Positions 1-64,000 of a stretch of DNA of 64,000 nucleotides are shown here, in pieces. This DNA comes from Arcobacter aquimarinus (GTDB lineage: Bacteria > Campylobacterota > Campylobacteria > Campylobacterales > Arcobacteraceae), in assembly GCF_013177635.1 (NCBI RefSeq), contig NZ_CP030944.1, positions 1,612,001 through 1,676,000 of the forward strand. The letters run 5' to 3'. The notes beneath the pieces were generated by a model that worked only from the letters and a program-made list of their open reading frames with translations, was not told the origin of the DNA and searched no databases. Position 1 is the first letter of the stretch; the number at the start of each line of letters is the position of its first letter. A program made the position numbers and the translations under genes.

Positions 1-813
1 GAAGCAGCAGTAGCACTAGAAGAAACAGCAGCAGCTGTTGAAGAGATTTCTAGTAATATTTCAAATAATACGGATAATATTATTCAAATGTCTAAATTAG
101 CTTCAAATGTAACAAACTCTGTAACAAAAGGTGAAACATTAGCAAGTCAAACAACAGAAGCTATGAATGAAATAGATAAAGAAGTAAATGCAATAAATGA
201 AGCAATTAGCGTAATAGACCAAATTGCTTTTCAAACCAATATATTATCACTTAATGCGGCTGTTGAAGCTGCAACTGCAGGAGAAGCTGGAAAAGGATTT
301 GCAGTTGTTGCACAAGAAGTTCGAAATCTAGCATCACGAAGTGCAGAAGCTGCAAAAGAGATAAAAGATTTAGTTGAAAATGCTACTAAAAAAGCAGACC
401 AAGGTAAAAGAATCTCTGAAGATATGATAAGTGGATATAAAGCTTTAAATGAAGACATTATTCAAACTATTGATTTAATAAAAGGTGTTGAATCATCAAG
501 TAAAGAGCAACTTTCTGGTATTGAGCAAATAAATCATGCAATCAACTCTTTAGACCAACAAACTCAACAAAATGCACAAATAGCTTCACAAACATATAGT
601 GTTGCAACACAAACAGATACTATTGCAAAACTTATCGTTTCAAATGCAAATGCAAAAGAGTTTATTGGTAAAAATGAAGTAAAAGCTAAAACTTTAGATG
701 AAAATAGTGTAAACAAACCTGCTTTAAATATCAAAAAACCTAATCTTAAAAAAGATAAGCCAAAAATTACTCCTTCAAAAAATGAAGATACAGAAAAATG
801 GACAAGTTTTTAA
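1..813 (+). CDS. Methyl-accepting chemotaxis protein, C-terminal part (5' end outside window)
   Basis: The reading frame is open from base 1, so only the cytoplasmic signalling part (about 270 residues) is visible. The conserved hairpin tip that contacts CheA and CheW lies around residues 72-110 of the visible part ([29 protein letters not shown]), followed by the descending helix. After that comes a Lys/Pro/Asn-rich, probably unstructured tail of about 45 residues ending in KWTSF. This matches the W-x-x-F form of CheR/CheB-tethering pentapeptides such as NWETF, so the receptor may recruit its own methylation enzymes. The ligand-binding domain is not in the window, so the stimulus is unknown. 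Confidence 0.95.
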
Positions 814-841
814 AACTTGTTCATTTAAATAAAATATCTTT

Positions 842-1474
842 ATGATTTGTAAATACTGTAAAAACAATACTTTTTATCAACTTAAAAATGATTATATAAA
901 ATGTAAATCTTGTGCAAAAAAATATTCTCTAAAAAAACTAAAAACAGATGAAAATATTCTTATTGGTTTTTGGCAAAATAAGACAGCTTTAGAGCTTTCA
1001 AAAGAGTTGAACTTAAACTATAAAACTATAAAGACAAGATTTGATGAAATTCGATATAAACTCTCAAAATTTTTGGAAGAAGAGTATTTTAAAATTCCTA
1101 AAGATTATAGTGAATATGAAGAGTTTTATTATTTTTCAAAAAAACAAAAATTACTAAATGTAAAATCTTTATATGAAGCTGTAAACATAATAGGTTTTTA
1201 CTCAAATGAAAAAGTTTATACTCTTTTAATGCCAAATTTAAAACATAGACGTGAATCTAAAAATGAAGGATTTGAAGAGTATTTAAACTGGCATAAAATC
1301 TACTCAAAAGAGTCATATAAAACAAAATTATACGATTTTTGGAGATTTTTAGAAGAGAACCTAAAAAAATATAAAGGTGTAGAATATGATACATTTTTTT
1401 TCTATCTAAAAGAGTGTGAATTTAAGTTTAATTATGAAAAAGAGGAGCAATTAGAAATTTTGAAAAATTTATAA
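842..1474 (+). CDS. Zinc-ribbon/HTH protein resembling an IS1595-type transposase without its catalytic core
   Basis: The 210-residue protein starts with a zinc ribbon (Cys 3, 6, 21, 24: CKYC and CKSC), followed by a helix-turn-helix-like stretch (ELSKELNLNYKTIKTRF). The C-terminus (FWRFLEENLKKYKGV, then FYLKECEFKFN) looks like the end of IS1595-family transposases, where FWS-K-RL-KF-G and LHLKE-E-RFN are typical. I cannot identify the DDE catalytic acids in the shortened middle, and no terminal inverted repeats flank it. It is therefore probably a domesticated or decayed transposase rather than an active element. It lies 28 bp after the chemoreceptor gene on the same strand without a clear ribosome binding site. 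Function unknown. Confidence 0.6.
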   Translation: MICKYCKNNTFYQLKNDYIKCKSCAKKYSLKKLKTDENILIGFWQNKTALELSKELNLNYKTIKTRFDEIRYKLSKFLEEEYFKIPKDYSEYEEFYYFSKKQKLLNVKSLYEAVNIIGFYSNEKVYTLLMPNLKHRRESKNEGFEEYLNWHKIYSKESYKTKLYDFWRFLEENLKKYKGVEYDTFFFYLKECEFKFNYEKEEQLEILKNL

Positions 1475-1490
1475 TTGTTTCTTTTTTATA

Positions 1491-2744
1491 TTATTTTCTT
1501 AATTTTCCTGCTAAAAAGCCACTTGAAAAAGACCATTGAAGATTATATCCACCACAAGGTCCATCTATATTTACAACTTCACCACAAAAGTACAAACCAT
1601 CTATTATTTTACTTTGCATAGTTTTTGAATCAATCTCTTTTAATTCAACTCCACCTCTTGTAATCATGGCATTTTTAAATCCCTCATGACCTATGATTGT
1701 AAAAGGTGTCCAAGCTAAAGTTTTGACCAATTTTTCTCTTTTAACACCTTCAATTTGTTTAAATCGTAAACTTGTATCTATTTGGCAAATATTTAAAATT
1801 TCAGTTGCAACACTAGTTGCAAGTAGAGTTTCTAAATTTTCTAAAATAGTATGTGTTGGATTTTTTGCTATTTCATTTTTTAGATGAGAAAAAATCTCTT
1901 CTTCATTTTTACCTTTCAAAAAGTTTATCAAAAGTGGAACTTCATTGTGTTTTGCTAAAATAGGAGTAATTTCTCTAGCAAAATCCAAAATAACTGGACC
2001 TCTTAAACCCTCTTTTGTGAAAATCAAATCACCTACAAGTTTTAGATTTTTATACTTTGGAATATTTACTTTTAAGATAGCTTTTGCGACTGTATCAGCC
2101 TTACAAGAAGCGAAATTTTTCTCTTTTGTCATTAGTGGCATCATAGCTGGATGAGTTGAAGTAATGCTATGACCAAAATCTTTTGCATAGATATATCCAT
2201 CACCAGTTGCTCCTAAGATTGGATAACCTAAACCTCCAGTTGCAATAATGATATTTTTTGATTTATAGATTTTATCTTTTGAAGTTATGATAAAAATATC
2301 ATTTTCTTTTTTTATAGTTTCAATAGCTACAGAACATTCAACATCTACACCAACTCTTTTTAATTCTTCATCTAAAGCACTTAGGATTATACTTGAACTG
2401 TGATTTACAGGAAATACTCTAAAACCATCTCTTGCTATTGTTTCAACTCCAATTTTTGCAAAAAAATCTCTTAAATCGCTTGCATTAAAAAGTTCCAAAG
2501 CATGACTCATAAAACGACCGTTTTTACCAAACTTTGCCATAAACTCTTCAGTTGATAGAGTATTTGTAAGATTACATTTTCCTCCGCCAGTAGCTTTTAG
2601 TTTAGCTGCAATTTTTGGAAGTTTTTCAAGAAGTAGTACCTTGTTATTTTCACTAGCACAACTAATACTGGCTAAGATTCCAGCAGGTCCGCCACCAAGT
2701 ACGATACAATCATAAATATTATTCAAATTATTCTCTTTATTCAT
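1491..2744 (-). CDS. HI0933/YhiN-family flavoprotein (NAD(P)/FAD-dependent oxidoreductase)
   Basis: The 417-residue protein has an N-terminal FAD-binding Rossmann motif (VLGGGPAGILASI) followed by EKLPKIAAKLKATGGGKCN, the signature of the HI0933/YhiN/BaiN flavoprotein family. The mid-protein GGLGYPILGATGDGY and the C-terminal GLYFCGEVVNIDGPCGGYN segments, which close over the FAD, are also present. Length is normal for the family. The physiological substrate of this family is generally not established. It lies convergent to the preceding gene with only 16 bp between stop codons; the upstream neighbour on the same strand is 90 bp away. Confidence 0.9.
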   Translation of the reverse strand: MNKENNLNNIYDCIVLGGGPAGILASISCASENNKVLLLEKLPKIAAKLKATGGGKCNLTNTLSTEEFMAKFGKNGRFMSHALELFNASDLRDFFAKIGVETIARDGFRVFPVNHSSSIILSALDEELKRVGVDVECSVAIETIKKENDIFIITSKDKIYKSKNIIIATGGLGYPILGATGDGYIYAKDFGHSITSTHPAMMPLMTKEKNFASCKADTVAKAILKVNIPKYKNLKLVGDLIFTKEGLRGPVILDFAREITPILAKHNEVPLLINFLKGKNEEEIFSHLKNEIAKNPTHTILENLETLLATSVATEILNICQIDTSLRFKQIEGVKREKLVKTLAWTPFTIIGHEGFKNAMITRGGVELKEIDSKTMQSKIIDGLYFCGEVVNIDGPCGGYNLQWSFSSGFLAGKLRK

Positions 2745-2834
2745 ATTTTTTAAAAAAAGTAGGTTCTAAATATATCTGCTAAAATATATAACATAAGTAA
2801 TGTAAAAATTATTTTATTATAATTCATTTAAATC

Positions 2835-3539
2835 CTAAAAATCCATAATCAAAGAAGTCAAAAACTTTCTATCTGTTTTTTCTTTTTCAGTTTTATTTAT
2901 ATGGTCAAGCCTATAGCTAACTCCCAAAGATAGATTTTGTGTCATTTTTACAGCCAATGATGATTCACTTGAAATAAAATATTTATCGCTATCTTCTATA
3001 GAAATTAGATAATTTAGCATCTGTTTAAATTCTAAATTTTCATTTATTTTATGCCTATAATTTAGTTCACTTCTTGGTGCAACATATTCATCTTTTTTGG
3101 AACTATTATATTTATCAAAAGCATAATCTAATCCTACATGAATATCCAAATTTTGAATTTCATTTTCAAAAAAATTATATCCAATACCAGGACCTATATT
3201 TAATCTATAATCATAATCAGAAAATTGATCTTTCACATAATTTGCTCCAATATATGAATAAATTTTTTCACCTAACATATGATAATAATCTATTTCAATA
3301 TCATATTTATTAGCTGATTTTTGTTCATTATTTTCACTATATAAAACACTTCCTTTTGCTTTAAAACTTCCTTTTCCTGTTATTTTTGTAGTGCTTTCAA
3401 GTTTTGCGGAAAAAGTATTTGTATTACTATTTCCACTTGTTTTAACGTAAGATAACTCTAAATGCCTATCAAAATGTAAAGCAAAAGAAGAAGTTGTAAT
3501 AATAAATAAAAAAGAGATTTGTTTTATAAAACTCTTCAT
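2835..3539 (-). CDS. DUF481 outer-membrane beta-barrel protein
   Basis: The 234-residue protein has an N-terminal signal peptide (hydrophobic segment up to about residue 20, then ALHFDRH). The rest consists of alternating aromatic/polar stretches typical of a beta-barrel, ending in the outer-membrane-type pattern LTSLIMDF with a terminal Phe. The pattern (LELSYVKTSGNSNTNTFS near the start, YRLDHI late) fits the DUF481/YdiY family of putative salt-induced outer-membrane proteins; the function is not known. Its ATG overlaps the TAA of the upstream radical SAM gene by one base (TAATG), so the two are translationally coupled. Confidence 0.8.
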   Translation of the reverse strand: MKSFIKQISFLFIITTSSFALHFDRHLELSYVKTSGNSNTNTFSAKLESTTKITGKGSFKAKGSVLYSENNEQKSANKYDIEIDYYHMLGEKIYSYIGANYVKDQFSDYDYRLNIGPGIGYNFFENEIQNLDIHVGLDYAFDKYNSSKKDEYVAPRSELNYRHKINENLEFKQMLNYLISIEDSDKYFISSESSLAVKMTQNLSLGVSYRLDHINKTEKEKTDRKFLTSLIMDF

Positions 3540-5047
3540 TAATTACTCCTTAGCTGTTGTCTTTTATTAGCTTTTGATACATCTTTTTGAGCAAAATCAT
3601 AAGTTTCTGGAATAATTTTTTTCAAAAATGGAGGAATTTTTCTTCCACCAACTTTCATAACATCTTCTAAAATTGTATTTGCAATTAACTCTTTATCATG
3701 ATTTTTTGACATATATTCAAATAAAAATTCTGCCATTCTATCAAGGGAAATCTTATAAGTTGATTCACTTCTTTTATATAACCATTTTGATAAATCATAG
3801 AAATTTTCAAACACTTTTCCATCTTCAAAAAGTAAAGCTGTTGTTTTTTGGAAATTTCCACTGTTATATACAATATCCCAAAATCTAGCAAATCTTTTCA
3901 TCTCTTGCATTTGTGAAAAACTAATCAAATCATTTTGTAAAATATCATAAGGAGGTGAATCATTATAAACCATACCATATATTTTATCATGCCTATCAAG
4001 AGTAGTCCCAGATAGTTTTTTCAAAATTCCAACTTGAATCTCTCCTGTTGAAAGAGTATAGAGTTGATTTAGATTTTTTCCAAAACTCTCAATACTTTCA
4101 CTAGGAAGCCCAATAATCAAATCTATATGCATATGAGCGTGTGTTTCTTGTGATAAAAATCTTAAATTATCTTTGATTTTATCTATTTTTAAATTTCTTC
4201 TTATCTCTTTTGCAACATCTAAATTTAGAGTTTGAATACCAACTTCAAGTTGTAAACATCCCTCTTTAAACTGCTTAATTAAATCTCTTAATTCTTCTGG
4301 GAAATTATCAGGTATAACTTCAAAGTGTAAAAAATAATCCTCTTTTTTTGCTAAAAAATAGTTCAAAATAGCCTTTGCATAAGAGATTTTGATATTAAAA
4401 GTTCTATCAATAAATTTAAAACTTCTAGCACCTCGAATCCATAATTTTTCGATTTGTTCTAAAAAAATATCAATATCTAAATATCTCATTTTTGTCTCAA
4501 TTGATGAAAGACAAAATTCACACTCAAAAGGACAACCTCTTGCATTTTCAACATAAATATGTCTATTTTTTATATCAAAATCTGTGTAATCATCATAAGG
4601 TAAAGCTATTTTTTCAAAATCAACTTTTGGCGAATTTATAACTCGTGATTGAGTACAATTCCCCTCTAAAAGTTCTTTACAAAGGTTGTAAAAGCTAACT
4701 TCTCCTTCTCCACAAATAATATAATCAGCCATATCAAAATTTACTCTAAGAGGTGTATAACTAACTTCAGGACCTCCTAAAATTACCATTGTATTTGGAG
4801 ATACTTTTTTTATTACTTTTACAAGTTCTCCAACATCAAAAGCATTCCATATATAAACAGCAATTCCTATAATCTTTGGTTTTTTTTCTAGGATTTGTTC
4901 TGCTATTGTTTGAACTGATGAGTTTATTACAAACTCTAATATTTCTGCTTGTTCTTTTAATTCTTTTAAATTTGCTATTAAATATCTCAATCCTAAAGAG
5001 GTATGAGAATATCTTGCGTTTAGTGTAGTAAGTATTATATTTTTCAT
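3539..5047 (-). CDS. B12-binding-type radical SAM protein (DUF4080-like)
   Basis: An N-terminal cobalamin-binding-like Rossmann domain (about residues 1-140, beginning MKNIILTTLNARYSH) is followed by a radical SAM core with the CxxxCxxC iron-sulfur motif GCPFECEFC near residue 180, and a C-terminal DUF4080-like region. Such proteins use a 5'-deoxyadenosyl radical, but this subfamily's substrate is unknown. A GTG lies 15 bases upstream (5062), but homology-like sequence begins at the ATG at 5047, so that start was chosen; neither has a strong ribosome binding site. It is translationally coupled to the DUF481 gene downstream. No anaerobic-enzyme partner is visible nearby. Confidence 0.85.
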   Translation of the reverse strand: MKNIILTTLNARYSHTSLGLRYLIANLKELKEQAEILEFVINSSVQTIAEQILEKKPKIIGIAVYIWNAFDVGELVKVIKKVSPNTMVILGGPEVSYTPLRVNFDMADYIICGEGEVSFYNLCKELLEGNCTQSRVINSPKVDFEKIALPYDDYTDFDIKNRHIYVENARGCPFECEFCLSSIETKMRYLDIDIFLEQIEKLWIRGARSFKFIDRTFNIKISYAKAILNYFLAKKEDYFLHFEVIPDNFPEELRDLIKQFKEGCLQLEVGIQTLNLDVAKEIRRNLKIDKIKDNLRFLSQETHAHMHIDLIIGLPSESIESFGKNLNQLYTLSTGEIQVGILKKLSGTTLDRHDKIYGMVYNDSPPYDILQNDLISFSQMQEMKRFARFWDIVYNSGNFQKTTALLFEDGKVFENFYDLSKWLYKRSESTYKISLDRMAEFLFEYMSKNHDKELIANTILEDVMKVGGRKIPPFLKKIIPETYDFAQKDVSKANKRQQLRSN

Positions 5048-5132
5048 TCGCGATTGTAACACAAAGTTATTGATATTAACTTTTCATAAATCAATCTTAA
5101 ATATACTTGCACCATTATTTTAAAGGAGAGTT

Positions 5133-5441
5133 ATGTTAGAAAATACATTTTCAAGATTTAGAGTAATCTCTATTATAGAGGGAATCTCTTATTTAATTTT
5201 AGTTTTAATAGCAATGCCACTTAAATATATATTTGATTATCCATTAGCTGTAAAAATTGTAGGAATGACGCACGGAATACTTTTTATTCTTTTTGTATTA
5301 ACTTTAGCATTAGCAGCTAATAGATATAGATGGAGTTTGGCTTTAAATATTAAATTGTTTATTTATTCATTAATACCATTTGGGTTTATTCCAATTGAAA
5401 AAATCATTATGAAAAACCCACCAAAAACTCAAGAGATTTAA
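5133..5441 (+). CDS. DUF3817 small integral membrane protein
   Basis: The 102-residue protein has three predicted membrane helices: SIIEGISYLILVLIAMPL, a central segment with MTHGILFILFVLTLALA, and a C-terminal segment with LFIYSLIPFGFIPI. The pattern of E-G-S-Y near the first helix and G-x-x-H-G in the second is that of DUF3817 (YdzA-like) proteins, whose function is unknown. A strong AAAGGAG ribosome binding site precedes the ATG. It stands alone, divergent from the radical SAM gene, and ends at a strong hairpin. Confidence 0.8.
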   Translation: MLENTFSRFRVISIIEGISYLILVLIAMPLKYIFDYPLAVKIVGMTHGILFILFVLTLALAANRYRWSLALNIKLFIYSLIPFGFIPIEKIIMKNPPKTQEI

Positions 5442-5467
5442 TATTAAGGTTAAAAAACCTTAATATT
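5440..5467. terminator. Convergent intrinsic terminator between the DUF3817 and DUF945 genes
   Basis: A perfect 12-bp inverted repeat (AATATTAAGGTT / AACCTTAATATT) with an AAAA loop, followed on the + strand by a T-rich stretch. It overlaps the stop of the + strand gene and lies 2 bp from the stop of the - strand gene, so it can end both transcripts. Confidence 0.75.
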
Positions 5468-5468
5468 T

Positions 5469-7361
5469 TTATTTTCCACCATTTGTAATAGTGTACAAAT
5501 CAATATCTGCGATATTTACAGGATAACTTTGTTGGTCTTTTGTAAAACTTTGACTTTCATCAGGAGCTAATTCTGAATACTTTTTAGTAGAATCTGTTTC
5601 ATTCAATGCTCCACCTCTTAAATTTATTTCTAAATAACTATTTTTCATATCTGTAATATCTATATCTAAACTAAACTCTTTTGTAGCTTTTGGGTCTGTC
5701 CAGTTTTCATCCCAACCTTCAACCATTAGATATTCAGCTTTTACATTTTTTCCTAACATACCACTATAAATTTCATTTCCAGCTGTATAATAATCAATTT
5801 TATCAAAGCTCTTAGTATTATGTGCTTTTATTTTTGAAGCATCTTTTAGTTGAGGGAAAGATACAGCAATTCCTCCCGCTGAAATAACTTCCATATTTGG
5901 AGTATATTTAAAAGAAACTCTTAAAAGATTATCATTTATTAATTCATAACTAGAAGTAACTTGAGTATTAGCACCACTAATCCCATCATAAGATAAAGTA
6001 TCATAATTTTTAGATGGGAATTCTAATTCTTTTTCATCTAAAGCTTTGATTCCATTTATATAAATTCCATCTGTTTTTAATTCTGTTTCAAATCTTTTTA
6101 TATTTTTGTCTTCTGTATCAACAAAAGTAAATTTAACATCACTTTTACTTAAATCATTTATTAAATTTGTTGCAGATTCATTATCCATATCAACTGTAAA
6201 TTTAATAACTTCAAAGATATCTTTTATAGATTTTATATCTTTTATAGAAGGAATATTTTTATTTAGTGAAAGTGTTGCATCATATTTTAAAGTATCAAAA
6301 TATTTTTTTTCTGAAATTACATAATTAGTTGCTTCACCTTTTGAAGATAAAGTAATACTATTTTGAGATAATGCTTTTAAAAACTCATCATATTGTTTTT
6401 CAAAATTTACATTATTTGAATATAAAGAATCCATCATCTCTTCATATTTTTTAAATGGAATTTTATCAAAACTTATATCCATTGATGTTTTATTTAATAT
6501 AGCAGTTTTTCCAACAACAACTTCATCAAAAGAAATCTTACTATTTCCTGAAATATTCTCTTTATCTATTAAAGAGTTAGAATCCATAGTTAAATTTTTA
6601 ATTTTAAATGACTCCTTTGCATCTGCAAATTCTAAGTTTCCTATATTAATTTTTGAAGTTTTTTTATCTTTATTTGAAACATAATCCATATCTATATTGT
6701 CTATAACTAAACTACCTTTTGTATAAGCGTCATTATATACATCAGAAATTTTAACTAAACCGATTTTCATATTAGATTTGTTTCCAAAAATATCTCTAAA
6801 TGTAAAAAATGCCTTATTTGGAATCACAAAATTTATATCAGAAAGTTTATAATTTCCTTTTTCATCAATATTCAAATGTAATTTTTTCTCTTTTAATAAT
6901 TCATCAAACCAAACTTTTTGAGTATTTGCATAATAAGAGTAAGTTTGTGCTAAATTATAAGTAGTTCTTGTAGATAATTTAGTCAAATAAACATTTAAAT
7001 CAAGCTTTGAAGTTATATTATTAATTACAAAATCATAATCAAAAGTAACTCCTTCAAATAATTCATCTTTTGTAGTTCTATCAAGTAATAAAAACTGTTT
7101 TTCTAAAGATTTTTTTAAATCCTTATCTTCAATCTCATTAAACAAATATGAAGCTACTTTATCTGGATAGATAACTTCTATCTGACCACTTCCAAAAGTT
7201 TTAAATTTTTGTGAATTTTGTTCATGTTTTACAACAAACCCATTGCTATTCAGCTCTGCTATTTTAGATTCAATTTTGCTACTTACAACAAATTTAAATC
7301 CTAAGCACCCTACAAAAATAGTTACTAAAACAATAACTATTCCTAAAAAAATCTTTTTCAT
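5469..7361 (-). CDS. DUF945 (YdgA-like) protein, membrane-anchored
   Basis: The 630-residue protein starts with a single hydrophobic helix (residues 4-25) that is likely an uncleaved anchor or signal peptide. It is followed by a long periplasmic region rich in beta-strand-forming sequence. The beginning (SKIESKIAELNSNGFVV near residue 30) and general layout fit the DUF945/YdgA family of Gram-negative bacteria; its function is not established. A good AAGGA ribosome binding site precedes the ATG. It lies 42 bp downstream of thiI on the same strand, possibly co-transcribed, and ends at the bidirectional hairpin. Confidence 0.75.
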   Translation of the reverse strand: MKKIFLGIVIVLVTIFVGCLGFKFVVSSKIESKIAELNSNGFVVKHEQNSQKFKTFGSGQIEVIYPDKVASYLFNEIEDKDLKKSLEKQFLLLDRTTKDELFEGVTFDYDFVINNITSKLDLNVYLTKLSTRTTYNLAQTYSYYANTQKVWFDELLKEKKLHLNIDEKGNYKLSDINFVIPNKAFFTFRDIFGNKSNMKIGLVKISDVYNDAYTKGSLVIDNIDMDYVSNKDKKTSKINIGNLEFADAKESFKIKNLTMDSNSLIDKENISGNSKISFDEVVVGKTAILNKTSMDISFDKIPFKKYEEMMDSLYSNNVNFEKQYDEFLKALSQNSITLSSKGEATNYVISEKKYFDTLKYDATLSLNKNIPSIKDIKSIKDIFEVIKFTVDMDNESATNLINDLSKSDVKFTFVDTEDKNIKRFETELKTDGIYINGIKALDEKELEFPSKNYDTLSYDGISGANTQVTSSYELINDNLLRVSFKYTPNMEVISAGGIAVSFPQLKDASKIKAHNTKSFDKIDYYTAGNEIYSGMLGKNVKAEYLMVEGWDENWTDPKATKEFSLDIDITDMKNSYLEINLRGGALNETDSTKKYSELAPDESQSFTKDQQSYPVNIADIDLYTITNGGK

Positions 7362-7403
7362 ACTTTTCCTTTTAAAATTTATAAAAATAATATTATATCG
7401 AAT

Positions 7404-8885
7404 TTATTTACACTTTATATTTGGTCTATAAACTTTTATATTTGTATAACCTTCGCTATCTCTTAAATATTGTGCATGTAATTGACTCATTATTCCTTTT
7501 TCACAATAGAACAGATAAGTTTTATCTTGAGATAGTTTTTTTAACTCATTTTTCAACTCATAAAATGGAATTTTTAAAGTTTCACATGAAGTTTCTATAC
7601 AATCAGAAGTTTGTCTAATATCTATAACAGTATAATCTCCACTATTTAAATCAGTAACTATCTCCATTTGCCCTATTTCATTTACATCTTGGTCTATTTC
7701 ATCTACATTTACAAAAACTGTTTTTTTAACAGCTTCATCTAAAATAGAGTAATCAAAAGCATTTGCCTCTTTTTCCATTCTTTCATAACTTCCATGGGTT
7801 ACTGGATTTTTTGAAATTACGCCACAATATTCAGGCATAGATTCAGCAAATCTTCTTGTTCCTATCTTATTAGCTATATCAATAATATCAGGTTTACTCA
7901 TCATTGCAAGTGGTCTTAAAACAAGTTTATTTGTACATTGGTCAATCAATGCTAGATTTCTTAATGTCTGACTTGAAACTTGAGCAACACTCTCTCCTGT
8001 TACTAAAGCATCAATACCTAAACTATCAGCTATTTTTTCACTTGCTTTTAACATAAGTCTTTTTAACATAACTCCCATATAAGGTTGACTTACACTTTTA
8101 AAAATCTCTGTTACTACATCATCAAAAGGTACACTAATAAATGAAACCCTATGAGAACTTCCAAATTTATTCCATAAATAATAAGCTACTTGTTTTACCC
8201 CAATTTCATGAGCAATTCCACCAAGATTAAAGAAAATAAAGTGTGTTTTAATTCCTCTTTTCATTGTAAGATAAGAAGCAACTGTTGAGTCAAATCCACC
8301 TGACATCAAAGATAATATACTTCCTTGTGTTCCAATAGGAAAACCTCTTAATCCCAAATGCTTTTGAGTAATAATATTTAATTGAGAGTGTTCAAGTTCA
8401 ATAAGAATAGTAACATCAGCATTTTTTAAAGCAACACCTTTTGTTTTTCCTTCATTCATAGCAAGCATGTATCCACCAACAGTTTTTTCAATATCCATTG
8501 ATTTAAACTCTTGTGTTCCTGTTCTTTTTGCTCTTACAACAAAAGTTTTACCGATGATTTCATCTTTCATAACTTCATTTACTTTTTCTTTTATATCATC
8601 TAAACTACTCATATTATCTATTTGAATAGCTTCTAAAATTTGCTCAATACCTGGAGTATCAAGTAATTTTATTCTCACTTGTTCAACCACTTCAATTGGA
8701 CAAATAATTTCTACTTTATCAAAAAATTTTTTTATTTGTATCTCTTTTGAAATTTTTGTTAGCATATTATTTAGGTTATTATAAACCTGAGCTATCATTT
8801 GTCTTTTTGCTGTTGTTCCTTTTATCATAATTTCTGTGAAATATTTGATGATAAACTTTTGAGTTTTGATTTGAGATTTATCCAT
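7404..8885 (-). CDS. thiI: tRNA 4-thiouridine synthetase ThiI with C-terminal rhodanese domain
   Basis: ThiI activates uridine 8 of tRNA with ATP and transfers sulfur to it; the rhodanese domain relays the persulfide sulfur from IscS and can also feed thiazole synthesis. The 493-residue protein has a ferredoxin-like/THUMP region (about 1-175), a PP-loop ATPase with SGGFDS at about residues 195-200, the conserved Cys in MPEYCGV corresponding to E. coli Cys344, and a rhodanese domain (about 395-493) with the catalytic Cys in FYCEKGIMS. All key residues are intact and the length matches the long enterobacterial-type ThiI. A TATAAT box lies at 8920-8925. Confidence 0.95.
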   Translation of the reverse strand: MDKSQIKTQKFIIKYFTEIMIKGTTAKRQMIAQVYNNLNNMLTKISKEIQIKKFFDKVEIICPIEVVEQVRIKLLDTPGIEQILEAIQIDNMSSLDDIKEKVNEVMKDEIIGKTFVVRAKRTGTQEFKSMDIEKTVGGYMLAMNEGKTKGVALKNADVTILIELEHSQLNIITQKHLGLRGFPIGTQGSILSLMSGGFDSTVASYLTMKRGIKTHFIFFNLGGIAHEIGVKQVAYYLWNKFGSSHRVSFISVPFDDVVTEIFKSVSQPYMGVMLKRLMLKASEKIADSLGIDALVTGESVAQVSSQTLRNLALIDQCTNKLVLRPLAMMSKPDIIDIANKIGTRRFAESMPEYCGVISKNPVTHGSYERMEKEANAFDYSILDEAVKKTVFVNVDEIDQDVNEIGQMEIVTDLNSGDYTVIDIRQTSDCIETSCETLKIPFYELKNELKKLSQDKTYLFYCEKGIMSQLHAQYLRDSEGYTNIKVYRPNIKCK

Positions 8886-8910
8886 TTTCTAAGAAGACCT
8901 TTTGTTTTTA

Positions 8911-8931
8911 TTATGTTAGATTATAACATAA
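8911..8931. promoter_or_regulatory. Palindrome overlapping the thiI -10 box
   Basis: A perfect 8-5-8 inverted repeat (TTATGTTA, GATTA, TAACATAA). On the - strand a TATAAT box (8920-8925) sits inside it, about 35 bases before the thiI start. The position suggests an operator controlling thiI and perhaps the divergent small gene at 8989; no regulator is identified. Confidence 0.45.
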
Positions 8932-8988
8932 GAGGGATTATATGAACTTTTTGACATAATAATTTTTCATTTATAAAAAAGGATAAAA

Positions 8989-9246
8989 ATGGATATTGAT
9001 ACACTTGAAGATTTAGCAAAAGAGTTAAAAAATGATGAAAATGAGAATGTTTTAGCACTTTTTGAAGAGTATGCAAAAACAAATAATATGAAAGAAGAAG
9101 AATTAGAACAAATACTTTCAAAAAAATATGACTGTTTTAAATGTGAAAGTTGTAATAAATTCTATTGTTATGATGAATACTCATATTTTGATGAAGAGTG
9201 TATTTATTGTTGTGATACAGATGCGGAAGAGGAAGAAGAGTACTAA
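8989..9246 (+). CDS. Small acidic protein with a Cys-rich C-terminal half
   Basis: The 85-residue protein has a very acidic helical N-terminal half (DTLEDLAKELKNDENENV) and a C-terminal half with Cys pairs (CFKCESC, then FYC and CIYCC), suggesting a zinc-binding or metal-binding fold. It ends in a run of Glu residues. A ribosome binding site (AAAAGGAT) precedes the ATG. I do not recognise the family. It is divergent from thiI, with the palindrome at 8911-8931 in between. Confidence 0.65.
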   Translation: MDIDTLEDLAKELKNDENENVLALFEEYAKTNNMKEEELEQILSKKYDCFKCESCNKFYCYDEYSYFDEECIYCCDTDAEEEEEY

Positions 9247-9339
9247 AATAAAATTATCTTTTTATTACAAAATGCAATAAAATCAAAATAAAGAAAAATT
9301 CTTTTCTATAATTCCATAATATTAATAAAAGGTAAAAAA

Positions 9340-9738
9340 ATGAATATTTGTGGAATTGAATTAAAAGCTAACAATACAATTTTAGTTGTGTTAAATAATA
9401 ATAAATATATTGATATTAAAATAAAAAAAATTAGTTTAGAAGATGATGAAAAACAAGAAGATATTAGAAAGTTTTGTAATGAATTTTTGGATTTTTTACA
9501 AAAAAATCAAATAGAAAAGATATTTATAAAAAAAAGAGCAAAAAAAGGTGCTTTTTCAGGTGGTGCTGTAACTTTTAAAATGGAAGGATTAATTCAACTA
9601 AATCCACATTGTGAAGTTGAATTAATATCTTCTAATACTATTAGTGCTTTTGAAAAGAAAAATCAAATAGAGTTCCCAAAAGAGTTAAAAAAATATCAAG
9701 AGCAAGCTTATTTAGTAGCTAAAGTTTTATCAACTTGA
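9340..9738 (+). CDS. DUF3010 family protein (RNase H-like fold inferred)
   Basis: The 132-residue protein starts MNICGIELKANNTILVVLN, typical of DUF3010, a short family common in gamma-proteobacteria and Campylobacterota. The beginning of beta-strand plus invariant Glu (GIELK) and the later KKRAKKGAFSGGAVTFKMEG segment resemble the first strand and loops of an RNase H/RuvC-like fold, but the biochemical role is unknown. AAAAGG precedes the ATG. Its last 31 bases overlap the 3' end of the convergent antiporter gene. Confidence 0.75.
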   Translation: MNICGIELKANNTILVVLNNNKYIDIKIKKISLEDDEKQEDIRKFCNEFLDFLQKNQIEKIFIKKRAKKGAFSGGAVTFKMEGLIQLNPHCEVELISSNTISAFEKKNQIEFPKELKKYQEQAYLVAKVLST

Positions 9739-11183
9739 AAATTTTTTAAAACTTTTTTATATCTATTTTCGCTGTTACATTGAATCAACAACATATCATT
9801 CTCTTCTAAAATAGTAGAACCTGTTGGTTTTATGTATTCACTCTCTCTTTTTATCAAAAGAATTAGAAAATCAGCTGGTAAATTTAACTCAACAATACTT
9901 AATCCTATAACTTTTGAATTCTCTTCTATATAAAATTGTTTTAAAGTATGATAGAAAAGTGGAGAAGCGACAACATTTTCAGGTTTGAAATCTTTACTTT
10001 TTGATTCAACTTTTAATAACTTCGCAACAAAAGGTAAAGTTGCTCCTTGAATTAAGATAGAAAATAATACTACGAAAAATACAATATTAAAAATTAGATT
10101 AGATTGTTCAAATCCTTGTAAATAAGGATATGTAGCTAAAATAATAGGAACAGCACCTCTTAGTCCAACCCAAGAGATAAAAGTTCTTTCTTTTAAACTA
10201 AATGAACTAAACATTGTACTTAAAAAAACTCCAGCTGGTCTTGCTACAAACATCAACCAAAAAGCAATAGCTAAACCATAAAGAGCAACATCAGGAAGTT
10301 GAGAAGGAAATACCAAAAGTCCTAAAGCTAAGAAAACAGCAATTTGCATAATCCATGATAAACCATCATGAAAACCAATTAGATTTTTTTTGTGTACAAA
10401 CTCTTTTGTATTTGCAACAATTCCAGCAAGATAAACAGCTAAAAATCCATTTCCCCCAAGCATAGAAGAAGAAGCAAATAAAAATAAAACCCATCCTATT
10501 GTAAATACAGGATAAAGCCCATAAAAGCTTAAATGTATTCTATTTAAAATAGGAGGTAGTAAATACCCAAAGACAAAGCCTAAAGCTCCGCCAATTAAAA
10601 ACTGTAAAAAAAATGTTCCAATCCATTCAATTGCTGAAGAACTTTGAGGTAACATCAAAATTTGTAAAATAGCAACTGTTAGAAAAATTGCCATAGGATC
10701 GTTACTTCCTGATTCTAGTTCTAAAAGAGGACCTAACTTTTTCTTTAAAGCAATTCCTTTTGCTCTTAATATTGCAAATACAGCCGCTGCATCAGTTGAA
10801 GATACGATAGCTCCTAAAAGCAAGGCTTCTAAAAAAGTAAAATCAAGTAGATAATAAACACAAATAGCAACAAAAAAAGCAGTTAAAGAAACTCCCAAAG
10901 TAGCAAGTATTAAACCATCTTTTAATACAGGTTTAATAGCTTTCCAAGCTGTATCTAATCCTCCACCAAATAATATAAATATTAAAGCTAAAGTTCCAAT
11001 ATTTTGAGCTAACTGTACATTATCAAAATAGATTCCAAGTATTCCATCAGAACCTGCTAACATTCCAAGACCTAAAAATATAAATAAAGAAGGAATTCCA
11101 AAACTAGTAGAGAGTTTACTAGCAGCAACACTTAAAAGCATTAAAAAAGCTGTTATTAGTAAATATAGTTCTATAGAGTCCAT
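9708..11183 (-). CDS. K+/H+ antiporter of the CPA1/CvrA (NhaP2) type with C-terminal RCK_C domain
   Basis: The 491-residue protein has 12-13 membrane helices in residues 1-400 with CPA antiporter motifs (LFGGGLDT, GAIVSSTDAAAVFAIL, ESGSNDPMAIFL). These carry the acidic ion-site residues in TDA and ND. A cytosolic RCK_C/TrkA-C domain follows (about 415-485). This layout is that of CvrA/NhaP2 K+/H+ antiporters, which export K+ in exchange for H+ and help set cytoplasmic K+ and pH. It is shorter than E. coli CvrA and lacks the extra C-terminal domain. AAGGAT precedes the ATG. It is divergent from a universal stress protein gene, consistent with ion or pH stress function. Confidence 0.9.
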   Translation of the reverse strand: MDSIELYLLITAFLMLLSVAASKLSTSFGIPSLFIFLGLGMLAGSDGILGIYFDNVQLAQNIGTLALIFILFGGGLDTAWKAIKPVLKDGLILATLGVSLTAFFVAICVYYLLDFTFLEALLLGAIVSSTDAAAVFAILRAKGIALKKKLGPLLELESGSNDPMAIFLTVAILQILMLPQSSSAIEWIGTFFLQFLIGGALGFVFGYLLPPILNRIHLSFYGLYPVFTIGWVLFLFASSSMLGGNGFLAVYLAGIVANTKEFVHKKNLIGFHDGLSWIMQIAVFLALGLLVFPSQLPDVALYGLAIAFWLMFVARPAGVFLSTMFSSFSLKERTFISWVGLRGAVPIILATYPYLQGFEQSNLIFNIVFFVVLFSILIQGATLPFVAKLLKVESKSKDFKPENVVASPLFYHTLKQFYIEENSKVIGLSIVELNLPADFLILLIKRESEYIKPTGSTILEENDMLLIQCNSENRYKKVLKNFQVDKTLATK

Positions 11184-11313
11184 AAAATCCTTCTTTGTTA
11201 TCTGTAAATAATAAAAATTATATCAGAAAAAATTTAAATTAAAATAATCTATAAAGTTGATAATATTTCTACCTTATGCTAGAATAAATAATATTTAATC
11301 AAAGGAGTTTTTC

Positions 11314-12141
11314 GTGACTAATAGTAAACTTTTATTAGCTACAGATTTTTCTAAAAAAAGTTTTAAAATTATCAAAAATGTTTTAAAATATATAGAAAAT
11401 AAAGAAGATGAATTATTTATAATTCATGTTATTGAAGATAAATTATTTCAGGAAAAAATAGATATAGAAATAGCTAAAACAGAGGGTTTTAAATTATTAA
11501 AGAAAAAATTTCCTATTTTAAAAGAGGAACAATTTATATGTGTTGAGGGTGATTTAGAAGAACAAATTGCACTTTATACTGAAAAGTTAATGATTTCATT
11601 TACTATTTTAGGAAATAGTAAAAAAAATGATTTTATATATAGTTTTTTTGAAAATTCAAACACAAAAGATATAGTTAGAAATCTTAAAACTTTAAATTTA
11701 ATAATAAAATCAAAAGATGAAATCTCTTTTAAAAATATTTTGATTCCTAGTGATTTATCACCTGAATCAAAAAAATATATTTATGAAGTAAGTTCAGCTT
11801 TTCCTGAAGCTAAAATAAAAATATATTATTCTTACTCTTTACCTTATGAAAGAGGTTATAATTTTAATTTAAATAAAAAAGAGATAAGTGAATATCAAAA
11901 GGAAATCAAAAAAGATTTAATCAAAGAAGCAGAAGATTTTTTTAATTCTTTAGAAATTACAAATAAGAAAAAACTTATTATAAAAGAGGGTATTTTAGAT
12001 GTTAAAAAACTTTTAAAAGATTCAAAAGATTTAAAAACTGACCTTTTAGCTATTCATACAACAGGATTTTTTAGCTTTTTTGCCTTTTATTTAGTTGAAT
12101 ATTCAAAAACAAATATTTTAATTAAAAAAGTAAACTCATAG
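11314..12141 (+). CDS. Tandem universal stress protein (UspA family)
   Basis: The 275-residue protein contains two Usp-like domains: residues 1-140 (start LLLATDFSKKSFKII, end LNLIIKSKD) and 145-275 (start NILIPSDLSPESKKYI). The G-x2-G-x9-G-S ATP motif is degenerate in both, so nucleotide binding is uncertain. The gene starts with GTG behind a strong AAAGGAG. It is divergent from the antiporter gene and paralogous to the USP gene at 14412-15248, with which it shares the second-domain start ILIP-DLS-ESKK. Likely role: stress-linked control of the neighbouring ion transporters (inferred from position). Confidence 0.85.
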   Translation: MTNSKLLLATDFSKKSFKIIKNVLKYIENKEDELFIIHVIEDKLFQEKIDIEIAKTEGFKLLKKKFPILKEEQFICVEGDLEEQIALYTEKLMISFTILGNSKKNDFIYSFFENSNTKDIVRNLKTLNLIIKSKDEISFKNILIPSDLSPESKKYIYEVSSAFPEAKIKIYYSYSLPYERGYNFNLNKKEISEYQKEIKKDLIKEAEDFFNSLEITNKKKLIIKEGILDVKKLLKDSKDLKTDLLAIHTTGFFSFFAFYLVEYSKTNILIKKVNS

Positions 12142-12145
12142 AGTT

Positions 12146-12180
12146 TAATAATATAAAAGCAAAAAGCTTTTATATTATTA
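12146..12180. terminator. Convergent intrinsic terminator (USP / DUF1538)
   Basis: A perfect 15-bp inverted repeat with an AAAAA loop (left arm 12146-12160, right arm 12166-12180) followed on the + strand by a T7 run. It lies between two convergent stops and includes the stop codon of the - strand gene. Confidence 0.8.
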
Positions 12181-13659
12181 TTTTTTTAAATTCATAATTA
12201 TGCTATAACTCATAACAGTAATCATAGGAAACACTGAAGCAAATGCTATAAGTCCAAATCCATCCATTAAAACATTTCTACCTTCAATATTTGTAGCTAA
12301 AAATATTCCAAAAGCTGTAACAATAGGAACTGTAATTTCAGAAGTTGTAACACCTCCTAAATCAAAAGCAAAAGCAACTATCTGTTTTGGAGCAAAAATA
12401 GTTAAAATAACAACTATACTATATAAAATAGTTATCAAAAGCCAAATATTATAACCATTTACAATTTTATATGCCCCAAATAAAATACCAAAACCAACAC
12501 CAATAGCAACAAGAAATCTAATAACAATCACATTTAATCTAACACTTGACATTCTATCAGCTTGTTTTATAACAGCAACCAAAGCAGGTTCTGCCATAGT
12601 TGTTCCAAAACCAATTAAAAATGCAAATAAATAGATAAAAAATACATTTTTCATTTGAACTAAATTTCCAGCTATTGATTCTCCAATAGGAAAAAGTCCT
12701 AGTTTTATTCCAACAATAAATCCATATAAACCAATAACTAAAAATATAAATCCAAAAATAACTCCTGAAATATTTGCCAAAGGTTTTTTAATAACTAAAT
12801 ATTGAAATATTAAAATTGTAGCAATTATAGGCACTAAATTTAGAAAAGTTTTAAATAAATCAGTAATTACCTTGATTATTGTAAAACCCTCTTCATAATG
12901 TGCTTCATCTTCTACAATTGAAACAAATTCTATAGCCTGAGTTCCAAAATCACTTCCAAGTGCAAATATCCCATAAAGTTGAATACTAATCATTGGAGTA
13001 ATAGCAGCAAGTGCTACAAATCCAAAACCATCTTTTAAAACACTTCTTCCTTGAAGTGCCGAAGCTATTCCTATACCTAAAGCTACAATCAATGGAACTG
13101 TTGCAACATTTGTAGCAACTCCTCCTGAATCATAAGCAAGTCCAATAATAGCTGGTGGTGTAAAATATGTGATTACTAAAACCATCACATATCCAACTAC
13201 AATAATAACTGCTATATTCCAACCTAAAATAGTTCTCACTATTCCAAAAGCTGTAATTAACCCAACGCTTATAGCAATAATCAATCTTAAGGTTAATGGG
13301 TCCAAAGCCCCTTTTGATATCTCTCCTGCTTGAGAAGCAACAGCTATAATCGCAGGTTCTGCAATAGAAGCACTAAATCCCAAAGAAAAACCAAATAAAG
13401 CAAATAAAAATATGGATTTTCTCTCCAAAAATTCACTTGAAAGATTATTTCCTAGAGGGAAAATTCCTATTTCTAAACCCATCAAAAAAAATGTAACTCC
13501 AATAATTACGATAAAAAAACCTATGCAAATAGAGATTACATTTTCAGGTACACTTTGAAATACAAATAATTGAAACCCTACAATAATCAAAAGAATAGGA
13601 ATTAAATTAATAGTAGATTCAATAAAAGTATGTCTAAATTGCTTTATTAAATCAGACAA
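12178..13659 (-). CDS. Double-length DUF1538 membrane transporter (UmpAB-like, two homologous halves)
   Basis: The 493-residue polytopic protein consists of two homologous halves (about 1-245 and 265-493). Each has the motif AEPA followed by a helix (SIAEPAIIAV / TMAEPALVAV) and a later loop (YDSGGVATNVATVPL / FDLGGVTTSEITVPI) ending in GRSVLKDGFG / GRNVLMDGFG. DUF1538 members UmpA and UmpB of Halomonas were described as a two-component Na+(Li+,K+)/H+ antiporter; here the two appear fused into one chain. Cation/proton exchange is thus a reasonable inference. It is the last gene of a USP-PII-CBS-DUF1538 operon, 3 bp after the CBS gene. Confidence 0.85.
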   Translation of the reverse strand: MSDLIKQFRHTFIESTINLIPILLIIVGFQLFVFQSVPENVISICIGFFIVIIGVTFFLMGLEIGIFPLGNNLSSEFLERKSIFLFALFGFSLGFSASIAEPAIIAVASQAGEISKGALDPLTLRLIIAISVGLITAFGIVRTILGWNIAVIIVVGYVMVLVITYFTPPAIIGLAYDSGGVATNVATVPLIVALGIGIASALQGRSVLKDGFGFVALAAITPMISIQLYGIFALGSDFGTQAIEFVSIVEDEAHYEEGFTIIKVITDLFKTFLNLVPIIATILIFQYLVIKKPLANISGVIFGFIFLVIGLYGFIVGIKLGLFPIGESIAGNLVQMKNVFFIYLFAFLIGFGTTMAEPALVAVIKQADRMSSVRLNVIVIRFLVAIGVGFGILFGAYKIVNGYNIWLLITILYSIVVILTIFAPKQIVAFAFDLGGVTTSEITVPIVTAFGIFLATNIEGRNVLMDGFGLIAFASVFPMITVMSYSIIMNLKK

Positions 13660-13662
13660 TTT

Positions 13663-14049
13663 TTATTCCACCCAAGTCATTAAATAGTTTGTTAAATCAG
13701 TGATTGATAAAACTCCTAAAAGTTCATTATTATCTGTTACTACCACTCTTTTTATATTATGTTCAATCATTATTTTTGCAGCATATTTCACATCTATTTT
13801 AGAAGATACACTAAAAGCTGGTTTATTATATAAATCATATACATTTAATAATTCTATATCTCCATCTTCAGCAACTATCGCTTTTAAGATTTGTGTATTT
13901 GTAATAATCCCATAAGCATCTGAAGGTGAATTTTTATCAACAATTAAAACTTTTAAATTTTTCTCTTTCATAAGTTTTAATGCCTCTTTTAAAGTAGCGT
14001 ATGGTTTTATCGTTGTAACATTTTTTTTCATCAATTCTTCAACTAACAT
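13663..14049 (-). CDS. CBS-domain pair protein
   Basis: The 128-residue protein consists only of two CBS motifs: residues 1-65 (MLVEELMKKNVTTIKPYATLKEAL) and 70-128 (VSSKIDVKYAAKIMIEHNIKRVVV, then GVLSITDLTNYL). Stand-alone CBS pairs bind adenine nucleotides and often regulate transporters. Between a PII-like gene (10 bp upstream) and the DUF1538 transporter (3 bp downstream), it is most simply read as a ligand-sensing regulator of that transporter. The ligand is not predictable from sequence. Confidence 0.85.
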   Translation of the reverse strand: MLVEELMKKNVTTIKPYATLKEALKLMKEKNLKVLIVDKNSPSDAYGIITNTQILKAIVAEDGDIELLNVYDLYNKPAFSVSSKIDVKYAAKIMIEHNIKRVVVTDNNELLGVLSITDLTNYLMTWVE

Positions 14050-14058
14050 TTTTTTCCC

Positions 14059-14409
14059 TTATAAATCATCTTCTTTTTTTATTGTATCTTCAAATTTTCT
14101 TAAAACTTCCCTATCTAATCCAACGATATGAGAAATTGGCATGGTAAAAGCTACGCAACTAAGTTCATCATCTAAAATCATTTTATTAATAGCTCTTAAT
14201 ACTTTTTTAGACAACTTTTCTTCCAAAACGTAATTAACAATTGTTTGATTTCCCTCAAAAGTCAAAGAAAAAAAGCTTTTTTTACTTCCTGAACTACTTC
14301 CTCTTCCTTGAATTACAGTAGCTCCATCAGCACCACAATCTTTCGCAATATTCTTTATAGCATCTTCATTTTCAGCAGATGTTATAACCATTAAATTAAC
14401 AAATTTCAC
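14059..14409 (-). CDS. PII-like (GlnB superfamily) small regulatory protein
   Basis: The 116-residue protein shows the PII ferredoxin-like pattern: an initial strand MKFVNLMVITSAE, helix, GADGATVIQGRGSSSG corresponding to the region before the T-loop, and a later strand-helix (LSKKVLRAINKMILDD). The uridylylated Tyr region of classical GlnB is not present, so it is a PII-like protein, not the nitrogen sensor. PII-like proteins commonly bind nucleotides and gate membrane transporters. It sits 2 bp after the USP gene and 9 bp before the CBS gene in the DUF1538 operon. Confidence 0.8.
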   Translation of the reverse strand: MKFVNLMVITSAENEDAIKNIAKDCGADGATVIQGRGSSSGSKKSFFSLTFEGNQTIVNYVLEEKLSKKVLRAINKMILDDELSCVAFTMPISHIVGLDREVLRKFEDTIKKEDDL

Positions 14410-14411
14410 TT

Positions 14412-15248
14412 TTAATCCTCTAAAATTTTATAAATGATTACATCTTTTGTTGAGTGTTCCAATAAATCAAAAGAGAAAATACTAAAACTACTACTAACAG
14501 ATAAACTTAATAAATCAATAGTTTTATACTCTATTGATTCATCAACCATAGATTTAATATCAATAAATTTTTTTGCTTTTTTAAAAATTTTAATCTCTTG
14601 AGGTATATTTAAACTCTCTACAAATTTATTTAATTCTAGTTCCGCTTCTGTAGCATAAAAATCTACAAAATCATGAACTTCATCATCATCAAAACCATAC
14701 AACTTAATTCTATCTTCAAAAAATGTTTTATAATAATGCTCTATATGAAAATTAGCTTCAGGGAAAAGATTAACTAAATACTCAATATTTTTTTTTGAAG
14801 ATTCTGATAAATCCGTAGGTATTAAAATATTTTTGTAATTTGGAGTATCTTCTGTTTTTATAACTAATACTGGTAAATCTACTTTTCTAATAATTGAATT
14901 TAAATTTGAACCATTAAAAATATCTTCAAAAAAAGTTCTCTCTCTTTTAAAACCAACTATAACTGTTGAAATATTATTTTTTGATATGTGTTCTTTTATT
15001 ATTTCTATAAAATTTCCACATTTACAATAAATATTTGCATTGTTTTCATAGTACTCTTTTAATATCTCTTTACTTCTTTCCAAAGAACATTCTGTTTTTT
15101 CTTTGAAAAATCTCAAAAATGATTCATCCTCAATATGCAAAACGTCCAATTCTTTATTATATTTATTTGCTAAAAATATTGATTTTTTTGCAATAGTTGA
15201 TGTAAATTCTCTAAGATCATTTAAAACTAATAATCTACTTTTATTCAT
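14412..15248 (-). CDS. Tandem universal stress protein (UspA family), first gene of the DUF1538 operon
   Basis: The 278-residue protein has two Usp-like domains, with the second starting near residue 140 (NILIPTDLSESSKKNIEYL). A partly conserved G-x9-G-S-like motif (VGFKRERTFFEDIFNGSN) is visible at the end of domain one. It is paralogous to the 275-residue USP encoded at 11314-12141. Together with PII, CBS and DUF1538 genes spaced by 2-10 bp it forms one transcription unit. Role inferred: stress-responsive regulator of cation transport. Confidence 0.85.
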   Translation of the reverse strand: MNKSRLLVLNDLREFTSTIAKKSIFLANKYNKELDVLHIEDESFLRFFKEKTECSLERSKEILKEYYENNANIYCKCGNFIEIIKEHISKNNISTVIVGFKRERTFFEDIFNGSNLNSIIRKVDLPVLVIKTEDTPNYKNILIPTDLSESSKKNIEYLVNLFPEANFHIEHYYKTFFEDRIKLYGFDDDEVHDFVDFYATEAELELNKFVESLNIPQEIKIFKKAKKFIDIKSMVDESIEYKTIDLLSLSVSSSFSIFSFDLLEHSTKDVIIYKILED

Positions 15249-15356
15249 TAGATATTCCTTTTATTACATTTAGCTAGATTCTAAAACAAAAAAGTTAACA
15301 AATAGTTATTTTTTATAAAAAAACAAAATAAATTAAATTAAAATTTCCAAAAGAAA

Positions 15357-15773
15357 CTAAAATACAAAAGCTATATCAGAAATACCAATATTATATATAT
15401 TTATTTTTACGCCATCACTATCAACAACACTATATGAAATAATAAGCTCATTTGGATTTTCTATTGTTTGATTTTTTTCTACAAAATCCACATATTTATC
15501 ATAATCAATGATACTATAAATAAATTTTGCCTTTTGTTTAAATTTTTCATTATTTATATATTTTTCATAAACATCTTTATATACTTCAACATCATATTTA
15601 TCATAAAAATTCTTTTTATACATCAACTCACAATATGACTCTTTTTTAAAATCTTTTGATGCATAACTTAGATAATCATCAGCAATTATAGCAATCAAAT
15701 CTTCTTGTATCTCAAATAAATTGTATTTTTTATATCCATTTTCATCAGATATTAAAGAAGTTGTTCTAATCAT
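15357..15773 (-). CDS. Hypothetical protein, 138 residues
   Basis: I do not recognise this protein. It is soluble, acidic and rich in Tyr/Lys/Asp (SYCELMYKKNFYDKYDVEVYK), with a C-terminal strand-like end (IYNIGISDIAFVF). An AAGGAA ribosome binding site lies 10 bases before the ATG and a TATAAT box at 15800-15805, so it looks like a real, separately transcribed gene. It stands alone between the stress operon and the hydrogenase maturation genes. Confidence 0.6.
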   Translation of the reverse strand: MIRTTSLISDENGYKKYNLFEIQEDLIAIIADDYLSYASKDFKKESYCELMYKKNFYDKYDVEVYKDVYEKYINNEKFKQKAKFIYSIIDYDKYVDFVEKNQTIENPNELIISYSVVDSDGVKINIYNIGISDIAFVF

Positions 15774-16084
15774 AATTTTGTTTCCTTATGTTTATTTTTA
15801 TTATAACACAATATAAATTTATGTTTATATTTTTCAAATATGTATAATTTATTTTAATTTATATATTATACAAATTATATAAATATTTTTTGATTATAAA
15901 TTTAAAATTTTAAGATAATTTTTGATGCTTTTTTAAAAAAATTATTTTTTATAAAATAACCTATATTATAGCTATTTAAAATATTTTTATTACATAATGT
16001 ATATCTATAAATATATTTTAAATATATAAATTTTGTATATATTTTATTTTTATATAAAGTAGTTTTTTCTTCATCTTTTTTACT
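15774..16084. other. AT-rich intergenic region, promoter of the 138-residue protein gene
   Basis: About 310 bases made almost entirely of A and T with long homopolymer runs. On the - strand a TATAAT box (15800-15805) fits a promoter for the gene ending at 15357, with a leader of about 20 bases. I see no GC-containing hairpin that would serve as hypF terminator and no coding potential. Confidence 0.5.
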
Positions 16085-18331
16085 TTACATAAATTGATGA
16101 TATATTTGCCCTATACTAATACCTGAATCATTTGATGGAACATCAACATTAAAGTAAAAAATCCTACCCTCTTCTTGTAATTTATCAATCAAAAGTTCAA
16201 GTAAAATTTTATTTTGAAAAACTCCTCCACTTAAAATAACTGGAAGATTTTTGTAAGAATTTGAAATTTCTAAAATTATATTAACAAGAGTATTTATAAA
16301 TTTTGAACAAATAGTTTTTTTATCTTTTTCTTTTATTATTTCTCTTATCATAGGTTTAATATCTATAGTTTTTTCCAAAATTTCATAAGAAAAACAAGCA
16401 TTTATAGAACTATCATAATTTAACTCGATTTGAAGCCCTGTTTCACCCTCATAAGTTTGAGTGTGTAAAATATCTGCAAAAGATGAGATAGCATCAAATA
16501 AACGACCTATAGAGCTACATAAAGGTGCATTTAAACCCTTTTGCCACATTGTATGTAAAGTTTTGATTTGGGTATGACTAAATGCTTTTGTTGTAGGAAT
16601 ATCTAAATTTAATATCTCTTCTAAAGTAAAAATATCAAATAACAAAGATAAAGCTACTCTTTTTGGCTCTTTAATGGCTATTTCTGTACCTAATAGCTTA
16701 AAATACTCTATATGCTTAATTCGTTTATACTCTTTTCTCGAGGCTATTAAAACTTCACCTCCCCAAATATTCCCATCTTCACCAAAACCAGTTCCATCAA
16801 AAGCGAAACCCAAAACCTCTTCATCAAGAGAATTTTCAGCCATTACAGAAAGAATATGGGCATAATGATGTTGAACTTGTACCAATTTTATATTTGGATT
16901 TTCTTCTTTTAGTTTAAAAGCAAATTTTGTTGATTCATAGTTTGGATGTTTATCACAAATCACAACATCTGGTTTAAAATTATAAAAATTTTTAAATGTT
17001 TCTATTGTACGAATAAAATATTCAATTGATTCAATAGAGTTTAAATCTGCTATATAAGGAGATAAAATTAAATTATTTTCAAAAGCCAAACTTATTGTTG
17101 ATTTTTGATTTGCTCCAAGAGATAAAATCTTTTTGTCTAATTTTTCATTTAATTTTATTAGTGTTGGAGCATATCCTCTAGCGTTTCTTAATTTGATATT
17201 ATATTTTTTAACAACTTGTATAATAGAATCATCACAACTATTTACAATCTCTCTATTATAATCAAGAACAAAATCTATAATATCTACTAGTTTAGTAAAA
17301 ATATCTTCTTTAGTCTTTATAATTGGTTCATCTTTTAAGTTTGCACTGGTTGCAATAAGGGGTTTATCTATATATCTAAACAATAAATGATGTATTCCTG
17401 TATAAGCTATAAAACATCCTAATTTATTTACATTTGGAGCAACAAAAGAAGATATTGAGCTATTTTCTTTTTTTTCCAGAAGAACTATAGGTTTCTCTTT
17501 TGAAGTCAAAATCTTTTCTTCTTCCAAATTTAGATTTGTATAATTTTTAATACTATTAATATCTTTAAACATTAGAGCGTAAGGCTTAGTTGGTCTATTC
17601 TTAATACATCTTAACATATTTACAACTTTATCATTTGTTGCATCACATATTAGGTGAAAACCACCCATTCCTTTAACAGCTAAAATATATCCTTGATTGA
17701 TTAAATTAGCAGTTTTTTTAATAGCTTCTAAATTGTATGATATTTTTATATTATTTTTGTCATGCAAAGTTAAATTTGGTCCACAAACTTCGCAAGAAAC
17801 AGGTTGTGCATGATATCTTCTATTTAAAGGATTTTTATATTCATCTTTACATTTTGGGCATAATAAAAACTCTTTCATAGAAGTATTACATCTATCATAA
17901 GGAACTGTATTAATAATAGAGTATCTAGGACCACAATTTATACAATTTGTTAAAGTATAATTGTATCTATGATTAGACACATCATTGATATCTTCTATAC
18001 ATTCATCACAAATTGCTATATCAGCAGATATGATAGTTGACTTATTATTTGTATTTAAACTTTGTTTAATTTCAAAGCTTTTAAACTCTTCTAAAAAAGT
18101 TATTTCTTCTATATTTATTTCATTTATTTTTGAAAGTTTTGGAGGGTTTTGTTTTAGTTCTTCTATAAATAAATTTATATTTGAATAAGAAGCATAAAGT
18201 AAAATATTTACACCCTTATCATCGTTATTAACCCACCCTTTTATGTGATGTTTTAAAGCAAGATTATAAACAAAAGGTCTAAATCCTACACCTTGGACTA
18301 TACCTTTTATTTGTAGTTTAAAAGTTCTCAT
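16085..18331 (-). CDS. hypF: Carbamoyltransferase HypF, [NiFe]-hydrogenase maturation
   Basis: HypF activates carbamoyl phosphate and passes the carbamoyl group to HypE, the first step in making the CN ligands of the [NiFe] active site. The 748-residue protein shows all domains in order: acylphosphatase (1-90, GIVQGVGFRPFVYN), two zinc-finger-like Cys pairs (CDECIED, CINCGPR, CPKCKDEY, CEVCGPN; about 108-185), a YrdC domain (about 200-370, KPYALMFKD, TSANL), and a Kae1-like domain with HHYAHI, GFAFDGTGFGEDG and the terminal SGGVFQN and NDSGIS motifs. It follows hydE by 18 bp. The partner genes hypABCDE are not in this window. Confidence 0.97.
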   Translation of the reverse strand: MRTFKLQIKGIVQGVGFRPFVYNLALKHHIKGWVNNDDKGVNILLYASYSNINLFIEELKQNPPKLSKINEINIEEITFLEEFKSFEIKQSLNTNNKSTIISADIAICDECIEDINDVSNHRYNYTLTNCINCGPRYSIINTVPYDRCNTSMKEFLLCPKCKDEYKNPLNRRYHAQPVSCEVCGPNLTLHDKNNIKISYNLEAIKKTANLINQGYILAVKGMGGFHLICDATNDKVVNMLRCIKNRPTKPYALMFKDINSIKNYTNLNLEEEKILTSKEKPIVLLEKKENSSISSFVAPNVNKLGCFIAYTGIHHLLFRYIDKPLIATSANLKDEPIIKTKEDIFTKLVDIIDFVLDYNREIVNSCDDSIIQVVKKYNIKLRNARGYAPTLIKLNEKLDKKILSLGANQKSTISLAFENNLILSPYIADLNSIESIEYFIRTIETFKNFYNFKPDVVICDKHPNYESTKFAFKLKEENPNIKLVQVQHHYAHILSVMAENSLDEEVLGFAFDGTGFGEDGNIWGGEVLIASRKEYKRIKHIEYFKLLGTEIAIKEPKRVALSLLFDIFTLEEILNLDIPTTKAFSHTQIKTLHTMWQKGLNAPLCSSIGRLFDAISSFADILHTQTYEGETGLQIELNYDSSINACFSYEILEKTIDIKPMIREIIKEKDKKTICSKFINTLVNIILEISNSYKNLPVILSGGVFQNKILLELLIDKLQEEGRIFYFNVDVPSNDSGISIGQIYHQFM

Positions 18332-18349
18332 ATAAACCTTTCAGATATT

Positions 18350-19882
18350 TTAATAATCTAAAGGATACTCTTTAGGAAGGATAATATTGTAGTTTTTACT
18401 CAATGTTTTTGTAGTTTTAGATAATAAAATAGAGTTTGCAAACATATTTCCACAAAAAACAACATCTTTCGCTTTTGTCTCTTTTGCTATTTCATTTACA
18501 TAATTACAAATAAACTCACTTAAACTCTCATAAAAAGAGTATATAAGTGTCACATTATCAACATCTGCCATTTTATAAGCCATTATTGATTGTACTATTC
18601 TTCTATAATCTAAATAATTCACCCCATCAAGATTTACAAGTTTCATATCTATTTGTATTCCACTTGAAAGATTAGTACTTAAAGCTATATCTTCAAACTC
18701 TTTGGCATTGCTAATAGATAAAACCTTAGCACACATATTTATGATTGATTCAAAACCATTAGTATTGCTTGAAACTTCCGTTTCTAAAATATTTGGAAAC
18801 TTTTTACTAAAGTTTGTAATCAATCTAGCACAATGTTCATCTATATCCATTATCTCTTCAAAACAATTCTTTATGCTATTGTGGATATTTGGAATAGATA
18901 TAACCTCTTTTATACCCTTTGTTGGTATGTTTATACTAATTGAGCTATTTTTTGCGTTTAAAGAGAAATATACACCAATAGTTGGTATTAATCTTTTTGC
19001 AGTTTGAGCTAAAATAGCCTTATAAACTCCACCGTTTTCTAAAAAATACTCTTTTGATGAGTTAAATTTTTTCTTTGCAATAAAATCATATTTTGGGAAT
19101 AATCCTTTATCTCCACAAATAATAATATTTTGTTCTTTGGTATATGTAACTTTTAATCCATCTTGATAAACTTCATCATTTGCATATAAAACATAATTTA
19201 TACCCTGTTCTTTTAAAGCTCGTGCAAATAAAACTGTCTCTTTATCATCGGGTATTTTTGCATATATAAAGTTTGTTGATGAAAACTCTTTATTTGCATT
19301 TTTAAACATTTTAAATTTTAACTTTACTAAAGGTCGCTCAATTGAGCAAAGAAGCTGAAAATCTTTTATATTTAATTCAAAAATTTCATCAAGTTTTGAT
19401 GTATCTGTTATTAAAAGTTTTATTTCATAACCTCTATTTTCAAACTCTTCTCTTAAATCTTTATTTGGTAAAAAAATATCTTTTAAACCATTATGAGTCT
19501 CAAATCTTGAAACTTCACCCTTTGTGATTTTTAATATATCATTTAAAAAATCTATATTGTTTTCTTCTATTATCTCTTTTATTGCTTCATTTGTTAATAA
19601 ACTTAAATTTTGTTTTATTCCAAAATCTTCTAACTCTTCTAAACTCTCATCATAACTTTCAATAACATAAGAATTTCCAATAAATATAGAAACAGGAAGT
19701 TTCTTTTCTAAAAGTGCAAAAAAACTCTCAATATTTTGTGCTGTTTCTTCTAAAATAATTAAAATAAAACCTTTATATTGTTTACAAACACCATTTATGT
19801 TTGCCTCTTTTATTAAATCTTCAATAATATGTTTGAAGTATAAATTTGTAGTATTAAACTCTATTTTATAAATTAATTGCAT
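18350..19882 (-). CDS. hydE: HydE-like hydrogenase accessory protein, degenerate HypF paralogue
   Basis: The position directly after the hydABCD genes matches hydE of Wolinella and Helicobacter, which is needed for hydrogenase activity by an unknown mechanism. The protein aligns by eye with HypF over its whole length: a start like the acylphosphatase domain, SIERPLVKL versus SKEKPIVLL in the YrdC part, GIQIDMKL versus GLQIELNY and CGNMFANSILL versus SGGVFQNKILL in the Kae1 part. It lacks the zinc-finger cysteines, the acylphosphatase GVGFR loop and the terminal NDSG motif. Two possible starts: ATG 19900 and ATG 19882 (MQLIYKIEF); I prefer the latter. The gene overlaps hydD by 17 bp. Confidence 0.75.
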   Translation of the reverse strand: MQLIYKIEFNTTNLYFKHIIEDLIKEANINGVCKQYKGFILIILEETAQNIESFFALLEKKLPVSIFIGNSYVIESYDESLEELEDFGIKQNLSLLTNEAIKEIIEENNIDFLNDILKITKGEVSRFETHNGLKDIFLPNKDLREEFENRGYEIKLLITDTSKLDEIFELNIKDFQLLCSIERPLVKLKFKMFKNANKEFSSTNFIYAKIPDDKETVLFARALKEQGINYVLYANDEVYQDGLKVTYTKEQNIIICGDKGLFPKYDFIAKKKFNSSKEYFLENGGVYKAILAQTAKRLIPTIGVYFSLNAKNSSISINIPTKGIKEVISIPNIHNSIKNCFEEIMDIDEHCARLITNFSKKFPNILETEVSSNTNGFESIINMCAKVLSISNAKEFEDIALSTNLSSGIQIDMKLVNLDGVNYLDYRRIVQSIMAYKMADVDNVTLIYSFYESLSEFICNYVNEIAKETKAKDVVFCGNMFANSILLSKTTKTLSKNYNIILPKEYPLDY

Positions 19883-20453
19883 GGGTAAAATCTTCTTCAT
19901 TTGGAATTCTAGTTAAATGTTCTCCATTATAACTTCCTATCATACTTTTTACAACATCACTAATTGGTATATTATTTATTTTTTTAGCTTTTATACCAAG
20001 ACTTTCTATCTCTTTTATACCATTTAAAATAAACTCTTCAAATTTATCTTCCATAGTTTTTGTAAGTCCTATCCCAACACTTATTATATCTTCTGGGATT
20101 ATTCCTATAATTGTCACTGTTGCATGAGAATCTAAAACAGATACAATTTCTAACATCTCCACTATTTCAACCTCATGGGCTGTTTTTCTATAGTTTCCAA
20201 GTCCTAAAAGAACATCAGAAGGAAGTCTATAAATTCCTCCTACCTCATCTTCAATAGAAACTGTATCTAAAATAATTACATTATCATACTCTTGAAAATA
20301 TGTCATTAATTTAAAGCCTAATGTTCCACCATCAATAATCTCTAAGGTTTCATCATCAAACTCGTAATTTTGTCTTATATACTCACTTGCATAAATTCCA
20401 ATGCCTTCATCTTTAAAAAGCATATTTCCAACACCAATAACTATATTTTTCAT
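19866..20453 (-). CDS. hydD: Hydrogenase maturation endopeptidase HydD
   Basis: HydD/HyaD-type proteases remove the C-terminal tail of the hydrogenase large subunit once nickel is inserted. The 195-residue protein has the family start GVGNMLFKDEGIGIYA with the nickel-sensing Glu, the LDTVSIED segment with a conserved Asp, and the TAHEVEIVEML His motif. AAAGGAT precedes the ATG. It follows hydC by 75 bp, a gap that contains a hairpin, and overlaps hydE. Its client is most probably HydB, since the second large subunit in this island has no tail to cut. Confidence 0.93.
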   Translation of the reverse strand: MKNIVIGVGNMLFKDEGIGIYASEYIRQNYEFDDETLEIIDGGTLGFKLMTYFQEYDNVIILDTVSIEDEVGGIYRLPSDVLLGLGNYRKTAHEVEIVEMLEIVSVLDSHATVTIIGIIPEDIISVGIGLTKTMEDKFEEFILNGIKEIESLGIKAKKINNIPISDVVKSMIGSYNGEHLTRIPNEEDFTHAINL

Positions 20454-20510
20454 AGTATTTATCCTTTATAACTCTTTTATAAATTTACTATTTAAACTTA
20501 TAAAAAAGTT

Positions 20511-20538
20511 AAAGGACTAAGCTTTTGCTTAGTCCTTT
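20511..20538 (-). terminator. Hairpin between hydC and hydD (attenuator-type terminator)
   Basis: A perfect 12-bp inverted repeat (AAAGGACTAAGC / GCTTAGTCCTTT) with a 4-base loop that includes the hydC stop codon. On the - strand it is followed by AAC and then a T6 run. It probably reduces read-through from the abundant structural hydABC message into hydDE-hypF. Confidence 0.6.
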
Positions 20539-21236
20539 TTATCTTCTTCTTTTACAAATTTACTTCCACCTATAACAATGGCTATATCGCCCTCTTTCCA
20601 AAAAATTGTTCTCCAAATTTGATAATAAATATGACACATTACCCAAACAAGTATAAAATACATTGAATAATGATGAGCAATTCTAACTCCCATATTTCCA
20701 CCAAATACATAAAGTGTCCAATCTGTAACTAAATGAAGCATCCAAGGCCACCAAGTTCCAATTGAACTCTCCCCTGAAGCTAGACCATGTACATAAAGTT
20801 GAAGTCCTGTAAACAACATAAATACTAATAATAAATGGAAAATTGTAAAAAACACAATATTATAACTATCACTATGTGATGAATCAAATTTTTTTCTTCT
20901 ATTAAAAGTAATTAAATTTAAAAATACTTCCCAAAATTCAACAATATTTTGTTTATTTGGAATTAATTTTTTATAAGGTTTTTCAAATCTTGAAAAGAAA
21001 TATAAATAACCAACTATGATAGCAGTAACATCGAAGATAATTGCTGCCATAAAATGCCACCATCTATTCCAAGCCATTACATACTTATCCACTGCAGGAT
21101 CAGCTATTAATGTTTGATAATAAGGGTAACCTATATATAAACCGGTTATAACTGCTATTATCATACATATAGCATTAGCCCAATGTATGATTCTCATAGT
21201 AGCAGTCATTCTTTTAACCTCTTTAATTTTAGGCAC
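20529..21236 (-). CDS. hydC: Hydrogenase cytochrome b subunit HydC
   Basis: HydC is the membrane-bound dihaem cytochrome b that anchors HydAB and passes electrons from H2 to the quinone pool. Four membrane helices are visible, with candidate haem-ligand histidines in RIIHWANA, WWHFMAAI, FHLLLVFML and AHHYSMYFILVW. The GGAGGA inside the end of hydB lies 8 bases before a GTG at 21236, which I take as start (about 235 residues); an upstream TTG at 21251 lacks a site. The overlap with hydB implies translational coupling. Confidence 0.93.
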   Translation of the reverse strand: MPKIKEVKRMTATMRIIHWANAICMIIAVITGLYIGYPYYQTLIADPAVDKYVMAWNRWWHFMAAIIFDVTAIIVGYLYFFSRFEKPYKKLIPNKQNIVEFWEVFLNLITFNRRKKFDSSHSDSYNIVFFTIFHLLLVFMLFTGLQLYVHGLASGESSIGTWWPWMLHLVTDWTLYVFGGNMGVRIAHHYSMYFILVWVMCHIYYQIWRTIFWKEGDIAIVIGGSKFVKEEDKKD

Positions 21237-22971
21237 GGCTAGTTCCTCCAATTGGATCTACTTTATAAACTCCTAACTCTTTACCGTTAGTATCAATAAT
21301 ATGAACAGCACAAGCAATACAAGGATCAAAACTATGGATAGTTCTTAAAATCTCTAGTGGTTGATCTGGATTTGCTACTTTTGTACCAATCAATGAAGCT
21401 TCATAAGCTCCCAGTCTTCCTTTATAATCCCTTGGTGCTGCATTCCAAGTTGATGGAACAACTGCTTGATAATTTGCAACTTTTCCATCTTTTATTTTTA
21501 CCCAGTGACCTAATCCACCTCTTGGTGCTTCAGCCATTCCATAACCTTGAGCATCTTTTGAAACATTATCAAAATTAAATTCTGTCCATGTTGATAAATC
21601 ACCATGTGCAACATTTGAAGCTAACTCATCAACCCAATCCATCATAACATCAGACATAAGTTCAGTTTCGATTGCACGTGCTGCTGTTCTTCCTACTGTT
21701 GAGAATAAAACAGTTGTTGGTAGATTTCCATTTTTTAAGAAAGTTGTTACATATTTAGAAATTCTTTCATCTTTGTTTGCAACTCCTACTATCATTCTAG
21801 CAAGTGGTCCTACTTCCATTCTTTCATCGTCATACAATGGAGATTTAATCCAAGAATATTTATTTTTAGTATCTAAATAAGCAATATTATTCTCTTTTTT
21901 CCCAAATCCTGTATAGTTTGGTTTTGTAACTCCATCATAAGGGTGGAGATTTGTAGTTCCCTCATACCAAGCATGAGTTACATCTTCAGTAATTTTACTT
22001 TGATCAACTTCATAAACTTTTGATAAATCTCTATTTTTTACAATTCCTGCAGGGAATAGTTTTGAAGATTTATAAAATGGTAAATCATCTAAGTTGAAGT
22101 CTCCAAAACACATGAAGTTTCCAATTCCTCCACCAATTCCTTCTAAAGCTTCATCAGCATACATAGTTCCAGCCATATAAACATCTGGTAAATATGCCTC
22201 TTTTATAAACTTTCTACTTCTTTTTAAAAGTTGTTTAAACTCTGCTATTCTTGCAGGGTTTTTAATATCTTGAACACAAGTTACTCCACCCACTACAAAA
22301 GATTGTGGATGTGGATTTTTACCACCAAAAATAGCCATCATTTTTGCCATATCTCTTTGTAGTTCTAAAGCATCTAAATAATGAGATAATCCTATTAAAT
22401 TTTGTTCAGGAGTAAGCTTAAATCCTTTACTTCCCCAATATGCATTTCCAAAAATTCCAAGTCTTCCTTGTTTTACATATTTTGTAACTCTTTCTTGAAC
22501 TTGAATATATGTATCTTCACTTGCATTCCAAGCTCTTTGTCCTGATAAAGATGCCCACTTTTGAGCTTCAAGAACAGTTGCTTTTGGATTAGCTTTTAAA
22601 GCTTCTGTAATATCAACCCAATCAAGAGCATGAAGATGATAAAAGTGTACTACGTGGTCATGTAAATATAAGGCACCTTGAATTAAATTTCGCACTAGCC
22701 TTGCATTTTTTGGAATAGTTACTCCAAAAGCATGTTCAACAGCTTCTATACTTCTTTGATAGTGAGTTCCTGTACAAACTCCACAAATTCTCATAGCTAA
22801 AAGTCCGCAATCTCTTGGATCTCTTCCTTTTAAAATCTCTTCTATACCTCTAAACATCGTAGAAGAAGAGTAAGCATCAGTAACAACATTATTTTCATCA
22901 ATGATTGCTTCAATTCTAAGATGTCCCTCTATTCTTGTAATTGGATCTATTACTAAATGTTTTTGTGCCAT
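21229..22971 (-). CDS. hydB: [NiFe]-hydrogenase large subunit HydB (respiratory, group 1)
   Basis: The 580-residue catalytic subunit carries the Ni-Fe site. The L1 motif RICGVCTGTH (Cys63, Cys66) and the L2 motif DPCIACAVH (Cys551, Cys554, His557) are intact. L2 is followed by a 23-residue tail (starting IIDTNGKELG) that should be removed by HydD after nickel insertion. Its ATG overlaps the hydA stop by one base (TAATG). Together with HydA and HydC it forms the periplasm-facing H2-oxidising enzyme used for H2 respiration, as in Wolinella, Campylobacter and Helicobacter. Confidence 0.97.
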   Translation of the reverse strand: MAQKHLVIDPITRIEGHLRIEAIIDENNVVTDAYSSSTMFRGIEEILKGRDPRDCGLLAMRICGVCTGTHYQRSIEAVEHAFGVTIPKNARLVRNLIQGALYLHDHVVHFYHLHALDWVDITEALKANPKATVLEAQKWASLSGQRAWNASEDTYIQVQERVTKYVKQGRLGIFGNAYWGSKGFKLTPEQNLIGLSHYLDALELQRDMAKMMAIFGGKNPHPQSFVVGGVTCVQDIKNPARIAEFKQLLKRSRKFIKEAYLPDVYMAGTMYADEALEGIGGGIGNFMCFGDFNLDDLPFYKSSKLFPAGIVKNRDLSKVYEVDQSKITEDVTHAWYEGTTNLHPYDGVTKPNYTGFGKKENNIAYLDTKNKYSWIKSPLYDDERMEVGPLARMIVGVANKDERISKYVTTFLKNGNLPTTVLFSTVGRTAARAIETELMSDVMMDWVDELASNVAHGDLSTWTEFNFDNVSKDAQGYGMAEAPRGGLGHWVKIKDGKVANYQAVVPSTWNAAPRDYKGRLGAYEASLIGTKVANPDQPLEILRTIHSFDPCIACAVHIIDTNGKELGVYKVDPIGGTSRA

Positions 22972-24206
22972 TATTTTTCCTCTTCTTCTTTTGATTTTTT
23001 ATTAGCTACAACAGAAGCTACTGCATGAACTCCAATACCTATAGCAGTTGCTGTTAATAATCCAAGACCAAACTCATCAACTGTTCTTTCAACTCCACCT
23101 GTAGGAGGTTTTATATTAGCATTAGCCATTGGTCTTTGATAAGCATATTTATCCCAAAAATCTGGCTCAGAACACCCAATACATCCATGTCCTGCACCAA
23201 TTGGCCAGTTTGTACCTTCGTTATATCTAATAATTGAACAATTGTTAAAAGTCATTGGACCTTTACACCCTACTTTATATAAACACCAGTTATTTTTAGC
23301 ACCTTCATCTCCCCACTCTTCAACAAATTCACCAGCATCAAAGTGAGCTCTTCTTTCACAGTTATCATGAATTCTATAACCAAATGCAAATTTTGGTCTT
23401 AATAATGAATCAAGTTCTGGAATTTGACCTGTTAAAACATAATGAAGTACAACTCCTACCATATTAGCTGGATTTGCTGGGCAAGCAGGAATATTAACCA
23501 CAGGTTTTCCTCTTACTAAATCCATAACTCCAACTGCTTTTGTTGGATTTGGAGCAGCTGCTGGAACTCCACCAAATGTAGCACAAGTTCCAACAGCAAC
23601 AATAGCTGCAGCATCTTTTGATAATCTCATTAAATGCTCTTGGAAAGTCTCACCAGCAGGTCCAATAGTTCCATAATTTCCATTCATACCCGTAGGAATT
23701 GAACCCTCTACAAAAAGTAAATATTTATCTTTAAAATGTTCCATTGCTTCATCTAATTGATGTTCAGCATCATGCCCTGCACATGCCATTAATGCATGGT
23801 GAAACTCTAAACTTAAAACATCAAATAATAAATCATCAACTGTTGGAGCACTACTTCTTAATAATGCCTCAGTATTTCCCGCACAATCTTGTAATTCAAT
23901 CCAAATTACTGGAACTCTGTTCATAAGTTCAGTTGCTTCTGCCACAAGTGGTGCAAACATAGGAGGAAGCATAAGTGTGGCAGTTGTTGCACTAACCCAC
24001 TTCATAAAATCCCTTCTATTTACACCTTCTGTTTCTAGAACATCCATAATATCAACATCTCTAAGTGCTGGTTGTACTCTTAAAGATTTTAATCTACTTT
24101 TTGCTTTTTCAAATAAAGAGTTATAATACTCTTCACCTTTATTTGTTTCTACTCTTCCTGATTTTTGGGTAAAAATTTTTTTTACCATCTGTGTTGAATC
24201 AATCAT
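22971..24206 (-). CDS. hydA: [NiFe]-hydrogenase small subunit HydA with Tat signal
   Basis: The iron-sulfur subunit, about 411 residues from the ATG at 24206; this start has AAGGAG 8 bases upstream, whereas the GTG at 24215 overlaps that site. The twin-arginine motif RRDFMKW (residues 64-70) is followed by a hydrophobic stretch. The N-terminal extension of about 60 residues before it is typical of Campylobacterota HydA. Cluster ligands are visible in QDCAGN, VGTCATFGG, IPACPANP, the distal HDNC, WCLYKVGC, NNCS and GCIGCSEPDF. The second Cys of the common CxGC proximal motif is Asn here. A C-terminal hydrophobic helix anchors the protein. First gene of hydABC. Confidence 0.96.
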   Translation of the reverse strand: MIDSTQMVKKIFTQKSGRVETNKGEEYYNSLFEKAKSRLKSLRVQPALRDVDIMDVLETEGVNRRDFMKWVSATTATLMLPPMFAPLVAEATELMNRVPVIWIELQDCAGNTEALLRSSAPTVDDLLFDVLSLEFHHALMACAGHDAEHQLDEAMEHFKDKYLLFVEGSIPTGMNGNYGTIGPAGETFQEHLMRLSKDAAAIVAVGTCATFGGVPAAAPNPTKAVGVMDLVRGKPVVNIPACPANPANMVGVVLHYVLTGQIPELDSLLRPKFAFGYRIHDNCERRAHFDAGEFVEEWGDEGAKNNWCLYKVGCKGPMTFNNCSIIRYNEGTNWPIGAGHGCIGCSEPDFWDKYAYQRPMANANIKPPTGGVERTVDEFGLGLLTATAIGIGVHAVASVVANKKSKEEEEK

Positions 24207-24221
24207 ACTCTTCACTCCTTA

Positions 24222-24237
24222 AAATGAATGTTCATTT
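24222..24237. promoter_or_regulatory. Palindrome in the hydA leader (candidate operator 1)
   Basis: A perfect 7-2-7 inverted repeat (AAATGAA TG TTCATTT) immediately before the hydA ribosome binding site, and downstream of the predicted transcription start. It resembles the TGAAT...ATTCA palindromes at 24282 and 24438 but with shorter spacing. Confidence 0.5.
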
Positions 24238-24263
24238 ACTTTTTGTAAACTAACAATTAACAA

Positions 24264-24269
24264 CTTATA
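24264..24269 (-). promoter_or_regulatory. Predicted -10 box of the hydABC promoter
   Basis: TATAAG on the - strand, about 58 bases before the hydA ATG. It is flanked by palindromes on both sides, an arrangement typical of a repressor-controlled promoter. No clear -35 hexamer, which is usual in Campylobacterota. Confidence 0.4.
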
Positions 24270-24281
24270 GTAAACTTAATT

Positions 24282-24299
24282 TATGAATGATTATTCATA
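24282..24299. promoter_or_regulatory. TetR-type operator over the hydA -35 region (operator 2)
   Basis: A perfect 7-4-7 palindrome with core TGAATGATTATTCA. The same 14-base pattern recurs as TGAATAACTATTCA at 24438-24451 and, with two mismatches, over the -35 region of the tetR gene at 27356-27369. It is the best candidate target of the neighbouring TetR regulator. Confidence 0.6.
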
Positions 24300-24320
24300 G
24301 CATAGAAGTAGCAATCTTTA

Positions 24321-24346
24321 AAGGTATGATTTTAAGGTATGGTTTT
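24321..24346. repeat. Tandem 13-bp direct repeat upstream of hydA
   Basis: Two adjacent copies, AAGGTATGATTTT and AAGGTATGGTTTT, with one mismatch, about 55 bases upstream of the -10 box. Tandem repeats in this position are typical binding sites for an activator such as a response regulator; which one is unknown. Confidence 0.45.
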
Positions 24347-24437
24347 ATGGTAAATAGTTTAATTTTTTGTTCGAAAAATACTTAAGTGTATTTTTAATTC
24401 AGTATTTTATAATATTGTTACAAATATACACTTTTTA

Positions 24438-24451
24438 TGAATAACTATTCA
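24438..24451. promoter_or_regulatory. TetR-type operator copy (operator 3)
   Basis: TGAATAACTATTCA, a 5-4-5 palindrome ending one base before the stop codon of the second hydrogenase large-subunit gene. It shares arms and central RAYT with operator 2. Confidence 0.5.
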
Positions 24452-25807
24452 CTAATGGGTTGTGCAAACAGAACATACATCAAAACTTCTAAGAACTATT
24501 TTTGCAATTTCTATATTTGGCGAACCAATTATTGCTTTTTGTGCAATTCCTTTTTCTTTTTTATTAGAAGGTCCTAAATTCCAAACAGTTGGAGTAATAA
24601 CATCATAAGCTTTTATTTTTCCATTTTCAATGTCTATTTTATGATATAAAGAGCCTCTACATGCTTCTACAACTGATAATCCACTTGCTTTTTCTATATC
24701 ATTTAAAGAAATTTTTGGTTTTATAAAAGAGTTTTCTAATAAATCTATTTGTGAAATTAAAGATTTAGTATCATTTATTAAAAATGCCATTTCATCAACT
24801 CTTGCCATTACTCTTGTAAAAACAGAATCATCAAAACTTTTATGTAACTCTTTTATAAATCTTCTATTTGAAATAATTGCTCTAGCAAGTGGACCTGTTT
24901 CAAAAAAATTATCATTGTAAGTAACTAATTTGCTCCAAGTATGTTTTTTAGAAATATTTTCTTTTTCATTTAAAGAAAAAGTATATTCATTACTTTCAGC
25001 TATTTTAGATAAATCGATTTTATTTACTATTTTTTGTTTTATTTTTCCACTTCTAAAGAGATTCGATTCTGCTAAACTTATAAATCTATTGTGTGATTTT
25101 CCATACACATTTAGATGATATTTAAAACAAAGATCTTTAAAATACTTCATATCTTTATCTAATTTTTCTAAATCATTTAAACTATCAAAAGATAAGTAGT
25201 CTTCTAAACTAACTCCACTAACAGAATCTTCAAAAAAATCAATAGCTATTTGAAGATAGTTTTGCATATTAATCAAATCCATTCTAGTAGGATCACTCAT
25301 CACTCCACCAACATTCATATATGAAGTATGAGGCCACTGTCCACCTATAATAGCAAGAGCCTTTATTGTTTCACTTGCAGTTTTACAGGCTTCTAGCCAT
25401 CTTTTTCCTTTTAAAGGAGCGTAAATACCTAAATCACTACTATTTAGTTTTATAATATCGGGCATAATAAAAAGATAAAACCATTTTATATGAGAATCTA
25501 TAATCTCTATATTTAAACCTATTTGTCTTAAAAGTTTAGCTTTATTTGAAATTTCAATTTTTTCATTTATATTCTCATAGATATTTTCTAATGCTTCAAC
25601 GGTTGCTTTTAGATGTGCTTGTCCACAAATTCCACAAATTCTTGGAGTGTAAATTAAGGCATCTAAAGGTGATTTTTCTTCTAATATATATTCAAATCCT
25701 CTAAAATTTAAAAAATCAATTCTTGCATCACTTACTTTATTGTTTTTCCAACTACAAATTAGTTTTGCTTCTCCTTCAATTCTTTCAACTAAATCAACTG
25801 TTTTCAT
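24452..25807 (-). CDS. hupL: Second [NiFe]-hydrogenase large subunit, cytoplasmic type without C-terminal tail
   Basis: About 451 residues from the ATG at 25807 (a TTG lies one codon earlier). The Ni-binding L1 motif is RICGICGQAH (Cys58, Cys61). The C-terminus ends exactly in FDVCSVCTTH (Cys445, Cys448, His451), so there is no removable extension, and the usual DPC is DVC. Absence of the tail is known from H2-sensing hydrogenases (HoxC/HupV) and fits the cytoplasmic group 2 class. It is much shorter than HydB. Partner small subunit ends 3 bp upstream. Role is either H2 sensing or cytoplasmic H2 uptake; sequence alone does not decide. Confidence 0.85.
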   Translation of the reverse strand: MKTVDLVERIEGEAKLICSWKNNKVSDARIDFLNFRGFEYILEEKSPLDALIYTPRICGICGQAHLKATVEALENIYENINEKIEISNKAKLLRQIGLNIEIIDSHIKWFYLFIMPDIIKLNSSDLGIYAPLKGKRWLEACKTASETIKALAIIGGQWPHTSYMNVGGVMSDPTRMDLINMQNYLQIAIDFFEDSVSGVSLEDYLSFDSLNDLEKLDKDMKYFKDLCFKYHLNVYGKSHNRFISLAESNLFRSGKIKQKIVNKIDLSKIAESNEYTFSLNEKENISKKHTWSKLVTYNDNFFETGPLARAIISNRRFIKELHKSFDDSVFTRVMARVDEMAFLINDTKSLISQIDLLENSFIKPKISLNDIEKASGLSVVEACRGSLYHKIDIENGKIKAYDVITPTVWNLGPSNKKEKGIAQKAIIGSPNIEIAKIVLRSFDVCSVCTTH

Positions 25808-25810
25808 CAA

Positions 25811-26704
25811 CTATTCCATCAATTTTTTATGAAGTCTATCTATTTTAAAAGTTTTAGCAACTCCACTTATACTTAAATATGCTCTTTTAGAAATTCCTAA
25901 AGGAACTTCTAAAGGAATTCCCATATTTTTCTTTGTTTCAAGCATATTATTTCTTGGAAAATCAACTTCAGTACAACCAATACAAGGCATACCTGCCCTT
26001 GTTTTAGAGTTTATATCATTCCAAAGTATTTTATTACAAGAACTATGTGTCATAGGAGCACGACATCCTTGGTTATAAAATAAACATCCTTCTTTTTGTC
26101 CAAAATTTCCTTCAATTTTCCACTCAAAATACTCATTCCTTGTACAACCATGATGAGCTAAAGTACCATATAATTCTTTTGGTCTACCTTCATCATCTAA
26201 CGATATTTCTTTAAAATTTTTCAAACTAAAAAGAGTTTGAAAAATCCATTCAGGATGAACAGGACAACCGGAAAGATTTATTATTGGATGTTTTAACTTT
26301 TTTTTATTTTCTTCCTCAATAGCATCTTTTAAACCACAAACGTCATCATTTTGAGTAAATTTGGCATGAATTCCACCAAAAGAAGCACAAGAACCAACTG
26401 CAATAAGATATTTAGACTTTTGAACTAATTTTTCTAAAATATTTTTTGTTGAATCATTTGAAGTTGTAAAAAATTTTTGATTAGAAGAGATTGCTCCTTC
26501 AACCAATAAAAAATCTATTTGTTCTTGGTTTTTTATAATATCTTCCAAAGATTTATCAATAGTTAAACTACCATGATAAATAAAATCAAAATTTTTTAAA
26601 AAAAGTTCAAATTTACTAGAGTTTGAACTTAATAAGGAGTGGGTATTTCCATTACATGTAATTGCTGAAAACCAAACAACTGTTGGTTTTTTTTCATTCA
26701 TCAT
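25811..26704 (-). CDS. hupS: Second [NiFe]-hydrogenase small subunit, no Tat signal
   Basis: The 297-residue protein begins directly with the flavodoxin-like domain (PTVVWFSAITCNGNTHSLL) and has no signal peptide or membrane anchor, so it stays in the cytoplasm. Cluster ligands are visible in TCNGN (Cys17, with Asn20 where CxGC has Cys), GSCASFGG, SGCPVHP, HHGC, GCLFYNQGC, SSCN and MPCIGC. It overlaps the end of the tetR gene by 11 bp and is followed directly by the large-subunit gene, so all three are one operon. Confidence 0.87.
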   Translation of the reverse strand: MMNEKKPTVVWFSAITCNGNTHSLLSSNSSKFELFLKNFDFIYHGSLTIDKSLEDIIKNQEQIDFLLVEGAISSNQKFFTTSNDSTKNILEKLVQKSKYLIAVGSCASFGGIHAKFTQNDDVCGLKDAIEEENKKKLKHPIINLSGCPVHPEWIFQTLFSLKNFKEISLDDEGRPKELYGTLAHHGCTRNEYFEWKIEGNFGQKEGCLFYNQGCRAPMTHSSCNKILWNDINSKTRAGMPCIGCTEVDFPRNNMLETKKNMGIPLEVPLGISKRAYLSISGVAKTFKIDRLHKKLME

Positions 26705-27287
26705 ACTTTAATGCTCGATAAATATTATCTGCAACTGCATCTGAATAACTTAATAAATCTTTATCTAAAACATTTTCACCACTTAAAAAAGCAAAACCAC
26801 CTAAACTTCCCATTATCATACCAAATGCAGGGAAAAATTCTTGTTCTCTAAACTCTTTTTTTTGTGCACCATCATCAAGTAAAATCATAACTTCTGTTAC
26901 AAACTCGCCAACACATAAAAAACCTTCACAGCCTTGCTTGAAAACTTCTCTATTCGATAAATAAACCCTTAAAAAATATTCAATTACTTCAGGTGATTTT
27001 TGAACATTTTCTAAATATTTTCGTACAAATATATAAATTTTCTCTTTTGAAGATATCTCCATATTATTAACTTCTCTTAATTCATCAGCCAAAATATTTG
27101 TTGAATACTTAATTGCAAATTTAGCTAATTCTTCTTTTGAAGCAAAATAGTTATACATATTTCCAACGCTCATTTTCATAGCTTTTGCAATATCTGGAAT
27201 TGTAGTGTTATAAAAACCTTTTTGAGCGAAAAGCTTTAAAGCATTTTCTATAATATTATTTTTTTTATTTTCTTTTAAATTAGATAT
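26694..27287 (-). CDS. TetR/AcrR-family regulator, apparently with an ATA start codon
   Basis: The first ATG in frame (27179) would remove half of the DNA-binding domain. Translating upstream in the same frame gives an intact TetR helix-turn-helix (NALKLFAQKGFYNTT, IPDIAKA, then MKMSVGNMYNYFASKEEL). Between the in-frame stop at 27297-27299 and 27179 there is no ATG, GTG or TTG. An AAGGA site lies 6 bases before an ATA at 27285-27287, giving about 197 residues, the normal TetR length. The start is therefore either a rare ATA codon or a mutated ATG. It heads the operon with hupSL and probably binds the TGAAT-N4-ATTCA palindromes. Confidence 0.8.
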   Translation of the reverse strand: MSNLKENKKNNIIENALKLFAQKGFYNTTIPDIAKAMKMSVGNMYNYFASKEELAKFAIKYSTNILADELREVNNMEISSKEKIYIFVRKYLENVQKSPEVIEYFLRVYLSNREVFKQGCEGFLCVGEFVTEVMILLDDGAQKKEFREQEFFPAFGMIMGSLGGFAFLSGENVLDKDLLSYSDAVADNIYRALKYDE

Positions 27288-27309
27288 AGTTTTTCCTTAA
27301 AAAATTTTC

Positions 27310-27329
27310 TCCGATTTGTTCCGATTTAT
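27310..27329. repeat. Direct repeat in the tetR leader
   Basis: Two copies of the 8-mer TCCGATTT separated by GT (27310-27317 and 27320-27327), in the region transcribed just after the predicted start. Unusually GC-containing for this sequence; it could be a regulator or RNA-structure site. Confidence 0.35.
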
Positions 27330-27337
27330 TATGTTAC

Positions 27338-27369
27338 ATTATATTTTATTAAAATTGAATAATTATTTT
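27338..27369 (-). promoter_or_regulatory. tetR promoter with operator-like sequence over -35
   Basis: A TATAAT box on the - strand (27338-27343) is preceded by TGAATAATTATTTT (27356-27369), which matches operators 2 and 3 except for its last two bases. Distance from -10 to the palindrome centre (about 22 bases) is close to that in the hydA promoter (24), suggesting autoregulation. Confidence 0.45.
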
Positions 27370-27370
27370 T

Positions 27371-27405
27371 AAGTAAAAAAAAGCTTAGGAAAAATCCTAA
27401 GCTTT
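27371..27405 (-). terminator. Intrinsic terminator of acnB
   Basis: A perfect 10-bp inverted repeat (AAGCTTAGGA / TCCTAAGCTT) with a 4-base loop; on the - strand it is followed directly by a T-run of eight. It lies 5 bp after the acnB stop. Confidence 0.85.
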
Positions 27406-27409
27406 AAAA

Positions 27410-29986
27410 TTATCTTGAAGTAACTAATGTAGTTAAATGCTCAGAAGAAACTTGGTGGAAGTTTAAGTATTTATAAACACCATCTTTGTTTGTTTCATTG
27501 ATTTTTTGAGCAACAATGTTCATGTACTCTTCAACAGATGGTAATCTACCTAATAATGCAGCAACAGCAGCAACTTCAGCAGAACCTAAATAAACTTTAG
27601 AGTTTTTACCAAGTCTGTTATCGAAGTTTCTTGTAGATGTAGAGAATACAGTTGATCCTTCACCAACTTGTGCTTGGTTACCCATACATAATGAACAACC
27701 TGGAATCTCAATTCTTGCACCTGCAGCAGCAAATGCAGCATAGTAACCTTCTTCTGTTAATTGAGCTTCGTCCATTTTTGTAGGAGGTGCAACCCATAGT
27801 TTTGCTTTAGCAACACCTTCACCTTTTAATACTTCTCCTAAAGCTCTGAATAATCCGATATTAGTCATACAAGAACCAACGAATACTTCATCAATATTTT
27901 TTGGTCTGTTGTCATCAGCTAAGATTTCACTTAATGTAGCAACATCATCTGGATCGTTTGGACAAGCTAAGATTGGCTCTTTAATTTCATCTAAATTAAT
28001 TTCGATTGTAGCTAAGTACTCAGCATCTGCATCTGGCTCTAATAATTCTGGATTAGCAATCCATTCTTTCATTTTATCAGCTCTTCTTTGAAGAGTTTTA
28101 GCATCTTCGTAACCTTCTTCAATCATTTTTTCAATTAAAGCAATGTTAGAAGATAAGTATTCAATAATTGGTTCTTTATTTAATTGAACAGAACAAGCTG
28201 CTGCTGATCTTTCAGCTGATGCATCTGATAATTCGAATGCTTGCTCAACTTTTAAATCTGGTAAACCTTGAATTTCAATAATTGTTCCAGCAAAAATGTT
28301 CTTTTTATTTTTCTTAGGAACTGTTAATAATCCTTGTTTAATTGCATAATATGGAATAGCATTTACTAAATCTCTTAAAGTGATTCCTGGTTGCATATTT
28401 CCTGTAAATTTAACTAATACAGATTCTGGCATAGTTAAAGGCATCATACCTGTAACACCTGCGAATGCAATAAGACCTGAACCAGCTGGGAATGAAATAC
28501 CAATTGGGAATCTTGTATGAGAATCTCCACCAGTACCTACTGTATCTGGTAAACATAATCTATTTAACCATGAGTGAATAACACCGTCACCTGGCTTAAG
28601 TGTAACTCCACCTCTTGAGTTGATGAAATCTGGTAAAGTATGTCTTAATTTAATATCTGCTGGTTTTGGATAAGCAGCAGTGTGGCAGAATGATTGCATA
28701 ACCATATCAGCACCAAAAGATAATGCTGCTAATTCTTTAATCTCATCTCTTGTCATTGGTCCAGTTGTATCTTGAGAACCTACAGTTGTAGCGATTGGTT
28801 CAACGTACATACCTGGTTTAATACCTTCTACACCACAAGCTTTTCCAACCATTTTTTGCGCTTGAGTAAATCCTTTACCATTATCAGCTGGTTGTTCAGG
28901 AGCAATAAACATATCTGAAGCACCTAATTTTAATGCTTCTCTAGCTTTTGCAGTTAAACCTTTACCAATAATTAATGGAATTCTTCCACCTGCTCTCATT
29001 TCATCTGTTAATGTATTTGGAGCTAATTTGAATTCAGAAACAACTGAACCATTTTTTTCAATTACACCAGCGTATGGTTTTAATACGATTACATCACCAG
29101 TTTCTAATGAATCAACATTAGCTTGAATTGGTAAACATCCTGAATCTTCTGCAGTGTTAAAGAAAATTGGAGCAATAATAGAACCAATTACAACACCACC
29201 TGTTCTTTTATTAGGAACACCTGGAATATCTCTTCCCATATGCCATTGAACAGAGTTGATTCCTGATTTTCTTGATGAACCAGTTCCAACAACATCTCCA
29301 ACGTATGCTAAAGGATGACCTTTTTCTTTTAAAGAAGCCATCATTTCTAATGGTTTTTCCATTCTTGATTGTAACATTGCAGTTGCGTGTAATGGAATAT
29401 CAGCTCTTGTAAATGCAACAGTTGCAGGAGATAAATCATCTGTATTTGTTTCACCAGGAATTTTATATACAGTTAATGTAATTTCTTCTTCTAATGCTGG
29501 TTTATTTGTAAACCACTCAGCGTTTGCCCATGATTCAATAACTTCTTTAGCTTTTGCATTTCCAGCATCCATTAATTCTTTAACATCGTTAAATGAATTA
29601 TAAACTAAGATTGTGTTTTTTAATTGCTCAGCAGCTGCACTTGCTACTTCATCAATTTTTAAAGCTTCAACTAATGGTGGTACGTTATATCCACCCATCA
29701 TTGTTCCTAAAATCTCGATTGCTTCAGTTTTAGAAATTACTGAACATGCAACATTTCCTTGAACAACGTCATTTAAAAATGCAGCTTTAACATAAGCAGC
29801 ATCATCAACACCTGGGTTAATTTTATTTTTAAATAATTCTAAACAATATTCAGCTTCAGCAACAGGATTAGCTTTTAATAACTCTACTAACTCAGCAGTT
29901 TGCTCAGCAGTTAAAGCTAATGGCGGTAATCCACCTTGACTAAGTCTTTCTTCTGTATGTGCTTTATAATTAGCTAATAAACTCAT
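27410..29986 (-). CDS. acnB: Bifunctional aconitate hydratase 2 / 2-methylisocitrate dehydratase AcnB
   Basis: AcnB interconverts citrate and isocitrate in the TCA cycle (reductive or oxidative). The 858-residue protein has the AcnB-specific HEAT-like N-terminal domain and swivel domain in front of the catalytic part. The [4Fe-4S] ligands are visible in VGSCMTNIG and PGCSLCMGN near the C-terminus. Length and order match the family. The message has a GGAG ribosome binding site, a TATAAT box at 30021-30026 and a palindrome overlapping the -35 region. It is monocistronic, ended by a strong terminator. Confidence 0.97.
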
Positions 29987-30020
29987 ATATTATCTCCTCT
30001 TTATTTTAGAAAGTTTAGAT

Positions 30021-30065
30021 ATTATATCATAAAGAAAAAAATTAGTATGTACAATTTTTGTAAAG
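30021..30065 (-). promoter_or_regulatory. acnB promoter with imperfect operator over the -35 region
   Basis: A - strand TATAAT box (30021-30026) about 35 bases before the acnB ATG. Upstream at 30047-30065 is ATGTACAA-TTT-TTGTAAAG, matching the perfect palindrome at 30171-30189 except for two bases. A further TTGTACAA core lies at 30068-30075. This suggests repression by a dimeric regulator. Confidence 0.5.
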
Positions 30066-30170
30066 AATTGTACAAGTTCTAAAATTTGTGAATGAAAGTT
30101 ACAATTAATCTATTTAATATGGCTAAAAGAAATAACTCATACTTAATATTTAAAAATAGTTCTTCTAATG

Positions 30171-30189
30171 ATGTACAACTTTTGTACAT
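30171..30189. promoter_or_regulatory. Perfect 8-3-8 palindrome in the acnB/thioesterase divergent region
   Basis: ATGTACAA-CTT-TTGTACAT, a perfect dyad about 70 bases before the + strand thioesterase gene and about 125 bases from the related site at the acnB promoter. Two copies spaced over 120 bases could support looping or joint control of both genes. Regulator unknown. Confidence 0.55.
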
Positions 30190-30260
30190 ACTTTTTATTA
30201 TTTGTTCAATATATTTTTTATATATTTCTTTCCATAAATTTATAAAAATAAGAGAAACTA

Positions 30261-30701
30261 ATGATTAAAGAATTAGAAAAAAAATTACATAATGAAATAC
30301 CACTAACCAAATTTATGGAGATAAAAATAACAGATTATAATAATAACTACTTAATCTCACAAGCTCCACTTAGTGTAAATATAAATGATAAAGGTACAGC
30401 TTTTGGTGGAAGTTTAGCAACAATGAATATTATTTCTTCTTGGGGTTTGTGTTGGATTATTCAAAAAGAGTTAGGTTTTAATAGTAACAATATAGTTATA
30501 ATAAAAAATGAACATTCTTATAAAAAACCTGTTACAAAAGATATTGTTTGTTTTACTAAAAAACCCTCTTTAGAAGAGATAGATAAATTAAAAAACAAAC
30601 TTTTATTAAAAAAAAGTGCCTCAATAAAAATTGAATCAAAAATCATAGAAGATGGTGAAATATGTGTAGATTTTACTGGTTATTATGTGATTAAAATATA
30701 A
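30261..30701 (+). CDS. YiiD_C-type hotdog thioesterase-like protein
   Basis: The 146-residue protein fits the hotdog-fold family found as the C-terminal domain of YiiD (putative thioesterase). Visible are NINDKGTAFGGSLATMNIIS, the central helix with its preceding Asn/Gly-rich loop, and strands up to FTGYYVIKI. Substrate is unknown, probably an acyl-CoA or acyl-ACP thioester. Its 3' end overlaps the convergent diguanylate cyclase gene by 11 bp. It is divergent from acnB across the palindrome-bearing region. Confidence 0.75.
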   Translation: MIKELEKKLHNEIPLTKFMEIKITDYNNNYLISQAPLSVNINDKGTAFGGSLATMNIISSWGLCWIIQKELGFNSNNIVIIKNEHSYKKPVTKDIVCFTKKPSLEEIDKLKNKLLLKKSASIKIESKIIEDGEICVDFTGYYVIKI

Positions 30702-31686
30702 TATCTTTTACGGTTATTTGATTCTTTTGATTATCTTTTGATTTATATAAAAGCTTATCTACTTCATGATAAACTATTGAAGAGTTAATCTTTTCTTTAA
30801 TGCTCAATAAGTTTCCTAAACCAATGGAAATTGTTAGATATTCATAATTTGATTTTTTTGAAGCTTTAATCTTTAGATTTTCAACCTTTCTTCTGATATT
30901 TTCAACAAGTAAAAAAGCATCTTTTTGTTCTTTTACTTCAAATAAAATAGCAAATTCTTCTCCACCTACTCTAAATACATAATCATTTGTTCTGTTAAAA
31001 TTCTCTCTCAATGTTTTAGCCACTTTTTGCAAAGCTATATCACCTTCATGATGTCCAAAACTATCATTATAATCTTTGAAAAAATCTATATCTATAATCG
31101 CAAATGAAAACTTTTGTTTATGTCTTGATAAAGCATTTAATTTTTTTTCTAAAATATTTTGGAAATGCCTTCTATTATATAATCCTGTTAAAGAATCCGT
31201 TATACTTAACTCACTTAGTAATCTATTTTTTTCATCCAACTCTTCTAAAGCCTTTTTATAGTCACTAACATCAAGCATAATTCCAACTAAACCTACTATT
31301 TCATCTTCCATAACAAAAGATGATTTATAAAAATGATAATCTCTTATTTTTCCATCAGCACATTTTACTTTTCCTTCATAAAATTGTTCTTTTAAAGTCA
31401 AAAAAAGTTCTCTATCTTTTTCATAATATAGGTCTGCATTCTCTTTTGGAATAACATGAGGTAAATCATAAAGAGTTTTTCCAATAATCTGCTCTTTTGG
31501 TATTCCTAAGATTATTTTTGAAAAAGCATCATTACAATGTTGATAAACTCCATTTTTATCTTTGTAAAACATAGGATTAGGAATTACATCAAATAATTTT
31601 TTTAAAAATACATCATTAAATTTTGCTTCTTTTTGTAAAAACGCAATTTTAAGGCTCAATTCCTCATAACTTGCCATTTTATTCAT
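30691..31686 (-). CDS. PAS-GGDEF diguanylate cyclase
   Basis: The 331-residue soluble protein has a short coiled start, a PAS domain (about 25-150, VIPNPMFYKDKNGVYQHCN) and a GGDEF domain (about 160-325). The active-site motif is GGEEF, preceded by RTND, an RxxD inhibitory site at the standard five-residue distance. It should therefore make cyclic di-GMP and be product-inhibited. The PAS domain senses an unknown signal. AAGGGA precedes the ATG. Confidence 0.93.
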   Translation of the reverse strand: MNKMASYEELSLKIAFLQKEAKFNDVFLKKLFDVIPNPMFYKDKNGVYQHCNDAFSKIILGIPKEQIIGKTLYDLPHVIPKENADLYYEKDRELFLTLKEQFYEGKVKCADGKIRDYHFYKSSFVMEDEIVGLVGIMLDVSDYKKALEELDEKNRLLSELSITDSLTGLYNRRHFQNILEKKLNALSRHKQKFSFAIIDIDFFKDYNDSFGHHEGDIALQKVAKTLRENFNRTNDYVFRVGGEEFAILFEVKEQKDAFLLVENIRRKVENLKIKASKKSNYEYLTISIGLGNLLSIKEKINSSIVYHEVDKLLYKSKDNQKNQITVKDIIF

Positions 31687-31752
31687 TTTTTCCCTTTATT
31701 TATCAAGAAAAATATATTATTTATTTTTCATTCAACCATACTACAATTATGA

Positions 31753-32058
31753 TTAATAACTATTTAATAACATTTTATTTTCTATTTTTCTATCAATAAA
31801 TGTATAAACTATAAATAAAATAACCAACCATATAAAATAAATTATCTCTTTTGAAGATTGATTTTGAAAAAAACTTAATATAAATAAAGAACTTATTATC
31901 ACAAAAATTAGTGATAAAAATATCTATAGAAAATATATCTTTGTATGTTTTATTTTTAGTTTTGAAAAGCAGTTAGGACAGGTATGTCTACCAAATAAAG
32001 AACTAAAATACCTTTTTGTTTTTAGTTCTATTTTTTAGTTGCAATTGGGACATTTCAT
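31753..32058 (-). pseudogene. Zinc-ribbon membrane protein (CxxC-20-CxxC type) broken by two stop codons
   Basis: From an ATG at 32058, with AAGG 8 bases upstream, the frame reads MKCPNCN, TAA, then KIELKTKRYFSSLFGRHTCPNC..., a TAG after KIYFL, and then a membrane segment (LSLIFVIISSLFILSFF) and second helix, ending at 31753. The single frame continues over 101 codons across both stops, with two CPNC pairs about 20 residues apart followed by two membrane helices. That is the layout of TIGR04104-like zinc-ribbon proteins. Two nonsense mutations make it a pseudogene, or two sequencing errors would be needed. Confidence 0.7.
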
Positions 32059-32078
32059 AATAATTTACCTTGTTTTTT

Positions 32079-32395
32079 TTATCTATCTTCAACAACAAAT
32101 AAATGACATTTTTCATATATATTATAATTTTTGTTTTGACAAACACCTACTATATAACTATTATTTTTTAATTCATATTTTGTATAATCTTCATTAAGTC
32201 TTATTTTGATTTTTCCAAAACTTTTATTTTCTAAAAAAATTCTATTTTATCAGAATATTCAACTTTATCTAATATTGTTCCTTGAAATGAAATCATTCTA
32301 TTTTTATCTTCTTTTATATATGTTATGTAATCTTTATTTTCTATCCCATAAAGAAAAATACTTAACATTATTAATAGAGCTATCTTTCTAAACAT
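32079..32395 (-). pseudogene. Small secreted protein gene with a one-base frameshift in an A/T homopolymer
   Basis: Starting at the ATG at 32395 (AAGGGA ribosome binding site) the protein is MFRKIALLIMLSIFLYG..., a signal peptide plus a short exported domain. The frame stops at 32231 after KIEFF. Adding one A to the A7 run at 32233-32239 restores the frame, giving ...KIEFFLENKSFGKIKIRL... through to VGVCQNKN and a stop at 32079, about 105 residues in total. Homopolymer location means decay, phase variation or a sequencing error are all possible. It lies directly upstream of the zinc-ribbon pseudogene. Confidence 0.7.
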
Positions 32396-32421
32396 TTTAT
32401 CCCTTATAATTATTTTCTTCG

Positions 32422-32443
32422 TTCCCAAGCTCAAGCTTGGGAA
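32422..32443. repeat. REP-like palindrome 1
   Basis: A perfect 10-2-10 inverted repeat with arms TTCCCAAGCT / AGCTTGGGAA. Sequences of the TTCCC...GGGAA type are found as dispersed palindromes in many bacterial genomes, often linked to RAYT transposases. Confidence 0.6.
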
Positions 32444-32505
32444 TACATACTATCGTATATTTACTTCTGCCATTTTTATTTGTTTTTTTATTTAGTTCTT
32501 ATATA

Positions 32506-32531
32506 CATTCCCAACGAGGACGTTGGGAATG
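32506..32531. repeat. REP-like palindrome 2
   Basis: A perfect 11-4-11 inverted repeat with arms CATTCCCAACG / CGTTGGGAATG and AGGA loop, 60 bases from palindrome 1 and sharing the TTCCCAA / TTGGGAA core. A small inverted repeat AAAGCT-CT-AGCTTT follows at 32537-32550. Together they look like a remnant REP cluster. Confidence 0.6.
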
Positions 32532-32717
32532 ATGGAAAAGCTCTAGCTTTAGAATGTATATTTAACTCTATTCCAAACCAAAACCCTAAAATAACTTATT
32601 ATTTTATCTATATCTGCATAAAAACAACTCAATCAAATTATATATCTTTTAACAAAATTATTTTTTAAGCTTTTATTATTTTAAAGATTATAAAATAATT
32701 TAAATAAAGGATAAACT

Positions 32718-34460
32718 ATGCAAACTTACAATTTCAAAACCTATAGTGAACTTTTTATACATATTTGTAGTTTAGAAAATGAATATTTTTTAAACTATTT
32801 ATCAAATGAAAAATATACAAATATCTCAACAAGTGATTTTAAAAATAAAGTTATTTGTCTAAGTCTTGCCTTAAAAGACATGGGAATCAAAAAAGGTGAT
32901 ACGGTTGGGATTTTTGCAAAATCATCTCCATTTTGGCTTATTTTTGACTTTGCTATACATGAGGTTGGAGCTATTAGTGTACCTATTTTTGCAAATATTT
33001 CAAGTGAAAATCTTAACTTTGAGATAAAAGACTCTGCTATGAAATATATGTTTATAGACTCACAAGAAAGACTCAAAGATATTGAAGAAAAAAACTCTCA
33101 TCTTACTTTTATAACTCATAATTTTTGTATAAAAGAGCCAAATTTTTATAACTTTGATGAGATTTTGGTTATTGGTAAACAGATTTGCGATTCTACTGGA
33201 TTTACTCCTTTTGAGGCAAATCCTGATGATATTTTTTCTATCATTTATACAAGTGGAAACACAGGAACTCCAAAAGGTGTGATGTTAAGCCATAAAAATA
33301 TAGTTTCGCAACTTCATGATATAAATAAACTCATTGATTTACCACAAAGTGAAGTTGCACTTTCTCTTCTTCCTTTGGCTCATATATTTGAGCGAACTGT
33401 TATGAGTTATTATCTAAGTCGTGGAATTAGCATCTATTTTGTAGATGATATTTTAAATGTAGCAAATCTTATGAAAGTTGTAAAACCTACGATTATGACA
33501 GTTGTTCCAAGACTTTTAGAAAAGATATTTAACAAAATAAAAGCTCAAATTTTAGAAAAACCATTTTTTTGTAAAGTTATAGCTTCTTTGGCTTTTTCTT
33601 ATGCTCTAAAAGAAAACTTGAATAAAAGTTCTATTTTATTTAAGATTTATGACAAATTGGTTTATTCAAAATTTAGAGAAATATTTGGCTCAAGGGTTGA
33701 AAAACTTGTAAGTGGAGGAGCACCTTTATCAAAAGAAATAGCAATATTTTTTGTAAATATTGGAATTCCTGTTTATCAAGGATATGGCTTAACAGAGTTT
33801 TCACCAGTTATTTCAACAAATTACCCAAATGCAAATAAAGTTGGTTCTTGTGGAAAAGTAATTCCAAGTGCGCAAATAAAAATTACTCAAGATAATGAAC
33901 TTTTTGTTCGTGGTGATTCTTTGATGATTGGTTATTTAAATCAAGAAGAATTAACAGCAAAAACTATTGATAAAGATGGTTGGCTTCATACAGGAGATGT
34001 GGCATATTTGGATGAAGATGGATATTTATACATTAAAAGTAGAGTAAAAGAAATATTTAAAACTTCAACGGGAGAGTATGTAAATGCCATTTTTATAGAA
34101 CAACAACTCTCTAAAAACAAATACATAGAGTTTGCTGTAGTAATCGCTCAAAATAAAAAATATACAACTGCCCTACTTTTTGTGGATAAAGAGAAATATA
34201 ATCTTGCTAAAAAAGTAAATAATAACTTAACAATAGAAGAGTATTATAAAAGAAGTGATATTATTGAAGCTATTTCTAAACATATAAAAAACATAAATAA
34301 AAACTTGAATCAATGGGAAAAGATAGTTGATTTTAGAGTAATAACAAATGATATTTCTATTGAAACAGGAGAATTAACACCCTCTATGAAAATAGCTAGA
34401 AATAAGATTGAAGAAAAATATGAAAATATTATAAATAGTATGTATGAGGAGAAAAAATGA
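32718..34460 (+). CDS. fadD: Long-chain acyl-CoA synthetase (AMP-forming)
   Basis: Activates free fatty acids to acyl-CoA with ATP. The 580-residue protein has the AMP-binding P-loop YTSGNTGTPKGV near residue 178, the YQGYGLTE motif near 355 and the TGD...DGYLYIKSRVKE segment near 425-445. The layout is that of long-chain ligases, with a C-terminal domain containing the EYVN loop. It opens an operon in which the next three genes provide the beta-oxidation cycle. Its stop overlaps the next start by 4 bases (ATGA). Confidence 0.9.
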   Translation: MQTYNFKTYSELFIHICSLENEYFLNYLSNEKYTNISTSDFKNKVICLSLALKDMGIKKGDTVGIFAKSSPFWLIFDFAIHEVGAISVPIFANISSENLNFEIKDSAMKYMFIDSQERLKDIEEKNSHLTFITHNFCIKEPNFYNFDEILVIGKQICDSTGFTPFEANPDDIFSIIYTSGNTGTPKGVMLSHKNIVSQLHDINKLIDLPQSEVALSLLPLAHIFERTVMSYYLSRGISIYFVDDILNVANLMKVVKPTIMTVVPRLLEKIFNKIKAQILEKPFFCKVIASLAFSYALKENLNKSSILFKIYDKLVYSKFREIFGSRVEKLVSGGAPLSKEIAIFFVNIGIPVYQGYGLTEFSPVISTNYPNANKVGSCGKVIPSAQIKITQDNELFVRGDSLMIGYLNQEELTAKTIDKDGWLHTGDVAYLDEDGYLYIKSRVKEIFKTSTGEYVNAIFIEQQLSKNKYIEFAVVIAQNKKYTTALLFVDKEKYNLAKKVNNNLTIEEYYKRSDIIEAISKHIKNINKNLNQWEKIVDFRVITNDISIETGELTPSMKIARNKIEEKYENIINSMYEEKK

Positions 34461-35701
34461 GAGAAAGAATAGCCATAATTGATGGATTAAGAAGTCCAAT
34501 AGCAAAAGCAAATGGTAAATTAGCTGATGTAAATGCTGATATTTTAGGAAGTATTATCGCAAAAGAGTTAGTTATTAGAAACAATCTAAATTATGAAGAT
34601 TTTGATGAAGTTATTATTGGAAATGTTGCAAATCCTGCAAATTCAACCAATATAGCAAGAGTTATGGCAATTCGTGCTGGATTTCCTAATACTACTCCTG
34701 CTTATACAGTTCATAGAAATTGTGCTTCAGGAATGCAATCCATTTCAAGTGCAATTGAAAAAATCCATTCAAATCAAGGAAGTTTATATCTTGTTGGTGG
34801 AGTTGAATCTATGAGTAATCTTCCTTTACTTTATAGTGATGAATTAAGAAAATTAATAACAAAATTCTCATACTCAAAATCAACTATTGAAAAATTAAAA
34901 ATATTAAGTACCTTTAGACCAAGTTTTCTAAAACCAACAGTTGGTTTAATAGCTGGTTTAAATGACCCAATTTCTGGAAAAATCATGGGATTAACAGCTG
35001 AAAATTTAGCAAATGAGTTTAAAATAAGCAGAGATGCTCAAGATGAATATGCTTTAAAATCTCATCAAAAAGCCCAAAAAGCTATAGAAACTGGGATTTT
35101 CAAAGATGAAATTCATCCTATTATGACTAAAAATGCTTCTATTTTGGATGATGATGGAGTAAGATTTAATCAAACCTTACAAAGTTTAAATAAACTAAAT
35201 CCAATCTTTGATAGATTAAGTGGAACAGTAACTGCTGGAAATTCTTCACAAGTATCAGATGGAGCTTGTTGTTTGATAGTTTGTAGTGAATCAAAGGCTC
35301 GTGAATTAAATCTTGAACCTCTAGGATTTATAAAAGATTATGCTTATGCTGGACTTGATGCAAATAGAATGGGATTAGGTCCTATTTATGCCACAGAAAA
35401 ACTATTTGAAAAAACTGGTTATTCTTTAAAAGATATAAATTTAATAGAGATGAACGAAGCTTTTGCTGCACAAATAATAGCAAATTTAGAAGCCTTTAAA
35501 AAATCTAATTTAGGTGAAATAAATGAAGAGATTTTAAATGTAAATGGAGGAGCAATAGCTCTTGGACATCCAGTTGGAATGAGTGGAGCTAGAATTGTTT
35601 TAACAGCATTAAAAGAGTTAAAAAGAAGAAATGACAAGTTAGCACTTGCAACACTATGTATTGGTGGTGGACAAGGTGCATCTTTTTTATTGGAGATATA
35701 A
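34457..35701 (+). CDS. Acetyl-CoA C-acyltransferase (beta-ketothiolase, FadA/FadI type)
   Basis: Cleaves 3-ketoacyl-CoA with CoA to acetyl-CoA and a shortened acyl-CoA. The 414-residue thiolase has the acylated Cys in [10 protein letters not shown] (near residue 90), the NEAFAAQ motif, [16 protein letters not shown] with the catalytic His, and the second catalytic Cys in CIGGGQG. The length is closer to FadI than FadA. It overlaps fadD by 4 bases and precedes the multifunctional FadB/J-type gene by 3 bases, so the complex subunits are translated together. Confidence 0.93.
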
Positions 35702-35704
35702 AAA

Positions 35705-37810
35705 ATGAGTAATATAAATTTAGAAATCAAACAAAATATAGCAACATTAACTTTTGATTTAAAAGATGAAAAAATAAATAAATTATCTTTTGAAATTTTA
35801 AAAGAATTCGATGAAAAATTAAATCAAATAAAAGAAGACTCTTCAATAAAAGCCTTAGTAATAGATAGTGCAAAAAAAGATATTTTTATAGCAGGGGCAG
35901 ATATTAAAGAGATTGAAAAACTAAAAGATGAAAAAGAAGTTTATGACTCTTTAATAGAAGTACATGAGATATTTAATAAACTTGAAAACTTACAAATTCC
36001 AACAATAGCATATATAAATGGTGCTTGTATGGGAGGAGGACTTGAACTTGCCCTTGCTTGTAAATATAGAGTTTGTTCAACTAATCCAAAAACAAAAATA
36101 GCTTTTCCAGAGATTAAACTGGGAATTTTCCCAGGATTTGCAGGAACTATTAGAGCTCCAAAAGTAGTAGGGTTAGTAAATGCTTTAGACTTAATTCTAA
36201 GTGGCAAAACAATTGATGCAAAAAAAGCTTATAAAATAAAACTTGCTGATATGATTTTTGATAATGCACAAAAAGAGTTTATGCTTGATGATTTTATAAA
36301 AAAAGCTATTTATGGAACAGTAAAAAATAGAATTACTTTTAATCCTTTGAATTATGCTCCATTAAATGAAATTGTTTTCAAAAAAGCGCTTAAAAATTTA
36401 GAATCAAAAGTACATAAAGATTTCAAAGCCCCTTATGTTGCCCTTGATGTAATAAAAGCAACTTTGCATAAAGAGTTAGAAGATGCAATAAAAATTGAAG
36501 CAAAAGAGTTTTCAAAATTGGCCGTTACAAAAGAGTCAAAAAATATGATAAAACTATTTTTCTTATTTGAAAAATTAAACAAAAACTATGAAAAGAGTTC
36601 AAATCCTATCTCAAATGCAGTTGTTCTTGGAAATGGAGTTATGGGAAAAGGAATTATTTATCTATTCTCAAAATATTTAAAAGATGTAAGAATCAAACTA
36701 AGAGATTTAAGCCAAGCCCATGAGATTTTAAAAGATGTAGCAAAAATTTATGATTACTCGATAAAATCAAAAAGTATGACAAAAAATCAACTGGATTTTA
36801 AACTAAATAAAATCTCTTATACAGATAAATTTATAGGTTTTAAAAATTTTGATTTTGTTATTGAAGCAATTATTGAAGATGAAAAAACAAAAAAAGCAAC
36901 TTATAAAGAACTTGAAAATGTTATAGGTGAAAATACAATAATTGCCACAAATACTTCATCAATTTCAATAGAAAAATTATCAGATGAAATAAAAAATAAA
37001 GAAAACTTCTTAGGAGTTCACTTTTTTAATCCTGTAAATTTAATGCCACTTGTTGAAATAATACCAACAAAACATACTTCAAAACAAAGTATAAATAAAG
37101 TTTGTGAAATGCTTATAAACTCTGGGAAAACTCCTATTATAGTAGGTGATTGTGCTGGTTTTATAGTAAATAGAATCTTACTTCCATATTTAAATGAAGC
37201 AGCTTTTATACTAGAACAAGGTTCAAAAATTGAAAGAATTGATTCAATTATAAAAGATTTTGGAATGCCAATGGGTCCATTTACACTTGCTGATACTGTT
37301 GGAATTGATATAGGATATAAAGTTGCTAATATTTTAAATGAAGCCTATGGAGATAGAATGCCAATAGCTTCAATCATAGAAAAAATGTATGAAAAAAACC
37401 TTTTAGGAGTAAAAACTAAAGAAGGATTTTATGAATACACAGGACGTGATAAATATCCAAATTCACATGTTACGTCTATGCTAGAAAACAATGGTAAGAT
37501 TTTTAACGATGAAGAGATTCTTGAAAGATGCCTTTATATTATGATAAATGAAGCTAGTAGATGCTTAGAAGAAAACATCGTGACAGAAGCTTCAGTTATT
37601 GATTTTGCAATGATTACAGGAACTGGTTTCCCTGCATATAAGGGGGGATTATTAAGTTATGCAAATGAAATTGGATTAAAAAATATCTTAGAATCTTTAA
37701 GAAAATTCGAAAAAGAGTATGGAGAAAGATTTAAACCTTCAAATCTTTTAGTTAAATTAGTTGAAGAGTATGAAGATTTTGAAACAGGAGAGAGTTTATG
37801 GAAGCATTAG
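35705..37810 (+). CDS. Enoyl-CoA hydratase / 3-hydroxyacyl-CoA dehydrogenase (FadB/FadJ type)
   Basis: The 701-residue bifunctional protein carries out the hydration and NAD-linked oxidation steps of beta-oxidation. The N-terminal crotonase domain (1-about 200) has [23 protein letters not shown] and [15 protein letters not shown] with both catalytic Glu. The dehydrogenase part starts with the NAD motif [11 protein letters not shown] (about 309) and has [14 protein letters not shown] with the catalytic His and GFIVNRIL. A second 3HCDH_C domain follows. Partner of the thiolase upstream. The last 13 bases overlap the next gene. Confidence 0.95.
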
Positions 37811-40158
37811 TTTTATTATTAATCATTTTGGGTTTTGGATTTTTTTCCTTTCCACTCTACAGTTATTTTATAGCTGTTGGAGTTTATAGTGTTATATTTT
37901 TTGATGTTGGAGCATTATTTTGGACTATTTTTGCTATTTTAGCTGTTGTTTTTTTGTTACCATCATTTAGAATAAAACTAATAAGTTCTAAACTTGTGAA
38001 TTTTATAAATAAAAATGGACTATTACCAAAAATATCACAAACAGAACAAGCTGCACTTCAAGCTGGAACAAATTGGGTTGAAGCTGATTTTTTTAAAGCA
38101 GAAGTAAATTTCAAAGCTATAAATGCACAAAAAGTTACAACTTTAACACAAGAAGAACAAAACTTTTTGGACAATGAAGTAAATGAACTTTGTAATATGA
38201 CAAGTGATTGGGAGATTTTTCAAAATAGAGATTTAAGCCCACAAGTTTGGCAATTTATAAAAGAGAAAAAATTCTTTGGAATGATTATTCCAAAAGAGTA
38301 TGAAGGACTTGGATTTTCTGCCACTGCTCACTCTAAAGTAATAGAAAAATTAGTTTCAAGATCACAAGTTTTAGCTATTACTATTATGGTGCCAAATTCA
38401 CTTGGACCAGCTGAGTTAATACTAAAACATGGAACAATAAATCAAAAAGAAAAATATCTAAAAGATTTAGCAAATGGAAAACTTGTACCTTGTTTTGGTT
38501 TAACAGAACCAAATGCCGGAAGTGATGCTACTTCTATTACTTCAAATGGTGTGATTTTTAAAGATGAAAATGGTGAAATAAAAATCAGATTAAACTTTGA
38601 AAAAAGATATATAACTTTAGGAAATGTAGCAACTTTAATTGGTCTTGCTTTTGTTTTAAAAGACCCTGAACATTTACTTGGAGATAAAGAAGATTTAGGT
38701 ATTACTTTTGCTGTTTTTGATTCAAAATTAGAAGGTATTGATAACTCAAAAAGACATGACCCACTTGGAATTCCTTTTGTAAACTCTCCACTTTATGGAA
38801 AAGATGTGATTATTGATATGGAAAATATCATAGGTGAAACTTCTGGTATTGGAAAAGGTTGGCAAATGCTTGTTGAATCTTTATCTATAGGACGTGGAAT
38901 TTCGTTGCCAAGTGTTAGTCTTGGTGGAAGTAAATTAGCTTTAAATGTTGTAGCTTCATACTCTCAACTTAGAGAACAATTTGGACTTAGTATCAATCAT
39001 TTTGAAGGGGTAGAAGAAAAAATTGCAAAAATTGCAGCCTTTACGTATATGTTAAATGCTTCAAGAAACTACACTTTAGATGCTATTGATGATGGGGTAA
39101 AACCAGGTGTTATAAACTCAATTATGAAATATCATGCAACTGAAAAATTCAGAACTGTTATAAATGACTCAATGGATGTTTTAGGAGGAAGTGCGATTAT
39201 TAGAGGAGAAAACAACCTTTTAGCTCATGCTTATTTTGCTTTACCTATTTCAATAACAGTTGAAGGTGCAAATATCTTAACAAGAAATTTAATGCAATTT
39301 GGTCAAGGGTTAATCAAATCTCATCCATATATTTATAAACAAATAGAAGCTTTGAACAGCAATAACGTAAAAGCTTTTGATAAAGTATTTTTCTCTCATA
39401 TAGGCTTAGTATATAGTGCGTTTTGCAAATCATTGATATATTATGTAACAAGAGGAAATATCTCTTGTCAAAAAGGAGAATTTCAAAGATATAAACAAAA
39501 ACTCTCTTGGGTTAGTGCTGAATTTACACTTTTGACAAATATTGCTTTAGGAATTTTAGGACCATCTTTGAAAAAAAGAGAAAATATAAGTGCTAGATTT
39601 GGAGATATTTTATCAAACTGTTATTTGATAACTGCAACTTTAAGAGAATTTGAAAATAATCCAAATGAAGAAGATGAACTTTTAGTTGATTACATTTGTA
39701 ACTATTGTTTTAACGAAATTCAAATAGCAAGAGAAGAGATAATCACAAATATTGGTTATTTAGATTATTTACTTCCTATTGTAAAAATAAATCCATTTTC
39801 AATAAAAGCAAAAGATAAATTAAATGCAAAGATAGTAAAAAATCTATCAAATCAAGATTATTTACAAAAATTAACTTCATCTTTGTTTATCTCAAAAGAT
39901 GAAAATGATAGATTAGCAAAACTGCAACTTGCTGTAAAATTAAATAAAGAGTGTGAAAATTCATTTAAAATTTTAAAAGATGCAATTAAAAATGAAACTA
40001 TTAAAAAAGATAGTCCAGAGAATATGACTAAAGAGCTTTTAGAAAAAAATCTTTTATCAAAAGAAGAGATAGAAAAAATGCTTGAAGCTCATGCTTTAAA
40101 ACAAGAAATAATCAGTGTTGATTCATTTGATGCAAAGGAATATAAGGCTTTAAGATGA
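37798..40158 (+). CDS. fadE: Acyl-CoA dehydrogenase FadE
   Basis: Catalyses the first, FAD-dependent step of beta-oxidation. The 786-residue protein has an N-terminal membrane region (two helices within 1-60), the acyl-CoA dehydrogenase core with MIIPKEYEGLGF, GLTEPNAGSDA and LGGSAIIRGENN, and a FadE-specific C-terminal domain (DUF1974-like, after about residue 500). Size and membrane segment match E. coli FadE. Start ATG has GGAGAG inside the preceding gene. It overlaps the following gene by 4 bases. Confidence 0.93.
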   Translation: MEALVLLLIILGFGFFSFPLYSYFIAVGVYSVIFFDVGALFWTIFAILAVVFLLPSFRIKLISSKLVNFINKNGLLPKISQTEQAALQAGTNWVEADFFKAEVNFKAINAQKVTTLTQEEQNFLDNEVNELCNMTSDWEIFQNRDLSPQVWQFIKEKKFFGMIIPKEYEGLGFSATAHSKVIEKLVSRSQVLAITIMVPNSLGPAELILKHGTINQKEKYLKDLANGKLVPCFGLTEPNAGSDATSITSNGVIFKDENGEIKIRLNFEKRYITLGNVATLIGLAFVLKDPEHLLGDKEDLGITFAVFDSKLEGIDNSKRHDPLGIPFVNSPLYGKDVIIDMENIIGETSGIGKGWQMLVESLSIGRGISLPSVSLGGSKLALNVVASYSQLREQFGLSINHFEGVEEKIAKIAAFTYMLNASRNYTLDAIDDGVKPGVINSIMKYHATEKFRTVINDSMDVLGGSAIIRGENNLLAHAYFALPISITVEGANILTRNLMQFGQGLIKSHPYIYKQIEALNSNNVKAFDKVFFSHIGLVYSAFCKSLIYYVTRGNISCQKGEFQRYKQKLSWVSAEFTLLTNIALGILGPSLKKRENISARFGDILSNCYLITATLREFENNPNEEDELLVDYICNYCFNEIQIAREEIITNIGYLDYLLPIVKINPFSIKAKDKLNAKIVKNLSNQDYLQKLTSSLFISKDENDRLAKLQLAVKLNKECENSFKILKDAIKNETIKKDSPENMTKELLEKNLLSKEEIEKMLEAHALKQEIISVDSFDAKEYKALR

Positions 40159-42278
40159 TAGATAAAAATGATTTGTTAATAAATACAAATGGTTATGTTT
40201 TAAGTTTACTTCAAAAAATTTTAGATGCAAATATTGAAGTAATTGGAGTTGAAAATATCCCAAAAGAGAATCCAAAAATGTTTGTTGCAAATCATTTTAC
40301 AAGAACAGAAGCAATGCTTGTTCCTTATACTTTGTATAATCTTACAAATAAAAAAGTAGGAGTTATCGCCGATGATTCTTTATTTAAAACTTTTTTTGGG
40401 AATTTTTTAGAAAATTTAGGAGCTTTAAAAAAAAGTGCAAAAAACAGAAATGAACATATAATCGGTGATTTAATAACTTCTTGTAAAGATTGGATGATTT
40501 TTCCAGAAGGAATGATGGTAAAAGCAAAAGATATTTCAAAAATTGATAAAAACTTTTGTGTAAAAATTGATGGAACTTGCCAAAGAGTCTATACAGGAGC
40601 TGCTGTTTTTGCCCTGACTTCTCAAATTTTTAGACAAAAATATTTTGATAAAACTCTAGAAGATTATGAAGATTTTAGCAAAAAATATTTTATAAATAAA
40701 TGTAGTGATATAAATGGTCATGAAACTATGATTGTACCTATAAATATCTCTTATTCACGTCTTAGAAATGGAAAAAATTTTTTAGTTGATATGGCTAGTA
40801 AGCTTTTTGATGAAATAGGAGAAAATTTTAAAGAAGAGTTAGAAATAGAGAGTAATATTATTTTGAACTCTAAAATAACTATTAGAATTTTGGAACCTAT
40901 TTCTACAAAAAAACTTTTAGAAAACTTTTATGAAAAAAATCTATCAAATGAAAAAATTATAAATAATCTTCGATATGAAGTTACTCTTAACTTTATGAAT
41001 AAAATCTATGAATCATTAAGCATAAATTTTGATCATATCTTTGTTTTAATTTTATTTTTATATCCAAAAAAAGAGATAGAAATAGAATATTTTAAAAGAT
41101 TAATTTATATTATTATTTTTAAAATAAAAGAGAAAAATATCTTTTGTGATGAAGATATAAACAAAGATTTAATCTACTTAATCTCTTATGAAAAATATAA
41201 AAATTTTAATGAGATACTTCAAATAGCTATAAATGACAATATTTTGACAACAGATGAAATAAACTGCCATAAATACAAAATAAACAAGGAAAACCTTTTA
41301 AATAGTTTTAACCATCATACAATCAGATTAAAAAATATATTAAGAGTGATTTTAAATGAAGTTTTAATACAAGAAGAAATTGTAAATATAGTAAAAAATC
41401 TAGTTTCAAATAACGAAGAGTTAAATACTAAAATTCTACTAGAAATTTTAAAATATGAGGAAGATATTGAATTTGAAAATAGTTATAAAAAATTTGAAAA
41501 CCATAAAGAAATAAAAGATATAGAAATAGGTAAGCATAAATATTTTGAAAATAAAAACTCTAATAGTTGTGTTATAGCTATTCATGGTTTTTCCTCTGCT
41601 CCAAAAGAGATGGAAAAACTAGCTATATTTTTAAATAAAAATGGTTTCAATGTTCAAACTCCAAGATTAGATGGACATGGAACTGTATGTGAAGATTTAA
41701 AAAATAAAATTTGGCAAGATTGGTATAAATCAGTTTCAAGGTCTATAATCATTGCTTCTTTACAATATAAAAAAGTTTTTATTATTGGCTTTTCAACAGG
41801 AGGATTATTAGCGCTTTTAAGTACTAAAAAACAATATAAAGAGTTTGTAAGTTTGATTTGTATAAACGCTGCACTTCATCTAAATGATATGAGAATGAAA
41901 ACCCTACTTCCTGCAATAACTTTTTGGAATGATGTAGTTAAATATTTTTCTGAAGAAAAATATACAAAAGAATATGTTGATAATTTTCCAGAAAATCCTC
42001 AAATAAACTATCATAAGCATTATATTGATTCTATTGAACAACTAAGTTTATTGATGAGCAAAACAAAAAAAATTCTTCCAAAAATAAAAAAACCAATACT
42101 AATAATACAATCAAAAGATGACCCTGTTGTAAATCCAAGTTCTGCTCACGAAATTTTTGAAAGAATTAGTTCAAGATATAAAACACTAAAAATTATAGAT
42201 TCAAAAAAACATGTAATAGTCACAGAAGACAATGAAGAATTATTTTATTTAATTTTAAATTTTATAAAATCTGAATGA
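40155..42278 (+). CDS. Fusion of a PlsC-type acyltransferase and an alpha/beta-hydrolase
   Basis: The 707-residue protein joins two enzymes. The N-terminal part (about 1-260) is a PlsC/LPLAT acyltransferase with NHFTRTE (His47 region; NHx4D-type motif with Glu for Asp) and FPEGMM. A middle region (about 260-460) is poorly characterised. The C-terminal part (about 470-707) is a lipase/esterase-like hydrolase with HGFSS oxyanion sequence, nucleophile motif GFSTG (Ser near 547), Asp in SKDDPV (about 655) and His in KKHV (about 685). It is the last gene of the fatty acid operon and probably remodels or hydrolyses acyl lipids to feed FadD. Confidence 0.85.
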   Translation: MIDKNDLLINTNGYVLSLLQKILDANIEVIGVENIPKENPKMFVANHFTRTEAMLVPYTLYNLTNKKVGVIADDSLFKTFFGNFLENLGALKKSAKNRNEHIIGDLITSCKDWMIFPEGMMVKAKDISKIDKNFCVKIDGTCQRVYTGAAVFALTSQIFRQKYFDKTLEDYEDFSKKYFINKCSDINGHETMIVPINISYSRLRNGKNFLVDMASKLFDEIGENFKEELEIESNIILNSKITIRILEPISTKKLLENFYEKNLSNEKIINNLRYEVTLNFMNKIYESLSINFDHIFVLILFLYPKKEIEIEYFKRLIYIIIFKIKEKNIFCDEDINKDLIYLISYEKYKNFNEILQIAINDNILTTDEINCHKYKINKENLLNSFNHHTIRLKNILRVILNEVLIQEEIVNIVKNLVSNNEELNTKILLEILKYEEDIEFENSYKKFENHKEIKDIEIGKHKYFENKNSNSCVIAIHGFSSAPKEMEKLAIFLNKNGFNVQTPRLDGHGTVCEDLKNKIWQDWYKSVSRSIIIASLQYKKVFIIGFSTGGLLALLSTKKQYKEFVSLICINAALHLNDMRMKTLLPAITFWNDVVKYFSEEKYTKEYVDNFPENPQINYHKHYIDSIEQLSLLMSKTKKILPKIKKPILIIQSKDDPVVNPSSAHEIFERISSRYKTLKIIDSKKHVIVTEDNEELFYLILNFIKSE

Positions 42279-42339
42279 CAAACTTTGTTATAATGAAAAA
42301 TATTATAAAATTAATTCATAACAATGAAAAGGATTTAAA

Positions 42340-43098
42340 ATGAAACTTTTAAGAAGTTTATTATTTGTCAATTTAACATTAATTGTAATTGCTGGATGTA
42401 CACATAAAACACCTTATACAAATAGATCTCAAATGATTTTTGTATCACAAAAAGAAGAATTAGCACTAGGTGAAGAGTCATATAAACAAACTTTATCTGA
42501 ATCAAAAGTTATTGTTGGAACAAAAGATGCTAATAGAATTAAAAATATTGGTTCAAAAATAGCAAAAGTTGCAAATAGAAATGATTTCAACTGGGAATTT
42601 AATCTTGTTCAAAATGATGAAATGAATGCTTTTTGTTTACCAGGAGGAAAAGTTGTAGTTTATACGGGAATTCTAAAAGCAGCACATAATGATGACCAAT
42701 TAGCTACTGTAATTTCACATGAAATTGCCCATGCTCTTGCACGTCATGGAGCAGAAAGAATGAGTGCATCAATGGTTCAGCAAGGTTTACAAGTTGTAGG
42801 AAATTTAGCTATAGGAGCAGCAGCCCCTCAATATCAAAATCTTTTTAATCAAACGTATGGAATTGGTTCTCAAGTTGGAGTAATGCTTCCTTATGGAAGA
42901 ATGCAAGAAACAGAAGCTGATGAAATTGGTATTTATTTGATGTACAAAGCTGGATACAATGTAAATGAAGCATTAAAATTTTGGGAAAATATGAGTGAAG
43001 GTAAAAAAGAAGGAAGTGATTTTTTCTCAACTCATCCAAGCTCAACTAATAGAATAAATGATATCCAAAAAGTTATTGTAAAACTACCAAAATCTTAA
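42340..43098 (+). CDS. M48-family periplasmic metalloprotease lipoprotein
   Basis: The 252-residue protein has a lipoprotein signal (lipobox IAGC, Cys at about residue 20) and an M48 peptidase domain with the zinc motif HEIAHALARH near residue 127 and the third ligand Glu in QETEADEIG. Such proteins (LoiP/YcaL-like) degrade misfolded outer-membrane proteins. It is a single gene with its own AAAGGA site, 61 bp after the fatty acid operon. Confidence 0.92.
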   Translation: MKLLRSLLFVNLTLIVIAGCTHKTPYTNRSQMIFVSQKEELALGEESYKQTLSESKVIVGTKDANRIKNIGSKIAKVANRNDFNWEFNLVQNDEMNAFCLPGGKVVVYTGILKAAHNDDQLATVISHEIAHALARHGAERMSASMVQQGLQVVGNLAIGAAAPQYQNLFNQTYGIGSQVGVMLPYGRMQETEADEIGIYLMYKAGYNVNEALKFWENMSEGKKEGSDFFSTHPSSTNRINDIQKVIVKLPKS

Positions 43099-43123
43099 GA
43101 ATATAGTTTTAAACTATATTCTT
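43097..43123. terminator. Hairpin between the M48 and diguanylate cyclase genes
   Basis: Inverted repeat AAGAATATAGTTT / AAACTATATTCTT between two convergent stops. No long T-run on either side, so it may be a weak terminator or an mRNA-stabilising hairpin. Confidence 0.45.
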
Positions 43124-44352
43124 ATCCCCTTATTTTTGTACATTTTTTCATCTGCAATATTTAATAATGTTTCCATATCTTCTGCATCTTTAGGATAGAT
43201 GCTAACACCTAAACTAAAAGTTAATGGAATTGTTAGATTTTCATTATAAAGTAAAGGTGTTTTTTTTGAAATTTCTTCTATTCTTTTCAGAGTTTTATCT
43301 AAATATTCTTCTGATTCAAACTCTTCAAAAAGAATAACAAATTCATCTCCACCCAACCTTGCGATTGTATCTTCCTCTCTAATAACCTTTGATAATACAT
43401 CTCCAACATGTTTTAAAAGCATATCACCAACATGATGTCCATATTCATCATTTACATTTTTAAATTTATTCAAATCAACAAAACATAAAGCAAAAGATTT
43501 TTTTGTTGCTTTGTTTTTTAAAATAAGTTGTTCTATCTTTTTTGTTAACATCAATCGATTAGGAAGTCCCGTTAAGCTATCATGATTAACAGCATATTCC
43601 AATTCTGATTCTATTTTTTTTAAATGTGTTATATCTTGACAAATAACAATATTTTCTGATTTATTTTTATCTAATCTAATAGGAATAACATCTGCATGAA
43701 AAAAGATATCAATACCTTCTAAATTAACAGCTCTTAAAATATTACTAACTTCACAAAATGATATTTTTATCTCTCTTGAAAAGAAAAATTTTGAAAAATG
43801 TTCCCCGACCATATCAGTTTTTTCTAAACCAAAGAAAATAAGACAAGCCATATTTACATCAGTAATAATACCTTTTACATCAATATGAAAACTAATCAAT
43901 TTTTGATTTATCAAATTAAAGTAAATTTGATTATTTTGTATATTTTGTTTTTCATATTCATATTTTAAATTTTCTTGATTTATATTTTGTATTGTTTTTG
44001 AATAAGTAAGAGAATTTGAAGATTGTCTTGTAAACATAACAATAAAGAGTTTTTCATTATTTTTTGCACTAAATGTTTCAATATTAATATCATAAAAAAT
44101 ATCTTTTTTCAAAAGCATCGGAATATGTAAATATTTCTTTTTATTATTATATAAATCTTCAAGCTTTTCTTCTAAGCCAATAAATTCCCAAAAAAAATCT
44201 CTTATATCTTTATCTAAAGCTAATTCATCTGAAACACTTACAAAATCTTTTAAATTATCTGTAAATTCAACTATTTTAAAATCTTTTTTAAATAATACAC
44301 AAGAGATATTATATTTATTACAAATGATTGGTAAAATAAGACTTTCTATCAT
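43114..44352 (-). CDS. PAS-GGDEF diguanylate cyclase, last gene of the GTPase operon
   Basis: The 412-residue soluble protein has an N-terminal sensor-like domain (1-125), a PAS domain (about 140-245, IKIS, MACLIFFGLE, DITHLKKIE) and a GGDEF domain (about 250-410) with GGDEF preceded by REED, the RxxD inhibitory site. It should synthesise c-di-GMP. Its ATG is 1 base after the GTPase gene, so it is translated as part of that operon and may be an output or input of the GTPase module. Confidence 0.92.
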   Translation of the reverse strand: MIESLILPIICNKYNISCVLFKKDFKIVEFTDNLKDFVSVSDELALDKDIRDFFWEFIGLEEKLEDLYNNKKKYLHIPMLLKKDIFYDINIETFSAKNNEKLFIVMFTRQSSNSLTYSKTIQNINQENLKYEYEKQNIQNNQIYFNLINQKLISFHIDVKGIITDVNMACLIFFGLEKTDMVGEHFSKFFFSREIKISFCEVSNILRAVNLEGIDIFFHADVIPIRLDKNKSENIVICQDITHLKKIESELEYAVNHDSLTGLPNRLMLTKKIEQLILKNKATKKSFALCFVDLNKFKNVNDEYGHHVGDMLLKHVGDVLSKVIREEDTIARLGGDEFVILFEEFESEEYLDKTLKRIEEISKKTPLLYNENLTIPLTFSLGVSIYPKDAEDMETLLNIADEKMYKNKGIRI

Positions 44353-44353
44353 T

Positions 44354-44866
44354 TTATACCAATCTTTTTATAATTTCATTATTTAAAACTTCAAATAACT
44401 CACTAACGCAATTATCATTTTTTGCCGAAGTTTTAAAAAGTGCAATAATATTTGGTGAAAAAGTTTTAAAATTTTCCAAATCAATTTCATCAGTAACCAA
44501 ATCACTTTTATTAAAAGCAATACAAATAGGTAAATTTCCTGCTGTATTTTCACATAATTTTATATGCTCTTTTATAGAATCAATTGTATTTTCTCTTGTT
44601 AAATCAGCAACTATTATAAAACCTTTTGCTCCACTTAAATAATGAGATAATATTGGTTTAAAATCTGTTCTTCCTTCAATATCCCAAATCATCATTGTTG
44701 AATCATAAGTTTTATCATTAATTGAATCACTCAATAACTTTTTAGAAATGGCAACACCTATACTACTCTTATATTCATCACTAAAACTATTATCAACATA
44801 TCTTTTAATTAAACTTGTTTTACCTACGCCAAAGTCACCAACTAAAACAATTTTATAATTAAACAT
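44354..44866 (-). CDS. Ras/Rab-like small GTPase
   Basis: The 170-residue protein is a single small GTPase domain: P-loop GDFGVGKTS (residues 10-18), switch II WDIEGRTDF (DxxG), NKSD (G4) and TSAKN (G5). The catalytic Gln after DxxG in Ras is replaced by Arg, as in some bacterial MglA/Rab-like GTPases, suggesting that hydrolysis depends on a partner. No lipidation motif. It lies between the OmpA/longin-like gene (9 bp upstream) and a diguanylate cyclase (1 bp downstream). Confidence 0.9.
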   Translation of the reverse strand: MFNYKIVLVGDFGVGKTSLIKRYVDNSFSDEYKSSIGVAISKKLLSDSINDKTYDSTMMIWDIEGRTDFKPILSHYLSGAKGFIIVADLTRENTIDSIKEHIKLCENTAGNLPICIAFNKSDLVTDEIDLENFKTFSPNIIALFKTSAKNDNCVSELFEVLNNEIIKRLV

Positions 44867-44875
44867 TATAAACCT

Positions 44876-46639
44876 TTACTTTTTCCATGTAAAAATTACC
44901 CTTCTTCCTTGTTCTGGATAGTTCTGTTCATCTATATTTTTTGGAATATCATTAATCCCTACATTAATTAATTTTTGAGACACATTACCTTTTAACTTCA
45001 AATATTTCATAATATTTTCTGCTCTTTCTTTTACTAAAATTGCATTTCTTTCAATAGTACCTGTATAATCTCTAAAACCTTGTATTTCTAAAGTCAAATC
45101 TTCATCTAATTTATGTAATAAATTTATTATATTTATTAGTTTATATTCTTGATTAGGTAAAATTTGAGATGAATTCTGCTCAAAGTATATTATGTCATCT
45201 ATACTTGGAGGGATAACCTCTACACTAAATTCTATATTTTGTAAACCTTTAATCAAGCTAAACTGTTCTTGTACATATTTTTTTTCTTTTTTACTAAATA
45301 CTTTTCCAAAAATTTTAGCATTGGGATAGTCATAACTATACTCTATTCCATTACCTTCTTTTATATTTAAAGCCAAAGTTAAATAAGTTATTTTATCATA
45401 AATATCTTTTGGATTATTGAAAGAATCGATAACTTGAATATTATTTTCCAAACTTACTATTTCTTTGATCTCTTTTAAATTATTATATGCTAAATCTTTG
45501 TAAAAAGAGAAAGGAACAACTCCATTTATTTTCATATTTTTATTTTTTACTTCTACATCTAATCTATATATAGTCAAAGCTGAATCTTTATATAAAATAT
45601 CATTAGCTTTTTTTTCAAGTTTACTATCAATAATATTATTATAAACAATATAAGAGATATAAGAAATAAATAAAATAGGAAATAAATATAATAAAGGATG
45701 TATTTTTTTACTATCCTTTTCACTATTTTTACTTATTAGTTGAGATATTATTTCATAAAATTCCTCTTTTGGAATATTTTGCATATCTCCATTAAAATTT
45801 TTAATCTCATTTGAATAAGTTGATACCAAGATAGATAATACTTTTCGAATACTATTAATTGTATTATTTGTAACGGCACCATCTATTATAACTGCCAAAT
45901 AACTATATCCACTTGATTCTAAAACTATTTTACTTCCACCATATTCAATTGTATTTATCTCTTGATGTTTTTCATTTTTATCTACCCAGTCATTTACAAA
46001 ACTACGAATTGCTGTCAACATAGAAGCTATCATTTCAGGTTCATTAATCTTATTATCCTCATGCTCTTTATGAGATAATACAATACCTGTTTCTTTATGT
46101 ATAAAAAAAACTGCTCTAATATTTGTTAAAGCATTCTCTTTTAATAAAAGTTCTGTTTCACTGATTCCATGATATTTTGCTTTTATTTTTCTTTTTAAAG
46201 TTTTAAATGTTAAACCATTTCTAATTTGAAGATTTATAGAATTTATCATATCTTCAAATGTTTTAGTCACATATCTAGTTATCATATTTCCAATCACTGG
46301 ATATAACGCATCAACAACTTCATCTTTATGAGATTTAATTTGTTCTTTAATAGCAATCGAAATAAGGGGAGCTAGTTGTTTAGTTACTTTGTCTTTTGAT
46401 TCATCATAATTTCTATCAATTAATTCTAATACAATAGGAGATAAAACATCAACTAATAACTTTTTATCTTTGGTATAACTTTTTTCTAAAATAGAGAAAA
46501 TTAAAGGAGAAATTTTCTCTACTATTACTTCGGGATTTTTTAAATCTTTTTTTAGATTATTTAATTCTTCTTCAAGTTTAGATAAACTCTCTTGTTCTTC
46601 TTTTAATAAAAGATTACGTAGTTTTTCTAAATCATTCAT
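44876..46639 (-). CDS. Membrane protein with 23-residue repeats, longin/roadblock-like domain and C-terminal OmpA domain
   Basis: The 587-residue protein begins with a coiled coil (1-40), then four exact 23-residue repeats starting at residues 44, 67, 90 and 113 (SPLI, SPIV, APLI, YPVI). A domain at about 170-285 (IRAVFFIHKETGIVLSH..., ending FNGD) resembles longin/roadblock regulators of small GTPases. A single membrane helix (315-333) is followed by two BON-like periplasmic segments and an OmpA-type peptidoglycan-binding domain (about 465-587, with ERNAILVKERAENI and GRRVIF). It thus links cytoplasm to cell wall. It forms an operon with a Ras-like GTPase. Function not known. Confidence 0.75.
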   Translation of the reverse strand: MNDLEKLRNLLLKEEQESLSKLEEELNNLKKDLKNPEVIVEKISPLIFSILEKSYTKDKKLLVDVLSPIVLELIDRNYDESKDKVTKQLAPLISIAIKEQIKSHKDEVVDALYPVIGNMITRYVTKTFEDMINSINLQIRNGLTFKTLKRKIKAKYHGISETELLLKENALTNIRAVFFIHKETGIVLSHKEHEDNKINEPEMIASMLTAIRSFVNDWVDKNEKHQEINTIEYGGSKIVLESSGYSYLAVIIDGAVTNNTINSIRKVLSILVSTYSNEIKNFNGDMQNIPKEEFYEIISQLISKNSEKDSKKIHPLLYLFPILFISYISYIVYNNIIDSKLEKKANDILYKDSALTIYRLDVEVKNKNMKINGVVPFSFYKDLAYNNLKEIKEIVSLENNIQVIDSFNNPKDIYDKITYLTLALNIKEGNGIEYSYDYPNAKIFGKVFSKKEKKYVQEQFSLIKGLQNIEFSVEVIPPSIDDIIYFEQNSSQILPNQEYKLINIINLLHKLDEDLTLEIQGFRDYTGTIERNAILVKERAENIMKYLKLKGNVSQKLINVGINDIPKNIDEQNYPEQGRRVIFTWKK

Positions 46640-46656
46640 TTAAATTAATTACACAA

Positions 46657-47226
46657 TTAATTATTCTGAACAGATATAATCTGTTTTTCTAATTGATTAC
46701 CTTTTAATCTCATTGCTGTTTCCATCATAATCTCAGCAGCATCATCTCTTGATAATTTTAAATCATTTAATTCTTGAAGTTTAAGCTCCATCATAATAAA
46801 TAACTCTTCTTTTAAATTATTCATCTCTTCTTGTAAAGAATTTTTATTTTCAAGTTGTTCTTTGTAAAGTTGTTCATGTTTAGCACTTAATTCATCATTT
46901 AAAAGTTCAATAGAATTTTGAATTCTTTTTTCTTGTTTTAATTCATTATCCCTAATATCAGTCATCTCTTCTTGATGTTGAGTTGTTAAGTTTTTGATTT
47001 TTTTAGATAATAGTTCAACTTCATTATCCAATCTCAAAGTAAAATCTTTTTGATTTTGTTCTAATCTATTTTTAATATCTTCTAAAGAACGCTTTATATC
47101 ACTTTCAATTTTCTCAAATCGTTTATTTAATTCTCTTGTTTGAGAACCAAATAAAATTTCTCTTATTTGATCAACATTTCCCAACTGTCCTATATCATTC
47201 TGTGTTTTTTGACTATTATCTTTCAT
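46657..47226 (-). CDS. Coiled-coil protein, first gene of the GTPase operon
   Basis: The 189-residue soluble protein is almost entirely charged heptad sequence (RFEKIESDIKRSLEDI, LSKKIKNLTTQHQEE), that is, a long coiled coil, with a conserved-looking N-terminus (LGNVDQIREILFGSQ). There is no catalytic motif. It precedes the longin/OmpA gene by 17 bp. Proteins with the IREILFG start and coiled coil probably act as a scaffold or effector for the GTPase; this is inference from position. Confidence 0.75.
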   Translation of the reverse strand: MKDNSQKTQNDIGQLGNVDQIREILFGSQTRELNKRFEKIESDIKRSLEDIKNRLEQNQKDFTLRLDNEVELLSKKIKNLTTQHQEEMTDIRDNELKQEKRIQNSIELLNDELSAKHEQLYKEQLENKNSLQEEMNNLKEELFIMMELKLQELNDLKLSRDDAAEIMMETAMRLKGNQLEKQIISVQNN

Positions 47227-47285
47227 TTTTTTCCTTTTAGAGATGATAAAATTTTAAATTATTAAAATTCTATCATAAAAAAGAT

Positions 47286-47996
47286 TTAAGCGATGTTTGT
47301 ATATACAGCTTGAACATCATCATCATCTTCGAGTTTTTCTATTAACTTACCAATATCTTCTTGTTGCGCTTCTGTAAACACTTGAGGGTTATTTGGAATT
47401 CTTTTTAATTCAGCTTTTGTTAAAGCTATTCCTAACTCTTCAAATTTTTGATTCATATTTCCAAAATCAGTATAATTTGCATAAGCTAAAACTATTCCTT
47501 CTTCTTCTTCAATCTCTTCAAGTCCTGCGTCAATTAACTCTAATTCTAACTCTTCAAGATCAATATTTTCCGGCTTTGGAAATTCAAAAATTGCTTTTCT
47601 ATCAAAGAAAAACTCTAAAGAACCTGTTGGAACTACTTGTCCATTTGTTTTATTAAAATACATTTTTACATTCGCAACTGTTCTTGTATTATTATCTGTA
47701 GCTGTCTCCACAAAAACTAAAACTCCATGAGGACCTTTACCTTCAAAATTCACTTCTGAAAAATTCGCAGCATCTTTACCTGTTGCTCTTTTTATTGCTG
47801 CATCAATATTTGCTTTTGGCATATTTTCAGCTTTAGCATTTAAAATAGCTGTTCTAAGAGCTGAATTCATTTCAGGATCTGCAACACCATTTTTAGCTGC
47901 CATTTCAATCGCTTTTGCTAATTTTGGGAAAACTCTAGACATATTTCCCCATCTTTTCATTTTAGCTGCTTTTCTATATTCAAAGGCTCTACCCAT
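47286..47996 (-). CDS. YebC/PmpR-family protein
   Basis: The ATG at 47996 has GGGAG 7 bases upstream and gives the family start [23 protein letters not shown]; the in-frame upstream start at 48056 would add 20 unrelated residues. The 236-residue protein shows [18 protein letters not shown] and the [14 protein letters not shown] segments typical of YebC. Family members act in translation of poly-proline stretches or as transcriptional regulators. A TATAAT box is at 48033-48038. Confidence 0.95.
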
Positions 47997-48107
47997 TAAT
48001 AACTCCCAGTTAATTTTCAAATTTTTAGTAGAATTATAGCAATTTTGTAATAACATATTTATAAATTTTATAATTTTTCATAATAATAGTCAAATTAAAG
48101 GATAAAT

Positions 48108-48962
48108 ATGATTAAAAAAATTTTACTTCTGTTAATAATAACTATTTCATTAAAAGCTTTTTCTATCTCTCATAAAGAGATAAAAAATGCAAATACTGTA
48201 TTAATAGAAATTACTCAAAAAGATATAAAAGATATAAAACTTACTTTTGATAAACAAAATATTGATTTTTTTGAAAATCCATTTAAAAAAGATAGTTTTT
48301 ACGCTTTATTACCTATTTCTTATTATCAAAACTTAGATAACTATAGAATAATTTTGTCATATATAAAAGATAATAAAAAAATATTTAAAGGTTTGAATCT
48401 AAAAGTTATAGATGGAAATTATAAAAATGAAACATTAAATGTACAACCTTCAAAAGTAAAACCAAATAAAGAAAATCAAGAAAGAGTTAAAAGAGAAAAT
48501 GAAGAAGCAACTAAAATCTATAATACTTTTACTCCTGAAATTTTTTGGAATGAAGACTTTATTTATCCTTTAAATTCAAAAATAACAAGCGAATTTGGAA
48601 CGAAAAGAGTTTATAATCAAGAATTAAAATCTTATCATGGAGGAACCGATTTTCAAGCAAAAGATAATACCCCAATAATTGCTTCAAATTCAGGAATTGT
48701 AAGAATTGCACAAGATAGATTTTATGCTGGAAAATCTATCATAATAGACCATGGTCATGGTGTTTATAGTTGTTATTTTCACTTAAATAGTATGAATTTT
48801 AAAGTTGGTGATTTTGTAAAAAAAGGTGAAATTATTGGACTTAGTGGAAGTACAGGAAGAATCACTGGACCTCATTTACATTTTGGAATAAGAATTCAAG
48901 GACTTCAAGTAGATCCACTACAAGCTATTGAAATTCTTAATAGTTTGAAGAATAGTATTTAA
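48108..48962 (+). CDS. M23 (LytM-type) peptidoglycan endopeptidase
   Basis: The 284-residue exported protein has a signal peptide (to about residue 20) and a C-terminal M23 domain (about 155-275) with the zinc ligands in HGGTDF (HxxxD) and GPHLHFG (HxH). It cleaves peptide cross-links of the cell wall and may influence cell shape in these curved bacteria. AAAGGA site before ATG. It is divergent from yebC. Confidence 0.93.
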   Translation: MIKKILLLLIITISLKAFSISHKEIKNANTVLIEITQKDIKDIKLTFDKQNIDFFENPFKKDSFYALLPISYYQNLDNYRIILSYIKDNKKIFKGLNLKVIDGNYKNETLNVQPSKVKPNKENQERVKRENEEATKIYNTFTPEIFWNEDFIYPLNSKITSEFGTKRVYNQELKSYHGGTDFQAKDNTPIIASNSGIVRIAQDRFYAGKSIIIDHGHGVYSCYFHLNSMNFKVGDFVKKGEIIGLSGSTGRITGPHLHFGIRIQGLQVDPLQAIEILNSLKNSI

Positions 48963-49018
48963 AGCTATCTTCCATAAATTTTATATATAATTGCACCTTT
49001 AAAGTAAAGGATTTTAAT

Positions 49019-49759
49019 TTGAAAAAGATAATTTTGATTTTATTTTTAACAATATTCAGTTCTTCAATTCTTAATGCAAATGATTCTATAGATGATTTTG
49101 ATGCAGAATTCGATAATAGAACTAAAGAAGTTTTTGACCCTTTAAGCGGTTATAATAGATTAGTAACCACATTTAATGACAAAGTTTTTGTAAATGTTTT
49201 AATTCCTGTTGCTGACGGTTATGCTTATGCTGTTCCACAAACAGTAAGAACTGGAATAGAGAATTTTTTTGAAAATATTAGATTTCCAATTAGATTTGTA
49301 AATAATTTATTACAACTAAAATTTGAAAATGCATCAGAAGAATTAGGTAGATTTTTAATAAATACTCTTTGGGGTCTTGGAGGATTTATGGATTTGGCAA
49401 CAAGCGAATTAAATATGAAAGCTCATAAAGAAGATTTCGGACAAACTTTAGGTTTTTATGGAGTTGGTGAAGGTTTTCACATAGTTTTACCATTTTTTGG
49501 TCCATCAAATTTAAGAGATACTATTGGATTAACAACAGATGGTATAATTTCACCTGTAAACTCTGTAAGTCATAATGTCTTTAACTATAAAGTGCCTAAT
49601 ACTATCATAGAAACGGCTGGAATAAAAACTTTTGATGTAGTAAACTATACATCTTTTAATCCACATCAATATGAAACTATTAAAAAAGATGCTTTAGATT
49701 TATATCCATTTTTAAGAGATATTTATACACAAGCAAGAAAAAAACAGATAGAGGAATAA
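49019..49759 (+). CDS. mlaA: MlaA/VacJ-family outer-membrane lipid-asymmetry protein
   Basis: MlaA removes phospholipids from the outer leaflet of the outer membrane. The 246-residue protein has the typical start FDPLSGYNRLVTTFNDKVF, RIPRFVNN-like RFPIRFVNNLL and GFYGVGEGFHIVLPFFGPSNLRDTIG. It starts with TTG (AAAGGA 8 bases upstream) and has a signal peptide but no lipobox Cys, unlike E. coli MlaA, so it may not be a lipoprotein. It is followed by mlaC at 4 bp spacing and an RND transporter. Confidence 0.92.
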   Translation: MKKIILILFLTIFSSSILNANDSIDDFDAEFDNRTKEVFDPLSGYNRLVTTFNDKVFVNVLIPVADGYAYAVPQTVRTGIENFFENIRFPIRFVNNLLQLKFENASEELGRFLINTLWGLGGFMDLATSELNMKAHKEDFGQTLGFYGVGEGFHIVLPFFGPSNLRDTIGLTTDGIISPVNSVSHNVFNYKVPNTIIETAGIKTFDVVNYTSFNPHQYETIKKDALDLYPFLRDIYTQARKKQIEE

Positions 49760-49763
49760 TAAA

Positions 49764-50354
49764 ATGTTTAGAAAAAATATATTTAAAATTTTTGCTTTAT
49801 TAATTATTTTACTTACAAATGCAAATGCATTAAAAGAAAATGAAATAGAAAAAGAGATGACAAAAAAAATAAATGATGTTTTACTGATTTTAGAAAAAAA
49901 AGATTTAACTATAGTCCAAAAAGGTGATGAAATAATAAAAATAATAGATGAAGTATTTGATTATGAATTAATGGCAAGAATTGCTCTTGGAAAAGAGACT
50001 TGGGATAAACTAAGTCAAGAAAAACAAAAGGAATTTACAAAAATATTTGAAAATAGATTGAAAAAATCTTATATTGAAAAACTTGCATTTTATAATGATC
50101 AAAAAGTAAAAGTTATAGGATTAAAACCTTATAATAATACAAGATTACAATTAGAAACAGAATTATTAGGTAAGGATGAGATTTATAAAATAAACTATAA
50201 TTTTTATAATAAATCAAAAGATAATGAGCAATGGTTGATTTATGATGTTGATTTAGTCGGAGTTAGTATTATTCAAACATATAGACAACAATTTGCAGGA
50301 TTATTAAAAGAAAAAACTTTTGATGAAATGTTAGTTTTGTTAGAAAAACAATAA
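49764..50354 (+). CDS. mlaC: MlaC-like periplasmic phospholipid-binding protein
   Basis: The 196-residue protein has a signal peptide (to about residue 23) and the MlaC pattern: IIDEVFDYELMARIALGKETWDKLSQEKQKEF, then KVKVIG and WLIYDVDLVGVSII. MlaC shuttles phospholipid through the periplasm. The usual partner ABC genes mlaFEDB are not here; instead an RND transporter gene follows after 4 bp. Confidence 0.93.
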   Translation: MFRKNIFKIFALLIILLTNANALKENEIEKEMTKKINDVLLILEKKDLTIVQKGDEIIKIIDEVFDYELMARIALGKETWDKLSQEKQKEFTKIFENRLKKSYIEKLAFYNDQKVKVIGLKPYNNTRLQLETELLGKDEIYKINYNFYNKSKDNEQWLIYDVDLVGVSIIQTYRQQFAGLLKEKTFDEMLVLLEKQ

Positions 50355-50358
50355 AAAT

Positions 50359-52842
50359 ATGATAAAAAAGATATACGATACTTTAATTTTAAAGTATCCT
50401 ATTGCAGTATTACTTACTGTTTTAGTATTTGTTTCAAGTTTGGGTTATTACTCTTCAAAACTTGAAATAGATGCTTCTGCTGAGACTTTACTTTTAGAAG
50501 ATGATAAGGATTTAGCATTTTTTAGAGAAGTGTATAAAACTTACAATAACTCTAATTTTTTGGTAGTTACTTTTTCTCCTACAGAAGAACTATTATCAAA
50601 AAAAAGTTTAGAAATTTTAAAAAAAATTTCAGATGATTTTTTAAAAGTAAAAAATGTAGAAAGCATAACTTCTATTTTAAATGTTCCATTACTTCAATCT
50701 CCTATTCGTCCTATTTCTGATTTAGTATCAGGTGTTGATTCATTAGAAACGAAAGAATTTGACAAAAATCTTGTAAAAAATGAGTTGTTAAACTCCCCAT
50801 TGTATTCAAACTCTTTGGTGAGCAATGATTTTAAAACAACTGCTATTATTTTAAATCTAAAAACTGATGCAAAATATTTTGAACTTTTAGAAAAAAGAAA
50901 CGCCCTACTTTCAAAAGAAAAAAATCACACTATTTCAAAAGAAGAAAAAGATGAACTAAAAAAAACTATAATTGAATTTAAAGAATATAGGGATTATTTA
51001 AGAATTGAAGAAACTAAAGAGATAGAACAAATTAGAGAAGTAATAAAGAATTATGAAAATGAAGCCAAAATATTTTTAGGTGGGGTAAATATGATAGCTA
51101 GTGATATTATTGGCTATGTTAAAAATGATTTAATTATTTATGGAACTTCACTTTTATTGATTTTAATTTTTATTCTTTGGTATATTTTTAGACATATTAG
51201 ATGGATAATTTTACCTTTATTTATTTGTTTGATTTCTGTTATTTCAACAGCTGGTGTTTTAGGTTTATTTTCTTGGGAAGTTACAGTTATATCTTCAAAT
51301 TTTATAGCTTTACAATTAATCATAACCATTTCAATCGTTTTACACTTAATAGTAAGATATAGAGAATTAAATGTAAAATATAAAAACGCAAGTCAATATA
51401 AACTTGTAATTAACACTATTTTATCAAAAATAAACCCTTCATTTTTTGCTATTATTACTACAATTAGTGGTTTTGGTTCATTAGTATTATCAAATATAGA
51501 ACCTGTAATAAATCTAGGACTTATGATGAGTACAGGAATTGCTATATCTTTATTTTTAGCTTTTATTACCTTTCCTGCTGTTTTAATTTTAATGAATAAA
51601 AAAGATGAACATGAACAAAAAAGTATCAGATTCTCTTTTATACAAAAATGTTCAGATATAGTAGAACATAAAACAAAAACAATAGTTATTGTAACTACTC
51701 TTGTAATATTATTTTCACTATCAGGAGCTTTAAAACTTGTTGTTGAAAATAGTTTTATTAGTTATTTTAAAGAGTCAACAGATATTTATAAAGGAATGAA
51801 AGTAATTGATGAAAATTTAGGAGGAACTACCCCTCTTGATATTATTATTAAATTTAAAGATGAACCAAAAACTCAACTAATTCAAACTTCAAATGATGAT
51901 TTTGATGACTTTGAAAATGAATTTGCACAAAGTGCAAATGATGAACAATATTGGTTTAGTCAAGATAAAATGGACACTATTATAGCTATTCATGATTATT
52001 TAGAAACCATTCCAGAAATAGGAAAAGTTCAATCTTTAGCAACTTTATTAAAAATTGGACAATCATTAAATAATGGGAAAAAACTTGATGGGATAACTCT
52101 TGCCTTACTTTATAATCAACTTCCTTCAAACTATAAATCTTTAATTTTATCTCCATTTATAAATATTGAAAAAAATGAAGCTAGAATAACTATGAGAATT
52201 TTAGATTCAAATCCAGATTTAAGAAGAAATGATTTAATTAGTAAAATAAATAATGATTTAAAAGAGATTATAAAAAATAAAGAAACAACTTATCAATTAT
52301 CAAATTTAATGATTTTATATAATAATATGCTTCAATCATTATTTGATTCGCAAATTGCAACATTAGGATTTGTTGTTATCATTTTATTTATAATGTTCCT
52401 AATTTTATTTAGGTCAATAAAAGTATCTTTAATAGCTTTAATTGCAAATATAATTCCTATTTCAGTTATATTTGGTATTATGGGTTGGCTAAATATTCCT
52501 TTAGATATTATGACGATAACTATAGCAGCTATTGCTATAGGAATTGGTGTTGATGATACAATTCACTTTATTCATAGATTTAAAGAGGAGTTTAAAATTG
52601 ACCATAACTATATAAATGCTATGAGAAGATCTCATAAAACTATTGGTTATGCGATGTATTATACCTCTTTAGTAATAATCATGGGATTTTCTATTTTAGT
52701 TCTATCTAATCTAATACCAACAATCTATTTTGGATTATTAACAGTTGTTACTATGTTTACTGTATTAACAGCTGATTTATTATTACTTCCAAAATTATTG
52801 TTAATATTTAAGCCGTATGAAAAATTGAAGGAGAATAAGTAA
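50359..52842 (+). CDS. MMPL/RND-family lipid transporter coupled to MlaA-MlaC
   Basis: The 827-residue protein has the RND layout of two times six membrane helices with large periplasmic loops (about 40-255 and 450-665) and the motif GIGVDDTIHFIHRFKEE after helix 9-10. It is HpnN/MmpL-like, a proton-driven transporter of lipids. The position directly after mlaC, as in Campylobacter jejuni (Cj1371-Cj1373), suggests that it drives phospholipid transport in place of the MlaFEDB ATPase. The stop overlaps the next ATG by one base. Confidence 0.88.
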   Translation: MIKKIYDTLILKYPIAVLLTVLVFVSSLGYYSSKLEIDASAETLLLEDDKDLAFFREVYKTYNNSNFLVVTFSPTEELLSKKSLEILKKISDDFLKVKNVESITSILNVPLLQSPIRPISDLVSGVDSLETKEFDKNLVKNELLNSPLYSNSLVSNDFKTTAIILNLKTDAKYFELLEKRNALLSKEKNHTISKEEKDELKKTIIEFKEYRDYLRIEETKEIEQIREVIKNYENEAKIFLGGVNMIASDIIGYVKNDLIIYGTSLLLILIFILWYIFRHIRWIILPLFICLISVISTAGVLGLFSWEVTVISSNFIALQLIITISIVLHLIVRYRELNVKYKNASQYKLVINTILSKINPSFFAIITTISGFGSLVLSNIEPVINLGLMMSTGIAISLFLAFITFPAVLILMNKKDEHEQKSIRFSFIQKCSDIVEHKTKTIVIVTTLVILFSLSGALKLVVENSFISYFKESTDIYKGMKVIDENLGGTTPLDIIIKFKDEPKTQLIQTSNDDFDDFENEFAQSANDEQYWFSQDKMDTIIAIHDYLETIPEIGKVQSLATLLKIGQSLNNGKKLDGITLALLYNQLPSNYKSLILSPFINIEKNEARITMRILDSNPDLRRNDLISKINNDLKEIIKNKETTYQLSNLMILYNNMLQSLFDSQIATLGFVVIILFIMFLILFRSIKVSLIALIANIIPISVIFGIMGWLNIPLDIMTITIAAIAIGIGVDDTIHFIHRFKEEFKIDHNYINAMRRSHKTIGYAMYYTSLVIIMGFSILVLSNLIPTIYFGLLTVVTMFTVLTADLLLLPKLLLIFKPYEKLKENK

Positions 52843-53405
52843 TGAATATTGCAATTTATTGTGGTTCTTCATTTGGAAACGATAAAATATATGAAGAATC
52901 TGCAAAACTAGCTGCTCAAAAATTAGCTGCTCAAAAACTAAATATAGTTTATGGTGGTTCTTTACAAGGATTAATGGGAGTATTTTCAAATGAATCTTTA
53001 AAATATGGGAACTATGTAACAGGCGTTATTACTTATGACTTAGTTTCAAAAGAAATTGAAAATACAAATATTTCAAAGATTTATAAAGTAGATACTATGA
53101 ATCAAAGAAAAGAGAAAATGGAAGAATTAAGTGATGCATTTATAGCTCTTCCAGGAGGTTATGGAACTTTTGAAGAGGTTTTTGATGTTATTTCTTCTGC
53201 ACAAATTGGTTATCATAAAAAACCAGTAGCTTTTTTTAATGTAAATGGATATTATGATAAACTAATAGAATTTCTGAGAAATTGTATAAATGAAGGATTT
53301 ATAAAAAAAGATTATGTTGATATGATTATTGTTTCTGATGATATAGATGAAATAATCAAAAAAATATTAACATACAAAGCACCTAAAGATAAATGGGTAA
53401 AATAA
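52842..53405 (+). CDS. LOG-family (TIGR00730) Rossmann-fold nucleotide phosphoribohydrolase
   Basis: The 187-residue protein has the motifs CGSSFGND, GGSLQGLMG and PGGYGTFEE, the latter being the LOG-type catalytic motif of cytokinin riboside 5'-monophosphate phosphoribohydrolase-like enzymes. The bacterial substrate is generally AMP-like nucleotides. A small tandem duplication (KLAAQKLAAQKL, residues 23-34) is visible in the first helix. Its start overlaps the RND gene stop. Confidence 0.92.
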   Translation: MNIAIYCGSSFGNDKIYEESAKLAAQKLAAQKLNIVYGGSLQGLMGVFSNESLKYGNYVTGVITYDLVSKEIENTNISKIYKVDTMNQRKEKMEELSDAFIALPGGYGTFEEVFDVISSAQIGYHKKPVAFFNVNGYYDKLIEFLRNCINEGFIKKDYVDMIIVSDDIDEIIKKILTYKAPKDKWVK

Positions 53406-53469
53406 GAGTTTATTTATCGTATTTACTTTTTGTTAACTTTATATTTAATATAGGTTAATTGATACCTAT

Positions 53470-53475
53470 TATAAT
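53470..53475 (+). promoter_or_regulatory. -10 box of the predicted small RNA
   Basis: A perfect TATAAT in the gap after the LOG gene, followed about 7 bases later by the predicted start of the small RNA. No -35 consensus, as usual for sigma-70 promoters of Campylobacterota. Confidence 0.5.
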
Positions 53476-53481
53476 ACTTTT

Positions 53482-53587
53482 ACAAGTTCATAAATATAGC
53501 TTAATTTGCGATGTTAAGTGATTTTTTGACTTTATCTCCTCCTTCTATATACAAGTCAAAGGAAGCCTAAATAGGCTTCCTTTTTTT
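53482..53587 (+). ncRNA. Candidate trans-acting small RNA with CU-rich anti-Shine-Dalgarno loop
   Basis: Between the LOG and HAD genes lies an independent unit of about 106 bases with a TATAAT box in front and an intrinsic terminator at the end. It can fold into three hairpins: CTTAA/TTAAG (53500-53518), an 8-bp stem TTTGACTT / AAGTCAAA (53525-53532 with 53553-53560) that presents a 20-base loop containing TCTCCTCCTT, and the terminator stem. CTCCTCCTT is complementary to AAGGAGG, the ribosome binding site consensus. Such CU-rich loops are used by Helicobacter RepG-like RNAs to bind mRNA leaders. Confidence 0.6.
53559..53587 (+). terminator. Intrinsic terminator of the small RNA
   Basis: A perfect 10-bp inverted repeat (AAGGAAGCCT / AGGCTTCCTT) with AAAT loop, GC-rich for this sequence, directly followed by T7 (counting the last stem bases). 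It also insulates the following HAD gene. Confidence 0.85.
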
Positions 53588-53621
53588 ATGCAAATAATAT
53601 TTTAAATAGGAAAATAATTCA

Positions 53622-54257
53622 ATGAAAAAATACATACTTTTTGATAATGATGGTGTTTTAGTTCATACAGAACCATTATATTTTAAAGCAAATATCATAA
53701 CTTTAAAAGAGCATTTTAATCTCTCTTTAGAGTTCGATGAGTATATGAAAATTATGAGTGAAGGAACAACAGTTTGGCAAAAAGCTATTGATAGAGGATT
53801 TTTAGAAAAAGATATTATTTATGCTAGAGAAAAAAGAAATGAGTATTATCAAGAGTTTTTAAGAAGTGAAAATATTTTAATACATGGTGTAAAAGATATT
53901 TTAAAAGAGTTATCAAAAAACTATAAAATGGGAATAGTTACTACTTCAAGAAGAGTCGATTTTGAAATTATTCATAAAAATCTAGGATTAGTAGATTTTA
54001 TGGATTTTGTTCTTTGTGAGGAGGATTATGAATTTGCAAAACCACATCCACAACCATACTTAAAAGGTTTAGAAATACTTGGCGCAAATAAAAATGAAGC
54101 TATTGTAGTTGAAGATTCAAAAAGAGGTTTAACATCTGCTTACAAAGCAGGTATTGAGTGTGTAATTGTAAAAAATGAATTTACAATCACACAAGATTTT
54201 TCACAAGCTACTTATTTTATAGACTCTTTAAAAGAACTACAAGCCATATTAAATTAG
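53622..54257 (+). CDS. HAD-superfamily phosphatase (subfamily IA)
   Basis: The 211-residue protein has HAD motif I DNDGVLV (residues 8-14), motif II TTS (about 107), motif III Lys in the EEDYEFAKPHPQPY segment and motif IV VVEDSKRG. The cap domain lies between motif I and II. It resembles phosphoglycolate phosphatase/beta-phosphoglucomutase-like enzymes; the substrate cannot be told. It is monocistronic with its own AGGA site and overlaps the convergent tlpA-like gene by 4 bases at the stop. Confidence 0.9.
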   Translation: MKKYILFDNDGVLVHTEPLYFKANIITLKEHFNLSLEFDEYMKIMSEGTTVWQKAIDRGFLEKDIIYAREKRNEYYQEFLRSENILIHGVKDILKELSKNYKMGIVTTSRRVDFEIIHKNLGLVDFMDFVLCEEDYEFAKPHPQPYLKGLEILGANKNEAIVVEDSKRGLTSAYKAGIECVIVKNEFTITQDFSQATYFIDSLKELQAILN

Positions 54258-54826
54258 TTTTCTATAGCTAATTTAATATATTTTTCTAATTCCTCTTTTG
54301 AAACTTTTCCAATAAATCTATTTATAAATCTTCCATCTTTTGAAAATAAAAACATTTCAGGAACTTTTGTAACATCACCTAATTCTTTTGCTAATCTAAA
54401 GTTTTCTTCTCCCATAGTAATTGGATAATTTATTCCATGTTTTGAAATAAACTCTAAAATTTCCTCTTTTGATTTATCTTTTTCAAATAAAACAGAAACT
54501 ATCTCAAAATCATCTTTATATTTATCTTTTAATTCTATTAAAGTTGGCAATCCTTCAATACAAGGTGGACACCAAGTTGCAAAGATGTCAACTAAAACAG
54601 CTTTTTTATCTTTATATTCATCAAAATCTAAACCTTGAGTTGTACTTCTAAAACTAATGAATTTTTCATCAGTTGTAATTAACATAAAAGATTGAGATAT
54701 AAATTCTACATTATTCACATCATCTTTTGATTTTGCTATAACATTTCCATCTATAGTCGTTTTCGTATCACAACCACTAAATAAAATACCAATAAAAACT
54801 AAAATAACTAATATATTTTTTCTCAT
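54254..54826 (-). CDS. TlpA-like thioredoxin-fold lipoprotein
   Basis: The 190-residue protein has a lipobox (FSGC, Cys at about 19) and a thioredoxin domain (about 75-190) with the redox motif WCPPC and cis-Pro in KVPEMFLF. TlpA/ResA-type proteins reduce disulfides in the periplasm, often in cytochrome c maturation. It is the last gene of a - strand operon with dsbB and a DsbA-like protein; the upstream gene overlaps it by 4 bases. Confidence 0.92.
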   Translation of the reverse strand: MRKNILVILVFIGILFSGCDTKTTIDGNVIAKSKDDVNNVEFISQSFMLITTDEKFISFRSTTQGLDFDEYKDKKAVLVDIFATWCPPCIEGLPTLIELKDKYKDDFEIVSVLFEKDKSKEEILEFISKHGINYPITMGEENFRLAKELGDVTKVPEMFLFSKDGRFINRFIGKVSKEELEKYIKLAIEN

Positions 54827-55119
54827 TTTTCCAACCTTGATAACTCTTGTAATAAATCTTTTGCTTCTTTTTCATCAAAAAAGATATTCATTGATAATTC
54901 ATAATTTACTTTTTTTAGAAACTTAATTTTTTCTACTCTTTGTAAATTACTATCATTTTTATACTCTTCTAATATAGCTAAAAGCTCAGCTTTATAAGAT
55001 TCAACTAATTCCTCTTTCTTTAAGGCTTTTGGTTTATAAACATTACTGTTTTTTCTCTTAAAAAATATAAAAACTAACGTAAATAAAGCACTTAATGTTA
55101 AAGCTAATAGATATTCCAT
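54823..55119 (-). CDS. Small membrane-anchored helical protein of unknown function
   Basis: The 98-residue protein has one N-terminal membrane helix (residues 3-20) followed by a helical, charged cytoplasmic part (EELVESYKAELLAILEEYKND). The size and layout recall CcmH/heme lyase-associated small proteins, but no CxxC or other functional motif is present. It overlaps its neighbours by 1 and 4 bases in the thiol-redox operon, so it probably acts with the product of the 393-codon gene. Confidence 0.7.
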   Translation of the reverse strand: MEYLLALTLSALFTLVFIFFKRKNSNVYKPKALKKEELVESYKAELLAILEEYKNDSNLQRVEKIKFLKKVNYELSMNIFFDEKEAKDLLQELSRLEK

Positions 55120-56300
55120 TATTTACTTCTTGCTATTGCTTTTGCCTCTTTTGCAATTTTTTCAGCATTTCTTGATACTTCTAAAATTTTTGCAACCGTT
55201 GCGTTAAAATCTACTTCATTTTCTAGTTTTTCAATTCTTTCCAAAACATTTCTATAATCAATATGCCCTATTACTCTTAAAACTCCTGAAGAATTTATGA
55301 TATGTTTAATAAGTTTTAAATCTTTCCAGTTATAAGTAATTTGTGAATTTATATACTCTTTGTAATCATTTACTATTTCTGTTTCATTTTTTACAAAAGC
55401 TAAATCTAAATCAATATCTTTACTCTTACCAAAAAAATTAAAATAAAGACTTTGCAAATGATTTTTATCTTTTAAATTTACAATATAATCATAAACCTTT
55501 TGTTTTTCATCTGTTTTTAAAACATAAGCCAAAATGGCAATTGAAATTCTTTCTTTTTCACTACAAAATAACTCTTCTATTTTCTTATTTAAAGCATAAG
55601 ATAAAACTTTTGAAGAGTTTTTATCTAGTTTTTTAATAAATTTAAATAATTCTAAATTAAAAGTAAAACTAAATTTGTTTATCTCATTTTCTAAGGGTTT
55701 TAAAATAACTAAAGGATTTGATAAACTATTTGCATAAGAGACTAAAAAGTCTATATTTTCCGCTTCTGATTGAGTAAATCTAACATTTTTATAATAGTTT
55801 TCTATCTGTTTTAATAAATTATCTTCTAATAAAGAGATAGATTTTTCTTCGTAAAATTTGCATAATTCCTCTATATCATATTTCTTTGTATTTTTACTTA
55901 TCAAAGAAAAATTTGAAGATATTTTTTTATATGCTTCAATTTTTTGTTTTATATCAAAATCTTTAGTTAGATCTAATCCTTTAGTTAAAATATCCTCTTT
56001 TGAAAGATTTAGTTTATTAGCAATTTCAAGCCCTCTTTTTGAGATTTCATCTGCTATTTTTGATAATTTTTGCTCAAATTCAGAAAAATTAGAAACTTTT
56101 GTAATATTTGAAATAAGTTTTGAAAGTTCAGCTTTTTTAAAACTATCTCTAATAAAATATCCTACTATTAATATCACAACGAATAAAAGCAATAACACTG
56201 AATAAAAACTACTTGAATCTTGTGAATAAACCAAAGCTAAATCATAATTTGATTGCTTTAATAGAGAAAAAAAGTTGCTAATATTTTCTAAAAATGACAT
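55119..56300 (-). CDS. Membrane-anchored helical protein of unknown function, in the thiol-redox operon
   Basis: The 393-residue protein has a single membrane helix (about 33-50: YSVLLLLFVVILIVGYFI), a long helical region with heptads (65-150), and an all-helical C-terminal part. There is a heptad-rich end (EVSRNAEKIAKEAKAIARSK). I recognise no family. The stop overlaps the start of the 98-residue gene and the start lies 8 bp after the DsbA-like gene, so it is co-translated with a periplasmic redox system. Confidence 0.7.
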   Translation of the reverse strand: MSFLENISNFFSLLKQSNYDLALVYSQDSSSFYSVLLLLFVVILIVGYFIRDSFKKAELSKLISNITKVSNFSEFEQKLSKIADEISKRGLEIANKLNLSKEDILTKGLDLTKDFDIKQKIEAYKKISSNFSLISKNTKKYDIEELCKFYEEKSISLLEDNLLKQIENYYKNVRFTQSEAENIDFLVSYANSLSNPLVILKPLENEINKFSFTFNLELFKFIKKLDKNSSKVLSYALNKKIEELFCSEKERISIAILAYVLKTDEKQKVYDYIVNLKDKNHLQSLYFNFFGKSKDIDLDLAFVKNETEIVNDYKEYINSQITYNWKDLKLIKHIINSSGVLRVIGHIDYRNVLERIEKLENEVDFNATVAKILEVSRNAEKIAKEAKAIARSK

Positions 56301-56308
56301 TTTTTACC

Positions 56309-56956
56309 TTATTTATAAATTTCTGCTTCTACTAAATCAAATAAATCTTTTTGAGATAAAGTAGTTAATCTCTTACCATTTACAAATATAGTAGGAGTAC
56401 CTCTAACACCCAATTCTTGAGCATCATTTTTATCTGTATTTATAATTTCATCAATTTCTGGATTTTTGAAATCCTCTTTTAATTTATTCATATCCAATCC
56501 ATCAATTTGTGCTAAAAAGTCCCATAATAATTCTGGTTTTTCATTATCATGTTGAGCCCACAAAGGTTGTTTTTCAAAAATTATACTTAATACTTCTTCG
56601 TATTTATTCTGCTCTCTTGAAGCTTCAAGAAGTTTTATAGCAAATTTTGAATTTTTATGATTTGGGATATATTTCACAACAAGTTGAATATCTTCATGAT
56701 AATCTTTATATAACTTTCTTAATATTGGATGAAATAAAGCACAAGATTCACATTCAGGATCTACAAATTCAACAACAGAAATATTTTTTTTGTTATCACC
56801 AAATTTAATAGAATAATCTCTTGTTAATAAATCACTTTTACTTAGAACCTCTTTTTCATCTTTTACAGCTTCGTTTCCTTTATAAAAAAAAGCTAAACCT
56901 ACGAATACCACAATTAATAAAACTAACGAACCTAAAACTAAACTTTTGTTTTGCAT
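56309..56956 (-). CDS. DsbA-family thiol oxidoreductase (BdbD-like) with CESC motif
   Basis: The 215-residue protein has an N-terminal membrane anchor or signal (about 7-26), a thioredoxin fold with an inserted helical domain, redox motif DPECESCALFHP (CESC instead of CPHC) and cis-Pro in VRGTPTIFVNG. DsbA-family proteins of this type form disulfides in exported proteins; the partner for re-oxidation is probably the DsbB protein encoded directly upstream (its stop meets this start). AAAAGGA site present. Confidence 0.9.
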   Translation of the reverse strand: MQNKSLVLGSLVLLIVVFVGLAFFYKGNEAVKDEKEVLSKSDLLTRDYSIKFGDNKKNISVVEFVDPECESCALFHPILRKLYKDYHEDIQLVVKYIPNHKNSKFAIKLLEASREQNKYEEVLSIIFEKQPLWAQHDNEKPELLWDFLAQIDGLDMNKLKEDFKNPEIDEIINTDKNDAQELGVRGTPTIFVNGKRLTTLSQKDLFDLVEAEIYK

Positions 56957-57394
56957 CTACCTTTTCCTTTTTGACATAATTAATAAAATAAGAATGATAG
57001 TATAAGCAAAAAAAGATAACAAAGGGATAGTAATAAACCCAAACCAATTTAAATAATCAACAGAACAAGGTATTCCTTGTACACAAGGTGACAAATTTTC
57101 AGGAATTATTTTTAGTATTAATAAATTATGATAAATTGAAAATACTAATCCAATAATAACCAAAGGAAAAGAGTATTTATATATCTTATCATCAGGATAT
57201 AAAAGATTTACTAAAAATATAAAAACTAAAGGGTACATAAATATTCTTTGATACCAACACAATGAACAAGGAACAAAATTCATAATTTCTGAAAAAAATA
57301 GGCTTCCCAAAGTAGCAATTAAAGATACTAAAAAAGCCAAAAAAATAAAGGTCAAACTCAAAGAGTCTGACCTAGAAGAAGAATTTAAAGACAT
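56957..57394 (-). CDS. dsbB: DsbB/DsbI-like disulfide bond formation membrane protein
   Basis: The 145-residue protein has four membrane helices and two periplasmic Cys pairs: CSLCWYQRIFMYP after helix 1 and CVQGIPCSVDYLNW between helices 3 and 4. This is the short DsbB/BdbC type that passes electrons from the DsbA partner to quinone. The ribosome binding site (GGAGGAG) lies inside the end of the upstream gene. It forms the first redox gene in the operon leading to the TlpA-like lipoprotein. Confidence 0.9.
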   Translation of the reverse strand: MSLNSSSRSDSLSLTFIFLAFLVSLIATLGSLFFSEIMNFVPCSLCWYQRIFMYPLVFIFLVNLLYPDDKIYKYSFPLVIIGLVFSIYHNLLILKIIPENLSPCVQGIPCSVDYLNWFGFITIPLLSFFAYTIILILLIMSKRKR

Positions 57395-57399
57395 AAAAA

Positions 57400-57684
57400 T
57401 TAAGCTCCTCCACCAACTTCAGCATTTAACTCGCCATGAAGAGTGTTTCTTGGAATAGAATCACATAAAGCAATAGATTCATTTAAAGCTTTTAAAAATT
57501 CTTCAATATTTTCATAAGGAATCTCTACTTCAGAAGATTTTGTTTTTCCCCCTGAATAAATAGCAATACTTACAACTGGACTACTATACTCACCATAAGG
57601 CTTTTCTACATGCTCAATTCTAACTGTATCAGATGTTGAATGAGCTAGTTTAAATGTTTTAACTTCAATATGTTTAGCTGGCAT
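57400..57684 (-). CDS. Conserved-looking hypothetical protein, 94 residues
   Basis: The soluble protein starts MPAKHIEVKTFKLAHS, has alternating beta-strand-like segments (TVRIEHVEK, VVSIAIYSGGK) and a helix (EEFLKALNESIALC), ending in a Gly-rich tail. Its ribosome binding site is AAGGAG. It is separated from dsbB by 5 bp and provides that gene's ribosome binding site, so it is the first gene of the operon. I recognise no family. Confidence 0.65.
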   Translation of the reverse strand: MPAKHIEVKTFKLAHSTSDTVRIEHVEKPYGEYSSPVVSIAIYSGGKTKSSEVEIPYENIEEFLKALNESIALCDSIPRNTLHGELNAEVGGGA

Positions 57685-57751
57685 AATAAACTCCTTTTTT
57701 TAGATAATTTTATTGTAACAAAAAAAAGTAGCATAAACAAAACATTTTTAA

Positions 57752-58678
57752 CTATTTTATTGAAGTTGCAGTCAAAAATAGATAATTTTTTCCTGTCAAA
57801 GTCACTCTATACTTTTTTTGTTGTAAATATTTCTTACAAAAATAGACATCTTTATATAAAATAGATTGTTCACTATATGAATAATTTGGTGCTTTTGCCC
57901 CATAAATAACTTCACCATTTATCCATCTACAATTTGGAAAACCTAAAATTATAGAACCTTTATCTTCTAAGTGATTTTGAATTAAATCCATAAATAAAAG
58001 TTTAAAATTTAGTCCTGAACTTTGTAAAGTACCAATAGAAATAATTAAATCTGCTTTTTTTAATTTCAATTCTTTTAAATTATTTATATCATGAACAAAA
58101 AATTTAAAATTTTTGTAAGGAAATCTATTTTTTGCATATTCTATTGCACTTATTGAATAATCAATTCCAGTAAAATTAATAGTTTTAAAACAATCCTCAT
58201 TTATCAATTTTTTTATAACTTCAAATTCATCTGCTTTATTTATTCCTAAATTCAAAATTTCTTTTTTATCTTCAATTTTTACATTTTTCAAAGCATTTAC
58301 ATAACTATTTAAAAATGAAGCATCTTCATTTTTATTTATTCTAAAAAATGTTGAATTTTCACCATATTTTTCATTATTATTATTTACATCATTATGAAAA
58401 GAATCAAATTTATCTAACTTATCAAACTTTATAATCATCGTATTTTCATTTATACTTTCTACATTTAAGCTACAAAAAAACAACTCTGCTAAATCTGTCC
58501 AAGTTTTAAAACTTCTATAAATATATTCTTTATTTTCAAAAATATATTTTTCCCCTAAATATATATTTTTTTCAATATTTGGATTTAGCACTTCAAGTAA
58601 AATTTGATTTTTTATTTTTAATTCTTCTTCTAAATAAAAAATAATTTCAAACATTGATTCATTAACAAATCTTTTCAT
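57752..58678 (-). CDS. Class I SAM-dependent methyltransferase
   Basis: The 308-residue protein carries an unusual N-terminal region (1-125, no known family) and a methyltransferase-type Rossmann fold (about 135-305): ILNLGINKADEF as motif I (degenerate, G-I instead of GxGxG), GIDYSISAIEYAKNRFP, VHDINNL and LIISIGTLQSSG. The substrate is unknown. It is monocistronic and divergent from the GH17-GT2 gene, but the 105-bp shared promoter region shows no obvious operator. Confidence 0.8.
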   Translation of the reverse strand: MKRFVNESMFEIIFYLEEELKIKNQILLEVLNPNIEKNIYLGEKYIFENKEYIYRSFKTWTDLAELFFCSLNVESINENTMIIKFDKLDKFDSFHNDVNNNNEKYGENSTFFRINKNEDASFLNSYVNALKNVKIEDKKEILNLGINKADEFEVIKKLINEDCFKTINFTGIDYSISAIEYAKNRFPYKNFKFFVHDINNLKELKLKKADLIISIGTLQSSGLNFKLLFMDLIQNHLEDKGSIILGFPNCRWINGEVIYGAKAPNYSYSEQSILYKDVYFCKKYLQQKKYRVTLTGKNYLFLTATSIK

Positions 58679-58783
58679 TTATTCTCTTTCTTTTTTTATT
58701 ATTTTATAATTTTAAATTTAATTGATTAAAATCAACTAAAAAATGGTAAAATTATCCTTCATTTATCACAAAAGGAAACTGCA

Positions 58784-61312
58784 TTGAGATATATTATCTT
58801 GGGACTTATAATGGCTGGATTATTCCAAGTATTTTTTTGGATTACAAAAGATAATCGAGTATCATTAGTTGAAACTCTATCAGAAAAAATAGAATCATTA
58901 TCTTATTCACCATACAAAGGTTACAATAAACAAGTTCTATCACCAAGTGAGATAGAAGATGATGTAAATATGTTATCACATATTACAAATAAAGTAAGAA
59001 CTTACTCTACTATGGATGCAAAAGTAATTTTAGAAGAAACTTCTAAAATCAATTTACCTGTAGATTTAGGTATTTGGTTGAGTGGTGATCATAAAGAAAA
59101 TCACCTTGAAATAGAAAGAGCTATTAAATTACTTCAAAAATATCCTAATAATATTGAAAATGTAATAGTAGGAAATGAAGTTCTTTTAAGAGCAGACATA
59201 AATGAAATAGAGTTATTTGCTTATATTGATTTTATGAGAGAGTTTACAAATAAACCTATAACAAGTGCTGAAACATGGGATGTTTGGGAAAGAGTTCCAG
59301 AACTTGCTAATCACGTTGATTTTTTAACTATCCATATTTTACCTTATTGGGAAAAAGTTCCAATTGAACAATTTAATTCTTTCCTTATTGAAAAATATAA
59401 TGTTGTGAAAAATATTCATCCAAATAAAAAAATAACTATTGGAGAAACTGGTTGGCCAAGTCATGGATATAATAATAATAGTGCTGTACCAAGTTTAAAA
59501 AATCAAGCTACTGCTATTAGAAGCTTTATAAACTTAGCTCAAGAGAACAATTGGTCTTATAATATAATTGAAGCTTTTGATCAACAATGGAAAGGTTATG
59601 ATGAAGGAAATGTAGGTCAATATTGGGGAATTTTCACATCAGATAGAACATTAAAATTTTATTTAAGTGGTGATATTGAAATCAATGAAAATTGGTTATA
59701 TCAAATGATTGCTGCTATTATAATTGGAGCTTTGATTACTTTATATGGTTTAAAAAATCAAAGATTAAATATAAGTCATGCTCTTGCTTACGCTGTTGCT
59801 GCTCAAGGTATGGCATTTGGTATAGTTATGGCAGTAATTTATCCATTTACAAACTATATGAATTTTGGTATGTGGGTTATGTGGGGGATGGGAACATTTT
59901 TAATGATTCCTTTAATTATTATTACTCTTGCAAAAGCAAATGAATTATTTAGAAATTCTATTGGAATTGCTCCTCAAAGATTAGTTCCTCTTGATTTAAA
60001 ATCAGATAATATTCCTTTTGTCTCTATTCATGTTCCAGCTTATAAAGAACAGCCTCATGTATTAGAAGAGACATTAAGAGCATTAGCTAAACTTAAATAC
60101 ACAAATTATGAAGTTTTAGTAATAATAAATAATACTCCAGAAGAGTTTTACTGGAAACCAATTGAAAAATTATGTAAAGAATTAGGCGATAAATTCGTAT
60201 TTATGAATATTACTTGTACAGGATTTAAAGCTGGTGCTTTAAATGCAGCATTAGAGCAAACAAACAAAGAAGCCGAAATAATTGCTGTAATTGATGCTGA
60301 TTATGTTGTTGAATCGTCTTGGCTAGTAGATTTAGTTCCTTTATTTGATGATCCTAAAGTTGCAATTGTTCAAGCTCCTCAAGATCATAGAGATGGAAAT
60401 GAATCAATTATAAAAGCAGCAATGAATGCTGAATATGCAGGATTTTTCGATATTGGTATGATTGATAGAAATGAAGAAAATGCTATTGTTGTTCATGGAA
60501 CTATGGTTATGGTAAGACTTAGTTCTATGATGGAAGTTGGTGGTTGGGGAACTGACACAATTGTTGAGGATAGTGAATTAGGTTTAAGACTATTTGAAGC
60601 GGGATATATCGCTCACTATACAAATAGAAGATATGGTTATGGATTACTTCCTGATACTGTTGAAGCATTCAAAACACAAAGACATAGATGGGCTTATGGA
60701 GCTATTCAAATTCTTAAAAAACACTGGAAAGAGTTTAAACCTTCAGCTAATAAACTTACTTCTAGACAAAAAAATAAATTTGTTGCAGGATGGTTTTTCT
60801 GGTTAAGTGATGCAATGGGTCCTGTTATGGCTGTTATGAATATTATTTGGGTTCCTGTTATTATTTTTGTTGGAGTTACGATTCCAACAATTCCATTAAC
60901 TATTCCTATTATTACAGCATTTTTAGTAAATATTTTACATACATTTATTTTATATAGAATGAAAGTAAAAGCAAGTTTAAAAGATACTTTTTTAAGTTCA
61001 ATCGCATCTATGAGTTTACAACTTATTATTTTTAAAGCTGTATTTGATGGATTTGTAAAAGATGGTCTACCATTTAAAAGAACTCAAAAAGGTGGAAAAG
61101 CGAAAAAAGCAAGTGATAATCCAATAAAACATGAGACTATTTTAGCAATTTTATTATTAACTTCATTTTTTGGTCTTATTTTCACAAACCATTCAGGAAT
61201 TGTAGAAATTTATGTTTTTGCAGCAACTATATTCATTCAGAGTATTCCTTACATCTCAGCTATTATTATGAGAAGATTGGAACTTTATTCTATCAAAAAT
61301 CAGAAGTCTTAA
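58784..61312 (+). CDS. NdvB-like fusion of GH17 transglycosidase and GT2 beta-glucan synthase
   Basis: The 842-residue protein starts with TTG after AAAGGA. It has an N-terminal membrane helix, a periplasmic GH17 domain (about 40-300) with both catalytic Glu (VGNEV and IGETGWPS), two to three membrane helices (about 310-390), a GT2 domain (about 410-660: SIHVPAYKEQ, DAD, VEDSELGLRL, QRHRW), and four to five C-terminal helices. This is the plan of NdvB, which makes and branches cyclic or linear beta-1,3-glucans in the periplasm. The gene is single and convergent with the BCCT gene. Confidence 0.9.
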   Translation: MRYIILGLIMAGLFQVFFWITKDNRVSLVETLSEKIESLSYSPYKGYNKQVLSPSEIEDDVNMLSHITNKVRTYSTMDAKVILEETSKINLPVDLGIWLSGDHKENHLEIERAIKLLQKYPNNIENVIVGNEVLLRADINEIELFAYIDFMREFTNKPITSAETWDVWERVPELANHVDFLTIHILPYWEKVPIEQFNSFLIEKYNVVKNIHPNKKITIGETGWPSHGYNNNSAVPSLKNQATAIRSFINLAQENNWSYNIIEAFDQQWKGYDEGNVGQYWGIFTSDRTLKFYLSGDIEINENWLYQMIAAIIIGALITLYGLKNQRLNISHALAYAVAAQGMAFGIVMAVIYPFTNYMNFGMWVMWGMGTFLMIPLIIITLAKANELFRNSIGIAPQRLVPLDLKSDNIPFVSIHVPAYKEQPHVLEETLRALAKLKYTNYEVLVIINNTPEEFYWKPIEKLCKELGDKFVFMNITCTGFKAGALNAALEQTNKEAEIIAVIDADYVVESSWLVDLVPLFDDPKVAIVQAPQDHRDGNESIIKAAMNAEYAGFFDIGMIDRNEENAIVVHGTMVMVRLSSMMEVGGWGTDTIVEDSELGLRLFEAGYIAHYTNRRYGYGLLPDTVEAFKTQRHRWAYGAIQILKKHWKEFKPSANKLTSRQKNKFVAGWFFWLSDAMGPVMAVMNIIWVPVIIFVGVTIPTIPLTIPIITAFLVNILHTFILYRMKVKASLKDTFLSSIASMSLQLIIFKAVFDGFVKDGLPFKRTQKGGKAKKASDNPIKHETILAILLLTSFFGLIFTNHSGIVEIYVFAATIFIQSIPYISAIIMRRLELYSIKNQKS

Positions 61313-61325
61313 AACTTCTGATTTT
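61296..61325. terminator. Convergent terminator (GH17-GT2 / BCCT)
   Basis: A 12-bp inverted repeat AAAATCAGAAGT / ACTTCTGATTTT across a 6-base loop between two convergent stops; a T5 run continues on the - strand. Confidence 0.65.
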
Positions 61326-61329
61326 AAAA

Positions 61330-63330
61330 CTAATCTATTGGTACTACTGGATTTAAACTAGAAGTATTATTTAAAAAATGTCTATGTTTTTCAAACTGAT
61401 CAATTATATCTGTTGCTATCACATCTTCATCATATCCATAAATATCATAAGCTTTGTTTCCATCTTGTAAAAGAACTTCGGCTCTTGCATATTTTTTTTG
61501 CATCTTAGTAGGATTAACTGATTCAGGATAAGCATAACTTGGAGTATCATAATTTTTTGCTCTAACTTCATAAATAAAATCAAAATCATCAGAATGTTCA
61601 ACTCTTATAATTGAAATTGCATTTAGCTTATCATTTGAAACTTCAACATTCCAAGAATATTTAGAAAGTTCATTTTTTACTAAATTCATTGCATTTATAA
61701 CATCTTCATTTATAAATCTCTTTGTTTCTTTAACTTTTGGAAATTCGATGATTCTACTCAATCTTGCTTGCCATGTTCCACTTATTTTTCCATGACGACC
61801 TGCATTCATATGATGTTGTAAACTCTCATTTCTAATACTTTCTAAACTCAAAGCTTTATACATCCCCCAACAAGCAATTAACATAACAAAAACAAAAGGC
61901 AAAGCCATGATTATAGAAGCTGATTGTAAAGCTTGAAGTCCTCCTGCTAGTAATAGTGCAATTGCAACTACTCCTTGACTTATAGCCCAAAATATTCTTT
62001 GCCAAACTGGATTATTTACTTTTCCTCCTGAAGCTATTGTATCCACAACTAAAGAACCTGAATCAGATGATGTCACAAAAAATGTAACAACTAAAATAAT
62101 TGCAATAATTGATACAAAACTTGAAAAAGGAAAATGTTCTAAAAATTTAAAAAGTGCTGTTGAAACATCAGCTGAAACAGCAGTTGATAAAATGGTAAAA
62201 CCTTCATTCATAATAGAATATAAAGCACTATTTCCAAATATAGTCATCCAAATAAAAGTAAAACCAACAGGTACAAATAAAACTCCAATAACAAATTCTC
62301 TAATTGTTCTTCCTCTTGAAACTCTTGCTATAAACATTCCAACAAATGGAGCCCAAGCTATCCACCAAGCCCAATAAAATAGAGTCCAAGAACTCATCCA
62401 TGAAGAAGTTGTATCATACGAGTATTGATTAAAAGTCATAAATACAATATTTGATAAATATGAACCAATATTTTGTATCAAAGTATTTAGTAAAAAAAAT
62501 GTAGGTCCTGCTAAAAATATAAATAAAAGTAAAAAGCCTGCTAAATAAAGATTTAATTCAGATAATCTTTTAATACCTCCATCTAAACCTAAAATAACTG
62601 AAATAGTTGCAATTGCTGTAATTAATGCAATTAAAATAATTTGAGTAGTAATTCCAACAGGTATTTCAAAAAGATAGTTTAATCCTGAATTTATTTGCAA
62701 TACTCCAAATCCCAAAGAAGTAGCAACTCCAAAAACTGTTCCTAAAACTGCTATTGTATCAACACTATGCCCTATTTTTCCATAGATTTTATCTCCAATT
62801 AAAGGATATAAAGCTGACCTAATAGATAAAGGTAATCCATGTCTAAAAGAAAAATATGCTAAAACCAATCCAACTATTGCATAAATTGCCCATGCGTGTA
62901 ATCCCCAGTGAAAAAACAAAATATTCATTGCCATTTTTGCTGAATCAATACTTTGAGCTGTTCCAACAGGAGGAGAAACATAGTGCATTACAGGTTCTGC
63001 CACACTCCAAAACATAAGTCCTATTCCCATTCCAGCTGAAAAAAGCATAGCAAACCATGAAAGATTACTATAGGTAGGTTTTGATTGATCTGGTCCTAAT
63101 CTAAATTTTCCAAAAGGAGAAACAGCTAAAAAAAGTGCAAATAAAGTAAAAATACCTACACCTAACATATAAAACCAACCAAATTTATCTGCAACAAAAT
63201 TCCTAACATTTGTAAAAACTTCATTTGCAATTTGAGGCTCTAAAATAGTAAAACTTACTAATGCTATTATAAAAATAACAGAAGGTATAAATACTGGTTT
63301 TAAAATTGTGATTTTAAAATTATTTTCCAT
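61330..63330 (-). CDS. BCCT-family betaine/choline/carnitine transporter
   Basis: The start at 63330 (MENNFKI) has AAAGGA five bases upstream; the upstream in-frame ATGs overlap the preceding MFS gene more deeply. The 666-residue protein has 12 membrane helices with the family motif WWIAWAPFVGMF followed by IARVSRGRTIREF, and a long cytoplasmic C-terminal domain (about 520-666). It takes up betaine, choline or related osmolytes with Na+ or H+. It overlaps the end of the MFS gene by 11 bp. Confidence 0.95.
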   Translation of the reverse strand: MENNFKITILKPVFIPSVIFIIALVSFTILEPQIANEVFTNVRNFVADKFGWFYMLGVGIFTLFALFLAVSPFGKFRLGPDQSKPTYSNLSWFAMLFSAGMGIGLMFWSVAEPVMHYVSPPVGTAQSIDSAKMAMNILFFHWGLHAWAIYAIVGLVLAYFSFRHGLPLSIRSALYPLIGDKIYGKIGHSVDTIAVLGTVFGVATSLGFGVLQINSGLNYLFEIPVGITTQIILIALITAIATISVILGLDGGIKRLSELNLYLAGFLLLFIFLAGPTFFLLNTLIQNIGSYLSNIVFMTFNQYSYDTTSSWMSSWTLFYWAWWIAWAPFVGMFIARVSRGRTIREFVIGVLFVPVGFTFIWMTIFGNSALYSIMNEGFTILSTAVSADVSTALFKFLEHFPFSSFVSIIAIILVVTFFVTSSDSGSLVVDTIASGGKVNNPVWQRIFWAISQGVVAIALLLAGGLQALQSASIIMALPFVFVMLIACWGMYKALSLESIRNESLQHHMNAGRHGKISGTWQARLSRIIEFPKVKETKRFINEDVINAMNLVKNELSKYSWNVEVSNDKLNAISIIRVEHSDDFDFIYEVRAKNYDTPSYAYPESVNPTKMQKKYARAEVLLQDGNKAYDIYGYDEDVIATDIIDQFEKHRHFLNNTSSLNPVVPID

Positions 63331-64000
63331 CTTTTTCCTTTTCATTTTCATTTTCTAAATCTTGTCTTGGGTCTAACTCCACAACTACACTTCCTGAAGC
63401 TACTGGAATATTTACAAAAATACTCATATCATCATCTGCCACTCGTTTTTTTGATAAAGAGTAAAATCCTAAAAATAATCCTAAAATAGCAAAAATTAAA
63501 AAGATAAATTCTAAATAATAAAAAAGTCCTATACCTAAAATAATAGGAGCAATAAAAGAACCTAAGCCATAAGCAAAAAGTAATGTCCTACTTATCTCAA
63601 CTATATCTTTGTTTTCATCTACCACATCATTTGCTCTTGCAAGAGATAAAGGATAAATACTAAAAATAGAGAAACCAAGAAAAATTCCTAAAAAATAAAT
63701 ATAGTTATCCAATAAGTGTGAAGACAAAAAAAGTAAAGATATAAAAAAGATATAAAAACCACTATAAGCTATGATTTTTCTTCTCCCATATTTATCAGAC
63801 AAAAGTCCAATTGGCCATTGTGAAATCAATCCTCCAATTATCGAACAAGCCATAAAAAGAGATACTACTTCAATAGATGAATATTTTTGCATTAAATAAA
63901 TAGGTACCATTGTAAAAAAACCACCAACAAAAAATCCACCAATAAAACTTCCGGTAAGTGCTAGAGGAACTACACTATAGAGTTTTGGAAAACTATATTT
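63320..64000 (-). CDS. MFS transporter, C-terminal part (5' end outside window)
   Basis: The frame stays open to the end of the window; the visible part (about 226 residues) contains the last six to seven helices of an MFS protein with GLLSDKYGRRKIIAYSG, the loop motif between helices 8 and 9. The C-terminal tail (SGSVVVELDPRQDLENENEKEK) is hydrophilic. Substrate unknown. It is co-transcribed with the BCCT gene, as the two overlap by 11 bp. Confidence 0.88.
   Translation of the reverse strand, partial: KYSFPKLYSVVPLALTGSFIGGFFVGGFFTMVPIYLMQKYSSIEVVSLFMACSIIGGLISQWPIGLLSDKYGRRKIIAYSGFYIFFISLLFLSSHLLDNYIYFLGIFLGFSIFSIYPLSLARANDVVDENKDIVEISRTLLFAYGLGSFIAPIILGIGLFYYLEFIFLIFAILGLFLGFYSLSKKRVADDDMSIFVNIPVASGSVVVELDPRQDLENENEKEKDGK

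Follow-up and report, generated by a model that had tools for sequence, protein, structure and literature searches.

A conserved small RNA locus in Arcobacteraceae with a phased promoter array and a CU-rich linker predicted to pair with the ccoN leader

In the genome of Arcobacter aquimarinus, the gap that separates a LOG-family gene (52842-53405) from a HAD hydrolase gene (53622-54257) contains a predicted transcription unit. It is composed of a promoter, an RNA of ~106 nt (53482..53587, forward strand, both ends predicted) and an intrinsic terminator. Promoter, RNA and terminator are conserved in related genomes; as far as comparison of sequences can tell, the element is real in an evolutionary sense. 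The small RNA is new, and its type is a familiar one. On balance, we favour the reading that it is a trans-acting small RNA with its own promoter, which would be activated by a two-component system through phased sites, and whose linker would lower the translation of ccoN in a group of relatives termed here the long-form species. Coordinates are those of the window, the 64-kb stretch of DNA that was analysed, which is contained in a 2.52-Mb single-contig genome (G000). The Aliarcobacter-like genus of the window is designated g1; relatives in it include Arcobacter caeni and Aliarcobacter sp.

A Probable Free-Standing Transcription Unit

The first-pass annotation described an independent, non-coding transcript with a promoter-like box and a terminator; as sequence features, the box, the terminator and the lack of conserved coding capacity hold. 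The TATAAT box at 53470-53475 (forward strand) is compatible with a start near 53482. A promoter scan of 2.3 kb gave 22 predictions against 16.5 expected, which is chance level, and the case for this promoter is thus its conservation. In the 2.3-kb scan, which would be expected to give 0.3 terminator-like sites, the stem-loop and T run at 53558..53587 (forward strand) is the sole one. The sole small frame across the CU motif (ATG at 53511, 19 codons) is not kept in the orthologs. The 15 orthologs with that ATG give anything from 4-residue products to open frames of more than 20 residues, and this coding candidate was rejected.

The small RNA folds better than shuffled sequences (z -2.93; 3 of 200 shuffles equal it). 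The earlier statement that no homologue could be named agrees with Rfam, which gave no match at the gathering score in the 64-kb window; searched locally, the element matched Rfam only far below gathering scores. It had no match in plasmid and phage collections. The comparative evidence for a free-standing unit conserved as RNA consists of the promoter, the covarying structure, the terminator and a gene order that does not depend on which gene lies downstream.

The gene 5' of LOG, at 50359-52842, encodes an 827-aa RND-type transporter, related to HAE3 and HpnN but below both cutoffs.

Distribution Among Arcobacteraceae

BLASTN of the element against 60 genomes (E <= 1e-3) gave matches in 23 of them, its own genome counted; the match in G036 covers the terminator only. 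The covariance model R1 was run on 104 genomes of the family, and matches and gaps were then read. Orthologs were found behind LOG in 28 of 31 g1 genomes and in G108 from the sister genus g39. Three of the 31 g1 genomes (G005, G013 and G028) do not have the element at the LOG locus. In G028 (L087) and G013 (L088), LOG abuts HAD with neither RNA nor promoter array between them, which looks like a clean loss.

LOG was found at E <= 1e-30 in 63 genomes of the family, and 61 LOG-downstream gaps were read, with G100 and G103 left out; in G103 the only LOG is a more distant one. The element was recognised by eye in 45 of the 61 gaps: 28 in g1, one in g39 and, from two more genera, five in g38 and 11 (of 15 gaps read) in g33. 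For several of the 16 element-less gaps, absence says little because LOG is distant there (40-51% identity). The versions in g38 and g33 have stems unrelated in sequence, while a CUCUCC/UCUCC-like core, the terminator and the promoter array are kept. Position, promoter and layout suggest that they are diverged homologs.

Weak matches of the covariance model elsewhere (E 0.001-0.1) were read in part. One of them, L080, is a real ortholog. Nine of ten weak-match regions inspected are plain terminators and not orthologs, and the same is true of L073, L075 and L076.

Each locus has a single element, between LOG and either HAD or another gene. HAD is 3' of the element in 26 of 28 g1 genomes, as would be the case if the element were a cis-acting leader or attenuator of HAD and not a separate small RNA. 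However, a gene other than HAD is downstream in L014 and L015, and yet another gene in g33 and g38. Because the downstream gene changes in these cases, the element goes with LOG and not with HAD. The unit is also closed by a strong terminator with a T run, and the leader explanation is very unlikely.

Structure of the RNA

The minimum free energy (MFE) structure of all ten relatives folded has the same layout, in which an unpaired CU linker separates a 5' hairpin from the terminator. On the forward strand of the window, the 5' hairpin occupies 53484..53532, with an outer stem formed by 53484-53490 and 53526-53532. It contains an inner hairpin (53500..53518) with the loop UUGCGAUG, whose stem is nearly invariant but is absent in what we call the short-form species. 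The linker at 53533..53559 includes the CU block TCTCCTCCTT at 53535-53544 and a second block, UAUAUACAAGUC, at 53546-53557, and is the part predicted to pair with the ccoN leader. Short-form g1 genomes, 12 in number, have neither the inner hairpin nor the TATATACAAGTC block; G001 and G006 are without the inner hairpin, with nothing else missing.

Covariation was measured in the structural alignment A5, which has 30 rows, including one reverse-strand artefact (L013:1459-1533:+). For its structure, 97.1% of cells are paired against 88.3% in shuffled alignments, and 14 of 23 pairs and 50 cells are changed on both sides against 6.0 and 9.5 (0 of 500 shuffles), statistics that favour this structure because the alignment was fitted to it. 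In the 5' outer stem, six of seven pairs are changed on both sides, with 94.7% of cells paired, and in the terminator stem two-sided changes are seen in eight of ten pairs. The inner hairpin is outside the reach of covariation because it is almost invariant. RNAalifold on MAFFT alignments returned four pairs each, in our view because the stems are misaligned there, and the structural alignment was used instead.

These data bear on an earlier model of the fold, in which an 8-bp stem, TTTGACTT/AAGTCAAA (53525-53532 / 53553-53560), closes a 20-nt loop with the CU motif. The stem is indeed perfect in the source sequence. The window's own RNA has the common layout as its MFE, but its centroid contains most of the 8-bp stem; since the two differ, both folds may compete in the source species. 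As a conserved structure, the stem finds no support. Its pairing (71.6%) does not exceed that of shuffles (70.5%; 97 of 500 as high), its covariation is limited to three pairs and five cells, and it is missing from the MFE of all ten relatives folded. Its 3' arm is altered or lost in every short-form species and in several of the long-form ones, and the co-varying 5' hairpin takes up the same GACTT. The CU motif is therefore placed in an open linker between the co-varying 5' hairpin and the terminator and not in a hairpin loop, and we regard the 8-bp arrangement as highly improbable. Nor is the motif invariant, as had been expected: the core varies in L013, L017, L018 and L057, and a CUCCU/UCUCC-like core alone is kept.

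Equally improbable is that the locus is conserved as DNA only, made of promoter debris and the terminator of LOG with no functional RNA: terminators behind genes are common, but here the unpaired linker and loop blocks are conserved, the 5' stem covaries and the promoter array lies between LOG and the RNA.

Two further features were observed. The GCGA-containing loop at 53506-53513 is conserved in g1; most g33 homologs have a UGCGAA-type sequence at two places, once in the hairpin loop and once ahead of the CU core. In six of the 11 homologs from g33 (L158-L163), the terminator loop contains a second UCUCCUU-like/CUCUCCU motif, as if the pairing motif were doubled.

A Phased Promoter Array Shared with a Two-Component Operon

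Upstream of the -10 box there are four RTTAAY-like half-sites in 11-bp phase (53421..53464, forward strand), which are predicted to be a probable response-regulator site. The first base of the -10 box is 16 nt past the start of the last half-site. The array resembles, we presume, the sites of PhoB/PhoP-type regulators, which are likewise phased by 11 bp. An arrangement of four phased RTTHA sites is found nowhere else in the 64-kb window. The phased array is present 5' of the elements in g1, g39, g38 and g33, and a script detected it with the 16-nt spacing to TATAAT in 44 of 45 elements. In L159-L161 from g33, there is a one-base offset between two half-sites. The script chose the wrong place in L151, where the array was read by eye. 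A PWM was built from 23 such promoters, among them the window's own; the score at this training member is 41.7, against 7.7 at the next-best place in the 64 kb.

With one mismatch allowed, the array pattern matched the source genome eight times against 11 for a control pattern, so it is not specific by itself. The element is the only exact match. One further match has the identical spacing to a -10 box, and it is 5' of an operon for an LTXXQ protein, a response regulator and a kinase. The LTXXQ protein matches PF07813 (E 2.6e-10), and its best NCBIfam match is Spy, below the cutoff. The response regulator belongs to the OmpR family and the kinase to the ArsS family (NF038389, 425 bits against a cutoff of 250).

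Thirty regulator loci were examined, drawn from 92 genomes with a match. The array is 5' of the regulator operon in 26 of the 30, including L195 and L204. In L196 it is ~170 bp before the regulator, away from the usual place. The locus sequences of L191, L197 and L199 end short of the place of the array, and the array is absent 5' of the regulator in L205. The small RNA and the LTXXQ/OmpR-type/ArsS-type operon thus share a site at equal distance from the -10 box. Because the same array and spacing precede both, the small RNA is probably in the regulon of this system. The simplest reading is probably autoregulation of the regulator together with a shared regulon, the binding of the regulator being suggested by the position of the array.

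Related arrays were seen at two other places in this genome. At L335 (G000:C1:1486921-1486976), an 11-bp-phased array, found by a pattern one base off, is 5' of a ResB-family gene (cytochrome c biogenesis; PF05140), a possible further member of the regulon. At L175 / L239 (G000:C1:782027), a related array is 5' of a small gene, whose product we take to be a hemin uptake protein HemP.

Predicted Pairing with the ccoN Leader

The first-pass annotation regarded AAGGAGG as the ribosome binding site used across the window. This does not stand: there are two matches against 3.8 expected, one of which is the antisense of the CU motif. The enriched motif in the window is AGGAGGA, with 13 matches against 3.8 expected. 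The target prediction on Shine-Dalgarno leaders that had been suggested was run on AGGAGGA sites. The pattern AGGAGGA-(3-11)-ATG occurs at 42 sites in the genome against 35 for a control pattern, so most of these sites are not special. Scoring covered the 20 of the 42 sites whose frame is 30 codons or longer.

The best of the 20 was ccoN (-29.5), followed by a gene for a DUF1924 protein (-23.1) and by others at -19.3, -18.8 and -18.2. The identity of ccoN is indicated by TIGR00780 as the best match and by COX1; the TIGR00780 match is below the full-length cutoff because it concerns the N-terminal 185 residues only. The DUF1924 protein (L251), identified by domain match, was rejected as a conserved target, since AGGAGGAGA is present in G000 only among 23 orthologs.

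The full duplex between linker and ccoN has a predicted energy of -31.9 kcal/mol. It joins 53533-53559 of the small RNA with -34 to -2 of the leader in ~25 bp and covers the ribosome binding site. Both conserved blocks of the linker are paired, TATATACAAGTC with GACTTGTATATA and ATCTCCTCCT with AGGAGGAGAT. By base composition, ~1.3 GACTTGTATATA-like 12-mers are expected per genome. In the full-length cofold, the hairpins of the small RNA are retained and the gain is 20.7 kcal/mol. Because the second block, TATATACAAGTC, extends into the ccoN leader, the long-form pairing is more than a generic anti-Shine-Dalgarno match.

The linker was compared with the ccoN leader of the same genome in 44 of 45 element genomes; the leader of G091 is cut off. 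The controls were 53 window leaders, which come from G000 and are foreign to the other genomes, and 200 shuffles, whose counts are upper bounds because the shuffler could return the original sequence. All 17 long-form genomes gave -22.0 to -32.0 kcal/mol, each beating all 53 leaders, with 0-24 of 200 shuffles equal; the range of 13-24 belongs to G008, G026, G030 and G029. The 12 short-form genomes gave -14.9 to -19.7, with 5-41 of 200 shuffles and up to three of 53 leaders as good. For g38 (five genomes) the values were -11.7 to -16.4, with 12-74 of 200 shuffles as good, and for g33 (ten genomes) -11.9 to -15.7, with 2-50 of 200 as good, G081, G087, G088 and G089 being at 2-6. Complementarity to the initiation region of the target (ccoN leader -34 to -2) is thus found in the long-form clade and is weaker elsewhere, and the pairing with ccoN appears not to be specific in g38 and most of g33. 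A target search in the five g38 genomes with a 15-base complementarity pattern and one mismatch gave no common start site.

No compensatory changes between the RNA and the ccoN leader were seen among the genomes compared. A near-identical ccoN leader is present in genomes whose LOG locus yielded no such RNA (G028, G013, G032, G116, G109 and G110), and the leader must have another constraint because it is kept there. This is perhaps its promoter, and a second role of the region, in promoter or leader function, is likely. The ccoN leaders of 57 genomes (L252-L311) are unusually conserved, with two GTGAC repeats upstream (AAGTGAC...GTGACTTG) and AGTAGGAGGAGATTGATG.

The earlier proposal that the RNA blocks translation initiation is strengthened by its conservation and by a strong predicted target, but not in its original form, as the CU segment is not in a conserved loop. 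The most serious alternative concerns the breadth of its action. A small RNA controlled by the regulon may use its CUCCU core against numerous mRNAs that have strong Shine-Dalgarno sequences, or against a set that differs by lineage, with ccoN one of several targets or incidental. The CUCCU/UCUCC-like core is all that is common to every genus, the g33 and g38 versions show little specificity for ccoN, the motif is doubled in six g33 terminator loops, and other sites score in the source genome (-23.1 for the DUF1924 protein, others -18 to -19). Against this, TATATACAAGTC is kept in most long-form species and pairs with ccoN just upstream of the Shine-Dalgarno match, and the DUF1924 site is confined to one genome. 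We consider action on many targets unlikely, though far less so than the other alternatives.

Proposed Mechanism

Returning to a trans-acting small RNA directed at ccoN, conservation, covariation of structure, the shared array and complementarity were computed, and from them we infer transcription, regulator binding, repression of ccoN and a stress signal. The ArsS-family sensor kinase would be triggered first, and the signal could be acid or envelope stress. The OmpR-family response regulator, encoded behind the Spy-like LTXXQ protein, would then occupy the four RTTAAY-like sites. The small RNA would be made, with its CU-rich linker exposed between the 5' hairpin and the terminator. In the source species and its long-form relatives, the linker would pair with the ccoN leader and mask the ribosome binding site, leading to less cbb3-type oxidase.

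A wider reading is possible and is offered tentatively. A regulon small RNA in four genera of Arcobacteraceae may tie an ArsRS/Cpx-like sensor to the terminal oxidase; envelope or acid stress would then slow respiration through riboregulation, in a group of bacteria in which the members studied, H. pylori and C. jejuni, have no Hfq. In this reading, the stems are nearly fully turned over between genera and the promoter array and CUCCU-like core are kept. If true, this would parallel the down-turn of respiratory complexes by Cpx of E. coli, but through a small RNA, and a promoter and a short core would persist while the remaining RNA is rebuilt between genera. The small RNA comes with a predicted regulator, a signal class and a predicted target. 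In the open-licence literature, as far as its text was accessible, no description of an Arcobacter or Aliarcobacter small RNA was found.

Comparison with Known Systems

RepG of Helicobacter pylori has a CU-rich pairing site and pairs by its terminator loop. Both RNAs are small RNAs of Campylobacterota acting in trans on a 5' leader, here by prediction. Unlike RepG, the present RNA has its pairing site in the linker, is predicted to target ccoN, and has a different locus and promoter. RepG (HPnc5490) acts at the level of translation on a G-repeat in the tlpB leader, according to the excerpted text of PMC8322730. No such homopolymeric G-repeat is present here, where the site in ccoN is GACTTGTATATA...AGGAGGAGA. 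The accessible passages of the literature describe H. pylori as without Hfq and ProQ (PMC8322730) and C. jejuni as without Hfq (PMC3847290).

The CcsR or cuckoo RNAs carry a CU-rich anti-Shine-Dalgarno-like motif and, like the candidate described here, are stress-linked small RNAs. The sequence CCUCCUCCC is found in PMC3927594. In alphaproteobacteria, the CcsR RNAs affect both C1 metabolism and the defence against stress, and CcsR1-4 arise by processing of a transcript that also includes a DUF1127 gene and is controlled by RpoHI/RpoHII (PMC10253847, excerpts). Tandem copies with a DUF1127 gene are not found here; the RNA is encoded by one gene, which has a phased-site promoter of its own. By analogy, the small RNA would work like RepG and the CcsR RNAs, yet it lacks one tested defining feature of each.

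The proposed regulator also has parallels. The kinase is above the cutoff of the ArsS family model, which recalls ArsRS of H. pylori. That system is acid-responsive, and the accessible part of PMC11162790 describes no clear consensus site for its ArsR, whereas a sharp 11-bp-phased array is proposed here. ArsRS is linked to the antisense RNA 5'ureB-sRNA in the excerpted text of PMC8322730; the RNA described here would be of the trans-acting type. The likeness to Cpx of E. coli consists of a Spy/CpxP-type protein with an OmpR-type system, although the kinase is CpxA in E. coli and of the ArsS family here. Cpx acts by transcriptional repression and protein turnover, as far as the accessible sources describe it, whereas a small RNA acting on the cbb3 oxidase is proposed for Arcobacteraceae.
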